From contig NC_090295.1 of the NCBI RefSeq assembly GCF_037392515.1, positions 31,102,501 to 31,166,500 on the forward strand: a stretch of 64,000 nucleotides of DNA. Reading direction: 5' to 3'. How positions within the stretch are numbered: the first letter of the stretch is position 1; the number at the start of each line of letters is the position of its first letter. Source of the stretch: Haliotis asinina. Taxonomy: Eukaryota; Mollusca; Gastropoda; Lepetellida; Haliotidae. Below are positions 1 through 64,000 of this stretch, piece after piece. The notes beneath the pieces are model-generated. The model searched no databases. It saw only the letters and a list, made by a program, of their open reading frames with translations, and was not told the DNA's origin. Position numbers and translations under genes: made by a program.

Positions 1-73
1 ATGTCGGTGAAGCTAGTCCAGTTAAGCGACATGCTTACAGATGTAATCCACTCGAACTATAGTTTGGTATGAA

Positions 74-215
74 ATGCATGTGGACCCGCGTTTTGGGGGT
101 TTTTTTGTTTTGCTTTGTTTTGTTTTTTTGTTGTTTTTTGTTTTTTTTTTTTTTTTTGGGGGGGGGGGGGGTTGGGGTTGTTTTTTTGGGGTGTGTGTGT
201 TTTTTTTTGTAAATA
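74..215. repeat. T/G low-complexity tract with a 17-T then 14-G run
   Basis: The stretch is almost pure T and G on the plus strand, including an unbroken run of 17 T followed by 14 G, then GGTTGGGG and a short GT repeat. Proteins predicted across it are poly-proline/poly-lysine artefacts. The G run can form a quadruplex and is prone to sequencing or assembly error. Confidence 0.95.
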
Positions 216-620
216 AGTCTTCATCCAATGATCCTATCGATGTCAAACTCTGCAAGTGGATGTTTTGTCAGACAACATAATCACATTGTAAATCACCGAT
301 TTTATGCATTTGTATGAAAGAATCTGTCTATGTAGCTGTCAACAAAATAAACAACAGAACGCTGGCAGCTTGCAGAGGGAGGGAGGCAAAGACCCCGTTA
401 TAGCAAGAGCTGATGCAAAATCTCATAGTTTGTCGGGAAATCAACTCAAATAATTCCCTGTTTTCAACAATAACAGTTAGATATTTACAGGAGATATAAA
501 GTGAAATGGTTAAAGTGAGCACTTTGATATGAAGCACATCGTGTGATACACTTATTGGGGAATCGAAAAGGTAGCACAATAAACACTAGACTACACTAGA
601 ATTCAAAGCATTAATACGGT
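216..620. other. No feature recognised
   Basis: Unique-looking AT-rich DNA; no coding signature, known repeat or RNA gene seen. Confidence 0.6.
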
Positions 621-760
621 GGGAGGTGGGGCATCCAGGTAGTTAAAGCGTTCGCTAGTAACGCAGAAAACCCGTGTGTGAAGCTTATTTCCGGGGTTAT
701 TTCCCACCGATATTGAAATAATATTGCTAAAAGCGGCGTGAAAAAAACTCACTCAGTCAC
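621..760 (+). repeat. SINE-A copy, tRNA-headed, diverged
   Basis: SINE-A is the shorter of two SINE families here (about 160 bp): a tRNA-like head with A box (TAGCCTAGTGGTTAAAGCG type) and B box (GGTTCGATTCC type), then a tail ATATTGCTAAAAGCGGCGTAA followed by ACTC repeats. This copy keeps 'GTTAAAGCGTTCGCT', 'ATATTGCTAAAAGCGGCGTG' and the ACTC tail, but the B box has been lost. Confidence 0.8.
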
Positions 761-1237
761 TAAAGAATACGTTACTTACAGACACAGCTGTGACGGCGAG
801 TTTCCTCACATGCACATACCATGGTTTACATGTGACAGCCCACAAACGTCTATTCTTCCATGCGACTTGATACTTAACACTCTGTACCACACGCCAATGA
901 TACCGAACGCTTGACTTTTCTGGGCTGTACAGTAAAATGTGATTCTATATACCTGTTCAATATACAGACATCAAAGGACACGCCGTCTACGTACCTGACC
1001 AACAGCAAGCCACACATATGCCTCTGAATTACAAAGCTCACCACTACTGAGGGATCAGTAACACTATCTGACCTTTGTTTTGAGTCAAGTGAACATAGAT
1101 CGTATATGTTTGCGTAGCCTTTGAAACAACATACAATAATATGAATTGATATGAGTGAGTTTTGTTCGAGGTCGTTAAACAAAACTCAAAGGAATATTGG
1201 TGCACTGGCTCATGGGGAGTTTCTCACAGACTCATTG
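761..1237. other. No feature recognised
   Basis: No convincing coding sequence or repeat; short open frames only. Confidence 0.6.
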
Positions 1238-1374
1238 TGTGTCCAGATGCGCAGATCGATGTTCATGCTGTTGTGCACTGGATTGTCTGGCCCAGACTCG
1301 ATTATTTACAGACCGCCGTCATAGAGCTGGAAATTGCTGTGTGCGGCGTAACACGTAACTTCTTCATTCACTCT
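1238..1374 (+). repeat. SINE-B copy, 3' half
   Basis: SINE-B is the longer SINE family (about 270 bp) with a conserved core reading GCAGATCGATGCTCATG, then GGATTGTCTGG, CCAGACTCGATTATTTACAG, ACCGCCGCCATATAGCTGG, and a 3' end close to that of SINE-A. This copy has the core and tail (GTGCGGCGTAA then a degraded ACTC stretch) but lacks the 5' half. Confidence 0.8.
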
Positions 1375-1469
1375 GTGTCTCCTGATTACTAGCATAACAA
1401 AACCTGGGATATCTAGAAACCTATACACAGAAATTGGTTAAACATAGCTACCAATAGGATGTATCACAC

Positions 1470-1853
1470 AATCATCAGCATCACTTGGGTTACATCCCCT
1501 CAGCCACCTCACCACTACCGCTATACTGTATAACCCCCTTCATCACTCGGGTTACATCCCCCAGCCCCGTCATCACTACTGCTATAGTGTATAACCCCCT
1601 TTATCACTAGGGTTACATCCCCCAGCCCCCTCATCAATACCGATATACTGTATAGCCCCCTTCATCACTAGGGTTACATCCCCTCAGCCCCCTCATCACT
1701 ACCGCTATACTGTATAAACCCCTTCATCACTAGGGTTACATCCCCCAGCCTCCTCATCAATACCACTATACTGTATAACCCCCTTCATCATTCGGGTTAC
1801 ATCCCCCAGCCCCCTCATCACTACCACTATACTGTATATCCCCCTTCATGTTT
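1470..1853 (+). repeat. Minisatellite, ~62-bp unit, about six copies
   Basis: Head-to-tail units of 61-63 bp, each carrying GGGTTACATCCCC, CAGCCCCCTCATCA and CTATACTGTATA. Copies differ by a few substitutions and one-base length changes. No coding potential. Confidence 0.95.
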
Positions 1854-3227
1854 CGTCTAATTGCAGTAAAATCTTGCATTCATGCCTTACCTGGCTGATC
1901 AAATTATCCAGGAACTGGTTCTATCCAATGTGAAGTTAGACACACAACAGCTGATCAGATAACGACTTGGGATGACAACAAATCCGTGATTAACCTATAA
2001 AATCCACAATAGCGTCCTGTCGGTGACAGTAACAACGCCTCATCTGGCATCAACCTATCCGACGGAGGGCTAACAACTGTCAGCCAGCCGCCGTGTTTGT
2101 GAAAATGACCATTCTAGTGACTAACAAACAATGTCAAGCAGCACATGGCAATGTTTGACACCGCCGACATTCAACGACACGACGGGCAAGTCCACTGCAC
2201 CAGAAGGGGAGACAGCATATTGACGTAACTATCCAGTACGTGAATATACATTTAAGAGAACTAATAACCAAAGCATTTAAACTGAGGCGGTGTATCATCA
2301 AATTATATCACAGCAAAACCTTGACCTCGTCAAATATGTAAAATGTTTTCTTTCTATTTTCTACAGAGAGCGTCATCAATACAACATAATCATACAAGTC
2401 GTTGACTTCTCACAATAGAAAATGTCGTACCTTCACGCAACATATTCCATTTTCCCTCAACAATGCTGATCGACGTACAGGTAATGCGCTATGTATGCTC
2501 GGTGTTCTGAAGCACTTGTTAAAGGAGCTCCGACAAATGTGGTAATGGGAGTGTCGGTATCATGCAGGACTTAACGTCCGTGTTGAACATAGGTGGACAC
2601 TAAGCTAGGGAGAACTAGGATTCAAATTCAGGAACTGCGGTGTCTTTGACCACAGGGCAATACTGACATACGGGGATTTTCAATGTAAATACTTCCAGTT
2701 ATCCGGGGTTCCACACAACCCAACACTCAACTTGAGTTACGAAATGCCATCGCCCGACGCCTGTGACAAAATCGTTTTCATTTCGCGCAATCAAATAATG
2801 CTATCCTTCTTGTCCGTGGGCTCCTAGATAATTTCCGCTTACGGTATCAAACTGTAAATAAACTTGGATTTCACTTCATATCTACTGAAATGTATGTATG
2901 ATATTTCACACTGAAAATACAGAAGAGCTATATTTCTTGGTCATTTATCATTTTTCGATAGATAGTCCAGTAAACATTAACACCAAATGTCATGATTAAT
3001 TCTTTCATAATTTCATCATCATAATCATGTCATACAATCAGGGCAAGTGGAGAAATAGTCACGCAAACTAACATTCTTGACGTCACTTGTCCCGTGGCAA
3101 GTGGCTTTAAAAAAATTCGAACTCCTGGACTCAATGGATAAAGAGTACGAACAGGTGAAGCATTTACAACCGTAAATTCAAAATATCAAAGTTCTAAACA
3201 AAGGTGCTGAAATGTATATACTCAAGG
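1854..3227. other. No feature recognised
   Basis: AT-rich unique sequence with no open frame that looks coding on either strand and no repeat that I recognise. Confidence 0.6.
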
Positions 3228-3368
3228 GGAGGTGGCGTAGCTCAGTAGTTCGTCACGACGAAGACCCCGATTCGATTGCTCACATGGGTTGAATGTGTGA
3301 AACACATTTCTTGGTGTCCCACGCCGTGGTATTGCTCGCATAATGCTAAAAGCGGTGTAAAAATAGCC
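3228..3368 (+). repeat. SINE-A copy
   Basis: tRNA-like head (GGTGGCGTAGCTCAGTAGTT, then GATTCGATTGCTCACATGGG as a mutated B box), the middle segment GGTGTCCCACGCCGTGGTATTGCT, and the tail GCTAAAAGCGGTGTAAAAA. The head has a short internal deletion compared with other copies. Confidence 0.85.
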
Positions 3369-4881
3369 AAACAAATATATACTCAAAGTCACGACGAAAT
3401 GTGTGGTACCTATTTAGTTGAATGCCTGCCCGAGATATTTCAATATCTCTATCAATGACAGCACGAAACGGTCTAAACAACGAACGAAACGGTTTCATGT
3501 CCACGCGACAACAAAACACGAGATCCCAGCGCGAGCCACCCGTGACTAGCAGATCCATAATGGGATAACAGACACTTCAATATGTTTTTGACAAAGCTGA
3601 AATACATACGGGACAGAATGTAATTTATACCTATATAATTATATATACAAACATTATCTGACTGCTTTGATTCCGAGGTCCACAAACCTCGAGTCAACAG
3701 TTGTGTGATATTCTTGACGGCTCGTCAGTATGGCGCGGAGAGCTTTATTACCCATAACCCATGTCTGTGTGGCTGTTAAAACAAATATCTACACACTGAT
3801 ATTGATATAAGCAAGTGCTTGTTTAGAGCTGTGACTGAGGATCAAAGGGATGTCTGATAGTATAACACTATGCAGGAAATCTGGTGTAGGTGCTCTCTTT
3901 TATGAACAAATCAAATGTATGGAACGTTGGCGTGATACTGTAAGTAAGTCTGCAGCATTACTGTGAGCAAGCATGACTGTCTGAAGCGCTTGGGTACAAT
4001 TTATACGCACAGCCTTAAGTGCACATAGCAATGAAAACTTCAGTCTCAAGAACATGTGTCACAAAAAGCGGTTTGATATCTCAAGTTCTATTGACAAAGC
4101 TGTCAACGCTGAATTCAGCAAATGACACGTTGTTGCTGTGTGGCGTTCATTTGAAGTGTCTTTAGACAAGAGAGGTTAACATACAGACAAACGGTTACAT
4201 TCTCATGTTGAACTTTAAACTTTATCGCAATGCTGAGGTCAGTTATCAAACTCATTTAAGCTGAAAATGGAAGACACAACAATGCAGTCCGAAGAACAAA
4301 CTGTGATTACTCTTTTAATAAAGAAAAATATAAAGACCGTGGAAAATATACACCATGTACTTCTGAAATGGGAACAATTCTCTTATCTATGAAGAACATA
4401 TCTATCATCTCGCTTTACAGACTACCGAGCAACTGCTAACTTCACACATTTGCTGAAATCTACTGACAAAGATGTATCATGTAAACTTGGATTCCATCCA
4501 TTTAAAGTCATCTCTATAAAATCACCTTGGAAAGCCTAAGCTTAATGCATGGAGGGTGTTATGTCATGTATTATTGGCCTATGGCCTCTTTACAGAATAA
4601 ATTGGTCCCAAGACAACAAATATGCTCAAAGAAATCTGTAAATGGTCAACGGTGGATTGGTGAGAATTGTTTAGGCGTATTGTCATTATGTAAGCCATAT
4701 CCCGCTCACAGCAAATGATATATTTGTAAAAATACATTTTAAACAAAATGGAATCAGAAGAAAGTCTTAAAGCTAAACTCACAAACTCAAACACCAATAG
4801 TTTTTTTGTTCAGTAATTACATACCTGTAGTACAAATTAGTGATTTACACAGCTTAGCAATATTCCAGCAATTTAAGGTGA
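3369..4881. other. No feature recognised
   Basis: No supported gene, RNA or repeat. Scattered 60-75 codon open frames lack any family signature. Confidence 0.55.
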
Positions 4882-4962
4882 ATGAGTGAGTATAGGTTTT
4901 CGCCACTTTATCAATATTTTAGCAACACCACGGCGAAGGACACCGGAAACGGGCAGCAATAT
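4882..4962 (-). repeat. SINE-A 3' fragment
   Basis: Reverse-orientation tail only: GAGTGAGTATAGGTTTTCGCC, then an eroded AGCAATATT block and the GGACACC(G)GAAA segment. Confidence 0.6.
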
Positions 4963-5020
4963 AGAAGCAATGGACACAAGATTCAGTTTCTCACATATCT
5001 AGAACCAGACCAGCTATTAT

Positions 5021-5113
5021 CGAAACGTTCGTAGCCGTACGATTTTCTTAAGCCCATTCTTAACGCACTGGCTACGACAAATGTTAAAAATTCTTACGGC
5101 TACGAACGTTTCG
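5021..5113. mobile_element. MITE-like palindromic element, 93 bp
   Basis: The ends are inverted copies of each other: CGAAACGTTCGTAGCCGTA at the left and its complement at 5095-5113, with further pairing inward to about 26 nt. The middle holds a further partial match, CTGGCTACGAC. No coding. Palindromes of this kind are usual for short non-autonomous DNA transposons; no target duplication could be assigned. Confidence 0.6.
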
Positions 5114-5196
5114 AGAACACGAGTTCAGGGACTTGACGTGAAACACGTAAACCATTCGGCTATCCGTTCGGCTACATGACATTATACTGGGACACA

Positions 5197-5341
5197 CCAG
5201 GGGCCAGTTTCACAAAGCTCTCGTAAGCTTTAGATCTCGGAAGGATTCCTACCTCCTATACTGAAACATAGGAGGTGCCAATGTTACGAGAAAAGTTTCG
5301 AGATATTAGGCTTACGAGAGCTTTGTGAAACGGGCCCCTGG
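5197..5341. mobile_element. MITE-like element with 32-bp terminal inverted repeats
   Basis: The left end 5197-5228 begins CCAGGGGCCAGTTTCACAAA and is matched in reverse complement by 5310-5341 with one mismatch. The interior is itself a partial palindrome (CCTCCTAT ... ATAGGAGG), so the whole 145 bp can fold into one long hairpin. No coding sequence; I could not find a clear flanking target duplication. The GGGCCCGTTTCACAAAG-type terminus is one I recall as frequent in marine invertebrate genomes. Confidence 0.7.
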
Positions 5342-5768
5342 AAATTTGACCGAGGAACACAACATTGTAATAATACGAGATTGTGTAAAGGACTGCAGGT
5401 TAGTGAATATTGGCTTTAGCAACATCCAATCAGTATGAGGGCAAAGGTAACAACAGAAGGGGGCTTGACACATCATACTTCGAGCCAACGCTTTGACCGG
5501 TAGCGATTGCTCAGCCTTTCTGGAAACTGTGTGACGACAGTGGCAGATTGATCATGATGTATGGAGACACACAGGGCATGATAAAGTCGAATAGCGGGAC
5601 CATAAAAAAAACGAAAAACACTCAGTTGAATTCGGATTCCCAAACGTCTCAAGCGATACAGTTCACTTATACATGCCAGGAACCTGACATCCTTAAAATC
5701 CCAGACTCACACGGATTTCTGAGTCGCGTGTCATGAAAGTAATAAAAGGTTGAGACTCGGCCCCAAGA
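5342..5768. other. No feature recognised
   Basis: Unique-looking sequence; nothing supported. Confidence 0.55.
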
Positions 5769-5925
5769 GTGAATGAGTGAGTTTAGTATAACGTCTCTTT
5801 AGCAATATTCAGCCATATCACAGTGGAGGACAGCAGAAATGGCCTTCACACAGTGTACCCATGTGGGGAATGGAACCCGGGTCTTCCACGTGACACGCGA
5901 ATGCTTTAACCACTACTGTCCCCTC
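5769..5925 (-). repeat. SINE-A copy, near full length
   Basis: Reads on the minus strand: A-box region complement (TTTAACCACTACTGTCCC), B box complement (GGAATGGAACCCGGGTC), CAGAAATGG segment and GTGAGTTTAGT tail. It ends about 70 bp downstream (in the minus sense) of the candidate exon at 5999-6163, so it would sit in that gene's first intron. Confidence 0.9.
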
Positions 5926-5998
5926 GGCTACATGAGCATCCCGAATGTGAAAAAATTCTTATATCGCTGCCCCAACAAAGATTATGACTGCTACATAC

Positions 5999-6163
5999 CA
6001 GTTCCGGTGCTGAGTACATTCTATCCCGACGTGCAGCAGCCACAAGTCTCAGCTGCTTTCGTCTGTAACTGGAGTCTCTCTCTTCATCTTCCAGGCCGCG
6101 CAAAATGTTGCGCAGTGACGTCAGAACCGGGTCAGCAGCATCCTCGGTGGCAGTGGCCGCCAT
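5999..6163 (-). CDS. Candidate first coding exon of an unrecognised host gene
   Basis: Reading on the minus strand from ATG at 6163, 55 codons are open and end exactly before a consensus 5' splice site (CTG|GTATGT, the GT at 5998-5997). The start context is GACATGG, a good Kozak match. The predicted peptide opens with a short Ala/Thr/Glu segment and continues into a charged, probably helical stretch rich in Arg and Glu (SLRNILRGLEDEERD, RRKQLRLVAAARRDR). The local GC content is higher than in the surroundings and a TGACGTCA site lies at about 6115-6122, within the exon. I do not recognise the family. The next exon should lie below 5990 on the same strand, but I could not identify one, so the gene is unproven. 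Alternatively this is a chance open frame in a GC-richer patch. Confidence 0.4.
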
Positions 6164-6444
6164 GTCGGATTATTCAGAGTCCTTGCAATTGCCTGTCAGA
6201 TGCCACACATGTCCTTTATAAGCAGTGTTATATGTCCAGCAAAGAGATATCTCCACGGTATTCTCAGTATGGCAAAGCGTCACAATACGTTAGCATTATG
6301 TTGACCCGTGCATACCATGGATGAGTATTCCATCAATCTGAAATAAGTTGAAACAAATCTTGTCACCATGTACATCTACTGAGTTACATCTTATGGTCAT
6401 ATCTACTAGAGAGAAAATGAACATATAAAATGTTTGTTTGTTTT

Positions 6445-6550
6445 GGCTTTCAACAATATTACTGCAATATTCCAGCTACATATTTCAGTAAACTATAACC
6501 AATCAAATCCGGACCAGAACATCCGATGATTGATATTACGAGTATGGACC
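6445..6550 (-). repeat. SINE-B fragment, strongly diverged
   Basis: Keeps CAATATTCCAGCTA, a mutated ATAACCAATCAAATCCGGACC and a damaged ATGATTGATATTA; recognisable only by order of motifs. Confidence 0.5.
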
Positions 6551-6639
6551 TGCCACTGTGACACTAACACCCGTCGCCGTACTTTCCATACGGCTAATAT
6601 GTCAACATGGATAATGGTATTCATCATGACCCTTTGTTA

Positions 6640-6716
6640 TGCGTGTGTGTGTGTGTGTGCGCGCGTGCGCGCGTGCGCGTGCGTGTTCGTGTGCGTGTGC
6701 GTGTGCGTGTGGGTGT
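6640..6716 (+). repeat. Alternating purine-pyrimidine microsatellite (TG/CG)n
   Basis: About 75 bp of alternating pyrimidine-purine: a GT block, then a GCGC-rich block, then GTGCGTGTGC units. This is a classic potential Z-DNA sequence. Small open frames across it give Cys/Val repeats and are artefacts. Confidence 0.95.
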
Positions 6717-6895
6717 TTCGACTGAAGTCGGTTTTAACCAACGGGAAATCAAGCCTAAGTGAAACATTATACACGAATCACACACGGTATATAAATTGAA
6801 CGGACTCAGAGCCGACCTGTCCTCGTTCTATCCCACGAGTGAAGAGAACCAGACAGGGTAACAACAAGTACCAACTAATAACGTTTTTGTTAAGG

Positions 6896-6960
6896 TGTGA
6901 TGCAGCCAGGGATCGAACCCCGGACCTACAACAAGATGCTCAGTTAACTATAGGGTTTGT
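6896..6960 (-). repeat. tRNA-like SINE head fragment
   Basis: On the minus strand there is a tRNA-like promoter pair: an A-box-like TAGTTAACTGAGCATC followed about 25 nt later by the B box GGGGTTCGATCCC. There is no acceptor-stem pairing or anticodon arm that I can fold, so this is a tRNA-derived repeat, not a tRNA gene. It differs from the SINE-A head. Confidence 0.5.
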
Positions 6961-7078
6961 TGCTGACCTCAGTAATATTCAAGCTATATTTCGGCGGTTT
7001 GAAAATAATCGAATCTGGACCAGACAATCTAGTCAACATCATGAGCACCGATCTAAACGCGATACGATGACATGTGCG
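6958..7078 (-). repeat. SINE-B partial copy
   Basis: Has CAGTAATATTCAAGCTATAT, AATAATCGAATCTGGACCAG, ACAATCTAGTCAACATCATG, AGCACCGATC and GATGACATGTG, i.e. the core in reverse orientation without the far 5' part. Confidence 0.8.
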
Positions 7079-7457
7079 AGGAGAAACATCCGGTCATGAT
7101 AGCTGCCATGTAATGGAGGCAGTCGTGATAGTGTGAATACCATTACTCAAACCATCAATCACGAGTTTGCCAAATCCAGCCTGTAACGCTAGATGGTGGT
7201 CGTAATCAAATACTTATGTTGTGAAGTCACGTAAAGTCATGATCTATTCACCAATGACATCATCATCATCGGACAACGCTTCTTGGCGTCTGTCCACGAA
7301 GCAAGTGAATGTACACTGTCACAAATGATGGATGACGTGTATATAACACATGCATGTTGTTATGTATTAGCCCTTGCTATGGAAGTACAACCTGCACGAC
7401 TACACTCAGTACACTGGGTTTGCATCCTCTAAGCTAAGAACACCATACAGGTATACC
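7079..7457. other. No feature recognised
   Basis: Unique-looking DNA with a short CAT/ATC run near 7257-7270; nothing else. Confidence 0.55.
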
Positions 7458-7575
7458 AATACCACAGTCCGCTTGGCTCAAAAGCGGACCAATGAACTGC
7501 AATCTAACTCGAAAACTATTAAACGAGTAATACTCACTGAAAGGCTGATCATAATAAAAAAAAAGTCAGACCAAC
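7458..7575 (+). repeat. Inverted repeat, left arm
   Basis: Shares CGCTTGGCTCAAAAGCGG, ATGAA(C/T)TGCAATCTAACTC and several downstream blocks with the reverse complement of 7785-7910. Both arms, read outside-in, encode a similar peptide (LAQKR-NELQSNS), so the pair may be two facing copies of one old repeat. Confidence 0.6.
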
Positions 7576-7784
7576 TCTGTGAGGGTTTTGCAGAATTTAA
7601 GAATTTACGAGATGACACGGCACTGCAGGGGTCAATGAATCAATAACTTTGTCGGCACTTGTGCACGTGCCTCTCCAGCGCCTGGCTGTCCCTTTCTCTG
7701 CACTCCTCCCTCGAAACTGTGTCAATACGTTAATGATTGTTTGTTAAACAACTTATTTTGTTAGGACATAAAGTCTGTTGGAAA

Positions 7785-7910
7785 ACAATCTGGTTTTTGA
7801 CCGATGTATAAAATGTTATCAGAGTTTCATTGAGTATCTTATGTCTATTAGTAACGGAGTTAGATTGCAATTCATTGATCCGCTTTTGAGCCAAATGCAC
7901 TGTGAAGAAT
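7785..7910 (-). repeat. Inverted repeat, right arm
   Basis: Reverse-complement partner of 7458-7575, diverged to very roughly three-quarters identity by eye, with a loop of about 210 bp. Confidence 0.6.
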
Positions 7911-8007
7911 ACACAGAAACGCATACATGGAGCTGGTAAGACCTAGACGTATAAAACTGTTTCTTAATCACGCAAAGGAAATATATAATATTTCAATATT
8001 TCAATAC

Positions 8008-8180
8008 ACAGGGTGAGTTAGCGAGTTAGGTTCACACCGCTTGCATTACGGCGAGTCAGTTTGACGTTGACGGAAAGCATGAGGTGAACTATCTTCACAC
8101 ACTGTGTCCGTGTGGGGACTGAACAAGGGCGTTCGGTGCGAGAATCGAAGGCTTAACCACAAGGCTACTCCACCGCCCCA
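8008..8180 (-). repeat. SINE-A copy, diverged
   Basis: Ends with GAGTTAGCGAGTTAGGTTCACACCGC and begins (minus strand) with the GGGGCGGTGGAGTAGCC head. The B-box region has been rearranged (GAACAAGGGCGTTCGG inserted). Confidence 0.75.
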
Positions 8181-8223
8181 GGAGGAAAGCATCAAGAGAT
8201 GTTGGTCTCTTAGCCACTTGGGA

Positions 8224-8350
8224 GTGGTGAGGTAGTCTAGTGGTTAAAGTGTTCGCTCCTCGCGAGGAAGACCCGGGTTCTATTCCCCACATAGATAAAG
8301 TGTGTGAAGCCCACTTCTGGTGTCCCCCGCCGCGATATGCTCGATTATTG
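8224..8350 (+). repeat. SINE-A copy, 3' truncated
   Basis: Clear tRNA-like head: TGAGGTAGTCTAGTGGTTAA for the A box and CCCGGGTTCTATTCCCC for the B box. The middle segment CTGGTGTCCCCCGCCGCGATA is present; the usual GGAATATTGCTAAAAG tail is missing. Confidence 0.9.
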
Positions 8351-9573
8351 CGATTCGATTATTATAAGTAAAACTAACCCACTTTATCAAGTTGATGAAA
8401 CGCTCAAGCACAGGGATGGTGCTGATAGACATAATCGGGGCATCGCAAAAAGAATACTGTCAATGAAATAATAGCAAGACAATGGAAAATCCGGGACATC
8501 TTCGACTTAAACTACAAGACCATGGGTTGAACCACGAACCTTCCCTTGTGATTTTTAACTTAATAAGTATGTAAGACCCTACATCGAAATGTCGCTCTAT
8601 GCAATAAACAAGAGGTTGTCATCCATGAAGTCGGATGCTTTGTTATAGTTACAAGGAATGTCTGGGTGTGTGAACACGACTTGACAATGGTCGGGATAGT
8701 GAGGAACGTATCGACCAAAGCATGGATCAAATAATATGAATGGATCAAATAATATGAATGGTCATGTGCATTTGACATATAACCCATTGGTTTAATTACT
8801 CTAGAACTGACACACAACTCCAAACACGGAGAAACAAGTACTTTCTTTTGTGTTTTAATTGTATGTGCACAAGCATACGACTTTATGGATGTCGATGTAG
8901 ATTCTTGCACCGTTTTCAAGTTTTTTACAAAGTCGTATGTTTAAGTATTGACTCAATGAATCACCAACTTTTAGATTTCCGATCAAGCATGTACAAGATA
9001 TGATAGAATATTTATAAATTATCTAAACATTGAATGAAAATATGCAACGTTAGTGCCAACATACCCTGGTCCACCTTCCTCGGATCAACAAACCGTGCGA
9101 TATGACCAGTATCTCCCACCATCAAGTGCCGTGTCTACGCGAGACAGTCACCATACCATAATACGTAATTGGGCACGGTGTCTGAACAAGGATGACGACA
9201 TGAATGACATGTGCTAATCGTTCTCTGCACACTTACACAGGTCATGCGTATCCTGGACGTGCTGTCTGTCGTGTTCTCTGTGATTGATGGGGTCATAACT
9301 CACTGTTATATCCTCGCTAATTTGCATACCTTCACCAATGGTCATTTAAGAATGCCAGGCTAAATGACTTCGGGGGTGAGTTATGACCTTAGCATCGATA
9401 CTTAACGCATATACATGAAGTTTAAATATCTGATAATGATATCAGAGGTTATATATATTTATAATTAGCTGTCATATTTGACAAGCAATTGAACAGACTT
9501 TGAAGTACATGTAGTTAATTATGCAGTTATTGATTAATCATCATTTCTCGTCACCCGTGAAGATCCGGGTTAG
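8351..9573. other. No gene recognised; one 18-bp tandem duplication
   Basis: Mostly unique AT-rich DNA. At about 8723-8758 an 18-bp unit, TGGATCAAATAATATGAA, is repeated exactly twice. No coding family recognised. Confidence 0.55.
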
Positions 9574-9709
9574 AGTGAGTGAGTTTAGTTTTGCGTCACC
9601 GTTTAGTAATATTCCAACAATATCACACATTGGGATCGTGTGGGGAATCGAACCTGGGTCTTCAACGTGGCAAACGAAAGTTTTAGGTTTAGGCTACCCA
9701 ACTGCCCGC
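9574..9709 (-). repeat. SINE-A copy
   Basis: GAGTGAGTGAGTTTAGTTTT tail complement, AATATTCCAACAATATCAC, GGGGAATCGAACCTGGGTC (B box complement) and an A-box region that has a small duplication (TTTTAGGTTTAGGCTACCC). Confidence 0.9.
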
Positions 9710-9945
9710 TAGGAATGTATCTTCATTAAAGGCCCACTAAACTCAATTTTTTGGTACTCTTTTTATCACTGCACATGAAAGTCTTTTGGTTAGTCATAAA
9801 CGAACACCATCTATTTTTTTTAAAAAAAAACATGTGGTTAATTAATACCAAGCGCTTAAAAGTTGCTAAAAAGCCGTCTGCTTCTCTCTCGCCCGCAAAC
9901 GAAACAGCAGACAGGTTACGTAACTCTGTCGCCAGAGCCCTACAG

Positions 9946-9953
9946 TGACGTCA
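9946..9953. promoter_or_regulatory. Perfect CRE palindrome TGACGTCA
   Basis: An exact cAMP-response-element palindrome in a GC-richer island, about 880 bp upstream of the THAP fragment. Function is inferred only from the motif. Confidence 0.3.
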
Positions 9954-10046
9954 CAGAAGGAACGGTTTCCGGTTAAATGTATAGAAAATGTGGGGAGTAG
10001 TGCACTTTACCGGGCGCTTTTTCCGATTTTTTTCGCTGTGCTGGCG

Positions 10047-10125
10047 GGACTCGAACGCTCTCAGCAGGGGTCGTGGGATTCTAATTAGACTAATTAGCGG
10101 ACACGCTACCTCGGGACCACCGGTG
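10047..10125 (-). repeat. tRNA-like SINE head
   Basis: On the minus strand: GTGGTCCCGAGGTAGCGTG (A-box-like), then about 35 nt later GAGCGTTCGAGTCCCGCC with a proper B box (GTTCGAGTCC). No matching acceptor stem, so a tRNA-derived repeat head rather than a gene. It is flanked by imperfect inverted copies of a CCCGGTAAA(C/G)TGCACT block (about 9998-10017 and 10757-10774). Confidence 0.5.
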
Positions 10126-10171
10126 CGATCACAGTTAGTTAGTGCTCGTTTAACGGGTCATTACCCCACCT

Positions 10172-10242
10172 GCTCTGCGCATGCGCAGTGAATGAAAACA
10201 AACTATTATGGTTTGTTTTCATTTACTGCGCATGCGCAGAGC
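10172..10242. repeat. Hairpin with 32-nt arms carrying two NRF-1-type palindromes
   Basis: Arms 10172-10203 and 10211-10242 are reverse complements with one mismatch, separated by a 7-nt loop (TATTATG). Each arm contains the perfect 12-bp palindrome TGCGCATGCGCA (10176-10187 and 10227-10238), which matches the binding consensus of the NRF-1 transcription factor. Confidence 0.85.
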
Positions 10243-10423
10243 TAGGCCCCGCCTACCCATTCATCAAAGCGAGAAGCCACACCTAGGCATTGTTTTCAAG
10301 ATGTTGTGCAGCCAATCCAGCGAAGCTATGATATACGATGACGTTTATCGTTTGACTTTCGATTCGTGGATGGATATATGGATATAATCGCATCTAAGGT
10401 TTGCCAACCCTAACCTTTACTCA

Positions 10424-10675
10424 CTAACCCTAAGGATCTAGAAGGGGGGGTCCCTAACCCTAAAGATCTAGAAGGGGGGTCCCTAACCCTAAGGATCTAG
10501 AAGGGGGGATCCCTAACCCTAAGGATCTAGAAGGGGGGTGTCCCTAACCCTAAGGATCTAGAAGGGGGGGGTCCCTAACCCTAAGGATCTAGAAGCGGGG
10601 GTCCCTAACCCTAAGGATCTAGAAGGGGGGTCCCTAACCCTAAGGATCTAGAAGGGGGGTCCCTAACCCTAAGGA
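10424..10675 (+). repeat. Minisatellite, 28-31 bp unit, nine copies, telomere-like and G-run motifs
   Basis: Each unit reads CCTAACCCTAAGGATCTAG then AAG and a run of six to eight G, then TC. Eight complete units and one partial. The CCTAACCCTAA part is two telomere-type repeats (TTAGGG on the other strand). Unit length varies mainly in the G run. One unit has AAAGATC for AAGGATC and one has AAGCGGGGG. Confidence 0.97.
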
Positions 10676-10831
10676 TACATCAGCGCGGTAAAGTGAGACA
10701 GTTCAGTAGCTCTACAGCGCGCTCATTAGCGAGCGCTCAGCAGTCCCGGGTCGCGCGCCCGGTAAACTGCACTCTAGCCAAAATGTGTAGGCAGCTCGTC
10801 ATTTTGCTGATTTCTCGACGTCACCAAAGAC

Positions 10832-10990
10832 ATGCCGAATTGTTGTGTTGCCGTCAATTGTTCCTTGGGGTCGGGTGATGGTGTCACTATGCACAGATTT
10901 CCACTGGACTCCGTAGTTTGTGCCTAAAATTGGTTGTTAGTCTGTGCGAAATGAGCTTTGTGGAAGCCTGTGGTGTATACTAAATCGGAT
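10832..10990 (+). pseudogene. THAP-type zinc-finger fragment, frameshifted
   Basis: From ATG 10832 the frame gives MPNCCVAVNC, a Gly/Ser turn, then MHRFPLD and stops at TAA 10925-10927 after 31 codons. This is the first half of a THAP domain: initiator-proximal C-x(4)-C and the RFP motif. The next frame then reads NWLLVCAK, a TGA, ALWKPVVYTKSDG, which fits the following THAP segment (W..V...R...WKP). So there is at least one frameshift and one nonsense codon. The CxxH closing ligands are not visible. THAP domains are DNA-binding zinc fingers found in host regulators and in P-element and Kolobok transposases. Given the surroundings, a transposon origin is likelier. Confidence 0.65.
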
Positions 10991-11029
10991 GGTTCGACCC
11001 TTACCACGCTTCCAGGATAGAAAATGGAG

Positions 11030-11890
11030 TTTAAGTTTCATTGAGTTTATAAAATTAAGACTGCTTACCAAAAGGATTTTGCATGGATATAACGCTTTCT
11101 TCATCGGAAACGAGGTTGTGGTCGAAGTGACAATATTATCGTAAGTAATCTTATAATGACCCCTTATATTGACCGCTTCCAAGAGTGAAATTGTTATGTT
11201 ATAAGCAATGTCATGTAAAATCCTAATGTCCATCAATACAATACATATTTTACTACCAGTAGAAAGTAATTTTGATTTTGTAAGTCGGTGAAAACAAACT
11301 GAAATGGCATTCATCCTCAGACAGGGCGCCGCCATTTTTGAAAATCCTGAAGTCCGTTAGAATTATTGAGATTATGATTTGTTCTCATCAAGTTATAAAA
11401 TCAAAACTACTTTTTACTGGTAGTTAAACATGCATTTGAATCATGACCAAAAGGATTTCGCATGACACAACTTTTAACATAAGGACTTCTTCCAAGGAAG
11501 CAAGGTGGAGGTCGAAATGGCATTTATGTTGCAAGCAATGTTATATTGACTTCCACCTCACTTCCAAGAGTGAAATTGTTATGTTATAAGCAATGTCATG
11601 CAAAATCCTATTGTCCATCAATAATTATTACTACATATTTTACTACCAGTAGAGAGTAATTGTCCTTTTGTAAGTCGGTGAAAACAAACTTAAATAGCAT
11701 TCATCCCAAGACATGGCGCCGCCATTTTTGAAAATCGTGAAGTCAAATCCATTTGAATTATTGAGATTATGTATGGTTTGTTCTCATCACGTTAGAAAAT
11801 CAAAACTACATAGATATGTATTTGAATCATTACCAAAAGGAGTATGCATGACACAACCTGTAACATAACCTAAACGAGGTCGGGGTCTAA
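11030..11890. repeat. Tandem duplication of a ~390-bp block, about 2.3 copies
   Basis: CAAGAGTGAAATTGTTATGT and the following CAATGTCATG(T/C)AAAATCCTA, ACTACCAGTAGA(A/G)AGTAATT, GGCGCCGCCATTTTTGAAAA occur at about 11180-11345 and again at 11568-11735. ACCAAAAGGATTT(T/C)GCATG occurs near 11070 and 11448, and in mutated form near 11830. Non-coding by inspection. Confidence 0.85.
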
Positions 11891-11919
11891 GTGAAAATAC
11901 TGCGCGGTAAATTTCTTCA

Positions 11920-12830
11920 CTTGCTAAATTTACTTGGTTTGTAACGTTCACTCACCAGTATGTAGACACACGTCAATATACGTCTTTATACTTGGTCTCA
12001 TAATCCTAATTACTTTATAATCATACTTGTATGCATTTTGAAACTTAATAAAAAGAAGCGATCTGCGAATGGATAACAGGAATGTAATATGTAGACATTT
12101 CATAGTTTTCCTGTATGAATTATAATTTGCACGCACGCCCTAGTGTATGTCGTCTGCATCATTACACTTAAACGAAAACAATGATTCTGTTGACAACTTA
12201 TCAAAACCAAAAATGCAAATATTAAAATTAAAGTTATATAAGCAATGTCAGGCCATTACCTTCTTCGAGGAATGTATCCATCAATATCCACAAAAACAAG
12301 TGATATATAATTCATCTGCAGATATGCCAAGTGATGTGGCTAATATAAGAAAACGTGATGTATCGTTTCAGGTTTTTCACATTGCTGTATACTTTCACTG
12401 GTTACCCAAAATACCACACCTGGCAACTAACTGCATAATGTGCGTCATTCTTTTTAAAACGTTATTTAGTTAGCCAATAATGAGCAATCAATCAGTGTAT
12501 TGGCGGTTAATCCTTTGAAAGAAGGGTGTTGTTTTACATAGACACAGACGCGACAGAGTGTATTCAGTATAGATTAGTAAATGTACATAAACACTACCTT
12601 TTGACAAATCCCCAATTTAAATCCCCATAAAACTAATTAATCAATCAGAGTGTTGTCGGTTAATCCTTTGATCGATCCAGAAATGCCAAATGGGGGCTTT
12701 TGTCGGGTAATCTAAGTGGCGTTACCACTAATTATACCTGTTATAAATTCATTAACTGAGCATCAAGTGAATGATGACAAATAACGTGTAGGTTTATACC
12801 ACCTAACACGTATTACAACCTAGCGACACC
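11920..12830 (+). mobile_element. Degraded copy 1 of the TTAA-flanked transposon
   Basis: Collinear with the element at 13384-15512: shared blocks include TTGTATGCATTTTGAAA, AATGTCAGGC(C/T)ATTACCTT, TTAGTTAGCCAATAATGAGC, GTATTGGCGGTTAAT and ACCACTAATTATACCTGTTA. Neither terminal inverted repeat is present, and similarity fades after TTACAAC near 12820. Confidence 0.8.
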
Positions 12831-13245
12831 AAGTGATTTTGCCAGAATCGTCTATGAAAACAAGGGTTGTAACTCGAAAACAAGGCAAAGCAGGAGACAA
12901 AACTAAATGATAGCAGATTGTGAGAACATATAGCTTTCATTTTTCTCAACAGATTTCGCGATTTCATATGAAATAGTTTAACCCCTGAAATGTAGATGAA
13001 TACTGCACAGACCCTCATTTCTATACCCACTATTACGTCACGGAGACGCGCCGCTCCGATTGGTTGAAATTTCGTTTGCGGCTGAGAATTGTGCACTGTT
13101 GACAAAAAGGTCGATTTAAGGTAATTAAAGACCGAAATGAGCAGTTTTAATGACGGGGTTTCATTTACAACGATGTCAGCAAGTGATTTTGCATTTGTAC
13201 CCTATTGGAGTATATGTGACCTTTAAGAGACGACCAAAGAGATCT

Positions 13246-13383
13246 GGTTTAGGCTTGCTGACCTGGTCATTGTATCCTAACTGCGTAGATCGATGCTCGT
13301 AATCTTGATCACTTGATTTCTGGTCCATTATTTCCAGATCGACAGTCAGCATATGACTGGAATATTGCTGAGTGCAGCGTTAA
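13246..13383 (+). repeat. SINE-B copy interrupted by the TTAA element
   Basis: Core (CTGCGTAGATCGATGCTCGT, TTTCTGGTCCATTATTTCCAG) and tail (GACTGGAATATTGCTGAGTG, CAGCGTTAA) are present. The tail is cut at its TTAA by the transposon at 13384, and the SINE tail continues as TTAAACAACAAACAAACA at 15513. Confidence 0.8.
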
Positions 13384-15512
13384 GGGGGCACTGGTGTACT
13401 GTGGACTGCTTTCCCTTTGTTATTGTTTTTCTCCCACGAACACCCAGATGATATCCCAGAATTCATGCCTGAATCGTGAACTCTGCTACGCCACCCGTAT
13501 GCGCAATTGATAGTTGAAGTATAGACTGATCAACAAAGATGAAGTCATTTTAACTTCATTATTATGAAAACAAATGAAACACTTTGACCTTTAATAGTAA
13601 TTGCTCGTCTTATATTTTGTCTTAAAACCCAAATTAGTTTATTATCATATTTGTATGCATTTTGAAAGTTAATGTAAAAGCACACGATCTCCTTATACTC
13701 ACAGTGTATTTACAAACATGGCTGTAATATCTAAACATTGTATAGATTGCCAACGTGAATCACATTTCACACACGCCCTATGCGCGGCATAGTCTATGTT
13801 GTCTGTTATACATATTCTACTGAATGAACAAATAAATTAAAACAAAATGAAAATATTAAATTTAAAACAGACTAACAATGTCAGGCTATTACCTTTTCAG
13901 GAATGTAGCCACATAAAACAACCACATGATATTCATCTGCAACTGGTAAATATTCCTGTTCTCTGTCACGTGTGTTTCAACAGTCATATGCGAAAAAATA
14001 TTACATCGTGTCCGATTTTTCACATTGGTGTACAGTCTCATTGGTCACCCAAGATAAAACAACTGGCCACTAAATGTATGATGTAACCCATTCTAAATAA
14101 GTTAGTTAGCCAATAATGAGCATCAATCAACGTATTGGCGGTTAATTCTTTCTTTACGGCAGAGTGTAGTCAGTATAGGTTAGTAAATCTACACTCATAA
14201 ACATTGCCTTTTTGACAAACCCGCTGTGGAAGAAAACCCCAATTCATCAGTGTGCTATCGGTTAAACCTTTGATCGATGAATGTTTTTGTAACTTAGCTG
14301 ATAAACCTTCTTGCATCACTTACAAGCACATATTACATAACATGTAATACATTTGCCACATCAGAATTCATAATTCTGAGTGCATGTATTTACTCCAGAC
14401 TGGAAAACTGATAAATGAGAACTGTTGTCGGGTAATCTTAATGATGTTACCACTAATTATACCTGTTATAAATTCATGAACTGACCATCAAGTGAACGAT
14501 GACAAATAACATTTGTAGCTATATAACACGAAACGCGGGTTACAGCAAGGAGGAAGTAATCACTGTATTGCATGCAACCTAAAAACACTTTAGAGCCGAA
14601 ACTCTTTTCAGGATACCAACGAACTTCGTTGTTATAAGAAATACATATAAGCATTTGCTGTGTACAAGGGCAAATAAGTATATCAGTGTTTTTCCTGAGA
14701 AATGTTTCACATTGCGATACCAATGGAAAGGTCGTTATTAGTTCACGGATTCAAATGAATCAAATGTGTGTTCTTATTATCATAGACACCAGACCAGCTA
14801 CCACACATTACACATGATGTTTGCTATGAAAGGTGGGCCAACCCCCAGTGCTATCTAGATGTAAAGCTTTGCAATCTATCGGAATTATGCGAAGTAAATG
14901 GCTTGCTACGTGCCTGTAGATGAGTGGATGAGTGAGTTTAGTTTTACGCCGCACGCAGCAATATTCCAGCTATATGGTGGGGTCTGTAAATAATTGAGTC
15001 TGGACCAGACAATCCATTGAACAACAGTATGAGCATCGATCTGCGCAATTTGGAACCGGTGACACGAGGCAACCAAGTCAGCGAGCCTGACCACCCGATC
15101 CTGTTAGTCGACCCTCACGACAAGCATAGTCGCCATTTATGCATGGGTTGCTGAAGGCCTATGCTACCCTGGACCTTTAGATATCATATTTTTTCATGAC
15201 ATGGTTAAATGTGGAGATAGAAACACAGAAATGGGACCAAATTGGATCGGTCACTATACCATCCAGGCATTAGAAAAAAAACTCCAACTGCTGGGATACT
15301 TTATTACAACCAGACAAGGAATACAAGGGATATTTTCAACAGCTTGTGATGGTCATCCACAATTCTCACTGTTCATGGTGAAGAAATTCTACCAACGTGG
15401 ACATTACACCAGTCCCCGTGTCCGTCACGGTCAAGGGAGCAGGTAGTGACCAACTTGGTTTCGTAATTCGACTATCCGCTAGAAACATAAATCGCTCCGC
15501 ATCGGCGCCCCA
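13384..15512 (+). mobile_element. TTAA-flanked non-autonomous DNA transposon, copy 2
   Basis: Bounded by TTAA at 13380-13383 and 15513-15516. The left end is GGGGGCACTGGTGTACTGTGG; the right end read inward is TGGGGCGCCGATGCGGAGC. Aligned in order with copy 3 at 42251-43728 in reverse orientation, with shared blocks such as TAGACTGATCAACAAAGATG, GATGTTACCACTAATTATAC, CACTATACCATCCAGGCAT and TCCGTCACGGTC. No transposase; open frames are short and not shared. A SINE-B (14921-15177) is inserted inside. TTAA duplication with A/TGGGGC ends suggests Kolobok (piggyBac is the alternative). Confidence 0.85.
14921..15177 (-). repeat. SINE-B copy, near full length, nested in the TTAA element
   Basis: Complete from the GAGTGAGTTTAGTTTTACGC tail complement to the AGGTCC 5' end. 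Flanked by TAGA on both sides (14917-14920, 15178-15181), a short candidate target duplication. The corresponding site in the 42 kb copy lacks the SINE (GTATGTAGACATCAT in reverse complement), so this insertion is younger than the host element. Confidence 0.95.
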
Positions 15513-15535
15513 TTAAACAACAAACAAACAATACC

Positions 15536-17598
15536 TCGTATAATTATCAGAAAATATAACTTTGGATACTTATAATACAAAAATAAATTCTAATTACTGA
15601 CTAATTACTGTTTAGTCCTTGGCGTGTTCACTAGCCCGGTCTGTTTGGATACAGCAGGTCAATATTGTTTTATGCAATGTCACATAGAACGTGACGTTGG
15701 GCGAGTTGTTGTAGAAGGGAGCCTTTCATCAACGCCTTCAAGGGTCGGTTTTATCATGGTAGTATTGAGCGTCACGTATGTGTATAACCAACTGCCTTGA
15801 CCACAAACCTGACCTGGTTTATGGTCGATTATAAAACCACAATCCATCTATCATGTATCTCTGCATGTATGTATGTATTACGTGATGTTTGATTGTAGGT
15901 AATATTCCTTGACCTATTGACTGGCTTTTCAACACCACATGTGCGTAATAATAATAAATGTATATCACAGACGTATCTCTTTCTGTTTATACCACAATAC
16001 CATGTTATAACGAGTACAATTTTACCGTACGTGGCACAAACTGGAAAACACGATGTTATACATCTCAACTTCTTTATTCTCATCAAACTATTATGGATGT
16101 CAACTGTTTTATTCCCGTCAAAATATGGATGTCAACATCCATCATATTTTGTCATATATAGTGGATAGCTAAAGAAATGTAAGTTTCAGAAAATGATTTT
16201 CATAAAAGTAAGCGTTCATGTTTATGTCACCTGTTTAAAAATTTGAGAAAAGCCGGAGTTGCGTTTCTTTTGCTGTTCAGTATATCAATTTAAATATTCC
16301 TCTAAATTACATCAACTGATATAAACGTTGCTAAAGTTCATTTATCACATGCCTTATAAGTTTTCACAAATGATACACACACGCATATACGTGAACTTGT
16401 ATATGCAAACAAAAAAAATCGTCCTTTCGTTTGTTTGTTCGTTAGTTGAATTCATTGTAAAGAGCTTGATCAGTATCCGCAAAATGGAACTAAAGTTAAC
16501 TTATTGTAATTTTAAAAATCTATGTGAGAGAATGGATGGATTCACACAGATATATGTGGGACTTCTTTTGGCCAGTGGCCGGGCTGAGAGATCAGCAGAC
16601 AAAATGACAAGACAGGAGATTTTATTCCGCTTCAGTTAATAGTGGTGGTGTCAGTCACATAATTCCTTCCAAAACTCTGCTCACCAGTATGATATACAAA
16701 CACACATGGCAAACTTGTTCAGTGATCTCAAACATGATGGAATCTAAGAATGAAGTCTGGAGTGTTTCATCAACATGAACCATGTGTCTACTTTGCTTTC
16801 TTAATATTATCACTGTGTGCTTGTATGCTACATGTATTTCGAATTTTGAAAAGAACTAAGTATTGCTGTGTATTGGCATCAAAATTGTATTTCAATATAT
16901 TGCGATATAGGTAGCCATATTGCGATACTTAATGCAGTATGTTGGGACCTTAAGTGTTTGACAGTGAGAGGCACTAATTGTGCATGTCAATCCTAATTTC
17001 TACGTTGTAAGTCCGTAAACATATATATTATGGCACAGATAACACCAATCTCAAAATTAGGTTGCAGAGCCATGGATACTATTTCCTGTTTTATACAATT
17101 AATAGTATTACAGCATACAGTTTTGTCATTGAATAACGAAAGAAAACATCTGTTGCGAATGAAACTGTCTGGATATTTTACTTAAAGATTATCACAAAAA
17201 CTTCATGTGTTGTTTACCAGTTCTCAGAAAAATTATATACTGCAATACGTATCGTTTAAAAAGCCTATTGCGACATACCGGCATACCATACTGCCCTAGT
17301 ACTCAGACCTTATCAGTGACAGTATGTAACTTAAAAGCAGTTTTTAGCGTTACACGCCCCAGTGACTATCTGACGGAAGATGTGAGAATACATCTGAATA
17401 AGAATATTTAATCTACAACTTTCTGAGTAATAATAAGGTTTAACATCAGTTCCTTACTTGAAGTCTTATTGTTTGGCATATAGACTACAGGTTATACACT
17501 GAGTTGGTAATTACACAGGTCAAATTCCTGTCAAACGTTGATACAATTCATACCGTGGTCCCTTGCCGTTTCCTCTCAATATCATACAGCCATAAATA
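15536..17598. other. No feature recognised
   Basis: Two kilobases of AT-rich DNA. Open frames of 60-100 codons on both strands overlap one another and show no family motifs. Confidence 0.55.
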
Positions 17599-17600
17599 TA

Positions 17601-19212
17601 CATATGGAAATTAATTAAGCAACACCAAATTCAAAGACACATAAAAACTTAACAAAGTTTAACGAAGTAATTTTGATTATTGATTATTCAATTTTGATGT
17701 ATTGACATACAGCATGAGCTTTTCATGGGTTGATATGACGCGCGTGAAGCTTGCACAGCGCACGTGCATTGCTTTAACCTCAACTTTCGAAAAATGCACT
17801 TTTTCCCTGGGGTGTTTACAAGCGCAGGTTGTCGATTGCATTCGGTTTTTCATTCATTTCAATGTCATGGCACGTAGGAAATTATCAGAGGCCACTCGTT
17901 GGCAAATAATCGGCATGAGGAATGCTGGTATGTCTCTAAGACAAACCGGGACTCAAATCGGACGACATCATTCCATAATTTCAAAACTTTTGAAAAAATA
18001 CCGGGCCACTAATGAAGTTAAAGACCTGCCTAGACCAGGAAGACCCAGGAAGACCACAGTCCGGGAGGACAGAGCTTTACTGAGACTTGTACGGCGCAGG
18101 TCCTTCGACTCGAGCTCTCGGTTGAGACAGGAGTGGCTTCCAGGGAGACCCATCTCGAACAGGACTGTTCGGAATCGTCTGAAAGCTGCAGGATACCGGG
18201 CAAGGAGGCCAATCAAGCGACCCAGACTGTCTCCAGCCCATAAGGCAGCCCGACTGGCCTGGTGTAATGACCGTTTGCACTGGAACATTGCCTCTTGGAG
18301 GAAGGTCCATTTCTCAGATGAGAGCCGGTTCTTGCTGCACATGGTGGACGGTCGTACTCGGGTCTGGAGGCAGAGGAACACAGCAATGGCTCCACGGAAC
18401 ATCCAGGAGACTGTGGCCTTTGGGGGAGGTTCCGTTATGGTATGGGGGTGCATTTCCATGAACTGCAAGTTGGATATCATTACCATCCGTGGCAACCTTA
18501 ACGGTGTTCGTTACCAACAGGAGGTTCTTGACAGGGCTGTGGTACCTCATTTTGAGAACCATCCTCTGGCAACGAGACCCATATTTATGGACGACAATGC
18601 TAGACCTCACAGGGCGCATGCTGTAAATGATTTTTTGCGGCAAAATGCAATTGACAGAATTCCATGGCCTGCCATGAGCCCTGACCTCAACCCCATTGAA
18701 CATTTGTGGGACTTTATTGGCCGTCGTGTGAGGCAGAGAGACCCACCAGTCCATAATCTCAACGAATTGACGGCTGCCCTGCATGAGGAGTGGAACAGGA
18801 TCCCCCAGAATCAGATCCGGAGACTCATCCAAGGAATGAGGAGGCGTCTGGAATCGGTGGTGCGTGCGCAGGGAGGACACACTAGATATTGATGAAAGTC
18901 GGTGTGCAGACTCTCAGATGACTGTTCTTTCTTTCCATGTGACATTTGTGTTAATACACCTGACAACAACGTCTGTGGATGAATAGTAAATTGTGTCCAT
19001 TTTTTCATGAATTTAAGACAGTTTTAAGAATTTGGATTTCGTTGCAATAAAGCAAAGTCTTGATACTTTTTCCCTTTAAGTTGTTTGTCAGAGATCGTCT
19101 GTTGAATAAAAAAGTGTCAAACTATATCAACCCGGCATATTTTGATTGTCAGAACACTTCAAAGTTGCTCCAATAGAAAAAATTGGGGTGTTGCTTGATT
19201 AATTTCCAGGTG
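17601..19212 (+). mobile_element. Complete Tc1-like transposon, about 1.61 kb
   Basis: Terminal inverted repeats of about 28 bp: left GGAAATTAATTAAGCAACACC (17606-17626 region) and right, in complement, GGAAATTAATCAAGCAACACC (ending near 19187-19208). Both ends are flanked by TA, the Tc1/mariner target. It contains one uninterrupted transposase gene. The size is typical for Tc1. Every expected part is present, so this copy could be autonomous. Confidence 0.92.
17867..18892 (+). CDS. Tc1-family transposase, DD34E
   Basis: A 341-codon uninterrupted gene, the usual length for Tc1 transposases. The start is set at ATG 17867 (MARRKLSE), since upstream codons in the same frame (from 17702) have no family similarity. 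Order: a paired helix-turn-helix DNA-binding domain (residues about 1-115) with the GRPR hook at 58-61; then the RNase H-like catalytic domain with Asp151 in FSDESRF, Asp243 in MDDNARPH and Glu278 in DLNPIEHLWD. Asp243 and Glu278 are separated by exactly 34 residues. A Gly-rich GGGSVMVWG lies between the first two. The enzyme would bind the terminal repeats, cut the element out and insert it at TA. I see no missing catalytic residue, frameshift or stop. Activity cannot be judged from sequence alone. Confidence 0.95.
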   Translation: MARRKLSEATRWQIIGMRNAGMSLRQTGTQIGRHHSIISKLLKKYRATNEVKDLPRPGRPRKTTVREDRALLRLVRRRSFDSSSRLRQEWLPGRPISNRTVRNRLKAAGYRARRPIKRPRLSPAHKAARLAWCNDRLHWNIASWRKVHFSDESRFLLHMVDGRTRVWRQRNTAMAPRNIQETVAFGGGSVMVWGCISMNCKLDIITIRGNLNGVRYQQEVLDRAVVPHFENHPLATRPIFMDDNARPHRAHAVNDFLRQNAIDRIPWPAMSPDLNPIEHLWDFIGRRVRQRDPPVHNLNELTAALHEEWNRIPQNQIRRLIQGMRRRLESVVRAQGGHTRY

Positions 19213-19452
19213 TATAGTTCCGTAACATTGACGAAAACATGTTTTCCCTTCCACTGATATCATCACCTCTGTAGTATATTGTCTCTATCCGACACTATGG
19301 ACTACCGACACATCCAATGCACATAATTCCTCAAAACTGATACATCCTCCTCAGTAGTTCTTAACACTGGTCTGACTAACCCTCAGACACTATGAATGAC
19401 AGGGAGTATACCCATACAGCCATTACCCCGTTATACCGGGTTAGGTGTAGCA

Positions 19453-19722
19453 GTGAGTGAGTGAGTTTACTTTTACGCCGCACTCAGCTATATTACAGCT
19501 ATATGGCGGTGGTCTGTAAATAATCGAGTCTGGACCAGACAATCCAGTGATCAACAACATGAGCATCGATCTGCGCAATTGGGAACCGATGACATGCGTC
19601 AACCAAGTCAGCGAGCCTGACCACCCGATCCCTTGAGTCGCCTCTTACGACAAGCTGAGTCGCCTTTTATGGCAAGCATGGGTTGCTGAAGGCCTATTCT
19701 ACCCCGGGACCTTCACGGGTGT
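19453..19722 (-). repeat. SINE-B copy, full length with 12-bp target duplication
   Basis: Runs from GTGAGTGAGTGAGTTTAC to the GGGACCTTCACGGGT 5' end. TTAGGTGTAGCA flanks it exactly at 19441-19452 and 19723-19734. This is a good reference copy for the family's 270-bp length. Confidence 0.97.
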
Positions 19723-19734
19723 TTAGGTGTAGCA

Positions 19735-21003
19735 AATAGTAAATGGACGTAAATGGTAATTAGAACAATGAAAGCGACTCTTTACTGACACTGTCCTAAC
19801 ACAGGAGGTTAAGACAAACGAACGCTTGATTTTCCCACAGCATTCTCTTATCCATCCCACGTGCCCTTGAAACACATTCAAATAACAAATAATAATGACA
19901 GAGCTTATAAAGCCACTAGCTACAATTAAACGAACATATCCCTGAATGGTTCAAATAGCTATCACAAGAAAAATACTCACATGCCAACAGAAGTGCTACA
20001 CACATTTCGCAAAAGGTAACCCCAAACCACCTTTTGTGTGGACGTTGCAGCATTTAGGCCTCACAGCGTCGCTTTATAATGAGGTGATAGGGGCCACCTG
20101 AGCTCAAGGAAATTTCCTCCATTAACGACGCTTAGATCTAAAATATCCTGCAGCAATGACGTTCCGATCTCAGGAGTATCCGACGTAAGTGACATTACGA
20201 TCTCAAATACATTGCAGTAATGACGTTCAATTTTAATTCCCATTCTTTAACATTGCACTAAGGATACCTTAGCGACTTACGATCACCTTAAAGCTGTGTG
20301 AAAGGAGGCCCTGGTGTCAACATACCGGTGACAAAGACGCTACTATTAACATCACAAATCGTACGATAAATTTCTATCTGTCTCACAGTCCCAGAATCAC
20401 ATTATTTTCCCTATTGCCTCCCCCTCCGCCAGTCCTAAATAAAGCAACTCTATATCCACAGGTTCAGGCCAGGAATCTCCTAACTCACTGGGGTTCCTTT
20501 TCAATTTAAATGGGCTTATTTGTAACTATCAAAATTATATATTCAGGGGCTAAGCGCTAGTCAGGAAAAACCTTCAAAGACCCTCTTGTTCCTTTGTCGA
20601 TGGTATGGTTATACTTCGATGCCATTGGTGAGTCTCACCTGTGTCATTTTACAGTTTTATAGGCCTTCTACCACACCTTCATATTATATTGCGACAGTCG
20701 TGCCACGGAAGTACAGTATACCATTGACTTAAGCCCTGAATGAGGACAGCACAATCATGGAATTTGAAATGTTCAGTCATGATGAATTTTAACGGTATCC
20801 TTAATACTTCAGTAGGTGTAATAGGAGATATATTTTAATGTGTCTTTTTACTTTTTTTCTGAAACAATTTTCTTACATTCATGTAATGGTAGGGTGTTAA
20901 GTTTAAGGCTGTCCAGTGTTAAGCTGGACACAAACTTTGAAATATAGCTGATCTGCTTGATTGACATTTTAGAAGTTGCAGTATGTAGGGTAGCGAGTAG
21001 TAA
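19735..21003. other. No feature recognised
   Basis: Unique-looking sequence; a short repeated theme of 'tgacgtt/cgatctca' near 20150-20225 is too weak to call. No coding family. Confidence 0.5.
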
Positions 21004-21442
21004 GTAAGTAAGATACTTTATTCTTTGTCATATATGATGCAAAGTTTCTGTGTAGGGACCCGTAAAGGTCCCTGGTAGAATAGGCCTTCAGCGACCCATG
21101 CTTGCCATAAAAGGCGACTATGCTTGTCTTAAGAGGCGACTAACGGGGTCGGGTGGTCAGACTCACTGACTTGGTTGACACGTCATGGGTTCCCAGTTGC
21201 GCAGATAGATGCTCATGTTGTTGATCACTGGATTGTCTGGTCCAGATTCGATTATTTACAGACCACCGCCATATAGCTGGAATGTTGTAGAATGCGGCAT
21301 AAAAGTAAACTCACTCACTTGCTCATTCTGTGTAGGTTCTTATAGCGTTGACAAGCAAGAGTGACAACGGTATAGGAATCTACACCGAAACGTCGCATCA
21401 TATATAATAAATATGTTGCCATTCATACAGTATCTTACTTAC
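21004..21442. repeat. Inverted pair of a hairpin-bearing motif, split by a SINE
   Basis: The outer ends GTAAGTAAGATACT (21004-21017) and its complement (21429-21442) are inverted. Inside, the right half reads GACAACGGTATAGGAATC, TACACCGAAACGTCGCATC, ATATATAATAAATATG. The left half, in reverse complement and with the SINE removed, reads GTCAACGCTATAAGAACC, TACACAGAAACTTTGCATC. So two copies of one ~90-nt motif face each other. The same motif occurs as a pair at 32191-32391. Confidence 0.6.
21057..21327 (+). repeat. SINE-B copy, full length with 9-bp target duplication
   Basis: Begins GACCCGTAAAGGTCCCTGG and ends in ACTCACTCACTTGCTCATT. CTGTGTAGG flanks it exactly at 21048-21056 and 21328-21336. 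It sits inside the inverted motif pair. Confidence 0.97.
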
Positions 21443-22018
21443 ATTATTATAAAAACAAGTGCGCCATAGACTATTAGCCTTCATGAAAATGTTTAAGGGA
21501 ATCACGATAGCAGACTTTCGCGTAGCTATACATTCAACCAAGACAATGATATCGACACGCTATCAGCGGGAGAATAGGAAGATGAAGTATGTGAATTTGT
21601 TGTAAATCACGTTTACAAAGAAAAGGACATCAGCTAGCAACGTTGTAATAAAATAAAAAGAGTTTCTCCACTGACAGCACATCGTCATCGTGGTCGTCCA
21701 GATTTCAATACATGAAGGCAGCAAACAGGGTTCGGGTGATCCTCGGACAGTTAGTAACATCATCATTATTATTATGGCTGTTGTTGCAGCTGGTTGTAGG
21801 TCACCACTGACAACAAACAATACATCACCAAACAATGACGCAATCTGTATAGATCACTCCTACCACGACCAAAATCATCATCAACTACACTGTTTGAAGA
21901 GTTATACACAATTCTGTTACTGCAAAGTCTCGGGATATCTAGAACTGCGTATCTGCAAGTACTTTAATGTACTGTTATCAGGACCTCGGTAAAGCTTCCA
22001 AAACGTCATGGTAGAAAT
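21443..22018. other. No gene recognised; CAT/ATT-rich patches
   Basis: Contains short ATC/ATT runs (around 21757-21776) leading into the trinucleotide region that follows. No coding family. Confidence 0.5.
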
Positions 22019-22325
22019 GTGAAGAACATTTTCAAATCAAGTACCAGTTACCTTACGATTATCAGCAATACTGTGAACATCACTGCAAACATCAACATAA
22101 CCTCGTCATCATTTTCTTCAGTCGTCAAATATGATTATCAACTCCATCGTCAACATCAGCTTCAACATCAACAATGTCATCATTATCACAACCATAATCA
22201 TCAGTATCAACAACGATAACATCAACAATGTCATCATCATCAACAACAACAACTACAGCGTTAACACTGTCATAATCACCATCTTCATCATCAACATCAT
22301 TATCTCCGGCTTCCTCAACACAATA
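22019..22325. repeat. CAT/CAA trinucleotide-rich low-complexity region
   Basis: Interspersed ATC, AAC and CAT triplets over about 300 bp. Reading frames across it give Ile/Asn/Ser or Asp/Val-rich artefact peptides on both strands, so I do not call a gene. Confidence 0.85.
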
Positions 22326-23455
22326 GCCTTTGTCACCCATCCCAACACAACCACAATGTAAGACATTCCCCAGCCTGTGTGGTTCTGTGTCAACAAACAA
22401 TGAGTATACGAATTTCATGCAATATTTACCTACAAACAGTGCACGGGGCTGCAAATATTCCTCGTGTGTTCGGGAAACAGACTCAAGAGTGTTTGTAATG
22501 TAAGAAATAACATTGTGACCTGCAACACACGGCGTCAGTAACAACAAATACATCAGCAATGTGAAATATGTGTTGAGTATGCCTGGCGTTATTTCAGACA
22601 ATTTTCCTTTCAACACAGCTCCCACAAGTTTAAGGAGGAAACCGATGCATTACACTATATCCTTGAAGGATTGCTCTACCAGACTTTCTACGAGTCTTCT
22701 CAGATAAAATTACCCTAGTAATTCTTTAATTACTGAACTAGGACTGTTCCTAAGCACCCATTTCGTCTTCAAACATGTTCGCTGTTTATCTTTACACTAA
22801 GAAATATTATATGACAGCCAACAATCTTTAATCGAATCTGAATGAGGAAGCCAGTGACCGATATTACGAGCAACGACTTAGAATAGTAATGAAATCCCGC
22901 GGAGCCAAACAATGATCACAGTTACAGTATATGCGATATTCGAACACACGACAGGCGGGACTGTCAAAGCTGAGTGCATGACCATCCTCGATTATCAAGT
23001 GAATAGTTTCTCCATTACTATATCACACTAGTTCGGTAGTGGTAGCTTTTAGTGCAAGTTTACTTGAATCGAGCTCAAAACGTATGTACAATATGAAATG
23101 GGTCGAGGGTGTTTAACAGAGTAGAGATGTGATGTCCTATGTAATCAAGGATTCTACATAGACGTGTCATGTTCCCTGGTTACTTAGCAATAACAGGTGA
23201 CGGGAAGTGAACCTACATGAAACGAGTGGACACTGCCACCACTACCTCAAGACCACTTAGACTCAGCGAGACTGATTTAGGTTGAAATGATGGAATCGAA
23301 CACGACAAGCGAGGACACTAACCACAGAACTACACAAGATGAGTATTCCAGATAGAAATAGCATTAATGAAAACATGGTTTACCATATAAGAGTCTATAA
23401 AATTTGGACTAATTCGATGCCCTACTGTTTTCACTATTCCCAATGTTCCAGATAA
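22326..23455. other. No feature recognised
   Basis: AT-rich DNA; a possible very old SINE-B trace (AATCGAATCTGAATGAGGAAG near 22833) is too weak to annotate. Confidence 0.5.
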
Positions 23456-23530
23456 AAGTGAGTGAATTTTGTTTTACGCCGCTTTAAGCAATATTCCAGC
23501 AATATCACGACAGGAGACAACAGAAAACAC
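23456..23530 (-). repeat. SINE-A 3' fragment
   Basis: AGTGAGTGAATTTTGTTTTA, CGCCGCTTTAAGCAATATTCC and AGCAATATCACGACAGGAGAC are conserved; the tRNA head is absent. Confidence 0.85.
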
Positions 23531-25212
23531 ATCACTAGATCCTATTCAAGTCTACATCTCCGTTGACAATGTCAGTGAGAGACTCTAGTCCATTATACTA
23601 GTCCGTTATTGTCGGGAATGATGCTGCGTGATGTGCCGTATTACAGATCTGTATAGTGTTCAGAACATATGACCCGTAACCGACCTCGTTCATAACGTCA
23701 GCGCGGGGTTATTTAGTCCCACACAAGCACCTGCTTGAGTCATCATTGTTATGGAGTCATGGAGTCATTTCCGTCTTATATTATATTCATTACAATTGTG
23801 AACAATGCCTTTGAAACATAACTTCATTTCATTTGGTAAGAGCATGTCTCACAATAAGGTCTAAATTATTACAGCACTGAATTCGAAACGTTTGTGTCCG
23901 CTGAGAGAAAATAAGGGCAAGATGAGTTCAAGCATCCACCCACTCGCACGCATAATATATACGAGATGAATTAAGTGAAACATTCTTTATTCCTTTCATC
24001 TAAACCCGCCTTAGCGATGTCAGATTTTAGTCTTTTAAATCCAATTTTGTTTGTCTACCAGTTCATCTGATATCAATTATAAAGGTCACAGCAAGTTAAA
24101 TCAGCAACGCTTGCACTCAGCAAATCCCTGCTCGTTTATTTCAGGTAAATTATGATAAAGTGTCGTGATGCATGACAGTTTTGGTCAAAAAGATGTGACC
24201 GTTTAGTACTAGTTCCATACTTATTCTTAAAAGCATATCCTTGTCTAAATGTTAATGATAAACAATTATTTCTCTGTACAAGGTCCTCTTTGTATGGCCC
24301 TGTTTGATTTACCAGTCAGACAAAAAAAAACTACATATGACGTGATACAAACCTGCTACGACACTAAAACAATACCTAAACGTTCCCGTCCACAGGGTGT
24401 ACCGTTGTAACTTTCAACGGGCAGGTAATTCAGAAATATATCGCTACTTATTCTGATAAACAAGGTAATCTGATGTGGTCTGGAGAAGGCAGGTATATAT
24501 GTTACAGCTAAATGTCAAACAAACAAATGTAAATGCTTCCCAGCCAAGGTGAAGTGCAACAGTCGCTGCCACAATAGGTTTAACTGTTAATGTGATTAAG
24601 TGATGTTGAAACTGCTGTCTACTTTTGTAGATTACGTTATTAAACGAATTTTCATTAAATTGAAGTGTATTGATTGTTGATACACAGAAGGACGCGAAAT
24701 GGCTGACCCCCTTGGGCATTTCAAGAAAAGACTGAAATGTTCACGAAATGACTGATTTCACAATGTAAGATATATACAGACGTTGGTTTATCCGGGCCTG
24801 ACATGTTGACTGACAGGTGTAATGAGCAATGATGAACACTGATTGCCATGGACAACACGATCCGGGCTAACTAGCACTACGATTGGAGTATTGGGTCACC
24901 CGTGGGCAAAAACGTACGTGCATGTCAATGGTCCCAGGTTAAACTTTGCATTCCAAAGGTCTGTATTTCACCAGTGTCGATAATAAACTTAATCCATGTG
25001 GTACTTGAAGCGTGTAATTGGACAGGGATCCAACACACATATTCTTATCCATGGCTGTCTGGCAGATATCGAATCTTGAGACTGTTTATGAACCACTGTA
25101 ACAATAAAAATTTAAAAATTGTTTTTATCATACTCTAAGAAGAAACGAATTTTTATTTACCATCCTTTATGCTTCCGGGTTGTGTTGTTTGTTTCAGTAT
25201 AAAACAAAACGA
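23531..25212. other. No feature recognised
   Basis: No coding, RNA or repeat signal that I can support. Confidence 0.5.
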
Positions 25213-25410
25213 AGACCCTGGAAGATCCGGGTTAAAACTGATCTTCAGTAACTAATGCTTGTCGTTAGAGGCGATTAACGGGATCAGATGGTCAGACTCC
25301 TGACTTAGCTATATCGTATCCCAATTGCTGAGATAGATGCTCATGATACTGATCATTGGACTGTGTGGTTCAGATTCTATTATTTACAAACCGCCGCCAT
25401 ATAACTGAAC
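25213..25410 (+). repeat. SINE-B copy, 3' truncated
   Basis: CCGGGTTAAAACTGATCTTC, AGGCGATTAACGGGATCAGA, CCAATTGCTGAGATAGATGC and TTATTTACAAACCGCCGCC are present; the tail stops after CATATAACTG. Confidence 0.9.
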
Positions 25411-25963
25411 AGATTAGAACAGTAATCTCGGATCCCAGTTAATAAGTGTCTGGATATCATTTTACGATGTGTATTGCATCAAAATTAAATCGACTGTCAC
25501 CTGAAATGGGTTTCAGACATAGGTCCAAAAGTGTAGAATCGAACCCGGTCCTTCAGTGAGACGAAAGAAAGCTCTAACCTTTCGTCGTAATTTCGTCACA
25601 ACTCCTGGAGGCATGGGCACGCGTTATGGGGCGTATTTAGCAAGTCACCAGAGAGCCACAGGGCTGTGCTGTGTGCAATGCACGGTGGGTAGGTTAAATA
25701 ACGGGATTACAAATAATTATCTCCCTTTGGTTACATGATAACATAATTCGTGGATCTGTGATGAAGTCATTGTTCCGGATCTGGATAGAAAAGGCTATTT
25801 CTCAGTAACACACTGTCACTCTGAAGTACCTTGTGTGAATGTCGAGTGTTACCAGGCACGACATGTCCACCCTCTTGGTTAATACCAAGCAGTGATTTTC
25901 AGTGATCCAGCCTTGTGATTACACCCGTTGTTTCGCTTTTCACGCCCAATATCTTTCGACTGG
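25411..25963. other. No feature recognised
   Basis: Includes a short piece (AATCGAACCCGGTCCTTCAG at about 25538) that may be a SINE-A B-box remnant on the minus strand; otherwise nothing. Confidence 0.5.
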
Positions 25964-26157
25964 GTAAGAGGCGACTAGTGGGATCTGGTGGTCAGTCTCG
26001 CTGACTTGGCTGACGTATGTCATCGTCTCCCAATTGCGTAGATCGATTCTGATGCTGTTGATCACTGGATTGCCTGGTTCAGGTTCGATTATTTACAGAC
26101 CGCCGCCATATTGTTGGAATATTGCCGAGTGTGGCGTAAAATTACACTCAGTCACTC
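25964..26157 (+). repeat. SINE-B copy, 5' truncated
   Basis: Starts at TAAGAGGCGACTAGTGGGAT and runs to the GTGTGGCGTAAAATTACACT tail with CAGTCACTC. Confidence 0.92.
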
Positions 26158-26796
26158 TTACGGCGGATAGTCGAGACTGGTTAATCGCCGGCATCGCCGT
26201 CTTAGCCATAACAGGGCGGAATTGTACGTCAATACATAAAACATGACATAATACTTCATAACTTGTGGAATACTTTCAAACTAAACTGAACCACCTATAC
26301 CCACGGAATAACATAATTTGGGTGTTAGGACTCTTGTAACAAAATCCCACCGTATCCGCGGAACACCATAGCGGTGTGATTCAAACCGTACTTTAAACAT
26401 AGTACCCAGCATGGGAGTAGAACCAGAGAGACATGCCATCGCTGCAATAGCGAGCATACGGCACCACCAAAGTAATCTATCAGTGGATATGCTACAATAA
26501 CAGAACCAGCATTACTTGAAAATTAAATAGTGTGTTAATTTCTAAGCTGGACTTGAAAACTATAATATCAGTCAGTTTGTAAAGTACATAACTTCATACG
26601 CCACAATCTACCATCACTTGATATTTCATTCTCACTGAGCAGTACACAAATAAAACTCGCAACTGCTTTAATTCGAAATGACATCTATTTACCGACAACT
26701 GGCGGAGAGTAATAACGATGTCTTTTCTTTAAAAAAATAGAAAGAAATATCTTCTTGGAGAGAGATTTAAAAGGCCTAAGGATGGGCGCTAGCTGT
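26158..26796. other. No feature recognised
   Basis: Unique-looking; nothing supported. Confidence 0.5.
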
Positions 26797-26992
26797 GAAG
26801 ATCCAGGGCGGAATTGTGCTTCTGTCGCCCCTGGTTGTAGAGCGACGTAGAGATCAGGGATCCAGGATCGCTCACTTGGGTGACACATCGTATCCCAATT
26901 CCGTCGATCGAGGCTCATGCTGTTGATCACTGGACTGTCTGGTCCATAATCGATTATTCTAAGACCGCCGCCATATACCAGTACTGAGTGAG
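26797..26992 (+). repeat. SINE-B copy, internally deleted
   Basis: Has GAAGATCCAGGGCGGAATTG, then a foreign stretch, then CACTTGGGTGACACATCGTA, GAGGCTCATGCTGTTGATCA and GACCGCCGCCATATA. The usual GGAATATTGC tail is truncated to CAGTACTGAGTGAG. Confidence 0.8.
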
Positions 26993-27889
26993 ACAGTACA
27001 GAACAAACCAGCCAGCGACAACAGGGGCGATGATTCATTGCGGGTTTTAACTGTAATGAAGTTGTTCATCTTTGTATCTCATGTGTCTTAATTTTCTTAA
27101 GCTATCATAATAATGATACCTTCTCTTAAAGAAAACTGTTCGGGTCCAACTTGCACAAGTCTCTAAGGTAACAATTAAGAGTTCTAATAACTTACAAAAT
27201 AATATATATATAACAGACTGGGACCCTTGTACTGTCCGCTTATCTCGGCTTGCCTTTACTATACATCCACGGGTTCAACATTCAGTACAGTCTTAGAGCA
27301 AGCTAGGGTCTGACTATCGGTTAAACCTGCCACCCCCGCAGATGGCACAGAGAAGCGTGAGAAATCGAGATGCTTTAGGCTCCCAAATATCTCATCAGAC
27401 AAAGCAGATTTTACAGTCTGTTGCCATAACTGATTTAAATTCTTCCTATGAAAATAGGAATAAAGTCCTTATCAAAGCAAGCGGTTTTTGTTCCCATACA
27501 CTCAAGGCTAAACATGGTGCCAGTAATTGTTTTCCACTATTAAATACCCTCAAAATCACTGAAGCGGGGTTAAAATTGACACACGTTATTTGGTTCATTA
27601 TCGGATTGGTAAATCATGGGCATGGACAATAACTGATCCTATCCCATTTGGTCTGCAAGATCGATCTTTGGTGCTAGTAGCAGACAGATGAACAAATATT
27701 TACGTACAGTTTAGTTAGCAGCCTATTGATAATATTAGTGGCAGTTTGAACGGATGGCGACATCAGATTTTCAACAGATGACCTATATTTAAAGACTTTC
27801 TGAACACACCAAAATATTACACCAAAATATTGGGGGAAAAAATGTTCTAGAGTACTAAGGAATAAAGTCGTTTATGATGAAGTAAGCAA
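26993..27889. other. No gene family recognised
   Basis: A 96-codon open frame from about 27342 to 27632 on the plus strand has no motif I recognise and no splice or context support. Confidence 0.5.
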
Positions 27890-27980
27890 AAGTTGTGTTA
27901 CTATAAAACTGTGAACTGTGCTACTATAAAACTGTCAACTATGTTGCTATAAAACTGTGTGAACTACGTTACTATAAAAC
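27890..27980 (+). repeat. Short tandem array, ~29-bp unit, four copies
   Basis: Units of the form GTT(G)TG..TTACTATAAAACTGTGAACT, with ACTATAAAAC repeated at regular spacing. Confidence 0.8.
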
Positions 27981-29335
27981 AAATATCGCTACTGTCTGAA
28001 CTGTTGTGAACACAAGGATGCTTGATGATGACAGTTATTTTTTTTATTATTTTTTTCTTCCAAAAATGTGTATTTGTAGGATGTACTGGCGTTAACAGGC
28101 ATTAACGCACATCCCCATAGCAAATCGTTATACATGTATTCGAGAAGTGTGACTTACAAAACTTTTCAGCAAATGTCTACACCTGTGTGGCATATTAACA
28201 TACTAACGCTAATACACAATAACCGCATCAAACTATTGACATATAACAAAGTACTTACTGTGTTTTAACGCATGAACAGCGATTTTGCCATTTCTAAAAA
28301 AACTCTTAAATGTCTACTTCATAAAGCATATTTGTCAAATATTAAAAAACTAACAGGAACAAAAGTTAAACTGTATGTGTAATAGCTATAAAAATAAGTA
28401 CAATAATGTCTCGAATTTTTATATAATTTGTATCGAAAGCAACTGGTATCAAAATGTCAATATTATATGTCAAAACCTGAATGCTAACTGACATGTGTCA
28501 AAAGCTTAGTATGATCTGTGACAAAGTTCCCCATGTCAAACTGTAAACACGTACCCTCTTCAGCATCTCTTTGTCACGCTACCTGTGTCATTTACACTTA
28601 CATTTCATCCACAATCCCTAATAAAAAAGTTTCCTTTAGTTTTATTTGTCAGTAGATTACCAGTTACATACCAGGCTTCAATCACAATTTTATTACGAAG
28701 CCCAAATACTTCAAAATCTAACACTGTTGCGAACGCGTCAGTTATGCAATTTCAAAACTGTTCAATTTCATTTTTGTATCTGTACTATTTTTGTTATTGT
28801 TTTAACAGCGGGTTGAATCAATGGATGAGTCTGCTCAGACTCTTAGGACATATTACATTAGACATCGAAATTCTACATGCGACCAACAATGTTTGAACAA
28901 ACCTCGGATTATCGAATTCGCCATTTGAGTAACGGCTGAAGCACGTCAGGTAGCGGAGCTGTAACTCTCTGACAAAAATACATGTCCCTATCTTTCCCCT
29001 ATAAATATGCCCGGATTTGTGAAATCACCGATTTAGACCTTTCGGAGATATTGAAATAGATAACGATTACATGTGGTAGTCTTCTTTCACTTTCTTCACT
29101 TATGACACATTCTGGAGCTCGGCGTCAATGTGGAAAGAAGGCTCTTGGCCGAGACATCAACATCACTAATTCGGTCTGATTATGTTCACTATCGTTTTGA
29201 TTAATGGGTGTCAGCCCTAATTTGTAGTGCACATTTTGTAGTGAGTGAACTTGGTATAACAGATACAAGAAAACAGAATCCAAATTTGCAAGGCTAGCAG
29301 ATAATATATTAGATAGGTTACATATAAATATATTG
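27981..29335. other. No feature recognised
   Basis: AT-rich DNA with poly-T stretches; no supported gene or repeat. Confidence 0.5.
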
Positions 29336-29520
29336 TGCAGATTCCATATTAGCAAAGTCACTCAGCATATTGTGTCTATGACAGCAAAGTGGAAGATTCC
29401 ATATTAGTAAGGTGGTCAAAGTACATATAACTGTATTGAGCAGACGATATTAGCAAAGTCAGGTAAAGCTTATTTTGTAATAGCAAGGTCGGAATACTCA
29501 GTATTAGCAAAGTCAGCTGT
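29336..29520 (+). repeat. Diffuse tandem repeat around ATATTAGCAAAGTCA
   Basis: The 14-15 bp motif (C)ATATTAGCAAAGTCA, or one- to three-base variants of it, recurs about five times within 185 bp with irregular spacing. Confidence 0.65.
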
Positions 29521-29884
29521 TTACAATATTGATTAGGCTGTAAGATTATATATCAGCATTACCGTCGCGCAAGATCCTTGCCTAGCAACGATGAAATATC
29601 TTACTCAATCCATAAAATCGCATTATTAAAGAAGAAACTGCCGTTCTCAGTATCGGGGTCACTTTCTCCGAAAACACGTGCACTTTCATAGGATCTTACG
29701 GAAATACTTTTAAAGGTATGAATAAAGTTAAAATTTGTATCAAAGTAAGTTGAGACTGTTGGGACATCTGATGGTGTAGCAAACATTTACTCTGAAACAC
29801 CGTGTTTCTTGAGTAATAAATGTTGACGCCAATTTACTGTCTCCCTTATTGAATGACTCGCAACAAACACTTGATCATCAAAAG
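29521..29884. other. No feature recognised
   Basis: Nothing supported. Confidence 0.5.
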
Positions 29885-29975
29885 GTATCAGTGAGCTGAG
29901 GACGAGCACGTTAACGCTGCTTTTAGCAATATTCCAGCAAAATAACGACAGTGGACGCAAGAAATGAGCCCCACC
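29885..29975 (-). repeat. SINE-A 3' fragment
   Basis: CGCTGCTTTTAGCAATATTC and CAGTGGACGCAAGAAATGAG in order; the tail GTGAG is mutated and the head is lost. Confidence 0.65.
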
Positions 29976-31830
29976 GATGCAGTGAGCTCAGAATAATGAC
30001 TGGAGGCAATAAACCTTATTTTGTCAAAACACCTGTAAATTACAGCAATTTGTCTCTCAAATTAAAAGGTATGAGCGAGTGAAGAGAACTGAATTTACAC
30101 CTTCAGAAAATATACTTTAAAACACTTCCGCGCCGTAGCACAGTTCAGAACAATAGATACACATCATTTGAAGACTGAATAGGTTGACTGCCATCACGTG
30201 GAGACTGCCAAGTTACAACACCGCTACAACCACACCAATATTTCGCTACAACCCACCACTTTCGTCAGTTTGGAGAGTACAAATTATTCATACATTTCTC
30301 GAATGAACCCATATTTCGTCTCCACCATAAACATGCGATTACAGAGCCATGTCCCGTGACGATAATTCCCACCTTTAATGGAAACAAAGATTCTTTCAAA
30401 GGTCACCAGTCATGGTACACAGGTTCATAAAGGCAAATATTCCTTTATGCTTCTATACCATTACTTGCCGAGCTCTTTACGTAGACCTATATACTTTATG
30501 CCTAAGGGCCCATGGTATACAGTATGTCGACAAATGTGAATTATTAACTAGAGATCGTAAGTACATAGTGCTCCCAACGCTCAGGAAATTATATCGCTAA
30601 AGGTAGTTATTGAATCAGCAATAAAGATTCTGTGTTACATATGTACTACTCTCATGCACTGTGGCGTTTATCAGGCTTTGTTGACAACTCACTTTCGAGC
30701 CTCTTAAACTGAAAATATTCCGATATCGACATCACCTTTGTCAATATAGGTACAAATGTGTGTGTACTTACAGCTACGATACGAGACAGACACATAAATA
30801 TACACATGAAAGGTCAAGTGTTTCTTTTTTTTTCCAGATATCTTCAAAACGTAAAGTACTGCAGTGTGAGTTAAATACTGGAAAAAAATAAAAGAACACT
30901 TGTACTTTCCCGTTTTCCCTTATTAGTTTTGTATGAGTATATTTCTGTATGAGTATATGTGGCCATGCGGTATGTGTGTATAATATTTAATTCTCGAAAG
31001 AAGCAAAACGCCTTGTTAAGAAGGAGCGTCAATTCAGGCATTAAATAACTCAGGTTATATGAGTGTCCAGATTGGCTACAGTGTTTTGTTTGTGGGTGTG
31101 TGCCTTGTCTAAGACCGCCCGGTAAGGCAAGCCAGTCGTTCAGATATCAATAATGAGTCAATTTCATGTGTATGTGTTTTGTTGTTGTTTTTTATGTTGT
31201 TCTTTAATATTTTGTTGTTGTTTTCATTATGGGTTGTATTACTTCTGTCGCCTTCATTTTTTTCAACGGACAGTTTACTACATGCACTCATTTCTTAGGA
31301 TGATTGATGTCAAAAGTCATGCTCAACAATCTTTCAGCGATTTGACGGCGAAATGTCACTACTCGATCCAGTCATCGATATTGTGAGCAACAATCCATGC
31401 CATTAGGTGATCAACCAATCAACGAACACCTCTTAAACCAGTTGGTAGATTCTTACGATATTTGGAATCAGTTGTACCCGGGATCACTACGGAGGGGAAA
31501 GGATGGCGGAAGGAGCCTAGATAAATATAGAAGTGGATAGGTACACAAATACGAAGATAAATAGTAAAACTGGACTTTCCGTATCTGAGGAACTCGCACA
31601 GGCTAAATTTCAGCTTATACAGAATCGTACCACATACGTATGGCAACAGGGCTCTTGACAGCACCACAAGCTTATGAGCACTTCTATCGACGTCCTACAC
31701 TCATAAGGGTACAACTACACACATTTCAGACAGTTCTTCATTTAACGTTAATTATATTCATATTTTATTATTCATATTCTCATATAAAAACCTAAAAGAG
31801 AAATATGATGAATTACACGGAGACTTATTT
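29976..31830. other. No feature recognised
   Basis: Unique AT-rich DNA; a 16-bp direct repeat TGTATGAGTATAT(TT/GT) near 30930-30960 only. Confidence 0.5.
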
Positions 31831-31940
31831 AGTGAATGTGTGGATGAGTTTTACGCCTCACTCTACAATAGTTTAGCTATATGGCGGCGGTCTTTAAATG
31901 ATGGACTCTGGAATAAACAATCCAAACGGTGTGTGCATAT
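31831..31940 (-). repeat. SINE-B 3' fragment, diverged
   Basis: TGGATGAGTTTTACGCCTCA, TAGCTATATGGCGGCGGTCT and GACTCTGGAATAAACAATCC mark the tail and core in reverse orientation. Confidence 0.8.
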
Positions 31941-32190
31941 AATAAAGACAATACGCGTTGTTATATTATGTCCAACTTCTTAATATCTATACCGTGTCAT
32001 GACCTGTACAGTAAAGGACAGAAATACGTCACGTTTCATAGACCGGTAGATGTTAACACAATAAACGTTTCGTAAAATGTAACATTTGCCCAAATGTACT
32101 ACGAGACACAACTATGATCATTCTACTTTGTGTGGCATTTCGAATTTGGTGTGATAATAATGGGTAGATGTTAACACCGTTGTATAGCAA
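31941..32190. other. No gene recognised
   Basis: Holds two copies of GGTAGATGTTAACAC (32045 and 32163), probably outlying parts of the motif family annotated next. Confidence 0.5.
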
Positions 32191-32391
32191 CGTTGATAAC
32201 GACGTAAGCATCTACACCGAAACCCATATATCGTAATAAAGAATGTGCACATCCATAGAACTATCCCCCTTGATTTTAACCGTACTGATGACACGGAAGG
32301 ATGACAATATGGATGAGCAAATCTTTATTACAACGAGAGCGAGGTTTCTCTGTTGGTTCTAACACCGTTATCAAACAAGTGTCATCCTTCC
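32191..32391. repeat. Inverted pair of the hairpin-bearing motif, second locus
   Basis: Plus-strand copy 32191-32257: TTGATAACGACGTAAGCATC, TACACCGAAACCCATATATC, GTAATAAAGAATGTGCACAT. Minus-strand copy 32310-32378 gives, read inward, TTGATAACGGTGTTAGAACC then AACAGAGAAACC and GTAATAAAGATTTGCTCATC. The second copy is bracketed by an exact 12-bp inverted repeat, GGAAGGATGACA (32295) and TGTCATCCTTCC (32380). Related to 21004-21442. Confidence 0.6.
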
Positions 32392-33182
32392 TTATTGATC
32401 CAGCTTCTAAATGCCTCTCAAAGAAGTCACACCGATGATGTATTAAGCAATTATAAAACTAGCACAGAGCAGCTAATCATAAAGTGCACGGAATATGAAC
32501 TAATACAGTTAAAGGTTTTGTGAACTTGTGATTCAGCAGAAACCGTTACGTACCTGACTGGCACGACACCGTCGTACCGGCGTTCCCTCTGTAATTAACT
32601 GACACGTCTGCGTGGGTGACGCACAGAATATAGGTAAAATTCCTTGTTGAAGAACACACTTGGACAAATGTAGGTAATCTGCTAAAGCAACAGCAGAAAC
32701 ACAATCCTACAAACTCCAAATAAACAAACCCTGATAAACAAACAACTTCAATGTCGTCCTCACTCGACGCCGGCTGGATAACCATCTGCTCATCTTAACC
32801 TCCACTGACTGTTGCCTATTGTGGTAGCACAACACGCGAGGAGGGTCGACAGGGTCAACCTTGGGGTCGCGATGTAACGTTGGTACACAGCGTGTCCGAG
32901 CTCGTTACGTGACATGTTAAAGATGCTCATTTGCCTAATGACCTATAGTTTGCATAAGTAATTAGGTTCAGTGTATTGTCTTAATTAATACAATTGTTTA
33001 AGCAGGTGGGGCTGTTTTCCCTTTGTGTACATGTACCGCGGTATGTCATACTTGATGTTTTGACAGTTTATTGTCCCAGATTAATACATGCTTGATCGGG
33101 TGGAGGCGGGAACCTGTTTGCATTGCCATTCATCAACACAGGGTCCGTTTTCGGTGTGATGCATTAATTTGTACGGGTAGAA
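32392..33182. other. No feature recognised
   Basis: Nothing supported; open frames are short. Confidence 0.5.
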
Positions 33183-33682
33183 GTTAACCTGATTGGCAAA
33201 TTCATAACTAGTCTCACCCGACTGTGCAATCCACATTTTATGATACTCAAACGGCATAGCAGACAATCTAAAACAAACATTTATCCCCAGCCAGGATATT
33301 CATTTGGAATTGATCTGAACCACGAAAGTCGATTTTGTCAAATTAATCATTGTAGGCTTTGTCTAGGCTGCAGTGATCTAAATTATCATAAGTTTGAAAG
33401 GCATATCTCAAACGATTCTTCCTGTTCGTGCGGCACTTATCGTGAACACACACAACACTATCTACTTGTCTGTCCAAAGTCTGCGTGTTAAGAAATGATA
33501 CGTTATATTACCATATAATTCTATATGGAAATAGTGAAATACCTGAACTTGATAACCTAAACGTCTTAAAATCTGTTTACCTATTCATGCTTTTTGTAGA
33601 TTTGGTACCAAATGTGGTTGAAGACTTGTTAATTTTAAGAAATACATATGTTGTTATAATGAAATTGCAATTGAAATATTAA
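33183..33682 (+). pseudogene. Non-LTR retrotransposon C-terminal remnant
   Basis: One frame (33183-33491) contains RLCLGCSDLNYHKF followed by CSCGTYREHTQHYLLVCP, the CxC...H...C block near the C-terminus of many LINE reverse-transcriptase proteins. After a frameshift the second frame (33485-33682) continues with ILYGNSE and LKSVYLFMLF, again as in LINE C-termini. The upstream polymerase is absent, so this is a 5'-truncated, broken copy, which is the usual fate of LINEs. I cannot tell the clade. Confidence 0.65.
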
Positions 33683-34317
33683 TTATCATCTGACTCTACA
33701 TTAACCTTGTGGTTTGTCGTGTGATTATCTAGTATGATAATTTTGGTTTGTTTACCTTTGTAAATGGAATTGGAGCGGCATCAATATAAGATTGTTTGCC
33801 AATCCATTCGTTACATGAATTAATATGTTTAAACCATTATGCGATCCACATCGGGTAACAAAATTCATGACAGAATTTCACGACACTGAAAAATGTCTCC
33901 TGAACATCATCCATTCCAGCTTTATGATTGATCTTCAGCCGTAATGCCCTATTATCTTTAGGGTGACCTTCCGCCTTGACCGCTATGAAATATTGCATCC
34001 ATTTCGCACATCACATTGCTATCAGTCTTCAGTCCTTGTAACAGATTGCTATTGTAGCCCTTCCCTTTGTGAGAAAAACAACCAACTACGAAATGAAAAC
34101 ATCCAGCATTAATGTATTTGACTTGCATGAGGAATACAGTTGAACCGACTTTTGACAGTCGGGTTGAAACAATGTGTTACAATGCACAATGTGGCCCGTT
34201 AGACTGGATCATGATGTCAACCATTTGTTTTTTCCTTGCCTCGACGTGATTGCTTACATTCGCTGCATCAATCAGCATTCATTCATTCTCTCTTGTGCGT
34301 ATTCGAATCTCTTGTAG
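33683..34317. other. No gene recognised; probable LINE 3' tail at its left edge
   Basis: The first ~100 bp may be the 3' untranslated part of the LINE remnant. Nothing else seen. Confidence 0.45.
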
Positions 34318-34482
34318 ATGAGTGAGTGTTGTTTTATGCCACTTTAGCAATATTCCAGCAATATCACGACGGGAAACTCCAGAAATGGCATCACACATTC
34401 TATCCATGGGCAATCGGACCCCGGAACTTCAGTGTGACGATGAAACGCATTACCCACCAGGATACCCCACCGCCCATGAGAA
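34318..34482 (-). repeat. SINE-A copy, near full length
   Basis: ATGAGTGAGTGTTGTTTTAT tail, ATATTCCAGCAATATCACGA, CAATCGGACCCCGGAACTTC (mutated B box complement) and GGATACCCCACCGCCC head. Confidence 0.92.
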
Positions 34483-37400
34483 CACACCACTACTATATGT
34501 CCTTTTTCGGAAACCAATTGCACCGCGTGGACAGGCATAATCCGCCCCAAAACGTTTTCAAACAACATTCTCGCTCGAATATCTCCGTTTGCACAAACAG
34601 CGTAGAGATGCAACCTGTGTTAGGAAAAGTCAAACATGAGACAAAATACAGTAAGTCATAACCAGCCTGAACATACGTTTTTAAAGAAATATGGAAATGT
34701 TTTTTAAGATGTAGACACGAGAAGGAAATTCAGTGCAATATAGAAAGGTGGACTATCCACAGAACTTCGTGTTTGCTTGTTCTAAAAGATCTAAAATGCC
34801 TCTTAAAATGGATATGTCGACACATGACATCGATACACGTGCATTATGCCCTGCCGTGTCATATTTTGACACTTCTCATGTGTTTCATGTGAAAAATGTT
34901 AAAATCCACATCTCCGTTAAATTTGCAACGAAACAGTGCTCATCATTAAGAGACAACAGTACAGAAAAGAGAGTTATAAAATATTTCTTTGGTCTGAACC
35001 TATTATAAACGTTCATAAACTAAACGTGTCTTATTATTTTGAAACAAGTAAGGTATTTTTGGCTATTTGTACAGCTAAAGTTAATAATTCATTTTTTCTC
35101 TTAGTTGCAGCTCTAATGTGTGCGAGCAGTTTGCAACAGTTGTCGACTTACTGCACATATACGTTGAACCAGCACCTTCGTCTCCGTGACGCCTACGTCT
35201 GACACCTTGTAACGTTATAGTGGATACCGAGAACGACACCAGTCGTCACAAAGATCCATGAGAGGGATTTAATGTATGGTCACTTAAGGGGCGAACCGAT
35301 TTCGACCAGTTGACCCCATCACTCCTGGCGACGACGTCGTAATGTTGCGGGTCGTATCTAACGCTTCTCGTTTGACATGGTGCGTTAGATCACCTCCGAA
35401 TGCTAGTTGTATAACAATGTATAGGTGCTACACATACCGATGTCCTTAGCAGTCTCTACATGCCTTTCATAACACGGCAGTCGCTTTTATGTTTCTAAAT
35501 ATCGCAAAATTATTTTTTCTTCCACGTCTTAACTTTTTAAAAGGAATACATTTTGAGTTTTCACACAAGACTATACGTATGTTACTTTGTATGATGTACA
35601 GTGTATAAGTATATATATTTATATGTATGTGTAACTGGCCACAAAATTCGATAATACGCAGTCAATCAACCTAAACACGCAACATAATGAATATCTACAG
35701 TGTTTGTGTGTGTGTGATAGAAAGTAAAATAGATTAGTTGTGACGTCACGATTACACAATGCCATCCTTACAGGGTATAGTTAGGGGGCTTCATTTTCAT
35801 ACCAGCAGATGAACCTGATATGTTTAAAAACAAATATTCCAGAAAACATGTCAGTGTCTGTAATGTCACAAATAATGAGAAACAGATAAAGTTACATTTT
35901 ACTCACGTTTTCAAAATTAACTTAAGACAAGCCCGGGGAAATAACCATCACCAAATAGAAATTACGTACAATAAAAACATAAAACCATGTAGTAGCATAG
36001 AACGGTTAGATCTCGGAGGGTTCACTGATTTTTATTTAAACGTGTTGGTGATTTCGCAGTCATGAAATTACAGAAGGAATATTGACATGAATAAACACGA
36101 AAACTAAACTCTTGGAATTTGAAAGCCAACTGGAACATGGCGGAAGATAGGCTTTATTATTCAATTTAAAAAGGTAAACTGGCTCACGCTCACCTATAAT
36201 TAATTTTACGACGCCTTAAGCAGGCGTTCTAAGAAGATTAAAGGTAATTTTGAATAACACCCTCTCGTTGTTCTTAGCTTGTACCAAACCGAAAATAAAC
36301 AAAGACTTAGCAAACAAGCAGATGAATCCACTCTCAGGTTAAAGTCTTAACGATTTAACAGGTGCTCGATTTTTTTCAACACCCTCAAAGAAAAGAATAC
36401 GAGTCAGAACTTTTCCTTGAAGTAACACCACGTTTACGTTCGGAGGTCACGTCCGACGTTCCTTCTATCGACAACAGCCACGTGACCAACGCCTCCATCA
36501 TCCGGAAACGTTGTCCTATCTCATAAATACGACACTGCCCCTCCACTCTGGCCATTTGGGGGCGGTCTCCAAACCAGCCTTCAAAATAATCGCCGACCGG
36601 AGCCACAGCGCCGTTGTTATTGTAGGCAGTTTCAAATATTTGCAGGCCCTTCCGACCTTCAGTAAACTATCCCTTTCCTTACAACTGAAATATTCTTCTT
36701 TTTTGGTTCTGTATTAACGTCTAGTAATTATCCATGACAACTTAAACTTTCACTCTTTGCGCATAGATAGGAATGTCAATCTGTGCCATGCGTTTCGCTG
36801 ATTGGTTTGGTAGATACAATGTGAAACTATGTACAGTGTAGTGACTACTCTATTTTGTTTTCAGTGGTTTGACTTTAACGAAATAAGCCTGCAGATTTCT
36901 TTCAGGGCCAGTAAATTTCAAAGCCTGCAGGCGGCAGCAGACCTTGATGGCCAGCTGACAAATTAGAGCACACTGTTCCCAACCACATATCTACTTATGA
37001 AACAAGCTGATGTACAATGTTAACAAAACTACGTGCTATTTTTAGTCTGCCTTAATGAACAGAACTACACGGAAATAGTTAATAAGTGTGTTAATAAGTA
37101 TAATACAAATGATAAGACAGATGATCATTATCGCTTTAGTTTTGTTTTGACGTTCCCGAAACCACACGGACAATGACCAGCGTGCAAAGCTCACCATGAC
37201 CTTGCTGCACGGCCTTCCTTTTGCAGGAACTAGAGAATGTTTTTTGAAAGATTTGCACGAAAAGGAAAAGGTTTGGGTGTTATTTGAAAGTATGCAGACG
37301 CCCAGTTGTCAAAAGCCAGCCCACGGGGGAAGCTGTTCTCGTGTGCACGGCTTGACATTGCTGGAGCTTGCCACAATATTTTGAAATACAGTAATCGTTA

Positions 37401-37696
37401 TTGAGTTTAAAACTCTTCAGTAGTCATGGGAGGCGTCTACATGCATTCAGACATGCGTCTACATACCACCCTGCCCTCATCTGGATTTGTTGCCTTCGGG
37501 AAGCAAAATATAAATCGCAAGAACAACCCTATTCACCGAACGTGCTTCTCCTCGTGTATGGTGTATATAAAGACACAATATAGCCTCAAGAAGATATATG
37601 GAAATTCGTTCGACCATTTCGTTCCTATGACCATAAGTGGCTGCTGGGAACCAGACTTAACGTGAGATCCTCAAACACAACATGGTCTTAAGAAAG
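34483..37696. other. No gene recognised
   Basis: Long non-repetitive stretch. A GC-richer patch at about 36420-36640 has an E-box with flanks (CACGTGACC at 36479) and an ETS-like CCGGAAAC; it may be regulatory. Open frames, including a 73-codon one there, have no family match. A GT run lies near 35701. Confidence 0.45.
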
Positions 37697-37830
37697 AAAG
37701 AGTGAGTTTAATTTTACATCGCTTTTAGCAATATTACAGCAATAACACGGCGGCAGACACCAGAGATGGGCTTCACACATGGGCTTGTGGGGATCGAACC
37801 TGGGTCTTTGGCGTGACGAGCGGACCACCC
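37697..37830 (-). repeat. SINE-A copy, head truncated
   Basis: AGAGTGAGTTTAATTTTACA, CGCTTTTAGCAATATTACAG, GGGGATCGAACCTGGGTCTT (B box complement); breaks off after GTGACGAGCGGACCACCC. Confidence 0.92.
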
Positions 37831-38159
37831 ATCTATAAACGATGAGCATCGGACGTATCTGCCGTTGTGCTTTCTCAAAGTATAATGAAACGATATAGAA
37901 AGGTTTCAGCAAGGGAAATACACTACCGTGTGATCGTATAAACGCGCTGCCATTGGGAAGAACGTGTCTAGTGGTGTAACGATACGTTTAGACAGCATTG
38001 TATCCCCCACAATACAAATTAATACATCGATTTATAATGTTTCGCAATACATTCAACTGACTAAAAGTTAGGGTAACCACCTGTCGTAAATGTAGATGTA
38101 TGGGCTGGCAGTATTTGTATTTGTTTCTTAATGACAGATGCAAACGTTTTTCTTTGTGT
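37831..38159. other. No feature recognised
   Basis: Nothing supported. Confidence 0.5.
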
Positions 38160-38426
38160 ACCCGTGAAGGTCCAGGGTAGAATAGGCCTTTAGCAACCCA
38201 TGCTTGCCATAAAAGGCGACTATGCTTGTCGTAAGAGGCGACTAACGGGATCGGGTGGTCAGGCTCGCTGACTTACTTGACACATGTCATCGGTTCACCA
38301 TTGCGCAGATCGATGCTCATGGTGTTGGTCACTCGATTCTCTGGTCCAGGCTCGATTATTTACAGACCGCCGCCATATAGCTGGAATATTGCTGAGTGCG
38401 ACGTAAAACTGAACTCACTCACTCAT
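38160..38426 (+). repeat. SINE-B copy, full length
   Basis: Runs from ACCCGTGAAGGTCCAGGG to ACTCACTCACTCAT. CTTTGTGT (38152-38159) and CTTCGTGT (38427-38434) flank it as a slightly diverged target duplication. Confidence 0.95.
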
Positions 38427-38819
38427 CTTCGTGTCCGTAACGTTTTCCTATTAAAATTCGTGACATGGAACAAACTGGATTTTTGACGGTCATATTTTAA
38501 GGTTGGATACAAAATATCAAAATGTCAAGAAATTGTTAAAGTTGGTGTCATTTTGTAAGAAAAACATGTCCCGAATCTATTTATGTAATATAAACAGCAA
38601 GTCAGCACGGCATTTGTGGCAGTCTGTAAAAGATATTATGTCAATAAAAGTTCTCTGAAAAGTCGGTTGTTTACGTTCATAACTCAATATGTGTTTTTTA
38701 CAAAGATATTTCAGTATTGATATGAATTGTAAACCAAGAGTCACTGTGTTCTGTAGTCTGATCGGTTGAAAAGCACGATCAAATGGGATTAGATTCCCGG
38801 AAACAGCAAGGCTATTCAC
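38427..38819. other. No feature recognised
   Basis: Nothing supported. Confidence 0.5.
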
Positions 38820-38939
38820 TTAAGGATTGACTGTGTATTTCTTTCGTCGCATTGAGGTATGAAACTAAAAACAAGTTTGCACATTGGTTTTTAGTTTCAT
38901 ACCTCAATGCAACGAAAGAAACACACATTCAATTCTTAT
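38820..38939. repeat. Long near-perfect hairpin, ~53-nt arms, 14-nt loop
   Basis: Core arms 38838-38872 and 38887-38921 are 35 nt with a single mismatch (CATTGAGGTATGAAACTAAA in the left arm). Pairing continues outward with a few mismatches to about 38820 and 38939. No coding. It may be a small MITE, or a precursor of small RNA; sequence alone does not decide. Confidence 0.85.
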
Positions 38940-40655
38940 AATTAAATTCAACAACAAATACTATAGGATTTCAACAATATTTCTTTATACACAATCAAAT
39001 CCATCGAAACAGGTATCTTTGTTACCTCCGATTAACAATTTCGATGTAAGAATTCGGTAATGGCATGACATGACTCAGGTGGCTCACTTACATAAAATGA
39101 CACGCCTACCAAACCATTAGCCAATCAGCAAAGAGCACCCCCAAACAGCTGTCAGTCAACAAAGCTAACATCGGGTGCCGAATCAGAACGGAACAAAACA
39201 ACGTGACGCGTCCCGGTAACAGCAAAGTTTCAAGTTCAAACATTTGAATTACTACCTGCGAACTGAAAGACTCAGTTTGAAAAGTGAGAATTGGAAATGA
39301 ACAGAAAGGGCTTAAAATGTGTGAAGAAGCTTTCATGTACCCAAGACTCTTATATTTATGATGTGACATTCATTCATCCTGTGACATCAAATATAAGTTT
39401 CGATTTAATCCTTAATGTATAATGTTACGGTGAATAATTTGCCGTGACAAAAGGTATAAGAAAATCCCCTTAGAACCAGCAAAATATAACACTGAGAAGT
39501 CTGAAATTTTCAATACGTTTGTATTAAACAGAGAACACGATACAATGATTCATGATAGAAGTTTCATGGACAATACAACTGAGTCAAATCTAAAGTAATG
39601 GGTCACAAATATAATGTCATCTCACCGAAGTCTTGGTGTAAGAGTGAGAAAGTTTTACTGAATGTAACACAGCGAGCGGTCAGGCAGTGGTTATGTAGGC
39701 CAAGTGTTGACGAAAGCAGGCAGATTTATGTACTCCAGTTAATCTCTGTGTGTCCCGTCTCGTCAACACGACAACAAGCCTACTCTATACACTTATGTCT
39801 GAATATTCCAGCGAAATAAAGAACTTTCGCCATGTTTCGCGATCGACAAGTCAAGCACACCAAAGTGAGGTAACTCTAAAGGGCTACCTTTAAGCCTGCC
39901 GCTAAAATACCAATAACACTCAACTTTTATGATACGAAATGTGACCCAGTGATAACAATCACTTAATGTATAAGACAATTTACAGAAAATACACTTAATG
40001 AACAAGAATAGCCAAAACGTATAGAACTATTATGAAAAAGCATTGAGAAAAATGATTAAAACTAAGGTTTCAATGTACTTGAATGCGTTAATACGTCAGA
40101 TGTGCCCGGACTTGAGGAAGTTTGCCCTCGATGTATTGTGTTCTTGATTGTTTTAACTTGCCACTTACAACGAATGATGTAAAATAAATAACGGGATTGA
40201 TGACGTTCCAAAATTTGCGATAACATGTATACCATCTTATGTTACGTGAAGTGGCTTTACTTCCCTTTTGTTGTGTAACTGGCTGCTACGTTAATGTAAT
40301 GAATAATTCTCGGTTATTTCTCAGTATATAAATATCTCCCTCTAAGTCTAAATAAGAATGAAATAAATTTCGCAAGCCCATTCGAATGCACAAAGTCATA
40401 ATAACTGATAATGGAAATAAATTTTATGATAGCCAGTAAGATGGTTTATATACAGGAGACAGGTAATTTGTGCACTGGGTGCCATCAGTTTTCCGTTCCA
40501 GTCGGCTTTACTTTCACAGGATAGGTTATTCAACACATGATATAACCTGTATTCAAAATATCCCGATTCTCAACGTCTGTTTTAAATTAAACATCTCTGA
40601 TTCAGTTAAGATGAAAGTCGTTCTTGTTTTTGTTGTAAGTAGGTGGTCGTTCATC
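38940..40655. other. No feature recognised
   Basis: Unique AT-rich DNA without supported features. Confidence 0.5.
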
Positions 40656-41078
40656 TCAAAACAAATTCATGTCTCCATATTTCTGTCCACATGTAGCAAC
40701 ATTGATTGTCTTGCCGTCCACGCACAACTTAAACGTATTCCCTTCATTAGTTTCACCGAGGGATGGAATGACGTCTTTGAAAATACCGGATCCAAGTTTT
40801 CCTTCAAACGGTGCTCGCATATTATCCAAATGTCGTCTAGAACGAACCGCAAAATTGATTATGGATTCAACATGGATGTATTTTCCCATCTCTGTTGAAG
40901 AGGTCATAAGTTTGCCAGAATCTTTGAGTCCACCGAAGAAGTGAAGAAATTTGACATGAATCAACCTTTGGCCAATCTTCAAGAATTGTTTGACTTCGTC
41001 CCTGTAGCGCACCTCTGTGGTACTACTTAAAGAAAACCATTCCAGAACATCTTCAAATAGCAGATAAGCTATGTTATC
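40656..41078 (-). pseudogene. Coding-like fragment of unknown family
   Basis: The minus strand is open for 140 codons and reads like real protein: FEDVLEWFSLSSTTEVRYRD, EVKQFLKIGQRLIHVKFLHF, FGGLKDSGKLM, an INFAVRSRRHLDNMR block, APFEGKLGSGIFKDVIPSLG, and near the stop NTFKLCVDGKTINVA. Amino-acid composition is balanced and there is no repeat. No start codon with good context is visible, and stops bound both sides. I do not recognise the family; it could be one exon or a remnant of a multi-exon gene or a transposon-borne domain. Frames upstream on the same strand (41163-41574) look like more of the same, broken by stops. Confidence 0.5.
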
Positions 41079-41162
41079 TCACTAAGAGTTTTGGCAGTTT
41101 TTCTCACTAAGAGGTCCATTAAACTTGATCCATTAGTCGGTATGTCCATTCTTCCTGAAAGT

Positions 41163-41574
41163 TTGAATAATACTTGGTAATAATTTATTGATTTCCTTTA
41201 TCCTCATGTTCAACCTCATTTGTATCATCAGCATTTGGAACAACTGAAACGTTTTTTTATTCATAACTGACAGATTCGTCAGACACCATTTCATGTGAAG
41301 TGCATGGTGCTTCCGTTGGTGGATTAATATCTCGAATTTACACTGTTTACACATTCCTCACGATCAGGAATACGTGTCTGGCTATTTTTCATCAGATCAG
41401 CTGGCACAATGTTTTGAAAGTTTTCAGTTAAATAAAATTTGATTTTACCAGTGTTACAATCCAAAATTCGTTGTCGGACCTTTAAAACATTTGTTGGATG
41501 AGCGTCAGTAGAATGAGATATAATAGTCACAAAGAGTACAATGGTAGCAATGGAAAGTCGTCATCAATCACAGG
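41163..41574 (-). pseudogene. Broken coding-like stretch upstream of the 40.7-41.1 kb fragment
   Basis: Two overlapping minus-strand frames: one with VLKVRQRILDCNTGKIKFYL and ENFQNIVPADLMK, ending at a stop near 41324; the next with RDINPPTEAPCTSHEMVSDE, a stop, then VVPNADDTNEVEHEDKG. Reading them as one decayed gene needs at least one frameshift and two stops. Family unknown. Confidence 0.35.
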
Positions 41575-42246
41575 AGACATAATATAGTATGATTTTAGCC
41601 TGAAAACTAAATAAAATATTTGGTAGCAGGGATTTTGTTAAAACACACGCACCATTATCATACCAACTCACCGTAAAGTGACACATATATTTTCTTCAAC
41701 TAACGGTACAGTACCGGAGCAACAACCACCAGAGCGTACACTCTATATTTTGACATTTTTCTCGCTAATTGTTAATAAATAGTCATTAAAACGTCACACT
41801 GGACTTTGGACACGACTTTTTTTGTTGTTACAGGGAACAAATGCACCGCGTGGTCATGATAAACATGCTTGAGTCGGGCAGCCGGTTTAAACAGACATTT
41901 ATGACAAGAAAAGACATGATATCATTATTATTTCATTAGAAATATGTAGAGAAAGACTTTATGTCATCTTATTCATAATTATGCATTTGTTATAGATGGG
42001 GAATAACTTAAACTTACCGCTATTTGAAGCCCGGGTTGTCCCTCGAAAACTAGAGTGAAAAATGGGTTGTTACAGAAGTGCAACACCAAGCTTTCATGTA
42101 CAGTCGAATACCTTGTTACAAAGGGGTAAGCGCAGCAGTTTGAACAGTGAAACAAATGCACGTGTAGCACGGTACGCGATAAGCGTTAACGTTGACCAGC
42201 CCAGCTTGTTCTCGGTGTTTCTCGTGATCACGGGATGATGTTATTC
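41575..42246. other. No feature recognised
   Basis: Nothing supported. Confidence 0.5.
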
Positions 42247-42250
42247 TTAA

Positions 42251-43728
42251 AGGGGCACTGATGCGGAGCCAATAATGTTTCTCGCCAACGGTCTAATTAC
42301 GAAACGAAGCAGCAAATCGGTCAGCACCCGCTCCCTCGACCGTGACGGACAAAGGGACTTGGCTCCTGTCCATATTAGCAGAATTTCTCCACCCTAAAAA
42401 GCGAGGAGGCCGGATGCCCATTACATGCCGTTATTTTAAAATATCCATGGTATTCCTTATCTGATTGTAACAAAATATCCCAAAGCAGTGTAGTATTTTT
42501 CTGATGCCTGGATGGTATAGTGACTGATCCAATTTGATCCTATTTCTGTGTTTTTTTACCTCGATATTTAATCATGTCATGTGAAAGTATGATGTCTACA
42601 TACACGGCAAGCCATTTGTTTCATATAAGTCCGAAAGATTGCAAAGCTTTATATTTAGATAGCTTTGAGGGTTGGCCCAGCTGTCATAGCAAACATCATA
42701 CGTAAATTTTGGTAGCTATGACCCTGGTTTATTATCAATGATAATAAAAAACACACAGTTGATTTATCTGAATTCGTAAACTAATAACAACGACTTTGCC
42801 ATTGGAGAAAAATCTTAAAATTGTCTTACGTAAAAAACTCCTGATTATATCCATTTACTCAAGTACACAGTAAATACCTATGCGCATTTCTTATGTAACA
42901 ACGAAGTTCCGTTGGTATCCTCAAAACAGTTTCGGCCCAAAAGTATGTTTTCATGCTCCATGCGACACAGAGATTACATCTTCCTTGCTGTAACTCGCGT
43001 TTGATGGTATAAACCTACACGTGTTATTTATCACTTGATGGTCAGTGAATGAATTTATAACGGGTATAAATAGTGGTAACACCACTAAAATTACTCGACA
43101 AAGGTTCCCATTTGGCATTTCTCCTGTCTGGAGTAAATACTCAACATTAAAAATTAAGGTCTGTAGTGGCAAATGTATTGCATGTTATGTAATATGTGCA
43201 TGTAAGTGATGCAAGAGGGTTTATCAGCTGAGTTACAAAAACAAACATCGATCAAAGGATTAACCGATAACACACTGATTGATTAATTACTTCCACAGCG
43301 GATTTGTCAAAAAGGCAGTGTTTATGAGTGTAGATTTACGTAATCTATACTGAATACACCCTGTCGTGAAGTACGAGTGTAAAAACAACATCCTTCCTAC
43401 AAAGAAAATTAAGGTTCATTAACGTTGAAATTCATACAAATGTGACAAGGAACTAATTCGGTTTATAAGACAAAATATAAACACCTACACTGACTTCGTT
43501 ATTTTTCAGTCCTAACGTGTATTTATATCACTGGCAGATGAGTAAACTTCAAGTAAAATGAGTACATCTTTGTTGATCAGTCTACACATATCAGTTGCGC
43601 AAATGGGAGGCGCAGCAGAGATCACGAACCAGTCACGAATTCGGGGATATCATTCAGGTACTCCCGGGAGAAAAACAATAACAAAAGAAACCACCAGTCC
43701 ATGGAAATTGCTCCGCATGGGTGCCCCT
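42251..43728 (-). mobile_element. TTAA-flanked non-autonomous DNA transposon, copy 3
   Basis: Flanked by TTAA at 42247-42250 and 43729-43732. Terminal inverted repeats: left AGGGGCACTGATGCGGAGC; right, read inward, AGGGGCACCCATGCGGAGC (19 bp, two mismatches). Length 1478 bp. It is collinear in reverse with copy 2 (13384-15512) and lacks both the SINE and a ~450-bp internal segment of that copy. No transposase gene, so it needs an enzyme supplied from elsewhere. Confidence 0.92.
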
Positions 43729-43800
43729 TTAAGTTGCCCGTCACATTAAAAAGACTCTGTGCTCTGTTGGGCTGTTGTAGGTCCAGTGCACTCGTCTCAA

Positions 43801-43980
43801 TGACACGGAGCAGAATTGATCTTCAGCAACTCATGCTTGTCGTAAGAAGCGACTGACGATGTCGGTTGGTCAGGCCCGCATACCTCGTTGAGACATGTCA
43901 CTATAGCACAATTACGTAGATCGATGCTCATGTTGTTGATCATTGGATTGTCTGGCCCAGACTCGATTATTTACAGCCCG
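43801..43980 (+). repeat. SINE-B copy, 3' truncated
   Basis: CAGAATTGATCTTCAGCAAC, ACTCATGCTTGTCGTAAG, AATTACGTAGATCGATGCTC and CCAGACTCGATTATTTACAG are intact; it stops abruptly after TTTACAG. Confidence 0.93.
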
Positions 43981-45892
43981 ACCAAGCCCGCGACGGCCAA
44001 AGATGTTGTAGGGGTTGACCAGCAAAGAAACTACTTGCACGAAAGTCAAACTGGCCCTAAGCCCGATATGCAGCACGTAACCGTCAGGTCCTGGCTGAGC
44101 TTGTTTCACGAATGTTTAGAGTTTGTATGAAAATATCTACGAGGTTCAGTCGATAACACCATACCCATAGTCATTCTAACGGTTGCACCAGCCAGTTCAT
44201 CTCTTTTCATTTCAAATTAGGTCTCCATACAAACCATTTCGGAAGCCTAATACTTTCATTGCATTGTGTTTGCAGGACATTGATGACACATGGCGAAGGA
44301 ATAGTGTGTTGAGATGAATACATTTTACCGGAAAAAAGGTTTCATAATTAAATAAAAAATACAACACAGATTAGCCAAGGGTGCTGTTCACTTTCAGAGT
44401 CTGCAGAGCTATAGTTGCCCGGAATTTCACGACAAAACTTGTCGTCCATGCCATCACTGACATGTTATTGAAAGTGTGGAAATTAAACTTGCTACAAATT
44501 CTAGACTGTATATGGTACATTACATTTGTTTCCGAATCTGTATGACATCGGTGGAATATATGATGTAGTTACCTGCTGTGAATTTCACCAAAATGGTGCA
44601 AAGAGGCATGCAGTACATGAGTACGGTTCAGCAAATTTTGGGTACGGAATCATACAAAATATGGGTACATTTGGTGTGGTATTCTTCCGGCCCACGGGCC
44701 TTGGTGAGAGTTATCAAATGAAAAGTTAAATAATATCACATAATCTGTAAGTAGCCTCGATTATATTTATCAAAGCCATTATTATATAATCATACTATTG
44801 TTGTTAATATTATATGTAATTATATTAATATAACTGATAATAAACATTATTATATTTTTCAGTCTTTATGCGCTTTCTGATTTGTTTCCGCCAGTTCGAT
44901 CTATGGCGTCCCTCTTGAATGTTACGTTTTGTGAGCACAAACTGTTCACTAGTGTTTATTTAATGAGTATGTATACTTATTCCATTGCAAGCGCGAATGT
45001 TTACATCACGTGACGATCACATGCTGAGGTCGGCCAAGTTTGCAATCGTTTCACGTGACCAGCAGGGGTCTATTTTCAGCGGGAATGACCGATCGTGAAA
45101 GACATGTGCCGGAATGACACCAGTGATAACGAATGTCACAGTATTGACACAATCTACACGATCTCAGCATCAAATCGTCTGGAACTGAGAACCTGCCCAT
45201 CTCTCTTATTCTCGAACCGATAACCCAGCAATTAACCTACTAATTTCCAAAATAATTCAAACAAACCTGTAACTTGGCCTCTTGGAATCGCACCGTCCGT
45301 CTACAAGTGTGCTACAAGGTATCGTCTGCCTTTTCGCTCCAAAGCTCATACATTCATACAATCTGCTCGTGCAAAACGTGAGATTCGAGCTAACATATCT
45401 CCTGCTCGGTGTAAACCTCGGGATGCCGCAGACCACCCATTCAAAACAAAATAGTTTCGCCACAAATTCTTCAAATACGTTATCAAATAATCGAATATCA
45501 CTTGAAGAAAGGATAATTAATTTTATACATTTTCTCGAAATTTAGAGCTCAGATCTTTTTATCTCTTTTTCAAGATATCCCAAAATATTAAAGACACTTT
45601 ACACTTTTGTTCAGTATGTTATTAGCTGGTCCTCTCACAATTCCAGAAAATACCGCGGACCGTACGGAGGCATATTATCCTGACCAGAACGCATATTCGC
45701 GTCAGACAATAACATGGAATAACATTTTACAGCAACTTCAATCAATAACGTGCCCTCTTGTGACGACATTGCGCGCGTAAAATATTGTTATTGTCTTGTT
45801 ACTGATTGTTCAAGTGGTCGTTGCAACCCGCAATGGACACTATCGATATAAATGTTCTGTGAGTCAACTTAAAAATATAATATATACAGTAA
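43981..45892. other. No gene recognised; AT-rich tract and paired E-boxes
   Basis: 44757-44860 is about 85% A+T (TTATTATATAATCATAC). Two perfect TCACGTGA octamers lie at 45006-45013 and 45051-45058, exactly 45 bp apart. They match the E-box bound by USF/MITF-TFE-type factors. No adjacent coding exon identified. Confidence 0.5.
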
Positions 45893-45975
45893 GTAAGTCG
45901 GTGAGTTGGGTTTTCACATTGCTTTTAGCAATATTTCAATAGTATTACGGTAGGAGACACCACAAATAGGCTACT
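45893..45975 (-). repeat. SINE-A 3' fragment
   Basis: AAGTCGGTGAGTTGGGTTTT, CACATTGCTTTTAGCAATAT and GGAGACACCACAAATAGGC in order; head absent. Confidence 0.8.
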
Positions 45976-46962
45976 CTTAAAGCTTACATGTTACCAAGGA
46001 AACAAACATAATCTTGTCACATTTATCATTTATTCATGACATATAACATACATTTCTCATTATGAAAATAAACAAAGCGAACTATCGGAAATCAAAAGTG
46101 CAATATTTTGTACTTGGGTATACAATGCTCAAAACCAAGAAGCCGGCACACCAAACCCAGTCAGAGCGGGTGGGTGTGCACTCAAGTGTAAAGGAGACTT
46201 TCACTTGTTGGTTCATTTGCCGATAAGCTCAGGTGTATGTATGTATAGACGTTGAGCTTAGTAAGTACATGCTCATTTTTTCTGCATTTGCATTGGATCC
46301 AGTCAATAAATACTGAGATGATAGCGTGTCCAAGTGCAAACCGTTACATGACACTGCCAACCAGAGTTAGCGCCGGTTTCCGTACGATCCAGTCAACCCT
46401 GAAAATAGGATGCCATCAACACATCATAACTGAGCTTATCTGAGTATTTCTAGCAATGATATTAGTATTTCTATTGGTGCACTTTCTAGAAAACTTGCTT
46501 TGCAAATCTTGATCGCGGACGACCTGGGAACCCTTCGCTCATAATTTGCAAGAGCCACTGGGCAGAACATGCTAGTACGGATCATGTGTCAGGTCAGAGC
46601 CCAACTTATCTTTGTTTGTCAGTAGGTGTCGAATAACACCTGATTAAGAACCGTAAGTACAACATATTTTTTTATCTAACCCAATACACAGCCATGTCAA
46701 ACCTTGCTGGTATGTCCAGTATGCGCTGGTTGAATAGATGCCGTTTTCGTAGTAATCAATTGAATGGAGATAATGTGTCTGCAGCTGAGATGATTTCCCA
46801 CCTGGTAGATAAAGTATTGAATGCAATTCGACAGAAACTAAATTTCTGAAAATTATTTTTGCAAGAGACAATTAACACGCAAGTCTATGGAAATTTCACT
46901 GATGATACAACTGTGTTGTGGTCGCTGAACACAAATGACTATTTCTTCAGTATGTTTGTTGT
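45976..46962. other. No feature recognised
   Basis: Nothing supported. Confidence 0.5.
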
Positions 46963-47156
46963 TTAAATGCCACTCACCAATATCACAGCTATATGACGGT
47001 GGTCTGTAAACAGTCATGTCAAGAACAGGCAATCTAGATACTGACATCATGATCATCGATCTGCGCAAATGGGATACGACGACATGTCAACGAGCCTGAC
47101 GACGTATGTGCGGCTCAACAGACGTGGCCTCTTACGATAGGTATGGCAACTGAAGG
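46963..47156 (-). repeat. SINE-B copy, diverged
   Basis: AATATCACAGCTATATGACG, GTGGTCTGTAAACAGTCATG, ATGATCATCGATCTGCGCAA and GTCAACGAGCCTGACGACG; the 5' end (TGGCCTCTTACGATAGG) is shortened. Confidence 0.88.
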
Positions 47157-47232
47157 GAAATAATAACCGGGAACATGGGTCATTTCTTGAGCGTACACGC
47201 CTTGAAAATGAATCTTAATCCGTCTGTATTGA

Positions 47233-47395
47233 AGGGGTTGTGTGGTTGCCTTGTGGTTAAAGCGTTCGCCTGTCCCGTAAAAGTCCCAGGCTCGATCCCC
47301 CAACATTGGCACAATGTGTGAAGTCCAGTTCTTGTGTCCCCGCCGTGACATTTAGACATCTTACTAAAAGCCGCGAAAGATCCAACAAACTCGCT
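47233..47395 (+). repeat. SINE-A copy, near full length
   Basis: A box TGCCTTGTGGTTAAAGCGTT, B box AGGCTCGATCCCCCAAC, middle TTCTTGTGTCCCCGCCGTGA and tail ACTAAAAGCCGCGAAAG. It lies about 225 bp left of the YR retrotransposon. Confidence 0.93.
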
Positions 47396-47620
47396 CACGT
47401 CTGTATTGGTGTCTTTCCACAGTTGAAATGAAGGTTGATGTTTTCAAACGCCTTCGTTGAACATGTGCGAGATTACTCTGGTTCATTCTTTTCTCCAGGT
47501 GTGTATCAGAGGAAAAGTTAAGTGGCCGCTCGGTCGAACATATATAACGACTACCACTATTTAACCTCACACTGGCTCGTCCCATTGCCAAAGCTGATAA
47601 CAGACGTGGAACCCCGAGTC

Positions 47621-47798
47621 AAATATAATTTCTTTCGTTTGAGGCACGAATTAGAATGAAATTTCTTTCTCCTAGCGTCGGAAGATACAACAAAGGGAAG
47701 TAATGCTATAGGTATGGGGGCGCTCTGGTAGGTATAAAAGGGAGGGAAATTTGAATTAGATTATTCTCAGCTGCGGTGCACCAGCGGTCAGTTTTGAT
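47621..47798 (+). repeat. Split direct repeat A1 with TATA box
   Basis: 178 bp, identical to A2. Contains a good TATA box, GGTATAAAAGGGAGG (47731-47745), about 65 bp before the gag start, so transcription probably begins near 47762-47770. A GGTGCACC palindrome lies near its 3' end. Confidence 0.9.
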
Positions 47799-47799
47799 T

Positions 47800-48501
47800 A
47801 TGGACGGTCCCGCGAGAGTCAACACTGACAGTGACAAGTTAGACGCCATTTTGAAAAAGTTGGATCAATCACAAGCTGAAATTAGGAAGGCAGTTAATGA
47901 GAAGATTGAAGGTCTGCGAGATGAGTTTCATAAAACATCAAAAGAATTGCATAAATTGAAAGCTGAGAGGGACTATCAGTGGAAAAGAGAAGGGAACAAA
48001 ATTCAGTTTTCTTTTAATTCAGAAGCTTTGGAAAACTTAGAACAAATACGGTTTGCAGTTCAATATGGTAAGACTGATTACGCCTTGGAATTGATTAATG
48101 AAGAAGTTTCCAGGTTCCAGACAAGAAACAAGCACATAAAGATAGCCGATTCCTCAGAGGGGGGTTGGGAAACAGTGCGCAATTATGTGGCTCATGAATT
48201 GGCGTCAGATTCTGATGACGACAAAAGAATCAACAGAGCGGAAAGCAAAGCCATTAAGAAAATCAAGACAAGGGCGTCTCGTTCCGCACGGTTGCATCCC
48301 TACAAGTCGACCCAGCGTCCTTCCTCGACAGTCACTCAGGTTTCAGTGGATTCCCATGCTGGTGACCAGTCTAGTAATTTTCGTGGCCGAGGTCAAAGGT
48401 CTGGAGCGTGCTTCATGTGTGGCGAGTTCAGCCATTGGAGACGTCAGTGTCCCTTGCTCAGCAACACAACACAGCAACGTGGGAAGCTTGACAGAGAGTA
48501 G
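47800..48501 (+). CDS. Gag-like protein with zinc knuckle (Ngaro-type ORF1)
   Basis: 233 codons from ATG 47800 (MDGPARVN), which is the first ATG after the A1 TATA box and lies two bases past the end of the repeat. Residues about 12-60 are a heptad-like Leu/Lys/Glu coiled coil. The middle (about 65-130) is a mixed helical segment including EQIRFAVQYGKTDYALELIN. A basic Ser/Arg stretch follows. Near the C-terminus a CCHC zinc knuckle, C204-x2-C207-x4-H212-x4-C217 (CFMCGEFSHWRRQC), would bind the element RNA. The gene ends at TAG 48499-48501. The pol frame lies +1 relative to gag and is already open upstream of that stop, so pol is reached by frameshift or separate initiation. No damage visible. 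Confidence 0.88.
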   Translation: MDGPARVNTDSDKLDAILKKLDQSQAEIRKAVNEKIEGLRDEFHKTSKELHKLKAERDYQWKREGNKIQFSFNSEALENLEQIRFAVQYGKTDYALELINEEVSRFQTRNKHIKIADSSEGGWETVRNYVAHELASDSDDDKRINRAESKAIKKIKTRASRSARLHPYKSTQRPSSTVTQVSVDSHAGDQSSNFRGRGQRSGACFMCGEFSHWRRQCPLLSNTTQQRGKLDRE

Positions 48502-50515
48502 GATACGTTCCAAGGAAGCAGAACCTGAAGTTGAGTATACCTTATGTGATGATACTGTAAACGTTGATGAACCTGGCCTTACAAATGACTTTTATGAATA
48601 TGAACAAGATGGGCTAGATATAATTGTGAAGGGTAGACTAAAACGTCATGTTTCGTTTTGGAGAGAAATATGTGCTGTTGATTTTGTAGTAGACATTATT
48701 GAAAACGGGTACAAAATACCTTTTTATTCTACCCCAAAAAGAATGAATATAAGGAACAATAGATCTGCTAAGGAGAATTCTGACTTCGTGTCATCGGCTG
48801 TTCAAGATTTGTTGCGCAGAGGGTTGATTGTTCAGTGTTCAGATAAGCCTTAAGTTGTTAATCCTTTATCTGTAGCTGTACAACACTCTGGTAAGAAGCG
48901 TCTTATTTTAGACTTGTCTAGAGTGAATAAACATTTGTGGAAGGCTTCAGTTAAATATGAAGACTGGAGAACTGCATTGTTGTACATAAAAAAGAATGAT
49001 TGGCTAGTGAAATTCGACATTCATTCTGCATACCACCATATTGATATTTACCATGAACATACGCAGTTTCTAGGATTTGCATGGGGATCAGGAATAGACA
49101 AGAAGTATTTTAAATTTCTAGTCCTTCCGTTTGGTTTGAGTACAGCTCCTTATGTGTTTACCAAGGTTACCAGACAGTTGGTAAAGTTTTGGCGTTTCCA
49201 AGGTTACAAGATTGTTACTTTCCTAGATGATGGGATCCTGTCAAGTTTTTCCGAATGTGAAACGACAATTGTTGGCCAAATTGTCAAACAAGATTTGTTA
49301 AAAGCAGGTTTTGTTCCAAAAGCAGAAAAGTCACTATGGAAGCCGGTTCAGGAGATCGAATGGTTGGGTTTTATCATAGATACCAGACACATGAAGTTGT
49401 CCATCCCTCAACGGAAAATTTGTAAGCTTAAGCAAAGTATAAGAGAACTTCTGTCTTCTACTGTACCAGTTCCGGTGAAGAGCTTGGCTTCGGTTGTTGG
49501 ACAGATAGTTGCTATGAAGATGGTTGTTGGTACTTTGTGTCAACTAATGACAAAGTTTCTGAGTATTCAGACTCTCCAGGCTTCATCGTGGAAGGCACCT
49601 GTGGTGCTATCGTATTTGAGTAGAGATCAATTACAATTTTGGGCAGCGCATATTGACAGACTCAGTAAGTGCACTCTATGCTATGCAAGCATTCCTACAC
49701 GGGTAGTTTACAGTGATGCTAGTAATTCTGGTTTCGGTGGGTACTGTGTAGAAGTTGGGCAAGCCATATCACATGGTCAGTGGTCAGCACTAGAAGCGTC
49801 ACGAAGCTCCACTTGGAGAGAGCTGAAGGCAGTGTTTCTGGTTATGAAAAGTTTCGTTTCCATTTTGGAATCTCACAAAGTAAAATGGTTTACTGACAAT
49901 AAAAATGTAGAGTCGATTGTGTCCAAAGGTAGCATGAAAGCTGATCTTCAAGCTTTGGCTTTAGATATATTCTGGCTGTGTAATGAATATAATATCAGAG
50001 TTGACATGCAGTGGATACCAAGGTTAGACAATGAGCGTGCTGACTATCTGAGTAAGATAGTAGATGCTGATGACTGGGGTATCCAGGATTATGTGTTTCA
50101 ACACGTCTCTGCCAAATGGGGCCCATTTGACGTTGACAGATTTGCTTCATATTACAATACTAAAGTTGTAAGGTTTAACTCCAGATTTTGGAATCCGGGA
50201 AGTGACGGAGTGGATGCTTTATCCGTGTCCTGGGGTGACGACAATAACTGGATAGTGCCTCCTATATGTATGATTGCACGTGTTCTTAAACACATGAGAG
50301 AGTGTCATGCCAAGGGAACTCTCGTGATTCCTGTATGGTATTCAGCTAACTTCTGGCCTATTTTGTGCCCTAATAGGGTATTTATACCCCAAGTTAAAGA
50401 TTGGATGTATCTTCCCACTTGTAAGGAAGCATATGTACCAAGCAGACAGTTTGGGGGGTTGTTTGGAGTAAACGATTTAAAATTCAACATGATGGCTTTA
50501 CATGTGGAATTTTGA
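48480..50515 (+). pseudogene. DIRS-type reverse transcriptase-RNase H, one in-frame stop
   Basis: The frame is open from upstream of the gag stop. It reads a typical DIRS RT start (GYKIPFYSTPKRMN, DLLRRGLIVQC), then a TAA at 48851-48853, then VVNPLSVAVQHSGKKRLILDL and the full polymerase. RT motifs: catalytic Asp in FDIHSAYHHIDI (codon at 49016), LPFGLSTAPYVFTKV, and FLDDG (Asp codons at 49226 and 49229). RNase H follows with Asp in YSDASNSGFGG, Glu in WRELKAV, Asp in FTDNKNV and a final Asp in ERADYLSK, all four acidic residues present. The C-terminal domain (VDRFASYYN, SRFWNPGSDGVDALSVSW, FWPIL) is shared by DIRS/Ngaro polyproteins in animals as I recall them. The gene ends with TGA 50513-50515. 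Only the one stop prevents a full-length protein; it could be a recent mutation or a read-through site, the former being likelier. Confidence 0.9.
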
Positions 50516-50584
50516 TGTTGTTTGCGTGTTGCAGGTGTGTTTGAACATGTATATAGAAGTGAGATATTGACTTTACCTCCACCT

Positions 50585-51532
50585 ATGAGGGCGCTCGTGA
50601 GAAGTCTTCCAGAGCATTTGTCCTGCTCGAGAGCAAACTCCACAAATAAGAAGTATGATTACGGCTTTAAAGCATGGAAGAAATGGGCTTTGGCCCATGG
50701 TATGTCGACAGATATGCCCTTATCACCTTTGCACTGTTCTTTATATTTGTTAGCGATGTGTCAGCAAAGTGAATCTTTCTCACCTGTTCAGACAGCTTAC
50801 TATAGTTTGAGACATGCCCATGTTTTGGTTGGTTTGGAAAGCCCCACAGAGAGTACGTTAGTGAGAAATGTACTTGAAGCCGCTAAGAGGAAGTTAACCA
50901 AGCCTGTTTGTAAGAAAGAGCCTGTAACAGTTGAGTTGTTGAATAAGATTGTACCAGACAATGCTGATGAATGTTCATTGTATAAAATGAGAACTGTTGT
51001 AATGTGCCTTCTAGCCTATTCAGGTTTCATGAGATCGTCGGAGTTATTAGCGATAACTCGGAATGATGTTGTATTTTATCAAGCTTACATGGCTGTTTTT
51101 ATTCAGAAATCAAAAACTGATGTCTACAGAGATGGGGCCTGGATTATTATAGGCCGGACAGGTACAAATAAGTGCCCTGTAGCATGGTTGGAGCGATATT
51201 TGAAGCTTACCAAATTGAAAGATCCTGAATTTTTATTCAGAAATATGAGTAAGACTAAAAATGGTTACATTTTGAGAGGTGATAATAAGCCGATGTCATA
51301 TTCACGTTTGAGAGAGCTTTTCATTGAGGCGTTTAGTTCACATGTTAGTGATATATCAAAGTTTGGTCTGCATAGCTTGAGAGCAGGCGGAGCGACTGCA
51401 GCCGCAAACAATGGCATTCCAGATAGAATGTTTAAGCGCCATGGCAGATGGAAAAGTGAAAATGCAAAAGATGGTTATGTAAAAGATGATATTGAGAAGC
51501 GTTTAAAAGTTTCTCTTTCGCTTGGATTGTAA
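50585..51532 (+). CDS. Tyrosine recombinase of the Ngaro-like element
   Basis: 315 codons from the first in-frame ATG (50585). The frame is open back to the pol stop codon and is the same frame as pol, so the two are separated by a single TGA (50513-50515). Features: N-terminal SAM-like core-binding region (about residues 10-100), then the catalytic domain with Arg in GFMRSSELL, a conserved Lys in IQKSKTD, His-x-x-Arg in LHSLRAGGATAA, His/Trp in KRHGRW, and the nucleophile Tyr in KDGYVKDD (Tyr codon at 51476). All R-K-H-R-H/W-Y positions are present. It would join the circular DNA intermediate to the genome without making target duplications. The gene ends 19 bp before repeat B1. Intact by inspection. 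Confidence 0.94.
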   Translation: MRALVRSLPEHLSCSRANSTNKKYDYGFKAWKKWALAHGMSTDMPLSPLHCSLYLLAMCQQSESFSPVQTAYYSLRHAHVLVGLESPTESTLVRNVLEAAKRKLTKPVCKKEPVTVELLNKIVPDNADECSLYKMRTVVMCLLAYSGFMRSSELLAITRNDVVFYQAYMAVFIQKSKTDVYRDGAWIIIGRTGTNKCPVAWLERYLKLTKLKDPEFLFRNMSKTKNGYILRGDNKPMSYSRLRELFIEAFSSHVSDISKFGLHSLRAGGATAAANNGIPDRMFKRHGRWKSENAKDGYVKDDIEKRLKVSLSLGL

Positions 51533-51550
51533 ATCTGCCCGTTCTTTATA

Positions 51551-51622
51551 TCTCAGTTGGTGCACCGTACAGCATGCCATGTTATGTAAGTGTTTGTTGT
51601 ATGTGAATAAGGGGTTGGAGAA
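51551..51622 (+). repeat. Split direct repeat B1
   Basis: 72 bp, identical to B2 (52140-52211). Begins TCTCAGTTGGTGCACCGTAC and ends GGGGTTGGAGAA; the last AA is shared with the start of A2. Confidence 0.92.
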
Positions 51623-51798
51623 ATATAATTTCTTTCGTTTGAGGCACGAATTAGAATGAAATTTCTTTCTCCTAGCGTCGGAAGATACAACAAAGGGAAG
51701 TAATGCTATAGGTATGGGGGCGCTCTGGTAGGTATAAAAGGGAGGGAAATTTGAATTAGATTATTCTCAGCTGCGGTGCACCAGCGGTCAGTTTTGAT
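51621..51798 (+). repeat. Split direct repeat A2
   Basis: 178 bp, identical to A1, including the TATA box (51731-51740). Directly abuts B1. Confidence 0.95.
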
Positions 51799-52139
51799 GT
51801 GTCCTGTATGTTATGTGATGTTTATGTGAGTGGATATATACACTGTCTGTATATACGCATGTGGTCTATACTGAATGTTTAATTCTCGTGTCATGTTACA
51901 GACCGATGACTGGCACTGTTGAGTGGGACGGACATGTCCAGGCTGGCGAGCCGTTAGAATACGTGAGTCATCGGGGAGCAATTGCCATGAGCTGTCCAAC
52001 ATGTAACCTTGAGATGTTGTGTGCAGATTTGAAGCTGATTCTGTGATGTGATGAGACGACGGGTTATCTAAGTCTAAATGAATGTACTCTGGTATAACTG
52101 TAGCAATTACATAATTATTCGGTTACGAATAAACTGTGG
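51799..52139 (+). other. A2-B2 spacer with possible short intron and polyA signal
   Basis: A 341-bp unique segment. A consensus 5' splice site GTGAGT (51826-51831) and a 3' splice site ending TTACAG (51901) define a possible 76-bp intron. AATAAA occurs at 52128-52133, just before B2, and is the likely polyadenylation signal. A 61-codon open frame starting with GTG (51861-52046) has no recognised family. Confidence 0.45.
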
Positions 52140-52211
52140 TCTCAGTTGGTGCACCGTACAGCATGCCATGTTATGTAAGTGTTTGTTGTATGTGAATAAG
52201 GGGTTGGAGAA
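52140..52211 (+). repeat. Split direct repeat B2, right end of the element
   Basis: 72 bp, identical to B1. Right boundary GGGGTTGGAGAA followed by CAGGACTT flank. Confidence 0.92.
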
Positions 52212-52317
52212 CAGGACTTGGTTCTAGTAGGAGACAAATTTCTGAGACTTCAGTGTGACTTCAGGCTAATGTAAACATCCTCTGTATTTATTTAGTTTGG
52301 TTAACTGCATAGACAAT

Positions 52318-52630
52318 GATATAGATAGACAGATAGATAGATATGCCTCAATGGATGGATGGATAAATAGATATACATGGGTAGATAGGCAGATATATGG
52401 ATGGAAGGATGGATAGATATACATGGGTAGATAGCTAGGTAGATATATGGATGGATGGATGGATAGAGAGGTATGCATACATAGAAAGACATATATATAG
52501 GTGTAGATTAATGTATACATATATAAGGATACATACATAGACATGGATAGATAGATGATAGACATGGATAGATAGATAGATAGATGGAGATATATAGATA
52601 TGGTTGAATGGATAGATAGACATATACAGT
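52318..52630 (+). repeat. GATA/GGAT tetranucleotide microsatellite, compound
   Basis: About 310 bp of ATAG, GATA and ATGG units interspersed with ATACATAT. Open frames across it on the minus strand (Ser/Ile/Tyr-rich) are artefacts. Confidence 0.95.
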
Positions 52631-53619
52631 ATATTTGGGTCAAACTTTGATGTGTCAAACTTATGAAGGTTTTGAAAAAGCATAGTCTTATCGTATTCAT
52701 TCATGCATTGATTTTCGATGGTGTCCATGGTAACAGTACTGTGAGGAAGTATCAAGATGCTTGTTGTGCCCTACATGCACCTGGTCAGAAAAGATCTGCA
52801 TACTCATGAATTGTGTACATGTAATCCTAAAGTTTATTTGTGAACAACAGCACTGTGCTGTCAAGCACTGATGGCTGTTTACAAACAGCAGTTACTTAGG
52901 TGGGGAAGAGTATTCACAATTGAACCTATGCAGTTACCAGCTGCTGCAGGTCCAATATAAATTCTTGTCACAAAGCACCTAGCTGTTACCATCTGTGATT
53001 AATGTTCTGTAGTTGCTGAACCATGCAGTAGACTGTGTTCTACATGTGGGATTTGAAAGAGACAAACCAATGATTGATATTATCAGCAACAGTCCATCAC
53101 AAAGACTAGAAGGTTACCAATCCTGATCACCTGATGCATTAGTGGACTCTTACAACAGACACAAATTGTTATTCTATTTACTTAAATTAGTTGCATCTAT
53201 TTCCCATCAACTTTTCTTGGATGTTGTGAAAAATGATAACACAAAATTGATTATTATACATTTGAAGTAATGAGTAACAACAACTGAGTGTACATATAAC
53301 AAAAAATGGTCTGTTTTAAAGAAATGGAAAATCTACCCTGTTTTAAATTTTTTAAGGGGGTTCTTCAAAGATTGAATACTTTTCACTTTTATGTTGTAAC
53401 TGCACAATTTCACAAATAATTGTTTTGTGTAATATCATTTAGGTAGCTGTCCTGCCTCACCAGCTGGGAGTCCTGGCCACATCCCAGGCAACTGCTGACA
53501 CTGTGTTAATTCTGAGTAATTTTAAACTTGCCACCAGCCTAGGCTGGTCATAAACTGATCCAGCAGACAGACTCAGTGATATGGTTGATAGAACATCCGT
53601 TCATCTCATGATTTTTGTG
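52631..53619. other. No feature recognised
   Basis: Nothing supported. Confidence 0.5.
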
Positions 53620-53775
53620 GGGCAGTGTGATAGCCTAGTGGTTATATCGCTTATCATGCTGAGGACCTAGGTTCGATTCCCAATATGAGTGCAATGTGTA
53701 AAGCCTATTTCTGGCGTTGCCCACCCTGATATTGCTGGAATATTGCTAAAAGCAGGGTAAAACTAAACTCACACC
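53620..53775 (+). repeat. SINE-A copy, full length
   Basis: A box ATAGCCTAGTGGTTATATCG, B box TAGGTTCGATTCCCAATATG, then TTTCTGGCGTTGCCCACC and TTGCTGGAATATTGCTAAAA, GCAGGGTAAAACTAAACTC. One of the best preserved heads in the window and the only plus-strand copy to the right of 53 kb. Confidence 0.96.
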
Positions 53776-53924
53776 TGATTTTTGCTCATAATTTCAAACA
53801 CTTGTTCGAGTGGTAGAGATTTCCTGCAAGCCAAACTGCTTTCAGCTAAATATTGTTGAATGTGGAATTAAGCAAACTACCATCTGTACCGAGAATTGTG
53901 ATCCCTTGTCATGGTGGGTTTGTC

Positions 53925-54115
53925 TGTTGTTCTAGACCCTACTCAGCAGTATTCCAGTTGTATGACAGCAGTTAGCAATTAATAACTCATGTACAGTGAT
54001 GGACATCATGAGCATCAAACTTCATAATTAGGATATAATGAAATGCACCAACATCAGACCACTCAATCCCCATAGTCAACTCATACAAGTATGGGTTGCT
54101 TATGCCTAATTCTTC
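53925..54115 (-). repeat. SINE-B copy, strongly diverged
   Basis: Recognisable by order: CAGCAGTATTCCAGTTGTAT, CATCATGAGCATCAAACTTC, CCACTCAATCCCCATAGTC and TATGGGTTGCTTATGCCT. Confidence 0.75.
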
Positions 54116-55253
54116 AATGTTCATCATTATTACCAGATCCCATAATGCTGTGAGCAATCATGGTGCATGAATATTTTCAGATAATGTTTCATGGATCTTC
54201 ACAAGGGACTGGTGAACGACAATACTGGTAATATGTCTACACATTAACAAAGAAAAAGAACCAGTCTGTCACTATACGTTTACCAATTTTATTGTACAAG
54301 GAATGACATACATGAATAAACACAGCAATAGCCATCACACTGATGGCAACAGGGCTCCCAATAAGCTGCAAAATATACATCACTGACCAATTCACTTTTA
54401 ATTATGTGAACACAAATATACTCAACTTAAAAAAACTCAAGGGCCCGCAAATTTTCAATATCAAAGAATTTAACAGCTCCTATAATACTTAAGTATTAAA
54501 TATCGGAATGATCCTTAACTTTTTTGTTCATTATGCATATTAACTAGAAACAGATTTACAACATATAATTACTCCTTATTTCTTTATTAATGATTGTTTA
54601 CTTATGCAAGGTTCACATATACTGAACTCTTAATGCTGTCTTAATGCACTGTTTCATACAGATTTGTTTGAAAATAACTGGTACGTAAACTCACAGGAAA
54701 AAATACTCATTACTCAAAAGTTTAGTAGCATTCAGTTCATTGCATGTCAGACTGATTGTAGTATTAAAGAATTGGAAAATCTCTGTATATCCAATGTGAA
54801 TAAGAACGTCAGAGTAGATAGAGTATGTCTACAAACATTATCTGAAGCCCTGGTGCCCATTCAGGTAATACATCCATTTTATTGATATGCACTGTAGCCC
54901 ACCATACAGCTTCTAGTTCTTGGTTAATGGACTTTTGTATGAAAAGTAATATCTGGTACAATAGAAAAAAACATACATATTAGATTGTGCTTCTTTAATA
55001 AGCATTTTGCCATTCCTGCACTGTTAGATAATCTCTTAAAGTTTTAAAGTTTTTGGTATTTTATTCACATTACAACTACAGATATGTTCACACATTTTAT
55101 TTTTTCTGCTTTATATATTTCATATAGAAAGATACGATAGATCTATTAATCAAATCAAGTAAGAAATCATATCCCCCATACCATGTCTCCTGTAACCTAC
55201 CTTAACTGTAGCCTGATGGAAATCAGATCTCTTTCTTTACAGTTAAACTGAGA
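54116..55253. other. No feature recognised
   Basis: AT-rich DNA; no coding family. Confidence 0.5.
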
Positions 55254-55400
55254 TTAGCGAGTGAGTTTACTTTTATGTTGTTTTAGCAATGTTTCAGCAA
55301 TATCACACCAAAAATGGGGTTCACACATCGTACCTATTTTGGGAATCGAACCCTGGTCTTCAGCATGAGCTGCGAACATTTCAACTGGAAGGCAACCCAC
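55254..55400 (-). repeat. SINE-A copy
   Basis: TTAGCGAGTGAGTTTACTTT, GTTTCAGCAATATCACACC, GGGAATCGAACCCTGGTCTT; the head is degraded. Confidence 0.92.
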
Positions 55401-55633
55401 CCACAATGTTGATGAAGTTGCGTAAGTTTTTTTTCAAATAAGAACTGGCTATAAAAGTTCATTTTCAAACCAAAAAACCTAGTCTGAATCGCTGGCAAAC
55501 TGTAGCGCAAATAGGGTTGCGCAGCGTAGAGAATATGTCTTCTTATATGCGAGCGAAGTGAGCAAAGGTTGGCAACACAGTTCCCTCGCTTCAGTTCCCT
55601 CTGCTTCTGGTAGCATAATAAGGCATGCCAAGT

Positions 55634-55805
55634 GTGAGTGAGCATGCAAGTGACCAAGTGAAGTTTTACATCACCTTTAGCAATATTCCAGCAATCATGG
55701 CAAGCCACACTAGAAATAGGCTTCAAACACTGTACCCATGTGGGGAATCGAACCTAGATCTTTGGCGTAAAGACCAAATGCTTTCACCACTAGGCTTGCC
55801 ACCAT
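55634..55805 (-). repeat. SINE-A copy, near full length
   Basis: GAAGTTTTACATCACCTTTA, GGGAATCGAACCTAGATCTT, CACTAGGCTTGCCACC; the ACTC tail is partly replaced by GAGTGAGCATGCAAGTG. Confidence 0.92.
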
Positions 55806-56248
55806 TCCATAACAGAATCACTATGACATAAAAAGGATCAGAAACTCCTTAACTTCTTTTGGGAAGGATACTGAACCAGTCTGACACATATTTATAAAAA
55901 ACAAAAAGAAGAGGTGAAAAATTATATTTTTGGAAAGATATGAACTATTACAGATGATACAAACAGCACTTGTCTGCATCCTGAGTAAAGCCACCAGCAC
56001 TACCAGGTACCACCACCCTTTCTGTGGAGCTAATTCTATGGGTACACAGGTAACATAGGTAATTGTCCAGCCACCAAGTTCCCAAACTAACACACTTTAC
56101 AATCACAAGAGGACCAAAGACAGTAAGTCCTTTTAAAGAACAAACTGAGAAAAGACAAGTAGCACTACATGTCCCATTTTGACCAACAAGATCTGCTTCA
56201 TAAGAGCAAAACTTTCAAAACTATTTTCATATCTGAAACATCACCAAG
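55806..56248. other. No feature recognised
   Basis: Nothing supported. Confidence 0.5.
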
Positions 56249-56405
56249 AGTGGGTGAGCATATTTTCACACGTCTCTTAGCAATACTCCAGCAATATCAT
56301 GGCGAGTACACCAGAAACAGGCTTTATACATAGTGCCCATGCAGGGAATCAAACCCAGGTCTTCAGTGTGATGACCAAACATTTTAACCACTAGGATACC
56401 CCACC
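56249..56405 (-). repeat. SINE-A copy, near full length
   Basis: GAGTGGGTGAGCATATTTTC, AATACTCCAGCAATATCATG, GGGAATCAAACCCAGGTCTT, CCACTAGGATACCCCACC. Confidence 0.94.
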
Positions 56406-56544
56406 ATCCCAAATGTCACAAACTTTCATTTCAAAGTATGAGTGCTCAGTTCAAACTTATGACACTCAATAAATTAGCAAGATTAAGTGTCTTGCAGGTT
56501 GACAAGGTTCAATTTAAGCATTTAGATCTTGCACTGGAGCAAAC

Positions 56545-56660
56545 CAGAATTCTAGCAATATCATGCAGGTGAGACAAGGAATGGGCTTCACACAATGTGG
56601 GGGAAATCGAACCCTAGTGTTTTGGGCCATGACGAGTGAACTTATTAACCTAAAGTCTAG
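56545..56660 (-). repeat. SINE-A copy, tail lost
   Basis: TTCTAGCAATATCATGCAGG, AATGGGCTTCACACAATGTG, GAAATCGAACCCTAGTGTTT. Confidence 0.85.
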
Positions 56661-57816
56661 CTACCACCACCATGTATAGAATAAACTACAGCAATGAGAA
56701 ACATGCTCATAACAAACTAACAGATATAATGAACAGATTTTGATCCCTGGCACCTTATTTTTAATGTGTATAACATGTATCTTTTTATTTAATGTGTATA
56801 ATGAACTAGGGTATTAAAAAACAAAATTAGTAGAAAAAATTCAGTTCATTATAATGAGGCTTACTGCACCAAGATGCAACCAGTGCTTTTTAATAGTTAA
56901 CTGCTCAGTGAACACAGACCTCAGCTGGAAAACAGAATGATGAAGAACTGGTAACACTGATGGTTACAGGGACCAGTCACATTGCCCCAGTTACAAAAAG
57001 CCCCTGCAAATTTGGTCAAATAGCCCCCAAATTTTGCATGAAATTGTCCCTGGGGGTTATTCAAAAAGCCCTATTATATTTAGAATGATTAAGTACGTCA
57101 TACATGCATAGATTTTGCCTACTTTGATAATATATTTTGCATATAAAAGTTATCAGGAAGTAATATTCTAATATTGTTACATTAGTAAGAGCAAAAGGAA
57201 TATTCCTGCATAGAAAATATTGTAATACCAATTATTGTGCATGTTAAATATGCATGTATCATTTTACATAAATCTGGGCAATTAGACCAGCACCCTCACT
57301 GTTCATGCCATGAAATTTATCCAGTATCTGAAAATGCTCTCGTCAGACCCAGAATAATTCTGATGTAATGTCCGAAATAATAATATCTGATCTCAAGCAT
57401 TATATTAATTAAGTATTGTGCAGCAAGTGCAATCTGTTTTTGTCTGGTGCCACATGGTTATTACCTAAGGTTGCACAAGGTGCAAGCAAGTTTCATTTTG
57501 CAAAAATATTGGACTCGCCTTAACTAATAATCTTCAAATCAGGTCATGAACTTGGTAATATTATTTGAAGTTGTATTACTTCGAAACAGACATTATGAAT
57601 GTGTGAATGTGGAATTGAAGAGAATCTGGTGCTAAAATTTTACATTTGATCAGAGTGCTCTTAAAACTCATTCTCAGTTCCCCTGGAAGTATATAAGCTG
57701 ATAGGAAGATTTACACTTTCACTCACTCACTCATCATACCCTGTACCATCCATATTCATCAAATATACATTCCATATACTAGTTTGCTAATTTACTACTG
57801 CAAGTTAATACACCCA
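56661..57816. other. No feature recognised
   Basis: Unique AT-rich DNA; a 21-bp imperfect direct repeat (TTTTTATTTAATGTGTATAA type) near 56757-56800. No gene. Confidence 0.5.
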
Positions 57817-58052
57817 TGAAGTTCTGGGTTAGAATTGATCTTCATACATGTTGGAAAAGGCCTCAAATAGAATCGGGTGGTCAGGCTCCCTGACTTGGTT
57901 GACACCCGTCATTGTATCTCAGTTACATGTCATTGATCACTGGATTTTCTGATCCAGATTTGATTATTTACAGAATGCTGCCATATAGCTGGATTATTGT
58001 TGAGGACAGCGTGTATTTAAACTCACTCACTCACTCACTCACTCATTCACTC
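57817..58052 (+). repeat. SINE-B copy with long ACTC tail
   Basis: GAAGTTCTGGGTTAGAATTG, AATCGGGTGGTCAGGCTCCC, TGATCACTGGATTTTCTGAT, TGATTATTTACAGAATGCTG and a tail of six or more ACTC units, the longest in the window. Confidence 0.94.
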
Positions 58053-58742
58053 ACCCACCCTACCACAAGTTAACTCTTCTACATCTGCTCCTTTAACAAT
58101 ATTATAACTTCTACACATAAAAAAACACCTGTAGATGTGTTATCAGGATTTAATGAGAAGAGGACTAGAAAAGAGAGAGTTATCAATATTTCCATGCCCT
58201 TGACTGTAAATATGTTAGCTGCCCATTGATGAGAAGAGGACATGAAAAAGAGAGAGCTATCAATATTACTATGTGCAACTTGAAGAATTTATTGTATTTA
58301 CTCCTTAAATTAATTAAAGATAAAATCATTATTTACATATCAGTTAAAATCTGTGAAGTCTTCATATACTTACATACAAAAACACCCTTTTTTCTGAAGT
58401 CCAAAGACCTCAGAGAGAAATATTAATTGACTTATGTGATATATGGCATTGCATGTAACCTTAGAAACGTCCAAAATTCCCCCAAACTTTCAAAGATTAT
58501 TTCTGACATTACTTCCACAAAACGGGTCAGTGGTTGCTATTTGAAATTGTACTATATGGTTTCAATCTTTGACAATAAATACATTTGGACCTGATTAAAG
58601 CAGTCAGTAAATTTGTCAATCTGGTTCAATGATGCATTAGAGATTATTTCACTTTTATAATGGCATGTCTGTTTGTTATAAAACTGTCATTAAATCAGCT
58701 GAAAACCAGAAGATCTAAAGTAACAATGTTACTAGTATTAGT
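58053..58742. other. No feature recognised
   Basis: Two copies of GATGAGAAGAGGAC(T/A)(A)GAAAA-GAGAGAG (about 58150-58180 and 58227-58257), so a ~77-bp segment may be an old tandem duplication. No gene. Confidence 0.5.
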
Positions 58743-58871
58743 GACTGTGTGAGTTCGGTTTTATGCCACTTTTAGGAATATTCCCGCAATTTCACAGCAG
58801 AAATGGGCTGAAAAAAATTGTACCCACAGGAGGAATTGAACACTTTAGCCACTAAGCTACCTCACCACCCC
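58743..58871 (-). repeat. SINE-A copy
   Basis: CTGTGTGAGTTCGGTTTTAT, GGAATATTCCCGCAATTTCA, GCCACTAAGCTACCTCACCA; the segment around the B box is shortened. Confidence 0.88.
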
Positions 58872-58940
58872 ATTAGTGACTGAGAATAATTTTATACATT
58901 GCCTTTTGTTCTGGTGTTAGATAGTATGCAAATCAACCTG

Positions 58941-59035
58941 AGGTGAGTGAGTGAATAACATTTTATGGCACTTTTAGCAAAATGTCCTGCAATTTCACAA
59001 CTACGGATACCAGAAATGGTTTTTCACAGAGACAA
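58941..59035 (-). repeat. SINE-A 3' fragment
   Basis: AGGTGAGTGAGTGAATAACA, TGGCACTTTTAGCAAAATGT, GGATACCAGAAATGG. Confidence 0.85.
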
Positions 59036-59249
59036 CAATGAATGTCACAGTGTTTCTTTTTTAGCTTAACATGTAAGAGAGTCTAAGAGTGTGTAAGTGA
59101 GTGAGTTTATTGCCTCTTTGAACAGTGATTTGTTTCCTTGGGATCCCTAGATCTGTAGGTCAATGCAATACCCTGCTTATGTAGGATAGTAAAGAAACTC
59201 AAATGTCACAGGACTGAACACATTTTTTTCAGTAATTAATCAAGAGTGC

Positions 59250-59417
59250 TTGAGTTTAGCTTTACGCTGATTTTAGCAATATTCCTGCAAAATCACAACA
59301 AGGGACACCAAAAATGGGCTTTGCACATTGTGCCCATGTGGGGAATTGAACCTTAGTCTTTCATGTGACAAGCGAACAGGGTTACCCCACCGCCACAGAG
59401 TTACCCCACCGCCCTTA
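59250..59417 (-). repeat. SINE-A copy, near full length
   Basis: TTGAGTTTAGCTTTACGCTG, GCCCATGTGGGGAATTGAAC, and a head ending twice in ACCCCACCGCC (a 19-bp local duplication). Confidence 0.93.
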
Positions 59418-60682
59418 AGTTATCAAGCACTACTTAGCTGTTGTATCAAGTACAAACACAATCAGTAAAACCCATGCACAGTCAGATAAACATATCAAAC
59501 TTTCTTATTTGAGGGTGCTTAAAATAGCTACAGATTTCACAAGAAGTTCATCACAGCACATAAACTTGTGGACAAAGAAACCACATCTAAAAACGAACCG
59601 AAGAAAAAAAACCTACAAATCATACTTTGAATGTTGTTAACAATCAGAAAACACATGCATTGTTCAAACTGTCTGAACTGGAAGGCATCCATCTTCAAAA
59701 TGTTATTCTGACAGTTAGAATGATTCCAACCTGCTTTAGAGCTGCAGAGGGCTATAAATAACATAAACACACAGCTGTCAACAGCCATCAGTCAGGGACC
59801 AGAGACTGCCACATGTGGTGATAACCTTACTACCTGCAGTTACTCCAATTACTGAATAGTTCATGAACATCTGTCTATCTTGCCAAATTATCTATGCGTA
59901 TCAGGGATCCATGGATTTTGTTTAAAATATTCATCTTCCCATGACCTGAATGATAAGTCTCATTATTTCTTTTATTCTGATGAGATACCTCTCTATGAGA
60001 TCTTTTTAAAGAGTGTTGTGGGTTAAAAATTCTTGGTACGAGGAAGAAAGGCTTTCAGACAAGAATCTGATCTCATCACATATACAATATAATCATGGAA
60101 ATCTGTGCATGAAAAAGGTTACTTCAGTATTACATTGTTATGATATTTTATACAGCCTGTCAAAAGCTGCCTCAAGAACCCATGCACTCTGCATCTGGAT
60201 GGGCATTTAAAGAGAACTTCGGGTTCACCTTAAAAATTAGCACTTTCTTAAATCTTGATAATCAGTAAAGGTCTCAGCCTCCACATTTCAGAGTATTTCA
60301 GTAGTTAAGTTATCCTGAGTTTACTGCAGCTTTCATAGTATTTGTAGTATGTCTCTTGGTCCCTCTACCCACCCACTCTACCATGGGAAGCAAGAATATA
60401 TGACTCTCACTGGGGATCTTTTTAAATTCAAGTGGTGTTACTAGGTTCTACCAAATATATATTCCAAATTAAATATACATTATTTTCAGAGACTAATAAA
60501 ATATTCCAATAATTCAGACTTGTATCAGACTTTCCCTCAGGTTATTTAGATTTCAGATTACAACTACTTACAAATAAGTGAACATATAAATGTCATTAAT
60601 ATCATGAACATTACACCATTCCTCAGATCAGATGATCAATAAATCTCCCTGGTCAGAGTGTCAGACCACCATGTCCACTAAG
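59418..60682. other. No feature recognised
   Basis: Nothing supported. Confidence 0.5.
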
Positions 60683-60684
60683 TA

Positions 60685-61974
60685 ACGAGGGGATGTCAAT
60701 AAGTTTTGAGCCTTGAGCATTTTTCATACCCAGGTGTCACAGCCTATGGTACGACATTGCACCTTGGGGTGTAGCTGATGTGATATATAAGTTTTGGTAT
60801 CCTACTCTCAGAAGTTAGTGAACAGCTCAAATTGACAGAAAGAGACCCCCCTCACAGCAGTGAAAATGAATAAAATTGAGCATAGAGCAGTAATTAAGTT
60901 TTTAGTTCTTGAAGGAAACTCGGCGAAGAACATTGAAGAAAGGCTTTCAGCAGTTTATGGGAAGTCTTCCCCTTCATCTGCTACCATCAAACGATGGGTC
61001 AATGAATTTAAGCATGGCAGAGAGAGTCTTGAAGATGACCCCTGTCCAGGTCGCCCAACAACAAGCACTAGTCAGGAAAACATTGACAGAGTGCGTAGAC
61101 TTGTGCTGGAAAATCGTCGAATCACACTCCATGAGTTAGAGGAGACCAAAGGCATTTCACACGGATTCATCAAGACAATTCTTCATGAACATCTCGTCAT
61201 GTCTAAGGTGTGTGCAAGATGGGTGCCAAGAATGCTTACAGATGAAATGAAGCAAACAAGGGTCACCATAAGCAACTCCATGCTAACCAGATACAACAAG
61301 AATCCAGAAGATTTTCACTTTCAGCTAGTAACCTGTGATGAAACCTGGATCCACCACTATGATCCTGAGAGCAAACAAGAATCCATGGAATGGAAACATC
61401 TCATTTCTCCCAGGACCAAAAAGTTCAAAGCCTCCAGATCAGTGAAGAAGGTAATGGCGACAGTCTTCTGGGATAGCAAAGGCGTCATCCACATAGATTA
61501 CTTACCAAAAGGAAGAACAATGAATGGGGAATATTACGCTAACTTGTTGAGGCAAGTGCGACAGTCAATCAAGAAGCGCCGGGGCAAGATTAGACGTGGT
61601 ATTCTTCTACATAAAGACAATGCTCCAGTACACACCTCTCGCGTTGCAGCTGTGCTGTCCAGGAATGCAGGTACGAAATCTTGCCGCATCCCCCTACTCT
61701 CCAGACCTGGCACCAAGTGATTACCATCTGTTCCCAAATCTCAAGAAACACTTGCATGGTCGTAGATTTCAGGATGATAATGAGCTTATTGCTACTACTG
61801 AGGCTTGGTTTGAGGACCAAAATGGCTCTTCTACAGAGATGGCATCAGCGCCTGGCAGAAAAGATGGAAGAAGTGTCTTGACTCATAAGGAGACTATGTT
61901 GAAAAATAAATGTGGTTCATACCAATATTTTGTGTTTTTCTTTGCAAGGCTCAAAACTTATTGACATCCCCTCA
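60685..61974 (+). mobile_element. mariner element, about 1.29 kb, inactive
   Basis: Inverted terminal repeats of about 28 bp: left GAGGGGATGTCAATAAGTTT (from 60687) and right the same read in complement (ending 61973). Flanked by TA at 60683-60684 and 61975-61976. Length is standard for mariner. The two ends match almost perfectly, so insertion was not ancient, but the transposase is broken. Confidence 0.92.
60866..61909 (+). pseudogene. mariner transposase, frameshifted
   Basis: Starts at ATG 60866 (MNKIEHRAVIKF). Helix-turn-helix domain first, with RWVNEFKHGRESLEDDPCPG; then the WVPRMLT signature of mariner; first catalytic Asp in TCDETWIHHYD; second in HKDNAPVH. The frame breaks near 61670, and YSPDLAPSDYHLF with the third Asp continues in the next frame. 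A second shift near 61830 returns to the original frame, where RWKKCLDS, a stop at 61886-61888, GDYVEK and the natural terminator TAA 61907-61909 are found. Counting from the second to the third Asp gives 33 intervening residues after omitting one base but the canonical 34 if two bases were lost, so the first lesion is better explained as a 2-bp deletion. Family DD34D. Confidence 0.9.
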
Positions 61975-61976
61975 TA

Positions 61977-63236
61977 CCTTGGTGGCTGATTACCCATTGG
62001 AACTGGTAAACCTTACAAGTCATAGCAGGGATTGAGAAAGAGAACTTTGACAACAGGCCATTTTCTGGATTATTAGCTATTTTCTGAATTAAGAATGGGC
62101 CACTGCCGTAGCAATAGTAAACTTCAAAATTTCATTTGAATATGCAAAATGGCCCATGGCCCCTGCCTTTCCCAATTCCTGTCATAGTAACCATTTCATA
62201 ACAGAGCAATAGTTCCATCACCATTTATCAAGCTCATTCAAATCATAAGTTTATAAGTGGCGTCAGTTTTCAAAATAACCACCTGCCCGGAGGCCCCATA
62301 CCGGTTTATTTGTCCAGTATTCTATATGAAGGCATATGGAGTTTCAACCAGTATTTGACAACATTTATGGAAAAATAAATAGACGGGGAAACCTTACATT
62401 GAATTGTAGGGTCAAATTCCATTTGTGTGATTTTGTGGGAAAGAAATTAAAAACATACCTTGTGCTCACCTTCCATACAATGGGGAAAAATTGAAAAAAA
62501 TGGAAATTGTCCCTTTAATAATATGTAAGTTGTCGAGGATGGATAAGGTTCATACAATGCAGAAAAACTTAAAAACAAGATTGAGGCTCATCACTCAAAG
62601 TGATGTAAATAAAACTGACATTGAGGTGTTCATGCCAAGTAAATATTTCTCTTCAGACCAAATTCAATAATGTCAATGTGTGTGTTTCCTTTTTCTGCCA
62701 AATTCCAAAACTTGTCAAGGTACCATTATCTGGTACCCCATCCCTACCACATTACTCTAGTGTGGTACCAACAGCAGGTTTCAAGAATCAGGTACAAAAA
62801 CTCCACTTAGTTACTGTGTTAGCTGCGCCCTGACAAAACGTACCAGATAAATCTATACTATTAAAGATAAGAAGCCAAAGTCATCAATATTCCCCACAAT
62901 GGCAAAATACTCTCTATGAATATGTCTTCTAATTATGATTAAGTCAAATGTACTGGCATGTATATAACAATGTGGAAGGAGAGTGCTGAAAGGTTTTGAA
63001 GTTCTGCTCTGAAAAAGAGCACTACCGACAATACAAGTCAAACTTGTTGACATGGAAATGCAAATAGTTTATTCAGAAATCCAAAAACTACGAAAAGGCA
63101 CCAGTACACCACCAGATCTATTGATATACCAAGTTTGGTGAAGAATTATAAAACTGTTTTAAAGTTCTGCACCGTAAAAGACAATTGTGCACAGACGAAC
63201 AGAGTCCCTCTTGATAACCCCCAGCAAAAAATGTTG
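61977..63236. other. No gene recognised
   Basis: Weak inverted similarity between GGGATTGAGAAAG (62027) and CTTTCCCAATTCCTG (62166), with GGCCATTTT(C/G) beside each, hints at a small palindromic repeat of about 160 bp. Nothing else. Confidence 0.45.
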
Positions 63237-63355
63237 GGGGTGGATGAGAATATTCCAACAATATGTTAGCAGCAGACACCAAGCTTGGGCTTAACATGTT
63301 GAACCATTGTGAGTAAGTGAAGCCAGGTCTTTGATGTCATGACACTTTTAGCTCC
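63237..63355 (-). repeat. SINE-A fragment, diverged
   Basis: GGATGAGAATATTCCAACAA, CAGACACCAAGCTTGGGCTT, CCAGGTCTTTGATG in order; head and tail lost. Confidence 0.65.
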
Positions 63356-63510
63356 AGATTTCCCTATGACCCCTTTTATAAATGAACATCCGACTCTATA
63401 GATGCACAGTATGCCATTGTGTAAAATCAGAAAGTACAAGGACGAGATGAAGCTATAGTGAAGCCATGGATCAAGACAGGTACAGGTCCACAGGCTCCTG
63501 AGAAGGGTAA

Positions 63511-63673
63511 GTAGAGTGAGTATGGTTTCATGCCACTTTTAGCAATATTCCAGCAATATCACTGCGGGGGGACTCCAGAAATGGGCGTCACACACTATAT
63601 CCCTATGGGGAATCAAACCTGAAGCTTCGGTGTGGCAAGCAAATGATTTAATCAATACGTTACCACACCGCAG
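63511..63673 (-). repeat. SINE-A copy, near full length
   Basis: TAGAGTGAGTATGGTTTCAT, AATATTCCAGCAATATCACT, TGGGGAATCAAACCTGAAGC, ACGTTACCACACCGC. Confidence 0.94.
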
Positions 63674-64000
63674 GACACGGTAAGGACAGTCACTGGTAAG
63701 ACACATACATGTATTCTTCTTTACATAAAAACATTTCTCAAAATACCATGTGGCAAATATTGTAACCGATGCATACTCACACAAACAGCCCAATTCTCAA
63801 AGATAAAATTATTAAATAATACATAAAGAAAGTCACTAAGAAATAAGCCTACTCTAAATACTACAGCAATTGGAAACATAAATTCAAAGCTTACTGACAT
63901 TCTAATCTTTTTTTTCAGATTATGAAATAATCAAAATGCAAATTACATGTTTCTTTTCGAAGACTCTGTCTCTACAAAAGCAGTTATGCAAGCACATTGA
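63674..64000. other. No feature recognised
   Basis: AT-rich DNA to the window end; nothing supported. Confidence 0.5.

Follow-up and report, generated by a model that had tools for sequence, protein, structure and literature searches.

A nearly complete tyrosine-recombinase retrotransposon with split direct repeats, provisionally filed as PAT, in Haliotis asinina

Split repeats and the ends of the element

The window analyzed here, a stretch of 64,000 nucleotides of Haliotis asinina DNA, carries an element that spans positions 47621-52211 and is built around two direct repeats, A and B, in the split order A1...B1A2...B2, the internal pair lying downstream of the tyrosine recombinase (YR) gene. 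The repeats and the signal next to B2 are as follows.

47621..47798, + strand: A1, left terminal repeat, 178 of 178 positions identical to A2, with TATAAA at 47733 and GGTGCACC at 47775
51551..51622, + strand: B1, internal repeat, 72 of 72 positions identical to B2, with GGTGCACC at 51559
51621..51798, + strand: A2, internal repeat, with TATAAA at 51733 and GGTGCACC at 51775
52128..52133, + strand: AATAAA, outside B2 and beginning 12 nt ahead of it, with no other AATAAA/ATTAAA in 51401-52300
52140..52211, + strand: B2, right terminal repeat, with GGTGCACC at 52148

Comparison of the sequence within the window confirmed both repeat pairs exactly as an earlier note on this DNA had described them, as well as the TATA box it had placed at 47733. 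B1 and A2 adjoin so closely that the AA dinucleotide at 51621-51622 is common to both. Given their length, exact repeats in such an interleaved order are unlikely to have arisen by chance. Besides the copies in A1 and A2, TATAAA is found within 47401-52300 only at 50981, inside the YR ORF, and as the sole AATAAA/ATTAAA of 51401-52300 belongs to the right end, B1 has no poly(A) signal nearby.

The left flank of A1 reads ...CCCCGAGTC, ending in GAGTC, and is followed by AA, and the AA of B2 is followed on its right by CAGG... Comparison of the flanks gave no target-site duplication at the element ends beyond AA, and such flanks are what a crossover at the common dinucleotide would leave. Inverted terminal repeats and an internal complementary region were looked for and not found: the six inverted pairs of at least 20 nt in 46800-53200 have arms of 21-32 nt that are 72-77% alike, and none is located at the element ends. 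Elsewhere in the window, blastn with the two repeats and with the A2-B2 spacer gave six unconvincing rows (best E 0.11), and tblastn with gag, pol and YR gave one equally unconvincing 29-residue YR row (E 0.086).

Just downstream of the element lies a GATA/GGAT-rich microsatellite (52310-52630). The window also holds a Tc1/Tc3-type transposase in a 402-aa open frame at 17684-18889 (HTH_Tnp_Tc3_2 E 1.2e-16, DDE_3 E 3.8e-13) and a mariner-type transposase at 60836-61961 (Transposase_1 E 1.1e-23 in 60836-61717), which may continue in a second overlapping frame, 61551-61961, that has no Pfam match; it is perhaps a decayed copy. On the strength of its Tc1- and mariner-type transposases and of the retrotransposon, the window is taken to come from a eukaryotic, probably animal, genome. 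A tandem array at 10421-10688 has a unit of 29-30 bp, composed of CCCTAACCCTAA and then a GATCTAGAAGGGGGG-like stretch, and is telomere-like in part. A SINE-like interspersed family is present in + copies at 21041-21328, 25955-26165, 38143-38432, 43833-44035 and 57844-58040 and in reverse copies at 14951-15141 and 19454-19707, pairs of which are up to ~91% alike. These interspersed repeats presumably resemble gastropod (abalone-type) SINEs.

Coding content of the element

Between the terminal repeats the following coding features are read.

47800..48501, + strand: gag ORF, 233 aa, ATG at 47800, stop at 48499-48501, CCHC knuckle at 48409-48450
48146..48850, + strand: upstream piece of the pol frame, overlapping gag in the +1 frame, ended by TAA at 48851-48853
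48854..50515, + strand: downstream piece of the pol frame with RT (FLDD), RNase H and a methyltransferase-like domain, TGA at 50513
50063..50512 (also given as ~50063-50360), + strand: Dam/N6A-methyltransferase-like domain, with PF05869, phrog_111 and TIGR01712 matches
50516..51532, + strand: YR ORF in the same frame as pol, first ATG at 50585, PF00589 E 1.4e-9

The gag ATG is located one base beyond A1. The gag knuckle, C-x2-C-x4-H-x4-C, reads CFMCGEFSHWRRQC, in agreement with the CCHC knuckle noticed earlier, and its Pfam matches are weak and below cut-off (zf-CCHC_2 E 0.0044, zf-CCHC E 0.023). The RT and RNase H reported in that same reading are matched by RVT_1 (E 4.6e-16), with FLDD at 49220, and by RVT_3 (E 3.1e-5), with all four acidic motifs, at 49706, 49811, 49886 and 50024. 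Against PDB sequences the pol piece returned two retroviral-type RT chains, both weak (E 0.0015 and 0.0084). The N-terminal part of RT is taken to sit in the 3' end of the upstream pol piece; a Pfam scan of pol 48500-48850 gave no match. Catalytic roles are assigned to the RT, RNase H and YR motifs from those of their families. Pfam scans of four pieces, with E up to 1, detected no integrase or protease, and the combination of RT, RNase H and tyrosine recombinase without a DDE integrase match is that of the DIRS order.

The TAA at 48851-48853, in the apparent N-terminal part of RT, is the sole premature stop seen, as had been noted before, and it may predate or postdate the insertion. A full pol should not be expected from this copy's own RNA. 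The second in-frame stop, the single TGA at 50513 that parts pol from YR within one frame, is probably natural. As the pol frame has no ATG between the gag stop and 48743, pol is probably expressed by frameshifting or from some other unusual start.

The YR ORF is intact and in sense orientation. Between 51023 and 51490 it contains the motifs R (from 51023), K (from 51104), H..R (from 51368), H/W (from 51434) and Y (from 51470), and the complete set attributed to this protein is indeed present; a search of PDB sequences with YR gave no match. A candidate splice acceptor at 50534/50535 has a weak pyrimidine tract (9/15), and seven GTRAG donors lie within the element upstream of YR. For acceptor 50535 the in-phase donors are 48068 when the gag frame is read and 48891, 49422, 49665, 50052 and 50421, five of the seven, when the pol frame is read; since so many donors are in phase, phase says little on splicing to YR.

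The domain that follows RNase H was not listed in the earlier note. As an isolated piece of 150 aa it matches PF05869 (Dam) with E 2.1e-6 and 28.0 bits, the cut-off being 28.1, and within the long pol piece the same model gives E 9.8e-6. The same stretch matches phrog_111 (DNA methyltransferase, E 0.0031) and the NCBIfam model TIGR01712 (phage N6A methyltransferase, E 0.002, 17.7 bits versus a cut-off of 97.05). PF05869 is also the model by which the methyltransferase (MT) domain of DIRS elements is described as detected (PMC3783388). The MT piece had no match among PDB sequences, and its structure model was discarded at a mean pLDDT of 32. Motif IV of N6-adenine methyltransferases is (D/N/S)PP(Y/F/W). 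As the corresponding position here, within 50252-50269, reads VPPI, the domain is probably not catalytic, and judging by its sequence it is probably structural or degenerate.

Searches of viral, phage and prokaryote sequences confirmed no relatives. Pattern scans for the pol and YR pieces, which detect close relatives only, gave 2 and 1 stretches in viral contigs and 30 and 13 in prokaryote genome contigs, none of which was confirmed by tblastn. Motif scans of viral contigs gave 3, 0 and 9 stretches, and at none of these 12 loci did gag, pol or YR give a tblastn or phmmer match with E of 1 or better. The B1A2 joint was not found in viral contigs, the pol piece had no tblastn match among phages, and Rfam had no match on the window at gathering score.

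Age of the copy and a proposed replication cycle

The repeats show 0 differences in 250 bases (178 + 72, the two common AA bases being counted twice), which sets a 95% upper bound of ~1.2% on their divergence (rule of three). Zero differences fit a young insertion, and the copy is probably fairly young. The earlier note had called it very recent; identity of the repeats agrees with youth, but a bound of ~1.2% without a host mutation rate falls short of that stronger wording.

Building on what is directly seen, i.e., the repeats, ORFs, motifs, stop and MT-like domain, we infer the RNA ends, a circle and recombination and propose the following cycle. The RNA would start in A1 just past the TATA box and end in B2 just past AATAAA. 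As TATAAA lies in A1 and AATAAA only before B2, such an RNA would miss the outermost portions of both A and B. These two portions are present, joined, in the internal B1A2 copy, which would then template them, and the full cDNA would be a circle in which B meets A just as it does in B1A2. The tyrosine recombinase would insert this circle at a target sharing the AA crossover dinucleotide, leaving no target-site duplication. Integration of a circle by recombination is taken from the family, as described for DIRS1 (PMC3266345), and the proposed RNA, with its missing parts joined at B1A2, is consistent with the idea put forward in PMC6681497 that repeats which anneal in the course of reverse transcription should be almost the same when the element inserts.

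Four copies of the palindrome GGTGCACC are present in the window (47775, 51559, 51775 and 52148), one in each repeat, and it is the sole 8-mer common to A and B on the same strand. Alignment of A with B pairs TCTCAGCTGCGGTGCACC with TCTCAGTT--GGTGCACC, a score that was reached by 28 of 2000 dinucleotide-shuffled pairs; when B was reverse-complemented, its score against A was slightly higher than on the same strand (21 versus 20, real sequences alone). The expected RNA ends can pair with each other through GGTGCACC, a pairing equaled in strength by 40 of 1000 shuffled pairs, and pairing of an end with itself was equaled by 123/1000 shuffles for the 5' end and 180/1000 for the 3' end. Folded as RNA, three stretches of the repeat ends did not stand out from their shuffled versions (z -1.12, 0.85 and 1.21), and a pattern for a wider shared A/B block, as written, matched A1 and A2 only. 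These A/B signals are weak and were noticed after looking. It is a doubtful, though conceivable, idea that GGTGCACC, situated in every A and B copy just inside the expected 5' start of the RNA and at its expected 3' end, serves as a short R region or kissing loop that pairs the ends of the RNA (or cDNA) and so drives the template transfers by which the split repeats are completed.

Classification among PAT, Ngaro and DIRS1

There is good support for reading the locus as a retrotransposon of the tyrosine-recombinase type that carries split direct repeats. Repeats, gag, pol and YR are all present, and its earlier description as near-complete holds. It belongs to a known class of element and is otherwise ordinary. 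The name Ngaro-like, which that description also carried, does not fit as well, as a Dam/MT-related domain follows RNase H and published Ngaro elements are defined by the absence of MT; in PMC4157794, PMC9210276 and PMC3266345 Ngaro is described without MT, and DIRS and PAT with it. Split direct repeats plus MT are the published criteria for PAT, and the echinoderm form of Pat1-like elements, which is recorded from Lottia gigantea, is a PAT whose gag carries a zinc finger and whose internal repeats follow YR (PMC4157794). Split direct repeats, a gag CCHC knuckle and, by sub-threshold homology, MT after RNase H are what we find here. As the MT-like domain follows RNase H, we favor PAT over Ngaro and consider the copy, on its sequence, an inserted echinoderm-form Pat1-like element (PAT superfamily, DIRS order) with a probability of roughly 0.7. 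Counting against PAT are a Dam match just under its cut-off, an NCBIfam match far under, and a motif IV that is not intact. The reassignment rests on domain content, and structural features are regarded in PMC4157794 as homoplastic, not to be used for classification alone and in need of phylogeny; in PMC6681497 PAT was not recovered as one clade. Filing under PAT (Pat1-like) rather than Ngaro is accordingly provisional.

A less likely reading, which still deserves consideration, is that of a true Ngaro-lineage element whose pol has an MT-related tail; the replication cycle would be the same, and MT would then be no separator of Ngaro and PAT in such animals. The repeat order is alike in Ngaro and echinoderm-form PAT (PMC4157794), and Ngaro is not rare in Lottia, with 53 instances (PMC4157794) versus one L. 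gigantea family typed PAT-like (PMC3266345), counts that differ in unit. The split direct repeats are shared with Ngaro, and the MT match of pol is sub-threshold but significant; three libraries, two of them weakly, indicate a methyltransferase relation, which, with the published descriptions of Ngaro as lacking MT, speaks against this reading. A DIRS1-like element would share the MT-like domain, but it is very improbable, since the repeats are direct and split and the inverted terminal repeats and internal complementary region (ICR) of that group were not found, the short, diverged inverted pairs lying away from the ends. More improbable still is an assembly duplication, for which perfect identity of the copies could be cited, as the pattern interleaves two distinct repeats, B1 passes directly into A2, the complete coding unit is enclosed by A1 and B2 with their outer ends, and the promoter and poly(A) motifs are placed as the cycle requires.

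Taken as PAT, this almost complete copy could serve as a seed for finding relatives and for testing the rebuilding of split repeats. It also illustrates that Ngaro is not to be recognized by its split-repeat layout without a search for an MT domain.

Among known systems, DIRS1 shares the RT/RH/MT pol and YR and differs in its inverted terminal repeats and internal complementary region. Ngaro has the same A1-ORFs-B1A2-B2 layout with gag, RT, RH and YR, and its published members are without MT, unlike the present element with its MT-like domain. Amphibian Ngaro elements are described with an SGNH hydrolase ORF after YR (PMC9210276), which is not evident here: B1 starts 19 nt past the end of the YR ORF, and from there to B2 the sole + strand ORF of at least 60 aa has 61 aa. 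The echinoderm-form Pat1-like PAT elements (SpPat1, and those of Lottia and Nematostella; PMC4157794) have the same B1A2 downstream of YR, split direct repeats, gag zinc knuckle, MT domain and sense YR, and the element of H. asinina differs from them by one premature stop.
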